A stretch of 39,087 bases of DNA from assembly GCA_024689985.1 (NCBI GenBank), contig JAILCZ010000056.1, positions 1 to 39,087 on the forward strand. The letters run 5' to 3'. This document shows positions 1 through 39,087 of this stretch, piece after piece. Both the position numbers and the translations under genes were made by a program. Position 1 is the stretch's first letter, and every line of letters starts with the position of its first letter. The DNA is from Bacteroidales bacterium. Lineage in GTDB: Bacteria > Bacteroidota > Bacteroidia > Bacteroidales > UBA932. The notes under the pieces were generated by a model, which had not been told where the DNA came from, made no database searches, and worked only from the letters and a program-made list of their open reading frames with translations.

Positions 1-659
1 GTTCCGTCTTCGCTTACGGTGAATTTCACGTTCATATCCTTGTATGCCATACCATAGATCCGTTCCGGATCGTTCTGGTATTTAGGTCTCGGGTCCAGGG
101 CAATCAGCTGTTCGATTGCACTCCTGTCTTTCTCGGATATGTTGTTTATGCTTCCGTCGAACGTAACGTTGAGTTTCTTCCAGCCGGTATTGTCCACGAA
201 TCCGCTTCTGATTCCAGGATGGCTGTCAGCATATTCTACATATGGTTTTATGTCATATATTGGAGTGCCGTCCATAAGGTCGGCTCCGCTTACTATGATT
301 ACCGGACCCTCAGGTGAGTCTTTGATGATTTCCTTGATCTTGACCGAAGACAGACCGAGATGGTTGGGTCTGAAAGGGGAGCGAGTGGCAAATACGCCCA
401 TTCTTTCATTGCCGCCAAGTCGGGGCGGTCTTACGGTAGGACTCCAGGCTTTTCCTTCTTCTGCCTTGGCTGCCTCGGAAAAGCCCCAGATCAGCCAGAG
501 GTAATCGAAGTCTTCAAGTCCTTTCAGGGCATCTGGATTGCGATATTCGGGGGAAAAAACGATTCGTCCTTCCAAGTCTGGTGCGAGATTTGCCTGCCTT
601 GGTATTCCGAACTTTTCTTTAAGCGGAGAAAAAAATATCGCGAAAGATTTAATCAACAT
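1..659 (-). CDS. trmO: TrmO/TsaA-family tRNA (N6-threonylcarbamoyladenosine(37)-N6)-methyltransferase, partial (3' end beyond the window)
   Basis: Reverse-strand reading from ATG at 659: MLIKSFAIFFSPLKEKFGIPRQANLAPDLEGRIVFSPEYRNPDALKGLEDFDYLWLIWGFSEAA...WSPTVRPPRLGGNERMGVFATRSPFRPNHLGLSSVKIK. The RPPRLGGN.R.GVFATRSPFRPN.LGLS block is characteristic of TrmO/YaeB. Missing from the ORF track because its stop lies outside the window. Confidence 0.93.
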   Translation of the reverse strand, partial: MLIKSFAIFFSPLKEKFGIPRQANLAPDLEGRIVFSPEYRNPDALKGLEDFDYLWLIWGFSEAAKAEEGKAWSPTVRPPRLGGNERMGVFATRSPFRPNHLGLSSVKIKEIIKDSPEGPVIIVSGADLMDGTPIYDIKPYVEYADSHPGIRSGFVDNTGWKKLNVTFDGSINNISEKDRSAIEQLIALDPRPKYQNDPERIYGMAYKDMNVKFTVSEDG

Positions 660-683
660 GCTTTAAAGTTACGAATTTGTTTT

Positions 684-691
684 TATATTTG
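684..691 (+). promoter_or_regulatory. Bacteroidota -7 element (TATATTTG) immediately upstream of the DUF1810 gene
   Basis: TATATTTG matches TAnnTTTG and lies 3 nt before ATG 695; the -33 element is weak. Confidence 0.5.
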
Positions 692-694
692 GCA

Positions 695-1129
695 ATGCAA
701 CAGTCATTTGATTTGGAAAGATTCCGTGCTGCACACCGTGGTGAAGGTGGATTGACAGATTATTCCACCGCGATGCAGGAGATAAAGAATGGTCAGAAGA
801 CGGGCCATTGGATGTGGTATATCTTCCCTCAGCTCAGAGGCTTGGGGTCTTCACAGACAGCCACTTATTACGGAATCATCGGAAAGGCAGAGGCTAAGGC
901 CTTTCTTGCGGACAAGATTCTTGGTTCCCATATAAGGGAGATTACCAACAATCTATGTCAGGTAAAAGGGAAAACTGCTGCTGAGATTTTCGGACCTATA
1001 GACGTGAAGAAACTTAGGTCATCCCTTACTCTCTTCTATGTCGTCTCCGGAAAGGAAGAATGTTTCAGATGGGCTTTGGCCAAGTATTTCGACGAAAAAC
1101 TTGATCCGAAGACGCTTGAAATGTTATAG
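695..1129 (+). CDS. DUF1810 family protein
   Basis: MQQSFDLERFRAAHRG...Y..A..EI..GQKTGHWMWYIFPQLRGLG.S..A..YGI......A.A.L........ Start moved from 677 to 695 by the family N-terminus. Confidence 0.85.
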   Translation: MQQSFDLERFRAAHRGEGGLTDYSTAMQEIKNGQKTGHWMWYIFPQLRGLGSSQTATYYGIIGKAEAKAFLADKILGSHIREITNNLCQVKGKTAAEIFGPIDVKKLRSSLTLFYVVSGKEECFRWALAKYFDEKLDPKTLEML

Positions 1130-1164
1130 ACTGACACTACACTAACTATTATAATATCCATTTT

Positions 1165-1593
1165 ATGAAAAAGAAAATCGTTATGGCCTGGCTTATCCTG
1201 ACAGGCTTGTTCGTGAGCGTATCTGCATTCGCTCAGCTTGATGCCGCGACTTTGGCGAAACGTCAGGCAAGAAAGAACCTCGTCATCAAAGAGTGGAACA
1301 CTGATGCCAAGACAAACACCAAATGGCTCGACCACGTGACCACATATAATGACAAGGGGGAAAAGCTCGAAGAAATCGAGTACAACCAGTACGGTCAGAC
1401 CTGGAGGGAAACCTACGAGTATGGCGAGAATGGAAAGATTGTCAAGAACGTCCATTATGACGCCAAGAACAAGGTGACCAACATCTACAAGTACGAGTAC
1501 AATTCAGACAACACCAAGAAGAAAAAGTATAATTATCTTCCTAACGGTAAACTGTATACCGTCAAAGTGTACGAGTACGACTTAACTGAGTAG
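1165..1593 (+). CDS. Small secreted protein with signal peptide and YD-like tyrosine-rich repeats; function unknown
   Basis: MKKKIVMAWLILTGLFVSVSAFAQ signal peptide, then repeats such as TTYNDKGEKLEEIEYNQYGQTWRETYEYGENGKIVKNVHY. Confidence 0.75.
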   Translation: MKKKIVMAWLILTGLFVSVSAFAQLDAATLAKRQARKNLVIKEWNTDAKTNTKWLDHVTTYNDKGEKLEEIEYNQYGQTWRETYEYGENGKIVKNVHYDAKNKVTNIYKYEYNSDNTKKKKYNYLPNGKLYTVKVYEYDLTE

Positions 1594-1597
1594 TCTT

Positions 1598-2374
1598 ATG
1601 TTAGCCGATACACTCGCCAGGATGCAGCCCATCACCCTCGAGGAAATGGACTCCATCAAGTTGATGAACCGTATAGATACGAAGTTCGTCACATCGCGGG
1701 CGGTCCTTGAGAAGATTCTCGAGGATGCTCTCGCGATCGGATACAGAGTGTGCGAGATTGACGGCGAGCGCCTGATGGGCTATGATTCGATGTATTATGA
1801 CCTGGACAACCTCGGGATGTACATCGCCCATCACAATGGCAAGAAGACCCGTCAGAAGGTCAGGGTAAGGCAGTACAAGATTTCCGGCATCACTTATCTG
1901 GAAATCAAGAGGAAGAACAACAAGGGAAGAACCAAGAAGAAGAGAATCCAGGTGGATCCGTCAATGCTGATGAATCTGCACGACGGAGCTCCTGAAGATG
2001 TGAGGACGTTCCTCGCTGAGAATTCCTGGTTCACCGTTGACCAGCTCACTCCTGCCTGCACTACCAATTTCAACAGAATCACTCTGGTCAATCCCGGCAA
2101 GACCGAGCGTCTTACCATCGATATGGACCTCAGTTTCAGCAATGCCCGTTCCGGAATAACCCGAGGCCTTGACGAGGCCGTGATCATCGAGCTGAAGCAG
2201 GACGGCCGTCTGGCTTCTCAGATGAAGGGCATCCTTCTGGAAAGACGCGTTCATCCATACCGCGTCAGCAAGTATTGCATCGGAACTGCTCTCACTTCTC
2301 CGGGTGTCAAGGTCGGGAGATTCAATCAGAAAATCATTTACATAGAAAAACAAATCGGACATAAATTACGCTAA
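1598..2374 (+). CDS. VTC domain-containing protein (putative polyphosphate polymerase, TTM fold)
   Basis: TTM/VTC-like motifs: MNRIDTKFV, YYD, KVRVRQY, LEIKRK, TIDMDL, IIELKQ, SKYCIG. Confidence 0.85.
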   Translation: MLADTLARMQPITLEEMDSIKLMNRIDTKFVTSRAVLEKILEDALAIGYRVCEIDGERLMGYDSMYYDLDNLGMYIAHHNGKKTRQKVRVRQYKISGITYLEIKRKNNKGRTKKKRIQVDPSMLMNLHDGAPEDVRTFLAENSWFTVDQLTPACTTNFNRITLVNPGKTERLTIDMDLSFSNARSGITRGLDEAVIIELKQDGRLASQMKGILLERRVHPYRVSKYCIGTALTSPGVKVGRFNQKIIYIEKQIGHKLR

Positions 2375-2379
2375 CCGTT

Positions 2380-3237
2380 ATGAAACGTATTATCACTTTT
2401 ATCATCGCAATTACTGTCGCTGTTGCGGCATTCGCACAGATAGACCCTATGATGCAGCAGGCCCAGGCCGTTCCTGCGGATTCCGCTGAACTTGCAGTTT
2501 CGGATGAATTCCTTGAATTCGACCCTACGATCGCAGCCGAGAACGGCTTTGAGGTCGGAGTCGATGAACTCGGCAACTATACCGTGATGAGTTCTACCAA
2601 GCAGGTTATGAATGATGTCGTGTCTCTTCTTGAGAGATTCCTCTTCAACCTCCTCATCTGCTGGATCATCGCCCACTTCTTCTATTATTCAAAGAGCCAC
2701 CGCAAGGATTATTACTTTACATTCGTGATCTTCTCTTCTGCAATGTTCCTGCTCTTGTTCGTGATGAACAACCTCAGCCTGCAGATCGGATTCACTCTCG
2801 GTCTCTTCGCAATCTTCGGAATGATCCGCTACCGTACGGAGGCAGTTCCTATCCGTGAGATGACCTATCTCTTCATCACTATCGCCGTTTCAATCATCAA
2901 CGGCATCGGCGCTGAAGTTCCGTTTGCCCTCATCCTCACCGCCAACCTCGCAATCATCGTCGTCGTGGCAATCCTCGAGGCAAGCAACAAGTTTATGAAG
3001 CATATGTCCACGAAGCTCGTTATCTACGACAAGATCGACCTCATCGTTCCTGAGCGCAGGGCTGAGCTTATGGAAGATCTTAAGAAGAGGACGGGACTTG
3101 ACATCGACTCCATTGAAATAGGTCAGATCGACTTCCTCAAGGACTCTGCCTGGATCAAGGTGAAATATGTGCTCGGAAAGAATCAGGTCAATGAAATCGA
3201 TTCTCTCCGCAAGACGAAGGATTTTCAAGAACAATAA
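2380..3237 (+). CDS. DUF4956 family integral membrane protein
   Basis: Hydrophobic N-terminus, several TM segments and the IFGMIRYRTEAVPIREMTYLFITIAVSIINGIG block typical of the family; adjacent to the VTC gene. Confidence 0.82.
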   Translation: MKRIITFIIAITVAVAAFAQIDPMMQQAQAVPADSAELAVSDEFLEFDPTIAAENGFEVGVDELGNYTVMSSTKQVMNDVVSLLERFLFNLLICWIIAHFFYYSKSHRKDYYFTFVIFSSAMFLLLFVMNNLSLQIGFTLGLFAIFGMIRYRTEAVPIREMTYLFITIAVSIINGIGAEVPFALILTANLAIIVVVAILEASNKFMKHMSTKLVIYDKIDLIVPERRAELMEDLKKRTGLDIDSIEIGQIDFLKDSAWIKVKYVLGKNQVNEIDSLRKTKDFQEQ

Positions 3238-3252
3238 TAAATTGACTACATT

Positions 3253-4032
3253 ATGAAACTTAAGTATTTTGCAGCCATTTTACTTATGGCCTTCACTGTT
3301 CCTGCGTTCGCAGCCTCTGATGATGACGATTCAGCTGTAGGCGCACGCCTTTCAGGAGGTATCAATTACAAGATCAAGAAGGGTTTCCACCTCAATGCAT
3401 CGGAGGAAATCAGGTTCAATTCGAATGACGGTTTCGACAAGTCTTATACCAATGTGGGACTTGACTACAAGCTGAATCCTTATCTCAAGGTGGGCTGCGG
3501 TTACGACCTCATCCTCGTGAACGGAACTTCTGCTTTCAAGGTACGTCACAGAATCGCAGGTGACATTACCGGTACAGTAAAGGCCGGCAACTGGAAGTTC
3601 AGCCTCAAGGAAAAGTTCCAGGGAACCTACCGTTCGGGAGTGAACACTTACCAGAAGCCTGAGTTCGCCCTCAATCTCAAGAGCCGCTTCAAGGTTGCCT
3701 ACAAGGTGAATTACAAGGTCCAGCCTTATGCTTCAGTTGAACTCCGCCATCTTCTCAATGGTGCGGAGTGGTCTGAGGAGGGCACGACCAGCAGCTATGC
3801 AAGCGCATCTTATCTCGGTCATTCTGACGCTTATATGAACCGCGTCCGTACGATGGTCGGTGTTGACTGGAAGGTCAGCCAGCAGAGCGCATTCGACATT
3901 TTCCTGGTTTATGATGCGAACAATGACACCATCATTGACTCCAACAAGGAAGGCTCTACTCTCAAGGCTCAGATCTATGACGAAAAAACCAGCCTCTTCG
4001 CTGTCGGTGTAGCATATACCTTCTCGTTCTAG
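3253..4032 (+). CDS. Outer-membrane beta-barrel protein (DUF2490-like)
   Basis: Signal peptide MKLKYFAAILLMAFTVPAFAA, alternating amphipathic strands, aromatic C-terminus FAVGVAYTFSF. Confidence 0.75.
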   Translation: MKLKYFAAILLMAFTVPAFAASDDDDSAVGARLSGGINYKIKKGFHLNASEEIRFNSNDGFDKSYTNVGLDYKLNPYLKVGCGYDLILVNGTSAFKVRHRIAGDITGTVKAGNWKFSLKEKFQGTYRSGVNTYQKPEFALNLKSRFKVAYKVNYKVQPYASVELRHLLNGAEWSEEGTTSSYASASYLGHSDAYMNRVRTMVGVDWKVSQQSAFDIFLVYDANNDTIIDSNKEGSTLKAQIYDEKTSLFAVGVAYTFSF

Positions 4033-4052
4033 AAGATATTATAATATAAAGT

Positions 4053-4084
4053 AAAGACGCGGGGCAGATGCCTCGCGTCTTTTG
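4053..4084 (+). terminator. Intrinsic terminator after the VTC cluster, probably bidirectional
   Basis: AAAGACGCGGGGCAGATGCCTCGCGTCTTTT: GACGCGGGGC/GCCTCGCGTC stem (one G-U) extended by AAA/TTT, between convergent genes. Confidence 0.85.
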
Positions 4085-4123
4085 TGTTAAGTCCGTTATA
4101 GTTTGTATGATATTAAGTGCTCT

Positions 4124-5539
4124 TTAGAGGGCAATCTTCACACCGGCTCCGAGAACGAAGTTCGTTCTGAAGAAGTTGTCGTGGTAGGCACGGGTGCCGT
4201 CGCCCATAATGTCAGCCTGCATTGAATCCTTCTCGAGGTGACGGTAGAATGTCTTCATCATACCGAAGTCGATTGAAAGGTCGTCGCTGAGCTTGAACTT
4301 AGCACCTACAAGGGCTGAGGTTGAAGGAGCGGAGAAGCTCATATCGCTGATGTAGTTTTTTGCGTCACCGAAGCCGAACTCTGTTTCCTGAACACCGCAA
4401 GAGAGGGTGAGCCAGTTGTTGAGGTCGTATTCAGCACCTGCGATTGCCTCCCAGCAGTTTCCGTCGAGGTATTCCTCGCGTCCGCCGTACTGCTTGGCAT
4501 TCTTGTCGAAGTACATATTGCCCTGGGCGTAAACTCTGAATCTGTCAGTTGCCTCATAGCCTGCACCTACTGAAAGGAAGCCTGGAATGTCGCTTCTCAT
4601 CTTGAGGCCGTCGTCATACTGGCTGAGGCCTGTGGTGTTCTGCTGAGTTTCGTTGTTGAGCTGGAAGATAGTGCGGAACTCATAGCGTGCAGCTACATTC
4701 CACTTGCCGGACTTGAAGTCGATGCCGATGATCGGGTTGAATCCGAAGTCTGTCTGCTCAACGTCGAGGACGATGTTCTGGCTGGCCTGCTGCATAGCTG
4801 CTGCGTAGTAGCTGTAAGTAGCGGCCTTGGTTGCATCTGTAGTGTTGGCTGCAAGGTTCTGGAGAACCGTGACGGTGTTCACTCCGTTTGTAGTGAACTC
4901 GATGTCTGATACCATTGCGTCATATGCGTTGATCGCATAGGTGAGACGGCCACCGAGGGATACAGAAAGCTTGTCGTTGATCTTGTAAGCTGCACTTACC
5001 TGTCCTGAATAGTAGTAAGATGAGCCTGTGAGAGTCATATTGAGGTTATAGAGGGTGTTGCTCAGTCCCATCTCGTTGAGAAGGGCAGCTGCGGAAGCGA
5101 ACTTTGACTCGAATGAGCCGAGGCCGTCCTTGTAGCGGAGCTTTCCACCACCTGCGGTGATGCCCATATGAGCTGATACTGCCCATCTGTCCCATACATA
5201 GGCGATGTCGAATGAAGGGATGAAAGGAGCCGTAGCTCTTCCCTTGTACTTGCGGGTGTCTTCACCCTGGAAGTTGACATTGTATTCGTATGGCTGATAG
5301 GTAACTTCGTCCTGTCTTGTCTGGAAAGCTGACTCCCAGTTTGCACCGAGGTAGAGACCAGGCTTCATGAATGCTACTCCTGCAGGGTTGAAATATGCAC
5401 CGTCAACGCTGATGACAGCAACCTGAGCAGGCATTCTGAGGAATGCGGCGGTCTGCTGGGTGTTGGTGTTGAAACCACCTGCGAGAGCTGGAATTGCAGC
5501 GATGACTGACGCTGCAAGCGTAATAGTTTTCTTGTTCAT
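4124..5539 (-). CDS. OmpP1/FadL/TodX-family outer membrane transporter
   Basis: MNKKTITLAASVIAAIPALAGGFNTNTQQTAAFLRMPAQVAVISVDGAYFNPAGVAFMKPGLYLG..., C-terminal barrel. Start moved to 5539 because the promoter overlaps the upstream extension. Confidence 0.85.
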   Translation of the reverse strand: MNKKTITLAASVIAAIPALAGGFNTNTQQTAAFLRMPAQVAVISVDGAYFNPAGVAFMKPGLYLGANWESAFQTRQDEVTYQPYEYNVNFQGEDTRKYKGRATAPFIPSFDIAYVWDRWAVSAHMGITAGGGKLRYKDGLGSFESKFASAAALLNEMGLSNTLYNLNMTLTGSSYYYSGQVSAAYKINDKLSVSLGGRLTYAINAYDAMVSDIEFTTNGVNTVTVLQNLAANTTDATKAATYSYYAAAMQQASQNIVLDVEQTDFGFNPIIGIDFKSGKWNVAARYEFRTIFQLNNETQQNTTGLSQYDDGLKMRSDIPGFLSVGAGYEATDRFRVYAQGNMYFDKNAKQYGGREEYLDGNCWEAIAGAEYDLNNWLTLSCGVQETEFGFGDAKNYISDMSFSAPSTSALVGAKFKLSDDLSIDFGMMKTFYRHLEKDSMQADIMGDGTRAYHDNFFRTNFVLGAGVKIAL

Positions 5540-5569
5540 ACTTTTTTGATCTAGTTTTTGAAGCGGTGG

Positions 5570-5599
5570 CAAAGGTATAGCAACTTTTCCTTTTGACAA
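5570..5599 (-). promoter_or_regulatory. Bacteroidota promoter for the FadL-like gene
   Basis: Minus strand reads TTGTCAAAAGGAAAAGTTGCTATACCTTTG: -33 TTG and -7 TACCTTTG (TAnnTTTG). Confidence 0.65.
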
Positions 5600-5684
5600 T
5601 AAGATTCGACCTTTTGATATAAACTTTGAGGGCTTTTTTTAAAGATTGTCCTCCTTATGACAAATATCTGACCTCTTTTTTCCG

Positions 5685-5692
5685 TAAGTTTG
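5685..5692 (+). promoter_or_regulatory. Bacteroidota -7 element (TAAGTTTG) for the secreted esterase
   Basis: TAAGTTTG matches TAnnTTTG about 40 bp upstream of ATG 5733; no clear -33. Confidence 0.45.
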
Positions 5693-5732
5693 TATTGCTT
5701 TCGGGCAAATTTTGGAACTAAAACTAATTCTG

Positions 5733-7322
5733 ATGAAACTTAAATTTTTACTCTGCGCCCTCCTCGTGACCCTATCTGCGGGTGTTTGGGCGGGCGAATC
5801 CAAGCCAATTAAAATCCAGGGTTCGGTCGGAAAATTGAAGACGATCGTGGTGAAGCCTGAACTGAAGGAAGGGGAGAAGGTCCCTATGGTGATAATCTGT
5901 CACGGATTTACCGGTAACAAGAATGAGACCTTGCTCAAGATGATTTCCGAAGGCCTGGAGGCCGAAGGTATTGCATCAGTGAGATTCGATTTCAACGGAC
6001 ACGGTGAGAGCGACGGAGCCTTCGAGAATATGACCGTCGGAAATGAGCTTGAAGATGTTGCCTGCATATATGAATATGTAAGCGGCCTGGATTTCGTGGA
6101 TAAGGCCCGCATCGGTATCGCCGGACATTCACAGGGCGGACTGGTCGCATCGCTTTTCGCTGCGAAGATGGGCAAGTCCAAAATCAGGTGTGAAGCCCTC
6201 CTTGCTCCTGCAGCCTGCATTCCGGAGGATATCAAATCCGGAAAGATGCTCGGCGCGAAGTTCGACCCTCAGAACATTCCTGAGTCAGTGAATGTCTGGG
6301 GACACAAGGTGGGCAAGGCATATCTGGAATATGGATACAAGCTTGATGTATATAAGGAGGCCGGAATGTACGACGGCAAGGCTACCGTCATCCACGGTAC
6401 CAACGACAGGGCCGTTCCTTATGACTTCGGCTTCAGATATACCAAGGTGCTGAAGGATTGCGAGCTTCAGACTCTGGAAGGCTTCGACCACGGTTACAAC
6501 CAGGACAAGGGCAAGGCGGCAGACCTCACGGTTGATTTCCTGAAGAGGAATCTCGTGCGTTTCGGCTCTTCGGAACTTCTCGTGGTTTCTTCCGAGAATC
6601 TTCACTGTGACGACAGCGTGCTGGTTTTCACGCCTGAGAATGCTCAGGGCAATGACATCCCTGCAGTTCTTCTTCTGCACGGCTATTCCGGCAATTACAA
6701 GAACTGGCCTACTCAGATGGATGTCCAGAAGCTATCTGACGAGACCGGCTTCAGAATCATCTGTCCGGACGGATTCTATGGCAGCTGGTATTTCGATGAT
6801 GCGGACAAGGACAAGATGCAGTGGAGGACATTTTTCTGGAGTGAACTCTGGCCTCTTCTCAAGCGCAATTATGTGCTTGCTCCGGAGAGGACTTTCATCA
6901 CCGGTCTTTCTATGGGAGGCCACGGAGCGATGAACATCTTCCTCGACCATCCTGATTACTTCCGCGGTGCCGGTTCTATGTCCGGAGTGCTCGACCTTTC
7001 CTGCTCGGGTTCTCTTCCTGTGATCCTCGACGTTCTCGACGCCCAGGACGTAAAGGATGAAAAAGTAAAGGCCGAATCCGCATATATGCGACTCGGCCGT
7101 GTAAAGGAGATGTGTACGCCTGAAGATATCGCCAAGAAGATCATCGTCGTGTCCGTAGGTTACTACGACACCAGATTCGTCCCTGCGGCAGAAGTCTTCA
7201 GACAGAAGTGTCTTGAGTATGACCTTCCGCACATCTTTATGACTTCACCTGCGCGTCACAAGTGGAATTACTGGACGTGGGTGGTGAACTATCATCTCAG
7301 CTGGTTCGCTGAGAAGCTCTAG
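5733..7322 (+). CDS. Secreted two-domain alpha/beta hydrolase-esterase
   Basis: Signal peptide MKLKFLLCALLVTLSAGVWA. Domain 1: ICHGFTGNKNE..., GHSQGG, HGTNDRAVP, GFDHGY. Domain 2: LLHGYSGNYKNW, GLSMGGHGAMN, SPARHKWNYWTWVVNYHLSWF (PF00756-like). Confidence 0.82.
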   Translation: MKLKFLLCALLVTLSAGVWAGESKPIKIQGSVGKLKTIVVKPELKEGEKVPMVIICHGFTGNKNETLLKMISEGLEAEGIASVRFDFNGHGESDGAFENMTVGNELEDVACIYEYVSGLDFVDKARIGIAGHSQGGLVASLFAAKMGKSKIRCEALLAPAACIPEDIKSGKMLGAKFDPQNIPESVNVWGHKVGKAYLEYGYKLDVYKEAGMYDGKATVIHGTNDRAVPYDFGFRYTKVLKDCELQTLEGFDHGYNQDKGKAADLTVDFLKRNLVRFGSSELLVVSSENLHCDDSVLVFTPENAQGNDIPAVLLLHGYSGNYKNWPTQMDVQKLSDETGFRIICPDGFYGSWYFDDADKDKMQWRTFFWSELWPLLKRNYVLAPERTFITGLSMGGHGAMNIFLDHPDYFRGAGSMSGVLDLSCSGSLPVILDVLDAQDVKDEKVKAESAYMRLGRVKEMCTPEDIAKKIIVVSVGYYDTRFVPAAEVFRQKCLEYDLPHIFMTSPARHKWNYWTWVVNYHLSWFAEKL

Positions 7323-7957
7323 TATTTGTCTTTTTGATGAACGTATCCGGGCTTGTGACGGATGATCAGTTCCTTTTCGATGTCCTTGATGCCGAGTCCG
7401 TAGTACTCGAGGAGGACGAGAAGATGGTAGATCACGTCAGAGGCTTCGGATACGAGTCTTTCTTTGTCACCTGCAATCGCCTCGATGACGGTTTCGGTGG
7501 CCTCTTCTCCAAGTTTTTTTGCAATCTTCTTAGGTCCTTTCTCGAAGAGGAAGGTCGTGTATGATTCTGCAGGCATTTCCTTGTGGCGCTGCTGGACCAC
7601 GCCTTCGAGCTCGCGGATGAAGCCTTCGGCATCGTCTGAATATTCGCCCCAGCAGGTGGTCGTTCCCTTGTGGCAGGTAGGACCGTGAGGATTTGCGCGG
7701 ACGAGGAGGGTGTCCTTGTCGCAGTCTGCGGCGAGGGAGACGAATTCGAGGTAGTTGCCGCTTTCCTCACCCTTTGTCCAGAGTTTCTGGCGGCTTCTGC
7801 TCCAGAATGTCACCCTTCCTTCTTTCTGGGTTTTCTCGAGGGCCTCGGCATTCATAAATCCCATCATAAGGACTCTGAGAGTCTTGTCGTCCTGAACGAT
7901 GGCAGGAACGAGTCCGTCAGCATATTTGCTGACATCCAAATCTTCAAACTTTATCAT
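7319..7957 (-). CDS. hisIE: Bifunctional phosphoribosyl-AMP cyclohydrolase / phosphoribosyl-ATP pyrophosphatase
   Basis: [24 protein letters not shown]...[22 protein letters not shown]...[16 protein letters not shown], followed by a HisE domain ([11 protein letters not shown]). Confidence 0.97.
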
Positions 7958-8736
7958 ATTCTTACTGTTATTCCTCTGTTGACTAATTCTTCCTTCAGGT
8001 CAGGAATGCGGATTTCTCCGAAATGGAAGATGCTGGCCGCGAGGGCGGCGTCAGCCTTTCCCTTTGTGAGTACGTCGGCTATATGGTCCACATTTCCGGC
8101 GCCTCCTGATGCGATGATCGGAATCTGGAGGAATTCGTCCAGTTTCGCGAATGTCTCGCAAGGATAGCCTGATTTCATTCCGTCGTGGTTCATCGAGGTG
8201 AAGAGAATTTCTCCGGCACCTCTTTCCTGGGCTTCGCGGGCCCAGCTGAAAAGTTCCTTTTCGGTGCTGTGCTTTCCGCCGTGGGTGGTGATATGCCAGA
8301 TGCCGTCGGTCTCTCCGCTCGGCTGTGTGCCGTCGTGAAGTCTGGCGTCAATCGCTACCACTACGAACTGTGATCCGTATTTTTCGGCAAGTTCCGTAAT
8401 CAGGCCTGGGTTGTTCACTGCGGCCGTATTGATGGAAATCTTGTCGGCTCCTGCGTCGAGAAGGCGGGCTCCGTCTTCGTAGGTGGAGATTCCTCCTCCG
8501 ACCGTGAACGGAATGTCTATTCTTTCGGAAATCTTGGTCACCAGTTCGGTGAATGTCTTTCTGCCTTCGAATGATGCGCTGATGTCGAGATAGACGAGCT
8601 CGTCAGCTCCCTCTGCGGCATATTTCGCTCCCATTTCCACGGGATCTCCGACTTCGCGGAGGCCTTCGAAGTTTATTCCTTTTACTGTCTGGCCGTTCTT
8701 GATGTCCAGGCAGGGTATGATTCTCTTTGCTAGCAT
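7954..8736 (-). CDS. hisF: Imidazole glycerol phosphate synthase cyclase subunit
   Basis: [34 protein letters not shown]...; overlaps hisIE by 4 nt. Confidence 0.97.
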
Positions 8737-9455
8737 CGGCTCAACTTCTTCAGGTCTTCAATTGTTATTCTGCCCTCGTAGAAGGCTTTGCCCACGATGA
8801 CGGCTTTCAGGCCAAGTTTGTCAAGGCCGAGGATGTCGTCCACGCAGGAGATGCCTCCGCTGACGATTACCTTTATGTCCGGGAATTCGGACTGCATTCC
8901 TGTATAGATGGTGCTGTCCACGCCCTGAAGCATTCCGTCGTGGGATATTTCGGTGCAGATTACCTGCTTGAGTCCGCTGCCGGTGAATTTGGAAATAAGG
9001 TCAGATGCGGTGAGCGCGCTGCTTTTCAGCCAGCCGTGGGTGGCTACGAAGCCGTTCTTGGTGTCCACTCCTAGGACGATTCTGTCTCCGCCGAACTGCT
9101 TCAGCCAGGAGTCGAATTCTTCAGGAGCCGTCACTGCTATGCTTCCGCAGATAGCGTATCTTGCTCCGGCATTCAGGACTGATGAGAGGGCTTCGCCGCT
9201 CTTTATTCCGCCTCCGAATTCCACTTCGAGACCGGTCCCGGAAGCAATTCTTTCAAGGACCTTGAGATTCTGAGGTACGGATGCCTTGGCTCCGTCGAGG
9301 TCGACGACGTGAAGTCTTCTGATGCCGGCTTCTTCGAACATCTTTGCGACCTCGAGAGGATCCTTGAAGTAGGTCTTCTTCTGGTCGTAGTCGCCCTGGG
9401 TGAGACGGACGCATTCTCCGCCGATTATGTCAATTGCAGGTATTATCTGTATCAT
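8730..9455 (-). CDS. hisA: Phosphoribosylformimino-5-aminoimidazole carboxamide ribotide isomerase
   Basis: [29 protein letters not shown]...[10 protein letters not shown]...EFGGGIKS. Confidence 0.97.
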
Positions 9456-10054
9456 ATTTCAAGGAAGTTCTTTAGGATTCTGCTGCCGACAGGGCCGCTC
9501 TTTTCCGGGTGGAACTGGGTTCCGTAGAAATTGCCCCTGTTGAGGGCTGCGGCGAAGGTCTGGCTGCCGTAGGTTGTCTTTGCGATTACCCTGGTGTCTC
9601 CGCTCTGCGGCAGGGACGGGGCGAAGGAATGGACATAGTAAACGAAGTCGCCTTCCTTGATTCCCTTGAAGAGGGGAGAATCCAGGCTCTCTATCGTGTT
9701 CCATCCCATCTCCGGAATCTTGATCTTCTCTTCTTCCGGCTGGAATTTCCTGACCTTGGAGTCAAAGACGCCGAGGCAGGTGGCGTTTCCTTCCTCACTG
9801 CACTGGCAGAGCACCTGTATTCCGATGCAGATGCCGAGAACAGGCTGCGTCAGGGTAGGAATCACCTTGTCAAGCCCTCTGCTGCGGAGGTTGTCCATAG
9901 CTGAACTGGCTTCACCTACTCCCGGAAGGAGGACGTGGTCGGCGCTGCGGATGATTTCCGGATCAGATGTGACCACATAATCCTGGCCGAGTTTCTTGAG
10001 GGCGTTCTCGACGCTTCTGAGGTTTCCCGTATCGTAATCTACTATTGCTATCAT
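9452..10054 (-). CDS. hisH: Imidazole glycerol phosphate synthase glutaminase subunit
   Basis: MIAIVDYDTGNLRSVENALKKLG...LPGVGEA...VLGICIGIQVL...GTQFHPEKSG. The 283-aa ORF start (10303) is an out-of-frame extension into hisC-hisB; true ATG at 10054. Confidence 0.96.
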   Translation of the reverse strand: MIAIVDYDTGNLRSVENALKKLGQDYVVTSDPEIIRSADHVLLPGVGEASSAMDNLRSRGLDKVIPTLTQPVLGICIGIQVLCQCSEEGNATCLGVFDSKVRKFQPEEEKIKIPEMGWNTIESLDSPLFKGIKEGDFVYYVHSFAPSLPQSGDTRVIAKTTYGSQTFAAALNRGNFYGTQFHPEKSGPVGSRILKNFLEI

Positions 10055-10068
10055 TATTATTCCGTCTG

Positions 10069-11697
10069 TTAAAGAACTCCCTTGCTGCTTGGCAGCTCGT
10101 ATGGGAACTGACTGCGGGCAATCGCCATCCTGAGTGCTCTTGCAAAGGCCTTGAAGATGGATTCTGCCTTGTGGTGGTCGTTCGTGCCCACTGCCTTGAT
10201 GTGCATATTCACCTTCATCGCGCTGGCGAGAGACTGGAAGAAGTGTTCGAACATTTCGGTAGGCACGTCGCCCACGCGGTCTCTGGTGAATTCCACATCC
10301 CATCGGAAGTCGATTCTGCCTCCGAAGTCCATAAGCACCATAGCGTCGCAGTCGTCCATCGGAAGAACGAAGCCATAGCGGCCGATGCCGAGCTTGCTTC
10401 CGAGGGCTTTGTCTATGACTTCTCCGAGGACGATGGCCACGTCTTCCATAGTGTGGTGCTCGTCAACTTCGAGGTCGCCTATGGCCTTGACATTGAGGGC
10501 CACGCCTCCGTGATGAGGAATCTGCATAAGCATATGGTCGAGGAAGCAGAGGCCCGTGGATACGGAATCTGTTTCAGCCTGACGGCGGTCGAGGTCGATT
10601 TCGACGGTGATGTCTGTCTCGCGTGTCTTCCTGTGGATCTTGGCGTGGCGGTCGGAAGCCTCAGGAAGAGGCTCTCCGTTCATAACGGCGATGACCTTGG
10701 TGTTCTCGGCAGGTGTGCCGACCGTTATTCTGAGACAGTCCTTGCAGAGGACGACCTTCGTCCTGTTACGGACGATGATGCCGGCTGATAGGAGCCTGTC
10801 ATACCAGACGTTGGCGTCGTCAACTTTCACGAGGAGGAAGTTGGCGTCGGAAGGGTAGATCTTCTTTACGCAAGATGCGTTCTTGATGCCTTCCGCAAGC
10901 CTTTCCCTCTCGGAAAGGACTTCGCTTACGTGACGGTTCTTCTCTTCGAGGTTGATTTTCGAGAGGGCAGTCTTCTGGGCGAGAATGTTGATGTTGTATG
11001 GATATTTCACGCGGCCGAAGAGTTCGTTGACCTTCGGGGTGCTGTATGCGATTCCGAGTCGGATGCCGGCCATTCCCCAAGCCTTTGACATCGTCTGGAG
11101 GACGATGAGCTGAGGGTATCTGTCGATGAGAGGGGCTACGCTTTCTTCTGATGAGAAGTCTATGTAGGCCTCGTCCACTACGAGGATTCCAGGGAATTTC
11201 TGGAGTATCTCCTCGATCTGGCTTACCTTGAAGGCGTTGCCCGACGGGTTGTTCGGTGAACAGATCCAGCCTACGCGGGTGTTGGCGTCAGCTGCGGCAA
11301 GAAATTTCTCCGTGTCCAGGGAGAAGTCTTCCTCCAGGTTCACGAATTTTACCTTGACGTCGTTGGTGGCTGCCGCTACGCTGTACATTCCATAGCTCGG
11401 CGCAATCATCACGGCGTTGTCCACGCCCGGACGGCAGAAAATCCTATAGACGAGGTCGATGGCCTCATCGCTGCCGTTTCCGAGGAAGATTCTGTCTGCA
11501 GGCACTCCCTTGACCTTGGAGATTAGCTCTTTGAGCTGCTTCTGATGAGGGTCAGGATAACGGTTTATTCCGTTTTCATAAGGGCTTTCGTTGGCATCGA
11601 TGAAAATGTCGATGTCTCCTCCGCTGAATTCGTCCCTTGCCGTGCTGTACGGTTCGAGGGCAAGTATGTTGGGACGTACGAGACTAAGTGGATCCAT
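10069..11697 (-). CDS. Fusion protein: histidinol-phosphate aminotransferase (HisC, N-terminal) + imidazoleglycerol-phosphate dehydratase (HisB C-domain, C-terminal)
   Basis: One uninterrupted 542-aa frame. HisC: GNGSDEAIDLVYRIFCRPG, CSPNNPSGN, DEAYIDF, SKAWGMAGIRLG. IGPD: FLDHMLMQIPHHGG, DEHHTMEDVAI, TNDHHKAESIFKAFARAL. Linker around EPLPEASDRHAKIHRKTRE. Confidence 0.95.
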   Translation of the reverse strand: MDPLSLVRPNILALEPYSTARDEFSGGDIDIFIDANESPYENGINRYPDPHQKQLKELISKVKGVPADRIFLGNGSDEAIDLVYRIFCRPGVDNAVMIAPSYGMYSVAAATNDVKVKFVNLEEDFSLDTEKFLAAADANTRVGWICSPNNPSGNAFKVSQIEEILQKFPGILVVDEAYIDFSSEESVAPLIDRYPQLIVLQTMSKAWGMAGIRLGIAYSTPKVNELFGRVKYPYNINILAQKTALSKINLEEKNRHVSEVLSERERLAEGIKNASCVKKIYPSDANFLLVKVDDANVWYDRLLSAGIIVRNRTKVVLCKDCLRITVGTPAENTKVIAVMNGEPLPEASDRHAKIHRKTRETDITVEIDLDRRQAETDSVSTGLCFLDHMLMQIPHHGGVALNVKAIGDLEVDEHHTMEDVAIVLGEVIDKALGSKLGIGRYGFVLPMDDCDAMVLMDFGGRIDFRWDVEFTRDRVGDVPTEMFEHFFQSLASAMKVNMHIKAVGTNDHHKAESIFKAFARALRMAIARSQFPYELPSSKGVL

Positions 11698-12971
11698 TAT
11701 TTGATTCTGACTTTTACGGCGTTTGCGTGAGCGTCGAGGCCTTCAGCGTCAGCCATAGTTATAATTGTATTTGAAAGACCCTTCAAACCCTCCTGGGAGA
11801 GTTCCTGGTAGGTGATTTTTCTGATGAAGCTGTCGATGTTCACTCCGCTGTAGGAATGAGCCCAGCCGCTGGTTGGGAGGGTGTGGTTCGTACCTGAGGC
11901 ATAGTCTCCGGCGCTTTCGCAGGACCAGTTGCCGATGAATACGGAACCTGCCGCGGTAATCTTGGCGGCGATGTCCCAAGGCTTGTCCATTGCGATGATT
12001 AAGTGCTCGGAACCGTAGGCATTGGCGAATTCGATCATTGCCTCCTTAGTGTCCATCACGATAGCGCGGCTGTTGCCGAGGGAGCTTTCGAGGGCCGAAG
12101 TCCTGCTGAGGCCTTTGAGCTGATCTTCGATGCAGGCCTGCACCTTGTCGGCTATCTCCATGCTGTCGCAGACGAGGATTGCCTGGCTGTCGGCTCCGTG
12201 CTCACACTGTGAGAGAAGGTCTGAAGCTATGAATTCAGGCTTTGCTGTCTCATCTGCCATAACCATTACTTCCGAAGGACCTGCCGGCATATCTATGGCT
12301 ACTTCCGAAACGCTGACGCTCTGTTTTGCCATAGTCACGAATCTGTTGCCGGGACCGAAGATCTTGTCACGCTTGGTGATGGTCTCCGTACCGTAGGCCA
12401 TAGCTGCGATAGCCTGGGCTCCGCCTGTCTTGTAGATGTGGCGTACTCCGCAGAGCGTGGCCGCATAGACGACTGCCGGAGCGACCTTTCCCTGCTTGTC
12501 GGTAGGTGTGCAGAGGATTACGTCCGGGCATCCTGCGACTGCGGCAGGAATTGCGAGCATCAGTACGGTCGAGAAGAGGGGAGCGTTGCCGCCTGGAATG
12601 TAGAGTCCGATTTTCTGGATCGGAACAGGTCTCTGGTAGCATCTGACTCCCGGGGTGGTCTCGACTTCGACTTCCTTAGGCAGTTGTGCCTCGTGGAATT
12701 TCCTGATGTTTGAATATGCTTTGTCGAGGGCCTCCTTGACTTCAGCGCTTACAAGCTCTGCCGCCTCCTGCTTTTCCTGGTCGCTGACCTCGAGGCTGTC
12801 AATCTCCACGCCGTCGATTTCCCTGGCGAGTTCGCGGAGGGCCTTGTCGCCATCCTTTCTCACTCTGTCGAGGATGCCGGCAACTATGGTTGCGATTTTG
12901 TCGTTGTTCTGGGTGGCTCGCTCAGTCAGGGCTTTCCACTCGGACTTCTGTGGATTTGTATAAATATTCAT
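11697..12971 (-). CDS. hisD: Histidinol dehydrogenase
   Basis: MNIYTNPQKSEWKALTERA...GLYIPGGNAPLFSTVLMLAIPA...FGPGNRFVTMAK...DMPAGPSEVMV...LPTSGWAHSYSGV. Start corrected from 13103 to 12971. Confidence 0.97.
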   Translation of the reverse strand: MNIYTNPQKSEWKALTERATQNNDKIATIVAGILDRVRKDGDKALRELAREIDGVEIDSLEVSDQEKQEAAELVSAEVKEALDKAYSNIRKFHEAQLPKEVEVETTPGVRCYQRPVPIQKIGLYIPGGNAPLFSTVLMLAIPAAVAGCPDVILCTPTDKQGKVAPAVVYAATLCGVRHIYKTGGAQAIAAMAYGTETITKRDKIFGPGNRFVTMAKQSVSVSEVAIDMPAGPSEVMVMADETAKPEFIASDLLSQCEHGADSQAILVCDSMEIADKVQACIEDQLKGLSRTSALESSLGNSRAIVMDTKEAMIEFANAYGSEHLIIAMDKPWDIAAKITAAGSVFIGNWSCESAGDYASGTNHTLPTSGWAHSYSGVNIDSFIRKITYQELSQEGLKGLSNTIITMADAEGLDAHANAVKVRIK

Positions 12972-12972
12972 T

Positions 12973-13830
12973 TTAGAGAACAAGTTTTTCAACGCTCGTA
13001 ACGAGAATTCCGGTTGCACCTGCTTCCTTGAGGGCTTCGATCTTTTCCCAGAGGACATCTTCAGCCACCACTGTGTGGAGGGAAGACCAGCCTGTCTCCG
13101 CAAGAGGAAGGATGGTAGGGGATTTCATTGCCGGAACAATCTTGAGGGCATCGTCAATCTTGCCGTTAGGAATGTTCATCATAAGGTATTTCAAACCCTT
13201 GCTGTCGCTCACTGCGTTGAATCTGAAAATGAGCTTCTCGAGAATCGCTTTCTTCTCTTCGCTGAGGTTCTTGTTCGTGATGAGGACGGCTTCGCTGAAA
13301 ACGATTTTCTCAACTTCCTTGAGGCCGTTGCTTACGAGAGTTCCGCCTGAAGAGACGATGTCGAAGATTGCATCAGCCATTCCTGCCGCAGGGGCGATTT
13401 CCACTGAGCCTGCAATAGTGTGGATCTGTGCGTCGATATTGTTGTCCTTGAGCCATTTGCTGAGGATCCCGGGATATGAGGTGGCAATTCTCTTGCCGTT
13501 GAAATACTCAGGTCCGTCGTACTGCTCGTCCTTTGGAATTGCGAGTGAAATGCGGCAGGCTCCGAATCCGAGCTTGCTTGCAATTTCTACGTCGAATCCT
13601 CTTTCGAGGACTTCGTTGTATCCTACGATTCCAGCATCAGCAGCTCCCATTGAAACTGCCTGCGGGATATCGTCATCCCTGAGGTAGAGAAGTTCTACAG
13701 GGAAGGTCTTGGATGCTGAAAGGAATTTTCTCTTGCTGTCGTCCACGCTCACTCCCGCATCCTGCAGGAGGGCAACGCTCTGTTCGTTCAGACGTCCTTT
13801 GGTCTGGATAGCGATTCTTAACATTGACAT
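12973..13830 (-). CDS. hisG: ATP phosphoribosyltransferase, long form with C-terminal ACT-like domain
   Basis: MLRIAIQTKGRLNEQSVALLQDAGV...GAADAGIVGYNEVLERGFDVE...; alternative in-frame ATG at 13824. Confidence 0.96.
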   Translation of the reverse strand: MSMLRIAIQTKGRLNEQSVALLQDAGVSVDDSKRKFLSASKTFPVELLYLRDDDIPQAVSMGAADAGIVGYNEVLERGFDVEIASKLGFGACRISLAIPKDEQYDGPEYFNGKRIATSYPGILSKWLKDNNIDAQIHTIAGSVEIAPAAGMADAIFDIVSSGGTLVSNGLKEVEKIVFSEAVLITNKNLSEEKKAILEKLIFRFNAVSDSKGLKYLMMNIPNGKIDDALKIVPAMKSPTILPLAETGWSSLHTVVAEDVLWEKIEALKEAGATGILVTSVEKLVL

Positions 13831-13857
13831 ACTTATATATTTTAATTATTAATCAAC

Positions 13858-13890
13858 AAAAAAAGGACTTGCCCGGTTCAGGGTAAGTCC
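13858..13890 (-). terminator. his operon attenuator terminator
   Basis: Minus strand GGACTTACCCTGAACCGGGCAAGTCCTTTTTTT: GGACTT/AAGTCC and CCC/GGG stem with an A.C mismatch, U7 tract, about 28 nt before hisG. Confidence 0.92.
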
Positions 13891-13939
13891 TCATATATCT
13901 ACATATTCGCATTTAGCAGTATACAGCAACTTACCCCCG

Positions 13940-13990
13940 TTATTTGCGGTGGTGGTGATGATGAGCTGTATGAAGCGAATAAAATTTCAT
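13940..13990 (-). CDS. hisL: his leader peptide MKFYSLHTAHHHHHRK
   Basis: Minus strand ATG AAA TTT TAT TCG CTT CAT ACA GCT CAT CAT CAC CAC CAC CGC AAA TAA: six His codons, five consecutive, directly upstream of the attenuator. hisL is used as a functional name. Confidence 0.9.
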   Translation of the reverse strand: MKFYSLHTAHHHHHRK

Positions 13991-13998
13991 ATCGGTTG

Positions 13999-14030
13999 CA
14001 AATATAAATATTTATAATTCTGTTTCCAAA
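13999..14030 (-). promoter_or_regulatory. Bacteroidota sigma-type promoter of the his operon
   Basis: Minus strand TTTG (+14027-14030), N20, TATATTTG (+13999-14006). Confidence 0.8.
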
Positions 14031-15047
14031 TTATTTGACCGTAGAAAATCTGAATTCCGTGTGCTGTGTGTATGCCTGGTTAGGTCTGAGCACTATGTCT
14101 CCGAAGACTTCCGGGTTGTTGACTGCATCCGGGTGCTGCTGGGCTTCGAGCACGAGGGCATTCTTTCCGGAGTAAACCTGAAGTCCAGGCTGGTCTGACC
14201 ATACTTCGAGTCTTCTTCCTTCTTCCGGTTCATAGACAGCACAGAGAATTTCGGTTCCGGACGGTGTGCCCTTGTTGATTACCCAGTTGTTGTCGTAGAT
14301 GAGCTGGTCAATGACCTTAGGCTCGCGGAAATCGTACGGGGTGCCTTCGACAGGGGAGAAGTGGCCGAGTGGAATGAGGAGAGAATCGACAGGCTCGTAG
14401 CGGTCTGCGAAAATCTGCATCACGTGGCCGAGGATCGTATCGCTGTCCTGACCCTTGAGGTTGAAGAACGGATGGTAGGCTATGCTGACAGGAGTAGGAG
14501 CGTCAGTCTTTGCGATATAGTCTATGAGAAGGGTGTTCTTTTTTACCGTGTAGGTTATCTTGATTTTGAGGTTTCCAGGGTATCCTTCCTGCCCGTCAGG
14601 ATGAAGGTAGGCGAGGGTGAGGCTGTTGTCGCTCACGCTGAGGACGTCCCATACTACCATATCCAGTCCCTTGAATCCTCCGTGGAGGGTGTTGCCGTTG
14701 TCGTTTTCCGGGGTGTGGTATTCCTTCCCGTCAACGGTGAAAGTCGCTTTTCCGATGCGGTTGGCCACAGGTCCTACGCAGGCTCCGTAGAAACGGTCTC
14801 CCTTGGGGGTTATGTAATCTTCGATGTTATCGTGGCCCAGGACTACGTTTTCCTGGACACCGTTTCTGTCAGGTGCCGTCATAGATACTACGCGTGCTCC
14901 GAAGTTGGTGATTTCGACAGTCAGGGGACCTCCGTCATAAAGTGTGAAGATGTCTGTTTTCTTGCCGTCAATTTCAGTTCTGAATTTGTTGTTGCCGCAA
15001 GAAACCAGGCCGCAGAGAGCGGCTAAAAGCAAAATATATTTTTTCAT
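14031..15047 (-). CDS. galM: Aldose 1-epimerase (galactose mutarotase), predicted lipoprotein
   Basis: MKKYILLLAALCGLVSCGNN lipobox, then ITNFGARVVSMTAPDRNG, NRIGKATF, LHGGFKGLDMVVWDV, AYHPFFNL, PGLQVYSG. Start corrected to 15047. Confidence 0.9.
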   Translation of the reverse strand: MKKYILLLAALCGLVSCGNNKFRTEIDGKKTDIFTLYDGGPLTVEITNFGARVVSMTAPDRNGVQENVVLGHDNIEDYITPKGDRFYGACVGPVANRIGKATFTVDGKEYHTPENDNGNTLHGGFKGLDMVVWDVLSVSDNSLTLAYLHPDGQEGYPGNLKIKITYTVKKNTLLIDYIAKTDAPTPVSIAYHPFFNLKGQDSDTILGHVMQIFADRYEPVDSLLIPLGHFSPVEGTPYDFREPKVIDQLIYDNNWVINKGTPSGTEILCAVYEPEEGRRLEVWSDQPGLQVYSGKNALVLEAQQHPDAVNNPEVFGDIVLRPNQAYTQHTEFRFSTVK

Positions 15048-15096
15048 ATTTAGATGATTGTATTCAAATTTATAATTTTTTGAGCTAATTTTAGAA

Positions 15097-17247
15097 ATGC
15101 GAAAAATATATTGCAAAATATTTATGATAGCTTCGGCTACCGCTTTGGCGGTTGTGCTTGCATTATTTTTTTTCGCAAGACCTCTTTATAAGTCTTCATC
15201 CCGAATTCTCATTACTCCATCCTTGACTGAAAATGGTTTTTCATCGGTCGCGGCTGAGTTGAATTCCGTAGGCAACACTTCCTTTTTCAGCAGTTTCCAG
15301 GACCTGTATTATCTTTTCAGGTCTTCAGAACTGATAGACATCGTCGTGTCCGGAATGAATCTGGACAAAGAGTACAGGGATGCCAATTCTTTCAGGAAAC
15401 CAATCCTGTACGGCAGAAATCAGCCTTTTTCCCTGGAACTGCTCAATCTTGGACCAGAGGATGAATTCAGGGCCCGTATTTTCAAGCTCGACGGTCATTC
15501 TGTTCGCATAGTATCAGGGAAAGATGACAAGGCGGTCGCTCTGGGGGATACGGCAGTGGTCAATGGAGCTGTTCTGGTTCCGCGGATGGAGTCGGGCTGG
15601 GACAGTTGTCCGGAGGAGGTTATCTTCAGGAAAACAGACTATTTCTCTGTATTGGACAGATGCATCAGCCGTTGGGATGTCGTTCCTATGGACAAAGATG
15701 TGTTCGGATTCGACCTTTCCTACAAGGACGAATCTCAGGAAAGGGCTTCTGATGTGATCCTGGCCGTTCTGGATGCGTATGCCGATTTCAACCGGAAGGC
15801 GAAGGCCGAAGGTGTGGAAAAATCTGACAGGATGCTGATGGACAGGCTTGCCGATGTCGGAAGTAAGCTTGGAATCGTGGATGACAACATTACTTCATAC
15901 AAGTCTTCCAACCTTGTGCTTGATGTCAGAAAGAAAGGGACAATCTCGTTCAGGGATGGTTTCGCCGCGAACAGTGAAATCGAAGACCTGGAGTTTGAGG
16001 GGGAGATGCTCCTTTATATGCTGGGTCAGATTGACTCCTGCAGGACCAATGGATTGACAACGCTTCTGCCGACTCTCGTTCCCGTTGAATCTGGTAATTC
16101 TCTCTACCGTACGGTTGACGACTTCAATGACAAACTTCTGATCAGAAACAGGCTCATTGCTTCCGGTGGCATCAAGTCCAAGGTCTCCGTGGATCTCTAT
16201 GCACAGCTGGAGGAATTGCTGGAATCCATTGAAGCCGGAATCAATACGCGTCTTTCCTCAATCGATGCCTCGGTCTACAATCTGGAGTCGATGTCTGGAA
16301 AAGTGGAAAAAGCCCTGAGGACGGATCCTAAGCACGAGTCTTATCTCCGTTCGGAAAGGATGCGGCAGCAGTTTTTGCAGGGTACTTATATCTATCTGAG
16401 CAAGATGCTGGAGGAAAACAGGATCGCTTCTCACTTCTATGCCAATGCAATAAGGGTGATACAGTCTCCGTCGGGCTCTGGCATCCCGTTCTTCCCTTCA
16501 CGCCGGTTCCTCGTCCTGCTCTTCCTGGGCATTGCCGTATGTCCTGTCTTGTTGTTCTACTTATACTCGAGGTTATTGGATGACAGAGTCTTCTCCGTCA
16601 AGGAACTCCGCTGTTTTGGTATCAATCCCGTCGCGACTCTGAAGGAGAATCCCGATCAGAAGGAGATAGACAGTCTCAGCGACAAGGTCTATTCTCTCGG
16701 ATATGACAATCCAACGACCGTATTCGGCGTGGTGTCCGTCAATGTGGGATCGGGTAAAAGCTATATTTCCAGGATTGTTTCGGAAAATCTTGCTGCCCAC
16801 GGAGAAAATGTGGTCCTGGTTGACTGTGACTTACGCAAGGGTACGGTTTCCGCCCAGTTTCAGGAACTCTCGGAGGTAAAGAATGCTCTCGCTTCTTATC
16901 TGGCGAATTCTTCTGCCGGGAATCTGGATACCATTATATATAAGGTAGGAAATCTGGATGTTATTCCTGTTGGTGACCTTCCGGCCAATCCTGCTGAAAT
17001 CATCAGCTCTCCTGCTTTTGATGCATTCGTGAATGAACTAAGGAAACGCTACAAATTCATAATCCTGGACTGCCCTCCAATCAATATCATTGCTGATACG
17101 ATGGAAGTATCCAGGGCGCTTGACAAGACACTTTTCGTGATAAGGGCAGGCCTGTTCAGAAGATTTTTATTCGAGGATGTGACTGAAGTGATCAGAAACC
17201 AATCCCTGCCGGGACTGCACTTCATCTTCAACGGCCTTAAGCGTTGA
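15097..17247 (+). CDS. Wzc/CpsD-like polysaccharide-biosynthesis tyrosine autokinase, without a C-terminal Tyr cluster
   Basis: N-terminal TM and Wzz-like region (PLYKSSSRILI), GNVR-like coiled coil, second TM near residue 475. Walker A VNVGSGKS, Walker A' VVLVDCDLRKG, Walker B FIILDCPP. C-terminus ...GLHFIFNGLKR. Confidence 0.82.
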   Translation: MRKIYCKIFMIASATALAVVLALFFFARPLYKSSSRILITPSLTENGFSSVAAELNSVGNTSFFSSFQDLYYLFRSSELIDIVVSGMNLDKEYRDANSFRKPILYGRNQPFSLELLNLGPEDEFRARIFKLDGHSVRIVSGKDDKAVALGDTAVVNGAVLVPRMESGWDSCPEEVIFRKTDYFSVLDRCISRWDVVPMDKDVFGFDLSYKDESQERASDVILAVLDAYADFNRKAKAEGVEKSDRMLMDRLADVGSKLGIVDDNITSYKSSNLVLDVRKKGTISFRDGFAANSEIEDLEFEGEMLLYMLGQIDSCRTNGLTTLLPTLVPVESGNSLYRTVDDFNDKLLIRNRLIASGGIKSKVSVDLYAQLEELLESIEAGINTRLSSIDASVYNLESMSGKVEKALRTDPKHESYLRSERMRQQFLQGTYIYLSKMLEENRIASHFYANAIRVIQSPSGSGIPFFPSRRFLVLLFLGIAVCPVLLFYLYSRLLDDRVFSVKELRCFGINPVATLKENPDQKEIDSLSDKVYSLGYDNPTTVFGVVSVNVGSGKSYISRIVSENLAAHGENVVLVDCDLRKGTVSAQFQELSEVKNALASYLANSSAGNLDTIIYKVGNLDVIPVGDLPANPAEIISSPAFDAFVNELRKRYKFIILDCPPINIIADTMEVSRALDKTLFVIRAGLFRRFLFEDVTEVIRNQSLPGLHFIFNGLKR

Positions 17248-18112
17248 GTTTCCAGTTGAGGGCTGAGATGAGGGAATTCTCGACCCAGTAAAGGAATTTT
17301 GTGCCCGGGGCCTTGCTTTCCATTTCTTTCATCTTTTCATAGATTGGCAGACCGTCGGAGGTGTCGTGCCACAGGTCCACGAAGGCATAGCCATAATTTT
17401 CTTCCGACATCTTATCTATGTATCCGAAGGCGTCTTCCTTTATGATTCTGACCTTGTCCTTGTTTCCGAATTGCGGAAGTATGTATCTGGTGAAAAGAGT
17501 GATAGCATCCTGGTCCCTTTCTATCACGGTTATGGATTCGACATCAGGTTTTATGGATGCCATATAGGTGAAATATCCGAGTCCCAGGCCGAATGTGATT
17601 ACTTTTCCGCTGACGGAATTGATCGGATCTTTCATAGATTCGATTTCGCTTGGCTTCACGGCCATCCATTCCCGACCGTCCTGCTGTACGCAGGGAAAGC
17701 CGAAAAGCTCATCGAAATAGCCTATGAGGGGAATTTCCCTTCCGTCTTCATCTATCTCGATGTCGTCCCTTATGAAGGCTTCGTAAGGTTTGTAGAAGTC
17801 GTGGATGAATTTCCAGCCTCCTGAAACGGCTCCGTCCGGAAAACGGATGTCTTTCAGGTACGGGTTGTCGGAATAGTCCTGGATGCTTAGTTTCTTGATG
17901 CTGCGACGGACATATTTTTCGAAGATTTCGTCGTCTTCTTCATCGAAGTCGCATAGTCCTGCCACTATAGCGGCATAAAGAACTTCCTCGGGCAGATTGC
18001 CCTCCGGGTCGGCCTCTTTCATCACTTCCTTGGTAATCGCACAAGGAGAATTGTTCAGAAAATCAACCAGGGCCCAGGCTACCTGGTTGTTTTTCAGCAT
18101 CCGGTCCGTCAT
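17237..18112 (-). CDS. Class I SAM-dependent methyltransferase / spermidine-synthase-like protein
   Basis: Motif I VITFGLGLGYFTYMAS, motif II SITVIERD, EDAFGYID, YGYAFVDLWHD. Start at 18112 shares ATGA with the proA stop. Confidence 0.65.
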   Translation of the reverse strand: MTDRMLKNNQVAWALVDFLNNSPCAITKEVMKEADPEGNLPEEVLYAAIVAGLCDFDEEDDEIFEKYVRRSIKKLSIQDYSDNPYLKDIRFPDGAVSGGWKFIHDFYKPYEAFIRDDIEIDEDGREIPLIGYFDELFGFPCVQQDGREWMAVKPSEIESMKDPINSVSGKVITFGLGLGYFTYMASIKPDVESITVIERDQDAITLFTRYILPQFGNKDKVRIIKEDAFGYIDKMSEENYGYAFVDLWHDTSDGLPIYEKMKEMESKAPGTKFLYWVENSLISALNWKLNA

Positions 18113-19353
18113 TTCCTCGTCTGTCCGTTTCCGTTGATGAGCCACTTGTAGGTGTTGAGTTCGCAGAGACCCATAGGTCCGCGCGCTCCCAGTTTCTGAG
18201 TGCTGATGCCGATCTCCGCACCGAGTCCGAATTCTCCTCCGTCGGTGAAGCTGGTCGGTGCGTTTACATAGACGCAGGCCGCATCCACCTTCTTCTGGAA
18301 GACGGCTGCGTTTTCTTCGTTCGTGGTCACGATGCTTTCGCTGTGTCCGGATCCGTTGATCCTGATGTGCTCGAGGGCCTCGTCAAGGTTCTGGACGGTC
18401 TTGATGGACATCCTGTAAGCCATAAATTCAGTGCCGTAGTCATCAGGCGTGGATTTTACGAGAAGTTCCTGCGGGTATTTTCCTTCAAGGGCGGAGTAGC
18501 TCTTTTCGTCGGCCATTATCTCCACGTTCTTGGTCGCAAGATTCTTGCAGATTTCCGGCAGCTCGGAGAGTTTCTTTTCGTTTATGATCAGGCAGTCGAG
18601 GGCGTTGCAAACGCTCACTCTTCTGGTCTTCGCGTTCATTACGATCTTCGCTGCCATTTCATTGTCGCTTTCCGCATCCACATAGCAGTTTACAACTCCG
18701 GCACCCGTCTCTATGCAAGGGACTTTGGCGTTGTCCCTTACAAAGTCGATGAGTCTGCGGCTGCCTCTCGGAATTACCAGGTCAACGAGACCATTTGCCG
18801 TGAGCATTGCTCCCGTAGCTTCGTGGGTTGCAGGAAGCAGTTCGCAGGCACTTGGGTTGAGGCCTTCTTCGCGGAGGACTTCCTGGATTATTTCCACACC
18901 CTTGCGGTTGCTGGAATCAGCGTCTTTCCCGCCTTTGAGCACGCAGGCGTTTCCGCTTCTGAGGCAGAGGGCGAAGACATCGTAGGTGACATTCGGCCTG
19001 GCCTCGTAAATCATACCGATGAGGCCGAAAGGTACTGTGACCTTCCTCAGACGGAGTCCGTTAGGCATTGTCCTGTCTTCAAGAATCTTTCCCGTAGGCA
19101 CTGGAAGGGCAGCCACATCCTTCATACTGTCGGATATGCCCTTGAGTCTTTCCGGTGTGAGGAGAAGCCTGTCGTAAAGAGGATTTGACTTTTCCATCCT
19201 GCTGAGGTCCTCTTCGTTCGCCTTGAGAATCTCGTCTTGCTTTTCCATTATTCTGTCTGCGACCTTGCAGAGAATCTCGCTTCTCTTTTCGTCGCTCAGC
19301 AGGGCTACTTCGAGGGATGCCGCCTTTGCTGCCTTGAATATATTTTCCAACAT
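18109..19353 (-). CDS. proA: Glutamate-5-semialdehyde dehydrogenase
   Basis: GLIGMIYEARPNVTYDVFALCLRSGNACVLKGGKDA...VIPRGSRRLI...TRRVSVCNALDCLII. Confidence 0.97.
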   Translation of the reverse strand: MLENIFKAAKAASLEVALLSDEKRSEILCKVADRIMEKQDEILKANEEDLSRMEKSNPLYDRLLLTPERLKGISDSMKDVAALPVPTGKILEDRTMPNGLRLRKVTVPFGLIGMIYEARPNVTYDVFALCLRSGNACVLKGGKDADSSNRKGVEIIQEVLREEGLNPSACELLPATHEATGAMLTANGLVDLVIPRGSRRLIDFVRDNAKVPCIETGAGVVNCYVDAESDNEMAAKIVMNAKTRRVSVCNALDCLIINEKKLSELPEICKNLATKNVEIMADEKSYSALEGKYPQELLVKSTPDDYGTEFMAYRMSIKTVQNLDEALEHIRINGSGHSESIVTTNEENAAVFQKKVDAACVYVNAPTSFTDGGEFGLGAEIGISTQKLGARGPMGLCELNTYKWLINGNGQTRK

Positions 19354-19356
19354 TTT

Positions 19357-20427
19357 CTATTGATTCAGATAGAGATAATCGTAATGTACAATTGGCTTCT
19401 GGTCGTGTTCTCCTGTCGCCTTTGTCGCCGTTTCGCTGTCCATCGAGGTGCGTCCGACGGCAATTTCCTTCCCGTTTTCATCCACGATGCTGACGATGTC
19501 GCCTTCTTCGAACGAGCCTTCGATCCTTGTGACTCCCACGAGAAGCAGGCTCACTGCGCTTCCGCTCCTGAGGGCCTTTGCAGCATTATGGTTGATGAAG
19601 ATCACGCCCTTTGCGAAGCCGGCGCTGTGGGCGATCCATTTCTTCATACTTGAAACGGCTTCCGGATTCGGCTTGAATATGGTGCAGAGCGTGTCTTTCC
19701 CGGAGAAGATTGATGTGATTATGTTGTCTTTCTTGCCGTTTGCTATTATGACTTTTATTCCTTCTTCGGCAACCTTTCTCGCCGTGGTGTATTTGGATGT
19801 CATACCGCCTCGGCCGAATCCGCTCTTTCCGCTCTGGATGTATTTGCTGAGATCTTCATCAGGCTCGACGCTTCTGATTACGCTTGTGCCCGGTGCTCCT
19901 GGCTGTCCGTTCCAGATTCCGTCGATGTTGCTGAGAATAAGAAGGGTCTTCGCGTCCATCATTGACGCCACGAGGCCGGATAGCTCGTCATTGTCGGTGA
20001 ACATAAGCTCGGTAAGGCTCACGGTGTCGTTTTCATTGACGATAGGCACTACATTGCAGCGCAGCATCACGTCGATGCAGTTGCGCTGGTTGAGATATGC
20101 TTTTCTGGTTGAGAAATTCTCCTTCATCGTGAGAACCTGGCCAACCTTGACTCCGTAGTCTCCGAAATGCTGGCTGTACAGACTTACGAGCCTGATCTGT
20201 CCGATCGCTGAGAAGAGCTGACGCTGCTCGATGCTGTCCAGTTTGGCGCTGCTTTTAAGGGCGCTGCGTCCAGCTGCCACTGCGCCGCTGGATACCAGGA
20301 TGACTTCGTATCCTTTCTTGCGTAGTTTTACGATCTGGTCGACAATGGCTGAAATTCTGTTGACGTCTATTGTGCCGTCGTCCTTGGTAAGGACGTTGCT
20401 GCCGACTTTAATTACTATTCTTTCCAT
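19357..20427 (-). CDS. proB: Glutamate 5-kinase with C-terminal PUA domain
   Basis: MERIVIKVGSNVLT...VSSGAVAAGRSAL...IVNENDTVS...DNDELSGLVA..., then PUA. The 20448 start is a TTG extension; ATG at 20427. Confidence 0.96.
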   Translation of the reverse strand: MERIVIKVGSNVLTKDDGTIDVNRISAIVDQIVKLRKKGYEVILVSSGAVAAGRSALKSSAKLDSIEQRQLFSAIGQIRLVSLYSQHFGDYGVKVGQVLTMKENFSTRKAYLNQRNCIDVMLRCNVVPIVNENDTVSLTELMFTDNDELSGLVASMMDAKTLLILSNIDGIWNGQPGAPGTSVIRSVEPDEDLSKYIQSGKSGFGRGGMTSKYTTARKVAEEGIKVIIANGKKDNIITSIFSGKDTLCTIFKPNPEAVSSMKKWIAHSAGFAKGVIFINHNAAKALRSGSAVSLLLVGVTRIEGSFEEGDIVSIVDENGKEIAVGRTSMDSETATKATGEHDQKPIVHYDYLYLNQ

Positions 20428-21589
20428 TCTTTCCGAAAAATCTGTCAATGATAAGGGCTATGGCTCCGTCGCCGGTTACGTTGCAGGCAGTGCCGAAACT
20501 GTCCATAGTGATGTAGAGCGCGATCATAAGGGCCTGCTGCTCCTGAGAGAATCCAAGCATTGTGGACAAGGTGCCGAGGGCTGCCATTATCGCTCCTCCC
20601 GGAACTCCCGGGGCTGCAACCATCATTACTCCGAGCATCAGGATGAAACCTGCGAACTGTCCTGCGTCAATAGGCATTCCCTGCATCAGCATAAGGGCTA
20701 CTGCACAGGCCGTGATCTTCATTATGCTGCCTGAGAGATGGATGGTCGCGCAGAGAGGCACCACGAATCCTGCGATGTCCTTGTCAACCCCGTTTTTCTC
20801 AGTCTGAGCCAGCGTGACTGGAATTGTAGCTGCGCTGGATGAGGTGCCGAGGGCCGTGAAGTAGGCTGGGAGCATATTCCTGAGCAAAGTCCAGGGGCTG
20901 CGCTTCGTAAGCAGACCGGTGATGCCGTACTGAATAAGCAGGATCACGATGTGCATCGCGAAGATTATACCTATTATTTCAATGAATACGCTTATGATTC
21001 TGATGGCCTGGCCGGACCAGGTCATATACAGGAAAATTCCGAAAATGTAGAGAGGCAGAAGCGGAATTATCGCCTTCTCGATTGTCCTGACTATGATGTC
21101 CTTGAATTCCTCTGAAATCTGCTTGAGTCCGGGAGATGGAAGGAAGGCTATTCCAAGACCCAGGACGAATGAGAATACAAGGGCAGTGAGGACATCGAAC
21201 ATCGGTGTCAGTGTGATTTCAAAGTATGGTGGAATCGTCTTCTGGACCGTCTCTATCCCTGCGTCGCTGAAACTGCCGATGAATTTCGGGAAGAGGGTGT
21301 CTGAAATGCCGAAGGACAGGAATCCGCAGAAGATTGAGTCAAGATAGGCAATCAGGACGGTGATCACGAGAAGTTTGCCGGCATCTTTGCCGATATTCGC
21401 TATGGCCGGGGTTACCAGGCCGATGATGATAAGCGGAATGAGAAAGTTCAGGAAATTGGAGAAAAGATCGTTGAATGTCTGGAATATGCGGATTGCACCC
21501 CAAGGAAGGAAGGCACCGCAGATTACTCCGGCAATTATGGCCAGGACTATGCGGCCCAGCAGATTGATTTTTCTCAGATTGATTCCCAT
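20408..21589 (-). CDS. Dicarboxylate/amino acid:cation symporter (DAACS family)
   Basis: MGINLRKINLLGRIVLAIIAGVICGAFLPW..., GTSSSAATIPVTLAQTEKNGVDKDIAGFVVPLCATIHLSGS, MLGVMMVAAPGVPGGAIMA. Confidence 0.9.
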   Translation of the reverse strand: MGINLRKINLLGRIVLAIIAGVICGAFLPWGAIRIFQTFNDLFSNFLNFLIPLIIIGLVTPAIANIGKDAGKLLVITVLIAYLDSIFCGFLSFGISDTLFPKFIGSFSDAGIETVQKTIPPYFEITLTPMFDVLTALVFSFVLGLGIAFLPSPGLKQISEEFKDIIVRTIEKAIIPLLPLYIFGIFLYMTWSGQAIRIISVFIEIIGIIFAMHIVILLIQYGITGLLTKRSPWTLLRNMLPAYFTALGTSSSAATIPVTLAQTEKNGVDKDIAGFVVPLCATIHLSGSIMKITACAVALMLMQGMPIDAGQFAGFILMLGVMMVAAPGVPGGAIMAALGTLSTMLGFSQEQQALMIALYITMDSFGTACNVTGDGAIALIIDRFFGKNGKNSN

Positions 21590-21630
21590 TGTCAAATTTG
21601 CCTATTCAGTCAAATTTAGTAAAAACTATC

Positions 21631-22512
21631 CTAATTCGTGCCGATATAGAGGCATATCATTCCAAGAAGTACGAGGAACAGGTCGAAAGCCTTGTCTTTG
21701 AGATTTTTCTCCTTTATGATCCAGGCTCCGAGCAGGAAGCTGACTATCACGCTGCTGCGCCTTACCATTGAGACGATGCTGATCATCGAATCATGATCGC
21801 TCAGGGCCCAGAAATATGCAAAGTCCGCTGCGCTAAGGAATAGGCTTATCAGCAGTATGCTCCATCTCCACTTGAGTTTTTCCTTGTTCAGCAGGAGCGT
21901 CATCACCCCCATCATAATGCACTGGTAGATGTTGAACCAGCCCTGGACCAGCATCCTGTCCACTCCGTTCGAAAGAAGCCATTTGTCGTAAAGACCGCTT
22001 ATGGCTCCTATGACGGCGGCGATCACCACGGCCCAGATTCCTTTGTTGTGCTTGAAATCTATGCCTTCTTTCTTGCCGGTATGGCTAAGGAGAAAGAATG
22101 AGACGACGGCCAGGATGACTCCGGCCCATTGCCAGGCATTGAGCCTTTCTCCGAAGAAAAGCATTGCGCCGACGAGTACCATCACCGGTCTGGTCGCGTT
22201 TATCGGACCTACGATCGTAAGCGGCAGTTTCTTTATGCCGATGTATCCGAAGAGCCAGGATGCAAGTACGATTATGCTCTTGAGTATGACGAATTTGTGT
22301 ACATCCCAGCCGGCTTTGCCGACGTGGATGATGGTTCCGTCCAATACGTCCGTCGTGTAGGACAGAATGATGAGAGGGAGAAATATGAGACTGCAGAACA
22401 GGGTGTTGAGAAACAATACCGGTATCACTGCGTTGTCCTTCAGCGAAATCTTCTTCGCGAAATCATAGAATCCCAATAAAACTGCTGAGAGGAATGCTCC
22501 TGCTAACCACAT
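21631..22512 (-). CDS. EamA/DMT-family transporter
   Basis: About 10 TM segments in two repeats; GPINATRPVMVLVGAMLFFGERLNAWQWAGVILAVVSFFLLS and C-terminal SFLLGAWIIKEKNLKDKAFDLFLVLLGMICLYIG. Confidence 0.85.
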   Translation of the reverse strand: MWLAGAFLSAVLLGFYDFAKKISLKDNAVIPVLFLNTLFCSLIFLPLIILSYTTDVLDGTIIHVGKAGWDVHKFVILKSIIVLASWLFGYIGIKKLPLTIVGPINATRPVMVLVGAMLFFGERLNAWQWAGVILAVVSFFLLSHTGKKEGIDFKHNKGIWAVVIAAVIGAISGLYDKWLLSNGVDRMLVQGWFNIYQCIMMGVMTLLLNKEKLKWRWSILLISLFLSAADFAYFWALSDHDSMISIVSMVRRSSVIVSFLLGAWIIKEKNLKDKAFDLFLVLLGMICLYIGTN

Positions 22513-22514
22513 AA

Positions 22515-23714
22515 CTAACCTTTGACTTTGATGCCGGCGGCATACTGTCCCGGCGTCATTCCCGTAATTTTTTTGAATTTGCTGCTGAATGTCGCCACGC
22601 TGTCGAATCCGCAGGCGTCGGCAATCACTGCCTGTGACTCATTAGGATTCTGGACCAGCATTTTCTTGGCGTAATCTATCCTGAGATTTCCCAGATACTC
22701 CGGGAAAGTCATCTTGAGTGTCTTGTTGAGGAAAATCGACAGGTATGTCCTGTTCGTATGAAGGGCCATCGCTACATCGGAAATCGTGATTCCGTGCTGT
22801 TTGAAGGCTTCCTGATTTTCCATAAAGTTGAAGAACTCCTCGCTTTCGGCATAGTTGAGGGCCGGGGCTGGAGCAAGTTCTTCCTTTGGCTTCTCCTGCT
22901 TCACGTCAGGTATGTTCGTAAGAGGGGTGGCCATATTGGCGAATTTGAGCTCGCTTCCCTTCGGAAGAAGTCCCGTGAGGAAGATGAGTATCAGAATCAG
23001 AGAGGATATGAGGGAGAAGCAGTCCATTACGATCGGGTGGGAGAGAGCGAAGTTTCTGGTCATAGAAAGTTTCGCCGCCCATATTACGAGGATTATGGTG
23101 ATGTAGAGAGCCTGAAGGGAATGGATCCCGGTCTTCTCCTTGTTGAACAGGAAGCCTTTGATGGTAGCGATCAGACTCTTCTGCCTTATTCTGCTCTCCT
23201 GTACGAACATATATATTATCGAATAGACTATTCCGATGCAGATTATGATGTTGCATACATATCTTGTGGAAATCATCAGGACAGTGAAAATCCTGGTCTT
23301 GAACATCTCCGGAACAGGAGGATTGTCGTATGCTCTGATGAAGTCGGCCGAGGTGTCTATACCTATAACATAATATAGACTGAAGGCTATCGTGAACAGT
23401 GCGACAGGTGGAATTATCATCGAACCTACCCAGTGGTTGACCGGATTCTTTCCTATGAGTGTCCTATAATATGAATATGTTATTATAGGTATGCAAGGGG
23501 AGACGAACTGGGTGATGAGGTCGGTATATACGAGGGAATGGTAGGATGACGACGGGAACAGGTAGTTCGCGTCGGAGAAAAAGTATATTGCAGTGAACGC
23601 TGCTATGAATGTCAGAATCGTCTCTGAGGCAGACTTGCCCTTTCTCACCAGCAATACCAGGGTAAAGATGGTGCAGACCGAACAAGGTAGCAGCAGTATG
23701 AGAGTTTTGAACAT
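22515..23714 (-). CDS. Membrane-anchored AraC-family transcriptional regulator, copy 2
   Basis: Several TM segments in the first ~250 aa; C-terminal HTH_18 ...FPEYLGNLRIDYAKKMLVQNPNESQAVIADACGFDSVATFSSKFKKITGMTPGQYAA. Confidence 0.85.
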   Translation of the reverse strand: MFKTLILLLPCSVCTIFTLVLLVRKGKSASETILTFIAAFTAIYFFSDANYLFPSSSYHSLVYTDLITQFVSPCIPIITYSYYRTLIGKNPVNHWVGSMIIPPVALFTIAFSLYYVIGIDTSADFIRAYDNPPVPEMFKTRIFTVLMISTRYVCNIIICIGIVYSIIYMFVQESRIRQKSLIATIKGFLFNKEKTGIHSLQALYITIILVIWAAKLSMTRNFALSHPIVMDCFSLISSLILILIFLTGLLPKGSELKFANMATPLTNIPDVKQEKPKEELAPAPALNYAESEEFFNFMENQEAFKQHGITISDVAMALHTNRTYLSIFLNKTLKMTFPEYLGNLRIDYAKKMLVQNPNESQAVIADACGFDSVATFSSKFKKITGMTPGQYAAGIKVKG

Positions 23715-23716
23715 AG

Positions 23717-24919
23717 TCAGGAGTTCTTTTTATTCTGTTCCGCCCACATTCCAGGAGTCATTCCTTCCAGGGCCCTGAATTTTCTCGAGAAAGAAGATAC
23801 GCTGTCGAATCCGCACAGACTCGCTATCGTATCCTGTCTTTCGTCAGGGTGGGCTGCAATGTAGTCTTTTGCATATCTGATTCTCAGATTATTGAGATAA
23901 TCCGGGAAACTTGTCTCGAAATTTTTGTTCAGGATCTGCGAAATGTATGTCCTGTTGGTCTTCAGGTCTTCGGCTACTTTCGCAATGGTTATGCCTTTGA
24001 TCCTGAAGCCTTCCTGCTCTTCCATATATTTGAAGAAGGCGTCGCTGATCCTGTCGTCCTTGACTAAATCAGGAGTTATCTTCTTCCTTACGGTCTCAGG
24101 TGTGATCGTGTTCTTCTTGTTTGGCCTCATAAAGGCGCTGAAAATTTCCCTTGCGGTGATTTTGTTCTTTGACCTGAGAAGTCCGACTGCAAACAGCTGG
24201 ATAAGCTCAGCCGTCATCAGAAGGGCGAACAGGTCAGTGAGAAGATGGTGCTTGACCAGATATGTCCTGCTGAAGAATATTCTTATAAGTACTATAAGGA
24301 AGATGATCGTGCAATGAAGCGTCTGTACTCTTACCACGTTCAGTTTGTCGCCCTTGAAGTAATGTTTTATGATTGAGCGTGAACTGCCTCTTACATAATG
24401 ATTGAGGTGGAATATGTACATTATTGCAATGAATACATATACGCCAATGGCAGTGCGGTATCCGTATTTTGTGAAAAGAGTGATGGTCTTGTAGAGCGGA
24501 TGGTTGAATGTTTCGTTGTAAGCCCCGTATTCCAGATGCCTGAGATATTCAGCTGAATTCTGGATGCCTGCTACGAAATATAGGACGGTCGCACCTGTAA
24601 ACAGTATTACAGACGGTACTACGGAAATATACATCCAGTCCTTGAACGGGTTTTTCTTCGTAAGTGTCCTGAAATAGATGCAGACGAGAGGGAAGATTAT
24701 CGGGTCCGTGAACATCCTGATGATGTCGGAATATATGAGCATTCGGTCTCCTGCGGCCGCTGTTACCATATTTGCTTCCGCAAAGAAATGGAGGGAAGAC
24801 ATCAGTGTTATGATCATCATAAAGATCTCAGATGGCGTCTTTCCTTTTCTCATTATAAGGAAAAAAGTCATCATCAATGTCACCGTACAAGGCAACAAAA
24901 CTATGAGCTCATGAAACAC
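23717..24919 (-). CDS. Membrane-anchored AraC-family transcriptional regulator, copy 1 (paralog of the next gene)
   Basis: Same architecture; ...FPDYLNNLRIRYAKDYIAAHPDERQDTIASLCGFDSVSSFSRKFRALEGMTPGMWAE. Confidence 0.85.
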   Translation of the reverse strand: MFHELIVLLPCTVTLMMTFFLIMRKGKTPSEIFMMIITLMSSLHFFAEANMVTAAAGDRMLIYSDIIRMFTDPIIFPLVCIYFRTLTKKNPFKDWMYISVVPSVILFTGATVLYFVAGIQNSAEYLRHLEYGAYNETFNHPLYKTITLFTKYGYRTAIGVYVFIAIMYIFHLNHYVRGSSRSIIKHYFKGDKLNVVRVQTLHCTIIFLIVLIRIFFSRTYLVKHHLLTDLFALLMTAELIQLFAVGLLRSKNKITAREIFSAFMRPNKKNTITPETVRKKITPDLVKDDRISDAFFKYMEEQEGFRIKGITIAKVAEDLKTNRTYISQILNKNFETSFPDYLNNLRIRYAKDYIAAHPDERQDTIASLCGFDSVSSFSRKFRALEGMTPGMWAEQNKKNS

Positions 24920-25088
24920 TTTTTTGTTTGAAATTTACAAATTTTCTTGAAAATTCAACAAATTTATGGCAATTAATCGTTTGGGATGGTATTTTTGCTG
25001 TTTGTTAAATTTGGTTGTTTTCTCAAAAAATTTGTTGAATTATTTATGTTTACCTAATATATTAACAAAAATTACACCCATCTTTGTA

Positions 25089-25148
25089 ATGTCATTTGAC
25101 GAGAGTGACAATTGTGATAATTCTTGCTCTTGTTGGATAGGGTTTTAA
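25089..25148 (+). CDS. Possible small peptide MSFDESDNCDNSCSCWIGF (tentative)
   Basis: ATG...TAA of 20 codons in an AT-rich intergenic region, followed by a strong terminator; no homology known to me. Confidence 0.25.
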   Translation: MSFDESDNCDNSCSCWIGF

Positions 25149-25180
25149 CAAAATGACGCGATTATTTATTTATTTGGGGA

Positions 25181-25213
25181 GCCAGCACTGAAATATGTGC
25201 TGGCTATTTTTTA
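25181..25213 (+). terminator. Intrinsic terminator of an orphan transcript
   Basis: GCCAGCAC-TGAAATAT-GTGCTGGC-TATTTTTTA: perfect 8-bp stem plus U tract. Confidence 0.9.
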
Positions 25214-25404
25214 ATCCAACGTTCAAATATAGTAATTTTATTTTTATAGGTTTTTCAACTGATCTTCATTTTTGTTGACTCTCCGTTTTCCCTTCGAATC
25301 ATATTATAATAATAAGATAAGGCAGAATAATATTCTCATTCCTAATCTACCTAAAGAAGAAAAACCTAAAGTGCAAGAATTTTTAAATATTTTTATGAAT
25401 ATTC

Positions 25405-25435
25405 TTTGCGGAGTAAATTTCATTTCCTATTTTTG
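25405..25435 (+). promoter_or_regulatory. Bacteroidota promoter of the ilv-leu operon leader
   Basis: TTTG (25405-25408), N19, TATTTTTG (25428-25435). Confidence 0.8.
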
Positions 25436-25472
25436 TGATGCGCTCAATACAGAGCGCTATAATTTTGCAATT

Positions 25473-25535
25473 ATGATTTTAAGTTTATCTATTATCGTCG
25501 TGATTATTCTACCAGTGCTTGTGGTGAAACCATAA
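25473..25535 (+). CDS. ilvL: ilv leader peptide MILSLSIIVVIILPVLVVKP
   Basis: ATG ATT TTA AGT TTA TCT ATT ATC GTC GTG ATT ATT CTA CCA GTG CTT GTG GTG AAA CCA TAA: 14 of 20 residues are Ile, Leu or Val. ilvL is used as a functional name. Confidence 0.88.
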   Translation: MILSLSIIVVIILPVLVVKP

Positions 25536-25576
25536 ACTCTGGGAAGTCGCGCGTAATATAGATTTAAGGATATTAG

Positions 25577-25611
25577 CGAGCCCTTCTCAGAATATGAGAG
25601 GGGCTCGTTTT
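25577..25611 (+). terminator. ilv attenuator terminator
   Basis: CGAGCCCTTCTCA-GAATA-TGAGAGGGGCTCG-TTTT: 13-bp stem with one U-G pair, about 32 nt before ilvD. Confidence 0.92.
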
Positions 25612-25643
25612 GCAAGAAGACATTAAAGGATACTATAATTTTT

Positions 25644-27479
25644 ATGAAACATCAATTTCGCAGTGCAGTTACTCAGGAGGGACGCCGAATGGCCGGTGCC
25701 CGTGCACTCTGGGTTGCAAACGGTATGAAGAGGGAGCAGATGGGCAAACCGGTAATCGCCATCGCCAATTCCTTCACTCAGTTCGTTCCGGGTCATACGC
25801 ATCTCCACGATGCGGGACAGATCGTAAAGGCTGAGATAGAGAAGCTCGGCTGTTTCGCGGCTGAATTCAATACCATAGCGGTTGATGACGGTATCGCAAT
25901 GGGCCACGATGGAATGCTGTATTCGCTGCCTTCGCGTGACATAATCGCAGACAGCGTAGAGTATATGTGCAATGCACATAAGGCCGATGCGCTGGTTTGC
26001 ATAAGCAATTGTGACAAAATTACGCCGGGTATGTTGATTGCCGCAATGAGGCTTAACATCCCGACGATTTTTGTAAGTGGCGGTCCTATGGAGGCCGGAG
26101 TCCTCGGCAAGGCCAAACTCGACCTGATCGATGCTATGATCAAGTCAGCGGACCCTACTATGAGCGATGAGGATGTGGCTGAAATCGAAAACCACGCCTG
26201 CCCGACCTGCGGCAGCTGCTCTGGTATGTTCACTGCCAATTCTATGAACTGCCTTACGGAGGCTATCGGACTTTCTCTTCCGGGAAACGGAACCATCCTC
26301 GCGACCCACAGGAACAGAATAGAACTTCTCTTCAAGAAGGCTGCCCGCCTTATCGTTGAGAATGCCTATAAATATTATAGGGATGGTGACGAAAGCGTTC
26401 TTCCAAGAAGCATCGCTACCCGTCAGGCCTTCCTGAATGCAATGACTCTCGATATCGCAATGGGCGGATCCACAAATACCGTCCTCCATCTTCTCGCCGT
26501 CGCCAATGAGGCTCAGGCTGATTTCAAGATGCAGGATATCGATATGCTTTCGAGAAAGGTTCCTTGCATCTGCAAGGTCGCTCCTAATACTGCAAAATAC
26601 CATATCCAGGATGTGAACCGTGCAGGTGGCATCGTCGGCATTATGAATGAGCTCGCCAAGGGCGGTCTCGTGGATACTTCCCTCAAGAGAGTGGACGGTA
26701 TGACGCTTGCCGAGGAAATAGAGAAGTACAATCTTCTCGGAAATCCTACGGATGAGGCCAGGAAGGTTTATTCCAGCGCTCCTGGAAACAGATATAACAT
26801 TGTCCTCGGCAGCCAGGAAAATTATTATGACGAGTTTGACCTTGACAGGGAGAACGGATGCATCAGGGATCTTCAGCACGCCTATACCAAGGACGGCGGT
26901 CTCGGCGTCCTCTTCGGAAACATCGCTCAGGACGGCTGCGTTATCAAGACTGCCGGCGTGGATGAGTCCATCTGGCATTTCGAGGGAACTGCGAAGGTGT
27001 TCGATTCCCAAGAGGCTGCCTGCGACGGCATCCTCGGCGGAAAGGTCAAGAGCGGTGACGTCGTCGTCATCCTCTATGAAGGTCCTAAGGGTGGCCCTGG
27101 TATGCAGGAAATGCTTTATCCTACATCTTATATAAAGAGTATGCATCTTGGCAAGGAATGTGCTTTGATTACCGACGGCCGTTTCAGCGGTGGCACATCG
27201 GGTCTGAGCATCGGTCATATTTCTCCTGAAGCTGCCGCCGGCGGAAATGTCGGCCTGCTCCGTGACGGAGATGTCATTGAAATCGACATTCCTTCAAGAA
27301 AGATAAATGTACGCCTTTCGGATGAAGAGCTCGCTCAGCGTAGAAAGGAAGAGGAGGCAAGAGGCAAGAAGGCCTTCACCCCTCCGTTCAGACAGAGAAC
27401 AGTCAGCAAGGCCCTCAAGGCTTATGCCGCTATGGTCAGCTCAGCTGACAAGGGTGCAGTCAGAATCATTGAAGATTAA
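25644..27479 (+). CDS. ilvD: Dihydroxy-acid dehydratase
   Basis: [78 protein letters not shown]. Confidence 0.97.
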
Positions 27480-27486
27480 TTATAAA

Positions 27487-29199
27487 ATGGAAGCAGAAAA
27501 GTTCAGAGGATCGGAGATATTCCTCAAGTCTCTCCTGGCTGAGGGCGTTGATACGCTCTTCGGTTATCCGGGAGGCCAGAATGTCGCTATCTACGACAAG
27601 ATCTACGATTATAAGGACAGGATCCGTCATATCCTTGTCCGTCACGAGCAGGGTGCGGTTCACGCCGCACAGGGTTATGCCCGAGTCAAGGGCAAGGCCG
27701 GCGTCGTGCTGGTGACTTCAGGCCCGGGTGCCACGAATGTCATCACAGGTATCGCCGATGCAATGATTGATTCCACTCCTCTCGTGGTCATCGCAGGTCA
27801 GGTCGGTACTGCTCTGCTTGGTACCGATGCCTTCCAGGAGACTGACGTGCTCGGTATGACGATTCCTATCACGAAGTGGAGCTATCAGATCCGTCGTCCT
27901 GAGGATGTGGCCTGGGCTGTTGCCCGTGCTTTCTACATCGCTCAGAGCGGTCGTCCGGGCCCTGTCGTCCTCGACTTCACCCGTGACGCCCAGGTAGGCG
28001 AGGCTGAATTCGAATTCAAGAAGTGCGATTTCATCAGAAGCTATGTTCCTGTTCCGGAACCTTCTAAGGATGCAATTGCAGAGGCTGCAAAGATGATTGA
28101 TGCAGCGAAGAAGCCTTTCGTTGTCTTCGGCCAGGGTATAGTCCAGTCAGGTGCCGAGAAGGCTCTCGCTGATTTCATCGGCAAGGCCGGCATTCCTGCC
28201 GCATCGACTCTGCTTGGTCTGAGCGCCCTCCGTTCCGACAATCCTCACTACAAAGGAATGGTCGGTATGCACGGAAACATCGCAGCCAACATAATGACTC
28301 AGGAATGTGACCTGCTCATCGCAGTGGGTATGCGTTTCGATGACCGTGTGACCGGTACGACTTCCACTTATGCGAAGCAGGCCAAAAAGATCCACATCGA
28401 CATCGATGCTTCAGAGATCGGCAAGAACATCCCTGTTGACCTCGGCATCCTCGGAGACGCAAGGACTGTTCTTGAGAAACTTACTTCGCTCGTGAAGGCT
28501 TCTGACCACTCTGAGTGGGAAAAGACGGCCGACAAGTGCTACGAGGTGGAGAATTCCAAGGTCATCAATCCCGAAATCCATCCTGGCAAGGGATATATCA
28601 ATATGGGCGAAGTCGTGGATACTGTCGCTACCGTCTCAAAGGGTGACGTCGTTGTCATCACTGACGTAGGACAGAACCAGATGCACGCAGCCCGCTATTC
28701 CAAGTTCGTCAAGACCCGCAGCATGGTTACTTCCGGCGGTCTCGGAACTATGGGATTCGGTCTTCCTGCCGCAATCGGTGCGAAGATTGCCGATCCTTCC
28801 CGTCAGGTTGTCCTCTTCCTCGGAGACGGCGGTCTCCAGATGACAATCGAGGAACTCGGTACTATTATGCAGGAGGGTACGGGCGTGAAGATCGTCCTTC
28901 TGAACAACAACTGGCTCGGCAACGTGCGTATGTGGCAGCAGCTCTTCTGGGATGAGCGTTATTCATATACAAGGATGACGAATCCTGACTACGGCAAGAT
29001 TTCTTCGGCATACGGAATCAAGAACCGTCTGGTCGAGAAGAGGGAAGACCTCGAGGATGCTGTCAGGGAGATGCTCAGCGACGATGCTCCTTTCCTTCTT
29101 GAGGTAAGGGTTGTTGAGGAGGGAATGGTATTCCCTATGGTTCCTCCGGGAAAGAGCGTGAACGAAATTATGCTTACTGAGAAAGAATGGTACAAATAA
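27487..29199 (+). CDS. ilvB: Acetolactate synthase large subunit
   Basis: MEAEKFRGSEIFLKSLLAEGVDTLFGYPGGQ, RHEQGAVHAAQGYARVKGKAGV, GDGGLQMTIEELGTIMQ. Start corrected from 27307. Confidence 0.97.
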   Translation: MEAEKFRGSEIFLKSLLAEGVDTLFGYPGGQNVAIYDKIYDYKDRIRHILVRHEQGAVHAAQGYARVKGKAGVVLVTSGPGATNVITGIADAMIDSTPLVVIAGQVGTALLGTDAFQETDVLGMTIPITKWSYQIRRPEDVAWAVARAFYIAQSGRPGPVVLDFTRDAQVGEAEFEFKKCDFIRSYVPVPEPSKDAIAEAAKMIDAAKKPFVVFGQGIVQSGAEKALADFIGKAGIPAASTLLGLSALRSDNPHYKGMVGMHGNIAANIMTQECDLLIAVGMRFDDRVTGTTSTYAKQAKKIHIDIDASEIGKNIPVDLGILGDARTVLEKLTSLVKASDHSEWEKTADKCYEVENSKVINPEIHPGKGYINMGEVVDTVATVSKGDVVVITDVGQNQMHAARYSKFVKTRSMVTSGGLGTMGFGLPAAIGAKIADPSRQVVLFLGDGGLQMTIEELGTIMQEGTGVKIVLLNNNWLGNVRMWQQLFWDERYSYTRMTNPDYGKISSAYGIKNRLVEKREDLEDAVREMLSDDAPFLLEVRVVEEGMVFPMVPPGKSVNEIMLTEKEWYK

Positions 29200-29774
29200 T
29201 GGATAAAGCGATGGAAAACGAAAACACACTCTATACTGTAACTGTATATACAGAAAACCAGGTCGGTCTCCTGAGTGCCATATCCAGCATTTTCACCAGA
29301 CGAAGCCTCAATATCTGGTCTCTGACCGTCAGCGCTTCATCCATCAAGGATGTGCACAAGTTTACGATCACGACCCATACGACAAGCGAGAAGATCGCGG
29401 CCGTGGTGAAGCAGCTCGAAAAGAGAGTTGACGTTATCAAGGCCTTCTTCTATACGAATGACGATATCGTCTACAGGGAAGTGGCCCTCTACAAGGTAGA
29501 GACCTGCAACCTGCTTGAGAGCAATGCGCTTGAGGATCTTCTCCTCAAGTTCAATGCGAGAATCCTCGAGATGAACAAGGTCTTCACGGTCCTCCAGAAA
29601 ACTGGACATTGCGAAGATACCGTAGCCCTCTACGAGGCTCTCAAAAAACTGGGACCTGTCCTCCAGTTCACCCGCTCCGGCCGTGTGGCCGTTACCAAGG
29701 GCGACCACGAGCTTGTGGACGAGTTCCTCGCAGAACGCGAAATTGAAAGAAAGAAAATTGAAATGAATAAATAA
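29199..29774 (+). CDS. ilvN: Acetolactate synthase small subunit
   Basis: ACT domain YTVTVYTENQVGLLSAISSIFTRRSLNIWSLTVSAS. Start overlaps the ilvB stop (TAATG). Confidence 0.93.
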   Translation: MDKAMENENTLYTVTVYTENQVGLLSAISSIFTRRSLNIWSLTVSASSIKDVHKFTITTHTTSEKIAAVVKQLEKRVDVIKAFFYTNDDIVYREVALYKVETCNLLESNALEDLLLKFNARILEMNKVFTVLQKTGHCEDTVALYEALKKLGPVLQFTRSGRVAVTKGDHELVDEFLAEREIERKKIEMNK

Positions 29775-29793
29775 TTTTTATCCAAAAAGTATT

Positions 29794-30843
29794 ATGGCAA
29801 AAATGAACTTTGGCGGTGTAATTGAAAATGTAATCACCCGCGATGAATTCACTCTCGAGAAGGCTCGTGAGATTCTCAAGAACGAAACAATTGCTGTCCT
29901 CGGTTATGGCGTACAGGGCCCTGGTCAGTCACAGAACCTGCGTGACAATGGCTTCAACGTTATCGTCGGCCAGCGTCCAGGCAAGACTTACGAGAAGGCT
30001 GTCGCTGACGGCTGGGTTCCTGGCAAGACTCTCTTCTCTATTGAAGAGGCTGCTGAAAAGGGTACCATCGTAATGTGCCTTCTTTCTGATGCTGCAGTTA
30101 TGTCAGTATGGCCTACTCTCAAGCCACACCTCACTGCAGGCAAGGCTCTCTACTTCAGCCACGGTTTCGCAATTACCTGGAGCGACCGTACAGGATGCGT
30201 TCCTCCAAAGGACATCGACGTCATTATGGTAGCTCCTAAGGGTTCAGGTACTTCACTCCGTACTATGTTCCTCGAGGGCCGCGGACTCAACTCTTCTTAC
30301 GCAGTTTACCAGGATGTTACCGGAAAGGCTGCTGACCGTACTCTTGCCCTCGGTATCGGTATCGGTTCAGGTTACCTCTTTGAGACTACATTCCAGCGTG
30401 AGGCTACTTCAGACCTTACAGGTGAGCGCGGATCTCTTATGGGAGCCATCCAGGGTCTTCTCCAGGCTCAGTACGAGGTTCTTCGTGAGCACGGTCACTC
30501 TCCAAGCGAGGCTTTCAACGAGACAGTCGAAGAGCTTACTCAGTCTCTTATGCCTCTCTTCGCTGAGAAGGGTATGGACTGGATGTATGCAAACTGCTCT
30601 ACGACGGCTCAGCGTGGTGCCCTCGATTGGTACCCTCGCTTCCACGATGCTGTAAAGCCTGTTCTCGAGTGGCTCTACCTCTCAGTCAAGACAGGTAACG
30701 AGGCTCAGATCTCTATCGACAGCAACTCTAAGCCTGACTACCGCGAGAAGCTCAACAAGGAGCTCGAGGTTCTTCACAACAGCGAGATGTGGCGTGCAGC
30801 CGAGACTGTCCGTCAGCTCCGTCCTGAGAACGAGAAGAAGTAA
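29794..30843 (+). CDS. ilvC: Ketol-acid reductoisomerase
   Basis: IAVLGYGVQGPGQSQNLRDNGFNVIVGQRPG, LYFSHGFAITW, VDVIMVAPKGSGTSLR-type block, SDLTGERGSLMGA. Confidence 0.97.
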   Translation: MAKMNFGGVIENVITRDEFTLEKAREILKNETIAVLGYGVQGPGQSQNLRDNGFNVIVGQRPGKTYEKAVADGWVPGKTLFSIEEAAEKGTIVMCLLSDAAVMSVWPTLKPHLTAGKALYFSHGFAITWSDRTGCVPPKDIDVIMVAPKGSGTSLRTMFLEGRGLNSSYAVYQDVTGKAADRTLALGIGIGSGYLFETTFQREATSDLTGERGSLMGAIQGLLQAQYEVLREHGHSPSEAFNETVEELTQSLMPLFAEKGMDWMYANCSTTAQRGALDWYPRFHDAVKPVLEWLYLSVKTGNEAQISIDSNSKPDYREKLNKELEVLHNSEMWRAAETVRQLRPENEKK

Positions 30844-30865
30844 TCTTAGGATTTTTTGATCTTTC

Positions 30866-30906
30866 GTATGACCTGTCCCCGGACAGGGACAGGCCATACT
30901 TTTTTA
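30866..30906 (+). terminator. Strong hairpin/terminator between ilvC and leuA
   Basis: GTATGACCTGTCCC-CGGACA-GGGACAGGCCATAC-TTTTTT: 14-bp stem with one A.C mismatch plus U tract. Confidence 0.88.
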
Positions 30907-30940
30907 ACTTAAACATCATTACTCTATCACTTTAATTGAA

Positions 30941-32440
30941 ATGGACAAGAACAGAGTTTATATTTTTGATACGACGCTCCGCGATGGAGAACAGGTGCCC
31001 GGATGCCAGTTGAATACGGTTGAAAAGATTCAGGTAGCGAAGGCCCTAGAGGGACTAGGTGTCGATGTCATCGAGGCCGGTTTTCCCGTTTCCTCTCCTG
31101 GAGATTTCAATTCCGTGATAGAAATTTCCAAGGCTGTGACCTGGCCTACTATCTGTGCGCTCACACGTGCGGTTGAGAAGGACATTGACGCGGCTGCGGA
31201 TGCTTTGAAGTATGCAAAGCACAAGAGAATCCATACCGGTATCGGTACTTCGGAGTCTCATATCCGTTATAAATTCAACTCTACTCCTGAAGAGATTCTT
31301 GAGCGCGCCGTCAAGGCCGTGAAGTATGCCAAGAAGTATGTCGAGGACGTGGAGTTCTATGCTGAGGATGCAGGACGTACCGACAATGAGTACCTTGCGA
31401 GAGTGGTCGAGGCCGTGATCGCTGCAGGTGCCACCGTCGTCAACATCCCTGATACCACCGGATACTGTCTGCCGTCAGAGTACGGAGCGAAGATCAAGTA
31501 TCTTATGGATCACGTCCAGAACATCGACAAGGCGACTATTTCAACGCACTGTCACAATGACCTCGGAATGGCTACCGCCAACACTATGGCCGGTATCCTC
31601 AATGGAGCCCGCCAGGTTGAGGTTACGATCAACGGCATCGGAGAGCGTGCCGGAAATACGTCTCTCGAAGAAGTGGCTATGATTCTCAAATGCCACAAGG
31701 GCATCGGCATCGACACGAACATCAATACGCAGAAGATCTATCCGATCAGCCGTATGGTATCCAACCTTATGAATATGCCTGTTCAGCCGAACAAGGCCAT
31801 CGTCGGTAAGAATGCCTTCGCCCACTCATCCGGAATTCATCAGGACGGTGTCCTCAAGAATGTCCAGACCTATGAGATCATCGATCCGCACGACGTGGGT
31901 GTCGATGACAACAGCATCGTGCTTACCGCAAGAAGCGGTCACGCTGCCGTCAAGTATCGTCTCGAATGTCTCGGCGTAAAGGTCGAGGGTGAGAAACTTG
32001 ACAAAATTTACAAGGATTTCCTCGTGCTTGCCGACAAGAAGAAGCAGGTCAATGACGACGACCTTCTCGTGCTTGCAGGTGCTGAGCGCACCGAGGCTCA
32101 CAACATCAAGCTTGACTATCTCCAGGTTACCACCGGTAAGGGTCTCAAGCCTGTTGCCAGCATCGGTCTCGACATCTCTGGTGAGAAGTTCCAGGCTGCA
32201 GATACCGGTAACGGTCCTGTGGATGCCGCAATCAATGCCCTCAAGCAGATTATCCGCCGCAAGATGACCATCAAGGAGTTCACGATCCAGAACATCAATT
32301 CAGGATCGGACGATATGGCCAAGGTGCATATGCAGGTGGAGTTCAACAAGCACGTTTATTATGGCTTCGGCGCAAATACCGACATCGTGACTGCGTCGGT
32401 CGAGGCCTATATCGATTGTATAAATAAATTTACAAAATAA
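30941..32440 (+). CDS. leuA: 2-isopropylmalate synthase
   Basis: [81 protein letters not shown]-terminal regulatory domain. Confidence 0.96.
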
Positions 32441-32444
32441 AAGG

Positions 32445-33815
32445 ATGAACACTTTATTCGACAAGATCTGGGACAGCCACGTTGTCTCACTTATCGAGGA
32501 CGGCCCTACACAGCTGTATATCGACAGGCTCTATTGCCACGAGGTAACGAGCCCTCAGGCCTTCGACGGCCTTCGCGAAAGAGGCATCAAATGTCTCCGT
32601 CCGGAGAAGATTTTCTGTATGCCGGACCACAATACTCCGACCCACGACCAGGACAAGCCTATCGAGGATCCTGTTTCAAGAAAGCAGGTCGATACTCTTG
32701 CCAGGAACGCTGCTGAGTTCGGTCTCAATCATTTCGGAATGAATTCCATCAAGAACGGTATCATTCACGTCGTTGGACCGGAGAGAGGCCTCTCCCTTCC
32801 TGGAATGACTATCGTCTGCGGTGATTCACATACATCTACCCACGGCGCTATGGGTGCCGTTGCCTTCGGTATCGGTACTTCCGAGGTGGAGATGGTGATG
32901 GCCAGCCAGTGCATCCTTCAGCAGAAGCCTAAGTCTATGCGCATCCGCGTCGAGGGTCAGCTCGCAAAGGGCGTAACCGCAAAGGACATCGCCCTCTACC
33001 TTATGATGAAGCTCACGACTTCCGGTGCGACCGGATACTTCGTCGAATACGCTGGTTCTGCCGTCAAGTCCCTCACTATGGAAGGACGCCTCACTCTCTG
33101 CAACCTTTCCATCGAGATGGGTGCAAGAGGCGGTTTCATCGCTCCTGACGAGATTACCTTCGAGTACATCAAGGGCCGCGAGTACGCTCCTAAGGGTGAA
33201 GACTGGGACAAGGCTGTCGCTTATTGGAAGACTCTCAAGAGCGGTGACGATGCTGTCTTTGACAAGGAGCTCGTTTATGACGCAGCTGACATCCAGCCGA
33301 TGATCACCTACGGTACGAACCCTGGTATGGGTATGCCGGTCACTGGCTCCATCCCAGCTGATGCTGCTAAGAAGTCCCTTGATTATATGGGCCTCGAGGC
33401 AGGGGAGTCTCTCCTCGGCAAGAAGATCGACTATGTTTTCCTCGGAGCCTGCACCAACGGACGTATCGAGGATTTCAGGGCTTTCGCTTCTATCGTCAAG
33501 GGCAAGAAGAAGGCCGACAATGTCACTGCCTGGCTCGTGCCTGGTTCCTGGATGGTCCTCGACCAGATCAAGAAGGAGGGTCTCGACGTCATCCTCAATG
33601 AAGCCGGTTTCGCTATCCGTCAGCCTGGCTGCTCTGCCTGCCTCGCTATGAATGACGACAAGATTCCTGCAGGCAAGTATGCGGTTTCTACCAGCAACCG
33701 TAATTTCGAAGGCCGTCAGGGTCCTGGATCCCGCACCTTCCTCGCCAGCCCTCTCACTGCCGCAGCCGCTGCAGTCACCGGTGTCGTTACCGATCCAAGA
33801 ACTTTAATCCAGTAG
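32445..33815 (+). CDS. leuC: 3-isopropylmalate dehydratase large subunit
   Basis: [67 protein letters not shown]. Confidence 0.97.
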
Positions 33816-33819
33816 AGAA

Positions 33820-34431
33820 ATGAAAGCTAAATTCGATATAATCACCAGTACCTGCGTTCCGCTTCCTCTTGAGAATGTGGATACGGACCAGATCATTCCT
33901 GCCCGCTTCCTCAAGGCTACTACGAGGGAGGAGAAGTTCTTCGGCGACAATCTTTTCAGAGACTGGCGCTATGATTCTCAGGACAAGCCTAAGGAGAATT
34001 TCGTGTTCAACCAGCCTGCTTTCAGCGCCGCTCCTTCAGAGGGTGTCCACCAGATCCTGGTTGCTGGCAAGAACTTCGGTTCCGGCTCCAGCCGTGAGCA
34101 CGCTGCCTGGGCTATCGCCGGCTATGGTTTCAGGGTTGTCATCTCTAGTTTCTTCGCTGACATCCACAAGAACAACGAGCTCAATAATTTCGTGCTTCCT
34201 GTAGTGGTTTCCGAGGATTTCCTTGCTGAGCTTTTCGAGAGCATCAAGAAGGATCCTCAGATGAAGGTGAAGGTGGATGTGCCTAACCAGGTAGTCACCA
34301 ATCTTGCGACAGGCAGGAGCGAGAATTTTGAAATCAACGGTTATAAGAAGTATTGTCTTATGAATGCCCTCGACGACATCGACTATCTTCTCCAGCAGAA
34401 GAGCAAGATCGAGGCATATGAGAATAAATAA
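33820..34431 (+). CDS. leuD: 3-isopropylmalate dehydratase small subunit
   Basis: [48 protein letters not shown]. Confidence 0.97.
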
Positions 34432-34439
34432 GTAGTATA

Positions 34440-35969
34440 ATGGCTGCCAGACTTGAAATAATGGATACGACTCTCCGAGACGGAGAGCAGACCGCGGGTG
34501 TGTCTTTCAATGACGAAGAGAAGGTTGCGATAGCAAAACTCCTCATTGAGGAACTCAAGGTCAACCGAATTGAGGTCGTATCTGCCAGGGTATCATCGGG
34601 AGAACACAGGGCATTCGAACAGATTTGCTCCTGGGCTGCCAAGGAAGGTTGTCTCGACAAGGTCGAGGCTCTCGGTTTCGTTGACAACGGCATCTCCATC
34701 AACTGGATTTCAGAATCTGGCGGAAAGGTGCTGAACCTTCTTGCAAAGGGTTCCCTGAACCACGTCACGAAGCAGCTCGGCAAGACTCCTGAGGAGCACT
34801 GGGCTGATATCCGCTCCAATGTGGATATGGCCGTGGCAAAGGGTATGAGCGTCAACCTCTATCTTGAGGACTGGAGCAACGGTATGCTGAATTCTCCGGA
34901 TTATGTCTTCAATATGATTGACGCCCTGAAGGATACTCCTATCAAGAGGTTTATGCTTCCGGATACCCTCGGAGTCCTGAATCCTGAGCAGACTTATGCG
35001 TTCTGCAAGAGGATGGTCGAGACTTATCCTGACCTTCATTTTGATTTCCACGGCCACAATGACTATGACCTCGCCGTCGCGAATACGATGGCTGCGGTCC
35101 GTGCCGGAATCAAGGGCGTCCACGTGACGGTGAACGGTCTCGGTGAGCGTACCGGCAATACTCCTGTTGCCAGTCTCGTAGGTGTGCTCAACGACCATCT
35201 CCACGTGGAGAATACGATCGACGAGCGCCGTCTTACCCACGTCTGCCAGTATGTCGCCAGCATCTCCGGCATCCGTATTCCAGCCAACCGTCCTATCGTC
35301 GGAGAGGCCGTGTTCACGCAGAGCGCGGGCATTCACGCCGATGGTGACAACAAGGGGCATCTCTACGAGAATTCCCTTCTTCCGGAGCGTTTCGGCAGGG
35401 TCCGCAAGTATGCCCTCGGCAAGACTTCCGGCAAGGCTAATATCAAGAAGAATCTCGACGAACTCGGCATTACCCTTACTCCTGAGCAGATCAAGCTCGT
35501 TACGAAGAGGGTTGTCGAACTCGGCGACAAGAAGGAGGATGTGACGACGGAGGATCTTCCGTTCATCATCTCCGATGTCCTGAAAGGGGAGTTCTCCGCC
35601 CAGAAGGACAATATCAAGATTGTCAATTACAGTCTTCAGCTCACCAGGAGTATGAGGCCTGTGGCTACGATCAGAATCAGCATCGACGGTAAGGAGTACG
35701 AGGAGGTCGCTTCCGGTGCCGGTCAGTATGACGCCTTTATGAAAGCTCTCTGGAAGGTTTACGACAAGCTCGGAAAGATGCACCCGAGGCTTACGGATTA
35801 TGCCGTCAGCATCCCTCCGGGAGGCAAGACGGACGCCCTCGTGCAGACCGTTATCACCTGGGACAACGGCGGCAGCGAACTCAAGACCAGGGGTCTCGAT
35901 GCAGACCAGACTGAGGCTGCCATCAAGGCTACGGTGAAGATGTTGAACATTATTGAAAATTATAAATAA
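34440..35969 (+). CDS. Second LeuA-family enzyme (alpha-isopropylmalate/citramalate synthase family; possibly CimA-like)
   Basis: [82 protein letters not shown]-terminal regulatory domain. Distinct from leuA at 30941. Confidence 0.88.
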
Positions 35970-35980
35970 AGTTACCTTAT

Positions 35981-37039
35981 ATGAAACTCAAAATCGCAAA
36001 GCTTCCTGGTGACGGTATCGGACCGGAAGTAGTTGAACAGGCTGTCAAGGCTGTTGATGCCGTGGCAAAGAAATTCGGTCACGAAGTAGAATATTCGTTC
36101 GGTCTCGTTGGCGCCTGTGCCATTGACAAGACTGGTTCTGCCTTCCCAGAGGAGACTTTCCAGACCTGTCTCAACGCCGACGCTGTCCTTTTCGGCGCAG
36201 TCGGTGATCCACGTTTCGACAATGATCCTACGGCCAAGGTCCGTCCTGAGCAGGGCCTTCTCGCTATGAGAAAGCAGCTCGGTCTCTTCGCCAATCTCCG
36301 TCCTGTGGAGACTTTCAAGAGCCTCATCCACAAGAGCCCTCTGAAGGAGGAGCTCGTTGACGGCGCTGATTTCCTCTGCGTCCGTGAGCTTACCGGCGGT
36401 ATGTATTTCGGTGAGAAGGGCCGCAAGGACAATGGTGACACCGCTTATGATACCAATCTCTACCATCGTTTCGAGGTTGAGCGTATCCTCAAGCAGGCTT
36501 ATCAGTATGCTATGCAGCGCCGCAAGCATCTTACCGTGGTTGACAAGGCCAACGTCCTCGAGTCAAGCCGTCTCTGGAGACAGATCGCCCAGGAAATGGC
36601 TCCTCAGTATCCTGAGGTCACCACTGACTTTATGTATGTGGACAATGCTGCGATGAAGCTCATCACCGGCCCTAAGTTCTTCGATGTCCTCGTGACTGAG
36701 AATACTTTCGGTGACATCCTTACTGACGAGGCCAGCTGCGTTTCCGGCTCAATGGGCCTCCTTGCTTCCGCTTCTATCGGTGAGCACACTGGCGTCTTCG
36801 AGCCTATCCACGGTTCTTATCCTCAGGCTGCCGGCAAGAATATCGCCAACCCTCTCGCTACCATCCTTTCTGCCGCAATGATGTTTGAGTATGCATTCGG
36901 TCTTATGGAAGAGGGCAAGGCTATCCGCAAGGCGGTTGCCAAGAGCATCGACGAGGGTATCGTCACCGAGGACCTCGCCGGCTCAGGCAAGGCTTACTCT
37001 ACTTCTGAGGTAGGTGACTGGGTTGCAGCCAATATTTAA
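35981..37039 (+). CDS. leuB: 3-isopropylmalate dehydrogenase
   Basis: [82 protein letters not shown]. Confidence 0.97.
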
Positions 37040-37043
37040 TCGG

Positions 37044-37079
37044 GCAATCAGTACTTAATAATTGAGCAATCGGTATTTA
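37044..37079 (+). repeat. Imperfect tandem repeat GCAATCaGTAcTTA / GCAATCgGTAtTTA (22-nt period)
   Basis: Two copies at 37044-37057 and 37066-37079 in the leuB-ilvE gap. Confidence 0.6.
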
Positions 37080-37103
37080 GTAAACGTATAAAGACCTTAT
37101 TTT

Positions 37104-38147
37104 ATGGCAACAGAATTAGACTGGTCCAGTCTCGGATTCCATTTCAGACAGACCAACAAGATTGTAGTAAGTTATTACAAGGATGGTCAGTGGTCGGCTC
37201 CTGTAGCTACTGAGGATTTCTCAGTCGCTCTCAACTGCTTCGCCAACACCTTCCATTACGGCAGTTCCTGCTTCGAGGGTCTCAAGGCCTTCAGAGGTCA
37301 GGACGGCAAGGTCCGCATCTTCCGTCCGGAAGAGAATGCCAAGCGTCTTCAGTCAAGCGCTGAACGTCTCGGTCTCGGCGTCGTACCGGAGCAGATGTTC
37401 ATCGATATGTGCGTGACTGCGGTCCGTGAGAACCTGGAGTTCCTTCCTCCTTACGGCTACAATGCGTCTATGTACATCAGACCTGTCCTCATCGGTACCA
37501 CTCCTGGAATCGGTGTCTGCTCTTCGGAGGAGGCCGTGTTCATCGTGATGGTATCTCCTGTCGGCACTTACTCCGGAAAGAAGAGCCTTACTCCTCTTAC
37601 TGCCACTGTCGCCAGAAATTACGACCGTGCCGCTCCTAACGGTACCGGCCGTTTCAAGGTCTCTGCCAATTACGCCATCTCCCTCTACCCATACAATATG
37701 GCTCACAAGCAGGGTTACGGCGAATTGATCTTCCTTGATCCTGCCACTCACAAGAATATCGATGAGTTCGGTTCTTCCAACTTCCTCGCTATCCAGGGCA
37801 ACAAGTATATCACACCGCTCTCAGACAGCATTCTCCCTTCAATCACCAACAAGACTCTCCAGCAGGTTGCACAGGACTTTGGTCTTACCGTTGAGAAGAG
37901 GGTGATTCCTCTCGAGGAGGTTGCAGAGTTCGATGAGATCAATGCCTGCGGTACGGCTGTCGTCATCACTCCTATCAAGTCAATTGATGACAAGGCCCGT
38001 CTTGAGGATACTACCGTTGTCAAGACATATCATATGCCTTCAGGCGAAGAGGTCGGCAAGACCAGCAAGAAACTCTACGACCGCATCCGTGGAATTCAGG
38101 ACGGCCGTGAAGAGGATACCCACAACTGGTGTCTTTTCGTTGACTAA
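37104..38147 (+). CDS. ilvE: Branched-chain amino acid aminotransferase
   Basis: FANTFHYGSSCFEGLKAFRGQDGKVRIFRPEENAKRL, PVGTYSGKK, EFGSSNFLAI, ACGTAVVITPI. Confidence 0.95.
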   Translation: MATELDWSSLGFHFRQTNKIVVSYYKDGQWSAPVATEDFSVALNCFANTFHYGSSCFEGLKAFRGQDGKVRIFRPEENAKRLQSSAERLGLGVVPEQMFIDMCVTAVRENLEFLPPYGYNASMYIRPVLIGTTPGIGVCSSEEAVFIVMVSPVGTYSGKKSLTPLTATVARNYDRAAPNGTGRFKVSANYAISLYPYNMAHKQGYGELIFLDPATHKNIDEFGSSNFLAIQGNKYITPLSDSILPSITNKTLQQVAQDFGLTVEKRVIPLEEVAEFDEINACGTAVVITPIKSIDDKARLEDTTVVKTYHMPSGEEVGKTSKKLYDRIRGIQDGREEDTHNWCLFVD

Positions 38148-38162
38148 TTAAACAGTACTTAA

Positions 38163-39083
38163 ATGCCAGTCAAAATACCAGACAGATTACCGGCGATTGA
38201 GCTGCTCAAGAAGGAGAATATCTTCGTGATGGACGATACCAGGGCTGCATCCCAGCAGATTCGTCCTCTGAAGATTGTCGTCCTCAATCTTATGCCGCTC
38301 AAGATCACCACTGAGACAGATCTCATCAGGCTCCTTTCCAATACCCCTCTTCAGCTTGACATCACTTTTATGAAGCTGAAGAGCCATACTCCGAAGAATA
38401 CTCCCGTCGAGCATATGCGAATGTTCTATCACGACTTCGAGAAGCTCAGGAACCAGAAATTCGACGGTATGATAATCACAGGAGCGCCTATTGAGATGAT
38501 TGACTTTGAGGAGGTGACCTACTGGCCGGAGATCCGTGATATTTTCGACTGGTCCAGGACGCACGTCTTCAGCACGATGTTCATCTGCTGGGCCGCGCAG
38601 GCTGGTCTCTATCATTTCTACGGCATTCCGAAGATTCTTCTTCCTATGAAGCGTTTCGGCGTGTATCCGCAGAATATCGTCACTCCTGAGCCTATCCCTC
38701 TTTTCAGGGGCTTTGATGATTATTTCAATATGCCTCAGAGCCGTCATACCCAGGTTGACGATGATGCCATTCGCAAGAACGCCAATCTCCAGATTCTTGC
38801 TGAGTCTCCGCTCAGCGGCACAGGTATCGTGATGGCACGAGGCGGTAGGGAAATCTTCATTACCGGCCATCTGGAGTATTCTCCTTATACTCTTGATGCA
38901 GAGTATCGAAGGGACAAGGATGTCAGACCTGACGTAGGTTTCCCTGAAAACTACTATGTGGACAATGATATGGACAAGGGCGTAAAGGTCACCTGGAGGG
39001 CCGCTGCAAATCTTTTCTACAGCAACTGGCTCAACTACTATGTTTACCAGGAGACTCCTTACAACATTGATGATATCAAATAA
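38163..39083 (+). CDS. metA: Homoserine O-acyltransferase, MetA family
   Basis: MPVKIPDRLPAIELLKKENIFVMDDTRAASQQIRPLKIVVLNLMPLKITTETDLIRLLSNTPLQLDITFMK, GAPIEMIDFEEVTYWPEI, STMFICWAAQAGLYHFYGIPK. Confidence 0.96.
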   Translation: MPVKIPDRLPAIELLKKENIFVMDDTRAASQQIRPLKIVVLNLMPLKITTETDLIRLLSNTPLQLDITFMKLKSHTPKNTPVEHMRMFYHDFEKLRNQKFDGMIITGAPIEMIDFEEVTYWPEIRDIFDWSRTHVFSTMFICWAAQAGLYHFYGIPKILLPMKRFGVYPQNIVTPEPIPLFRGFDDYFNMPQSRHTQVDDDAIRKNANLQILAESPLSGTGIVMARGGREIFITGHLEYSPYTLDAEYRRDKDVRPDVGFPENYYVDNDMDKGVKVTWRAAANLFYSNWLNYYVYQETPYNIDDIK

Positions 39084-39087
39084 ATCA

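Follow-up and report, generated by a model that had tools for sequence, protein, structure and literature searches.

What governs expression of the histidine operon on the minus strand of the window (the whole 39,087-nt stretch of Bacteroidales DNA that was analysed)? The operon is complete, hisG is its first gene, and hisG is directly preceded by a leader and a terminator (Table 1). A preliminary description had read this region as an attenuator, in which a peptide with five consecutive His codons is combined with RNA segments that can pair in alternative ways. Here we examine the parts of this proposed switch, their recurrence and covariation among relatives, and the way in which a translating ribosome might operate them.

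The hisG gene matched two NCBIfam models above cut-off (TIGR00070, 189.5 bits; TIGR03455, 93.6 bits). NCBIfam was also used to name hisC/hisB, and the remaining his genes were named from their translations. The source genome is incomplete (1.77 Mb in 163 contigs, 84% complete); its nearest relative with an intact leader region is Candidatus Cryptobacteroides faecihippi (L003), with a HisG identity of 73%. Within the operon, hisC and the IGPD part of hisB form a single ORF of 542 aa (window 10069-11697, minus strand), in which HisC occupies residues 8-340 (329 bits) and IGPD residues 348-542. The same stop-free, in-frame join recurs in several relatives (L002-L008, L028, L035, L040 and L066) and is therefore not an assembly error.

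Table 1. Positions of the leader, promoter, pairing segments and neighbouring genes in the window.
Feature	Position	Strand	Basis or remark
Aldose-1-epimerase-like lipoprotein gene upstream of the leader	14031-15116	minus	named from translation
Candidate -33 element TTTG, Bacteroidota (sigma-ABfr type) promoter	14027-14030	minus	sequence read; consensus from PMC7366714
Candidate -7 element TATATTTG (consensus TAnnTTTG)	13999-14006	minus	sequence; -7/-33 centring from PMC7366714
His leader peptide ORF, MKFYSLHTAHHHHHRK + TAA	13940-13990	minus	sequence; His-rich ORFs at the equivalent site in most relatives
Segment 1, distal block UAUUCGC	13975-13981	minus	pairs with 13904-13910
Segment 1, proximal block AUACAGC	13965-13971	minus	pairs with 13921-13927; 1:2 cognate-versus-swapped test
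Control codons, five consecutive His codons CAU CAU CAC CAC CAC	13949-13963	minus	sequence
Segment 2a, antiterminator arm GGGGGUAAGUU	13928-13938	minus	2:3 cognate-versus-swapped test and column covariation
Segment 2a core GGGUAAGU	13929-13936	minus	pairs with 13881-13888
Segment 2b GCUGUAU	13921-13927	minus	pairs with segment 1 proximal block
Segment 2c GCGAAUA	13904-13910	minus	pairs with segment 1 distal block
Segment 3, terminator 5' arm AGGACUUACCC	13881-13891	minus	3:4 cognate-versus-swapped test
Segment 4, terminator 3' arm GGGCAAGUCCU	13864-13874	minus	
U7 tract of intrinsic terminator	13858-13864	minus	sequence; 27 nt before hisG
hisG (ATP phosphoribosyltransferase, with HisG C-terminal domain)	12973-13830	minus	NCBIfam TIGR00070, TIGR03455
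Operon hisG-hisD-hisC::hisB (IGPD fusion)-hisH-hisA-hisF-hisIE	7319-13830	minus	ORFs

Peptide, candidate promoter and RNA helices in front of hisG

The leader peptide has 16 residues, encoded at 13943-13990 between an ATG at 13990 and a TAA at 13942-13940 (ATG AAA TTT TAT TCG CTT CAT ACA GCT CAT CAT CAC CAC CAC CGC AAA TAA). The run of five His codons is present as the preliminary description had stated, and an extra His codon at 13972-13970 brings the total to six of the 16 residues. The window contains one mini-ORF with at least five consecutive His codons, and first-order Markov simulations of the window yielded such a mini-ORF in 0 of 200 cases, which shows that the run is not due to chance.

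A candidate promoter, missed in the preliminary description, lies immediately upstream. It has the form TTTG-N20-TATATTTG, and its -7 element ends 8 nt before the leader ATG, while TTTG stands directly 3' of the stop codon of the aldose-epimerase-like gene. Promoter elements centred at -33 and -7 have been mapped in Bacteroides thetaiotaomicron (PMC7366714). Judged by this spacing, transcription would start ~5 nt before the leader AUG and the 5'UTR would be about 5 nt long. Near-leaderless translation was rejected as a general, conserved trait, as only some leaders have a -7 element 5-8 nt from the ATG, the interval elsewhere being 17-26 nt or more.

All the pairings proposed in the preliminary description were found. 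The proximal block of segment 1 is complementary to segment 2b at 7/7 positions, and the core of segment 2a (GGGUAAGU) to ACUUACCC in segment 3 (13888-13881) at 8/8, with one further G-U pair possible at each end. The antiterminator helix 2:3 thus uses the 5' arm of the terminator. A second, perfect match (7/7) between the distal block of segment 1 and segment 2c had gone unnoticed and lengthens helix 1:2. The terminator itself (AGGACUUACCC/GGGCAAGUCCU) has 11-nt arms that are 91% complementary, followed by U7; its presence before hisG stands, but its spacing to the hisG ATG (13830) is 27 nt and not 28 as first given. Compared with dinucleotide shuffles, the 140-nt region folds with z = -2.3.

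Recurrence and covariation among relatives

The upstream regions of hisG were read in 80 GTDB contigs carrying HisG relatives, in an order-level draw of 199 genomes (69 upstream regions read) and in a phylum-level draw (29 read). His-rich mini-ORFs were scored strictly: they had to start with ATG no more than 260 nt from hisG, encode 8-32 residues, and contain an HH pair and at least 3 His, these making up at least 20% of the residues. Such a mini-ORF preceded hisG in 47/77 close relatives, in 49/68 sampled Bacteroidales and in 9/29 class- or phylum-level loci. For comparison, the count was 1/2060 for windows drawn at random from these loci and 6/437 for regions preceding other ORFs. Examples from relatives are MTRIHHIHHHHHRSEER, MTIFNHIHHHHRHFTEG, MRFYSRHRVHHHHHHLSG and MKQITHIHHHHFLTNG. 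Between a fifth and two fifths of hisG loci, including those of Muribaculaceae- and Prevotella-like genomes, are without a leader recognisable by the criteria used. The leader peptide before hisG is conserved across the order, and most of the Bacteroidales sampled show the arrangement.

Trained on 32 leaders, the model R1 gave the leader of the window a score of 61 bits; in the window's own genome this corresponds to E = 1.2e-13, and no other match fell below E = 0.07. The model recovered most order- and class-level leaders outside its training set. R1 matched in 52/120 family genomes. Among the best family loci, the leader was directly upstream of hisG in 18/18 cases in which HisG could be aligned, a few of which were already in the first set, and also in L206.

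Two variants of the leader deserve mention. At L039 and L056, the His run upstream of hisG is apparently being lost (MTNFSAIHRHYRVSQR and MTERNPTSRNQSDNHRCRRHRFHCGREGR) and the GGTAGG/CTTACC-type antiterminator and the terminator are kept, possibly reflecting decay or a shift in sensitivity. Five loci (L193, L195, L197, L200 and L207) have longer leaders (26-31 residues) whose reading frame runs through the GGUAGG-type antiterminator arm, giving Gly-Arg; the arm is then not at the stop codon, yet its spacing from the His codons is similar.

Covariation was evaluated with a swap test, run first on 40 and then on 99 non-redundant leaders, in which each pairing was scored with its cognate partner and with the partners from all other genomes. 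Cognate partners paired better than swapped ones for 3:4 (z = -22.9), 1:2 (z = -10.8) and 2:3 (z = -10.05), each with 0/20000 permutations, and the control pairings 1:3 (z = -2.4) and 2b:4 (z = -0.5) were weak or absent in the 99 leaders. The result held in two separate genome sets, close relatives and order/class, with z = -5.6 and -6.7 for 2:3, -4.7 and -8.9 for 1:2, and -10.8 and -17.1 for 3:4 (0/20000 each). Significance was also reached in a control comparison of 1 with 2a, which is explained by the overlap of its window with 2b and by pairing of His codons to GU-rich sequence. Where helix 1:2 begins and ends is therefore less certain, and it is resolved more coarsely than 2:3.

Helix 2:3 was also resolved at the level of single columns, using anchors set independently of pairing. 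The pair beside the GGUA core occurs as G-C in 11, U-A in 9, A-U in 9 and C-G in 5 of 51 leaders (z = 4.9), so that all four Watson-Crick combinations are present at one base pair; the next outer column pair gave z = 2.8. The compensatory changes in 2:3 and 3:4 for which the preliminary description had called are thus present among relatives. A consensus fold of a MAFFT alignment was set aside as a covariation test: it recovered the terminator only (9 pairs), as leader length varies.

These results bear on a rival explanation of the hairpin, namely that it merely terminates the aldose-epimerase-like gene upstream and that the His-rich ORF is incidental. That gene does lie on the strand of the hairpin, with its end (14031) some 140 nt upstream of it. 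This reading is already contradicted by the recurrence of the leader before hisG across the order and by the covariation of 2:3 and 1:2 with the leader, as well as by the promoter-like sequence between the upstream gene and the leader and a His run whose random expectation is near zero; we give it almost no credence.

Ribosome position and the proposed switch

The preliminary description had suggested that a ribosome stalled on the His codons frees segment 2. To this idea the geometry of 80 leaders with a clear 2:3 helix conforms, assuming a ribosome footprint of -15 to +12. Downstream of the last His codon, segment 2a starts at a median distance of 14 nt. With the A site on the last His codon, the footprint covers a median of 0% of 2a, and at most 25% in 76/80 leaders; with the ribosome at the stop codon, the median coverage is 100%. 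A stall would thus expose the antiterminator arm, and a ribosome that has finished the peptide would hide it.

We infer the following sequence of events. Transcription would begin just before the leader AUG. With charged His-tRNA, the ribosome would pass the five His codons, reach the UAA and cover 2a, leaving segment 3 to pair with segment 4, and RNA polymerase would stop before hisG. If the leader is not translated, or after the ribosome is released, the long 1:2 fold would occupy segment 2 and lead to the same termination. When His-tRNA is uncharged, the ribosome would stall at the His codons, masking segment 1 and leaving 2a free; 2a would then pair with segment 3, no terminator would form, and the operon would be transcribed. 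On the strength of the sequence comparisons, we are confident that the region is a classical, ribosome-mediated attenuator of his operon transcription, very probably a switch to make histidine only when histidine runs out.

How helix 1:2 excludes helix 2:3 is less straightforward. The named 1:2 and 2:3 helices of the window have no bases in common, so exclusion there would rest on the longer 1:2 fold, in which the His-codon tract pairs more weakly with the G-run of 2a (a pairing allowed by the structure predicted for the pre-terminator part of the leader), or on topology. Helices 1:2b and 2a:3 could even form together as an H-type pseudoknot. Antitermination would then be the default, helix 1:2 would aid it rather than oppose it, and termination would be caused only by a ribosome sitting on 2a at the stop codon. 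The arrangement in the window is compatible with such a fold, as the two helices are adjacent, joined by a 1-nt linker and spanned by long loops, and 14/93 leaders likewise show no base common to both folds, with a median linker of 2.5 nt. Against it, the 1:2 fold and the 2:3 helix overlap by at least 2 nt in 73/93 leaders, and the 3:4 hairpin, which needs no pseudoknot, is predicted to be more stable than 2:3 in 75/99. We consider the pseudoknot improbable and favour the classical, mutually exclusive switch. For the classical switch, too, a ribosome at the stop codon covers the 2:3 arm directly, which would provide a termination state without the need for helix 1:2.

Other control codons and relation to known leaders

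R1 also retrieved leaders with Asn, Thr/Ile and Tyr control codons from family genomes. An Asn-rich leader lies before asnA (aspartate--ammonia ligase) at L209, on the minus strand and about 150-250 nt before the gene, and further examples precede asnA at L248-L251, L268 and L270 (such as MIKINNNLFNNLNDNYIRAGRLLL, MFQLNNNLFNNNNSNNSIRMGRLLFLNM and MRFTNVNNGTNNNCNQRSCRRSRID). Judging from these peptides, two or more genera in the family apparently have an asparagine attenuator before asnA; the search of the window's own genome found no Asn-rich leader before asnA. A Thr/Ile-rich leader (MKSSKTIIINKISMSTMTTSTPVRRWW) followed by a terminator precedes an aspartokinase-homoserine-dehydrogenase-like gene (thrA) at L211 (about 136-220, plus strand), and resembles E. 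coli thrL in kind. Peptides with a Tyr run (MIKTTINAAYMYYYYRSSASVGIGIG and MKHITNIRYYYRQS) and a terminator were seen at L208 (about 145-230, plus strand) and, some 95-140 nt ahead of the gene on the minus strand, at L214. The genes downstream belong to the tryptophanase/tyrosine-phenol-lyase family, and a Tyr leader is unusual for an enzyme with a degradative role. Conservation of Tyr leaders before such genes found no support past these two loci: 30 other loci of the enzyme had no convincing Tyr run.

We tentatively propose that Bacteroidia may use one common attenuator layout, comprising a short peptide near the promoter, a GGUAGG/GGUAAG antiterminator arm at a near-fixed distance past the control codons and a CUUACC-type terminator arm, with the control codons swapped among His, Trp, Thr/Ile, Asn and perhaps Tyr. 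Leader-peptide attenuation might then be a main, largely uncatalogued form of amino-acid control in the phylum, with the leader of the window on an almost leaderless transcript. The analysis yields an order-wide, sequence-specific prediction of how histidine synthesis is controlled in Bacteroidales, a major group of gut bacteria, in whose phylum we found a single catalogued leader of comparable type, that for trp. As the leaders here show, peptides of 11-30 residues that gene callers skip can be found and tested by covariation, and the approach extends to other amino acids.

The idea as such is not new: Vitreschak and colleagues, writing in FEMS Microbiol Lett in 2004, reportedly predicted attenuators that control amino-acid operons, including some from Bacteroidetes/Chlorobi. 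Our search of the open literature found no description of a his attenuator in Bacteroidetes.

Histidine genes of other bacteria can be controlled by T-box, riboswitch or repressor systems, and this precedent raises the question of whether another histidine sensor acts here and the peptide goes unused. The window was searched with Rfam models at their gathering thresholds and at relaxed ones; none of the families, the T-box included, reached its threshold at the leader or elsewhere, and in 20 hisG upstream regions from the order the T-box, His and Trp leader families were absent even at E <= 1. The specific enrichment of His codons before hisG would also be left unexplained by those mechanisms. 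Such a sensor is thus extremely unlikely. Among the best relaxed Rfam matches, RAGATH-25 on the other strand was below cut-off and chance-like.

The same searches define how the leader relates to catalogued families. Thr_leader (RF00506) scored 18.1 bits in the window against a gathering score of 55 and was dismissed as a resemblance of the CAC run; the likeness is weak, arising from CAC/ACC runs and a terminator, whereas the in-frame codons of the window specify His and the gene is hisG. The his leader of Escherichia coli and related bacteria, with alternative helices and a terminator, is represented by RF00514 (His_leader). This model matched neither the window nor its own genome, and a control run did detect the family in E. 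coli. The two leaders share the amino acid, the first gene hisG, a His-run peptide, alternative helices and a terminator. They differ in sequence and helix layout, and the leader of the window has its antiterminator arm at the leader stop codon and a Bacteroidota-type promoter. No Rfam family covers the Bacteroidales his attenuator, and the RNA family database has no such entry for the phylum.

The closest catalogued relative in kind is the Bacteroid-trp RNA (Rfam RF01692), a cis-regulatory leader in Bacteroidetes (Weinberg et al., 2010, PMC2864571). Its model did not match the hisG leader at gathering or relaxed thresholds. The window's own genome does carry a copy (49.8 bits; G000:C20:6820-6948, equal to L180:1500-1629), which R1 scores weakly (16 bits). 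This copy encodes the leader peptide MFNTCTYWWWRLLQLHKS, with WWW, followed by a terminator before trpB, so the same genome has both a His and a Trp leader. The two differ in their control codons, Trp instead of His, and in the gene that follows, trpB instead of hisG. The hisG leader is the His counterpart of the catalogued Bacteroid-trp RNA, and a case of ordinary ribosome-mediated attenuation.

Follow-up and report, generated by a model that had tools for sequence, protein, structure and literature searches.

Leader-peptide attenuation is a textbook mechanism, and the enterobacterial ilvGMEDA, ilvBN and leuABCD operons all have leader-peptide attenuators. These combine a short ORF rich in Ile, Val and Leu (or in Leu) codons, mutually exclusive antiterminator and terminator folds and a segment 1:2 pairing, and their leader codons mirror the content of the operon. 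A uORF 5' of an ilv operon is also known from Corynebacterium (ilvB-II), where one report describes it as conserved and as regulating expression of the operon (PMC10272879); it stands before ilv genes as does the leader described here, but in Actinobacteria, and the likeness is one of layout rather than of demonstrated sequence relation. In the same phylum but another order (Flavobacteriales), strong clues of leader peptide attenuation at amino acid biosynthesis operons were reported for Flavobacterium psychrophilum, with conserved 5' elements named at pheA and hisG; the main text of that report does not contain the term "ilv", and its accessible part does not describe codon logic or covariation (PMC9723704). 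Short ORFs reminiscent of leader peptides occur in 5' UTRs of B. thetaiotaomicron (PMC7366714), and the Bacteroid-trp RNA motif (RF01692) is a candidate cis-regulatory RNA of Bacteroidetes (PMC2864571). Our search of the open-access literature, which did not extend to a comparative study that PMC4833913 cites (Lopatovskaya et al. 2010), returned no ilv or leu attenuator from Bacteroidales.

We analysed a 39,087-nt stretch of DNA (the window) from a Bacteroidales bacterium, in which a long run of branched-chain amino acid genes is preceded by a compact leader. We hold with high confidence, on sequence and modelling grounds, that this leader is a ribosome-dependent classical attenuator sensing charged tRNA-Ile, tRNA-Leu and tRNA-Val. 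Its support comes from sequence anatomy, conservation, covariation, conservation of the promoter, the match between codons and operon content, and a folding model. The features are as follows.

25405 to 25435, plus strand: putative Bacteroidota-type promoter, TTTG (-33), 19-nt spacer, TATTTTTG (-7); from sequence
25440 to 25457, plus strand: 6-bp GC hairpin, GCGCUC-AAUACA-GAGCGC; from folding, -11.0 kcal/mol
25473 to 25535, plus strand: candidate leader ORF, MILSLSIIVVIILPVLVVKP; from sequence, with counterparts at related ilvD loci
25478 to 25569, plus strand: segment 1:2 pairing, in which leader codons bind the post-stop segment; from the minimum-free-energy fold
25538 to 25550, plus strand: antiterminator left arm (segment 2), UCUGGGAAGUCGC; from covariation with the terminator left arm at 37 loci
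25576 to 25591, plus strand: switch strand (segment 3) common to antiterminator and terminator; from pairing and the folding model
25577 to 25611, plus strand: predicted intrinsic terminator with 13-bp stem, 5-nt loop and UUUU; from sequence and fold energy
25644 to 27479, plus strand: ilvD, dihydroxy-acid dehydratase, first structural gene; NCBIfam equivalog above cut-off
27307 to 30843, plus strand: ilvB, ilvN and ilvC; from NCBIfam
30941 to 39083, plus strand: leuA, leuC, leuD, a citramalate-synthase-like gene, leuB, ilvE and metA

The start of ilvB probably lies near 27480. The genes from leuA to metA are closely spaced and share one strand. The citramalate-synthase-like gene (34440-35969) scores 651.8 bits against a curated cut-off of 950, and is therefore named by resemblance.

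Direct reading of the sequence places the TTTG of the promoter at 25405-25408 and, after a 19-nt spacer, TATTTTTG at 25428-25435, in agreement with the first-pass annotation. A second TAnnTTTG-like box, TAATTTTG (25460-25467), lies only 5 nt 5' of the leader ATG, which makes the start site of the leader transcript uncertain. The GC hairpin at 25440-25457 sits near the expected 5' end of the transcript and is perhaps a stabiliser or an operator; inspection of relatives by eye showed no counterpart. A further terminator-like hairpin with a T run (25180-25205) stands alone in the intergenic region that separates the ilv promoter from a divergent AraC-family gene; no recognised gene ends at it.

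The leader ORF runs for 20 codons from the ATG at 25473 to the TAA at 25533-25535 and encodes five Ile, four Leu and five Val, so that the 14 branched-chain residues claimed for it are borne out almost letter for letter, as is its concealment within a TTG-started 87-aa ORF (25272-25535). The antiterminator left arm begins at the third base past the leader stop, and nine base pairs can form between UCUGGGAAG (25538-25546) and CUUCUCAGA (25583-25591), inside the terminator arm; the extension suggested earlier, UCGC (25547-25550) with GCGA (25576-25579), can be read from the sequence as well. The 13-bp terminator stem (25577-25589 with 25595-25607, one G-U pair, 5-nt loop) also lies before ilvD as proposed, although its U tract amounts to four U only (25608-25611); its energy is -24.1 kcal/mol over 31 nt and -26.8 kcal/mol over 35 nt. 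One point of the first-pass annotation fails: segment 1:2 pairing, called only weakly visible there, is extensive between leader codons and the post-stop segment, the fold of 25473-25575 reaching -28.8 kcal/mol. According to the model, this pairing would sequester the antiterminator arm when the leader carries no ribosome. The leader RNA as a whole (25440-25620) folds with z = -8.4. The window thus contains an ORF rich in product codons, an intrinsic terminator, an exclusive and covarying antiterminator and a 1:2 pairing. By its predicted mechanism this is classical leader-peptide attenuation, in a Bacteroidales ilv/leu case that has no Rfam family. It differs from the enterobacterial leaders in phylum, in promoter type (TTTG at -33, TAnnTTTG at -7) and in that a single leader serves a fused ilv-leu-cimA-metA gene run.

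Loci encoding relatives of ilvD were taken from GTDB genomes. An ATG-started ORF rich in Ile, Leu and Val, followed by a terminator, was present upstream of ilvD at 51 of the first 110 loci, or at 37 after similar ones were removed; the automatic terminator detection behind these counts missed the terminator of the window because of the short U tract, and was relaxed afterwards. Across the 37 loci, each antiterminator arm paired with its own partner at -14.4 kcal/mol, compared to -11.1 kcal/mol with permuted partners, and none of 20,000 permutations was as strong. This swap test is conservative, since the arms of L063, L069 and L079 lie outside the stretch used. The letters of the arms vary by lineage while the pairing is kept: GGGAAG with CUUCCC in L002, GGAAGGGCU with AGCCCUUCC in L041, and UCUGGGAUG with CAUCUCAGA in L035. 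As the first-pass annotation would lead one to expect, therefore, the mini-ORF is conserved in Bacteroidales and the antiterminator/terminator pairing is both conserved and covarying. In 45 ilvD leaders, Ile, Leu and Val make up a share of 0.57 when the ORF is read in frame, but 0.24 and 0.09 when it is read in the remaining two frames. Of 73 related leaders, 63 carry a TAnnTTTG box within 90 nt 5' of the leader ATG, at a median distance of 26 nt, where shuffles would give 5.5.

Not every ilvD is preceded by such a leader. That all members of the family carry one was considered and rejected, as several genera are without it, and none was recognised before ilvD in five close relatives (L008, L009, L010, L016 and L042). 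In the distant family f18, which belongs to the same GTDB phylum, Val/Ile-rich ORFs occur before ilvD (L153, L156, L162, L163, L166 and L169), followed by a conserved CCCAAGTCC plus GGCTTCGGGA or a similar stretch; these may possibly be attenuators of a different build.

The best evidence on which amino acids the leader senses is operon structure. Citramalate synthase together with LeuCDB leads toward isoleucine, whereas a leu operon does not yield valine. We located leuA in the same genomes and compared four operon classes, using leaders that were picked by summed Ile/Leu/Val content and hand-curated, from related and so non-independent species; a leuA gene apart from ilvD is often preceded by a candidate attenuator of its own. 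Leaders of fused ilv-leu-cimA operons, the window included, are balanced, with 51 Ile, 48 Leu and 49 Val codons, while ilvD leaders with leu genes elsewhere favour Ile and Val (139 Ile, 91 Leu, 168 Val). The leuA leaders with a citramalate synthase gene (cimA) nearby hold 69 Ile, 66 Leu and 10 Val, a separate Ile-plus-Leu class by which these Bacteroidales relatives again differ from the enterobacterial leaders, and those without cimA, nearly all from one family (L112 being the exception), hold 14 Ile, 78 Leu and 11 Val. Val is more frequent (p about 5e-8) and Leu less frequent (p 3e-6 and 5e-8) in ilvD-alone leaders than in leuA leaders; Ile is enriched in leuA leaders with cimA over those without (p 5e-6); and Leu is modestly higher in fused than in ilvD-alone leaders (p 0.013). 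The same partition is visible in four split-operon genomes of the window's own genus, with 6-8 Ile, 1-3 Leu and 5-7 Val in the ilvD leaders and 0 Ile, 4-7 Leu and 0-1 Val in the leuA leaders. An exception is L083, where leuA lies elsewhere and yet the ilvD leader is Leu-rich. The codon classes match pathway biochemistry, and the multivalent Ile/Val/Leu control put forward for this locus gains support because leader codon content follows the gene content of the operon. The same putative leader device, with codons fitted to the products of each operon, recurs across Bacteroidales.

In a folding model, a ribosome was placed codon by codon on the window leader and the transcript end was varied. 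With the end at 25600, where the 3' arm of the terminator is partly transcribed, the probability of the antiterminator was 0.98-0.99 for ribosomes at codons 25500-25524, 0.06 for a ribosome at the Lys codon and 0.00 when it stood at the stop codon or was absent; without a ribosome and with the end at 25594 it was 0.02. Among 70 leaders of relatives, the median was 0.98 at regulatory codons as opposed to 0.25 at the stop, and the difference exceeded 0.2 in 62. Without a ribosome, the relatives gave a median of 0.77, and in many of them 1:2 pairing is weaker or absent. Masking of the arm by a stop-codon ribosome and its release by a stalled one are thus seen in the model, though not in all relatives: leaders of the window's own family with another terminator type (L110, L171-L173, L175, L177 and L178) showed no clear switch. 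Once complete, the terminator wins energetically at every ribosome position, and equilibrium folding of the full transcript cannot separate the states; the choice must therefore fall during transcription, by kinetic competition.

We infer leader translation, termination, relief of termination by starvation and transcription-translation coupling, and suggest that the attenuator would set read-through into the ilvDBNC-leuACD-cimA-leuB-ilvE-metA gene run as follows. When all three amino acids are ample, the ribosome would reach the stop codon and hide the adjacent antiterminator arm, so that the terminator folds. When any one of Ile, Leu or Val is short, the ribosome would stall within the codon run, and the freed arm could take segment 3 ahead of terminator closure. 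If the leader is not translated, its codons would pair with segment 2 and termination would prevail.

tRNA-sensing T-boxes, riboswitches and protein-binding leaders also combine a structured 5' leader with a terminator, and any of them could control the operon and leave the ORF incidental. We consider this very improbable, as it predicts neither the ORF, with its frame-specific Ile/Leu/Val bias and operon-matched codons, nor an antiterminator arm inside the footprint of a stop-codon ribosome. Rfam searches point the same way: the window had no match at the gathering score, and when matches with E values up to 10 were admitted, the window leader and the related loci scanned gave no meaningful one, those in the leader being weak and unrelated. 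The T-box model was absent both at the gathering score in the window and among the weak leader matches. Bacteroid-trp (RF01692), which we take to be a trp leader, is likewise from Bacteroidetes, but its covariance model found no match in the window or in the eight related loci scanned. The leader DNA also had no match in a plasmid collection.

We consider it just as improbable that, instead of working by intrinsic termination, the leader ORF acts on translation, by reinitiation at ilvD or translational coupling with it, or by way of Rho acting on an exposed leader. Reinitiation from leader genes near the main start has been put forward for a wide range of phyla, Bacteroidetes among them (PMC4833913). 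Here, however, 108 nt and the predicted intrinsic terminator separate the leader stop from ilvD; the same source sets a minimum distance of about 40 bp for attenuation and a short distance for reinitiation. The covarying terminator/antiterminator alternation also speaks against this reading. Finally, a coincidentally hydrophobic ORF in AT-rich intergenic DNA beside a constitutive terminator is scarcely credible and already contradicted by the comparative data (order-wide conservation, partner-specific pairing, promoter position and operon-matched codons), for although such DNA readily yields Ile, Leu and Val codons (when 25440-25574 was dinucleotide-shuffled 20,000 times, 153 shuffles had an ORF with at least 14 of them), only one shuffle did so once a share of at least 70% was required too.

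Besides the proposed ilvD attenuator, the window holds a second candidate.

13864 to 14006, minus strand: putative His5 operon attenuator before hisG; from sequence, with the same architecture as the ilvD leader

Read along the minus strand, it comprises a box TATATTTG (14006-13999), a leader MKFYSLHTAHHHHHRK (13990-13940), an antiterminator arm GGGGGUAAGU (13938-13929) and then, at 13891-13864, a terminator with a T run behind it; the hisG ATG is at 13830. His and Phe leader ORFs are present in most relatives examined. Elsewhere in the window's own genome, pheA has a Phe/Tyr-rich leader, MTNNRFYVGSYFYFYYLERR (L305), and the pheA leaders of relatives (L288-L304) are Phe/Tyr-rich as well, e.g. 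YFYFFFYFYF. A Thr-rich leader precedes thrA in the same genome. The thrA leader ORFs (L270 from about base 481, L271, L272, L277 and L278) share a conserved ending, T-[TM]-T-L-R-G-stop, whose coding sequence is ACCCTTAGGGGTTA, and most have a conserved TTTCT-CGTGA--CACGC stretch 3' of the ORF; unlike the other leaders, they showed no obvious intrinsic terminator, and no credible Rfam match. A possible trp leader, MSLIWWRWQLPSRVRR, lies upstream of trpE in one relative (L284), and none was seen at most other trpE loci examined.

We lean towards the view that Bacteroidales run most of their amino acid biosynthesis (ilv, leu, his and phe, and thr judging by its codons) through ribosome-stalling attenuators, whose codons are rewritten as operons fuse, split, or gain and lose citramalate synthase. 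Classical attenuation requires a ribosome close behind the RNA polymerase, and its conservation in Bacteroidales would make the transcription-translation coupling of this phylum directly testable. If the broader view is true, coupling would be tight even though ribosomes of this phylum do without Shine-Dalgarno sequences; two reports describe initiation in Bacteroidales as not driven by them (PMC6847099, PMC9976891). The scanned leaders, which lie outside Rfam families, would be natural additions to Rfam. The partition of leader codons by operon content (Ile, Leu and Val; Ile and Val; Ile and Leu; Leu alone) would make the sensed amino acids readable from sequence, and suggests that gut commensals adjust how much branched-chain amino acid they make to the charging of their tRNAs.
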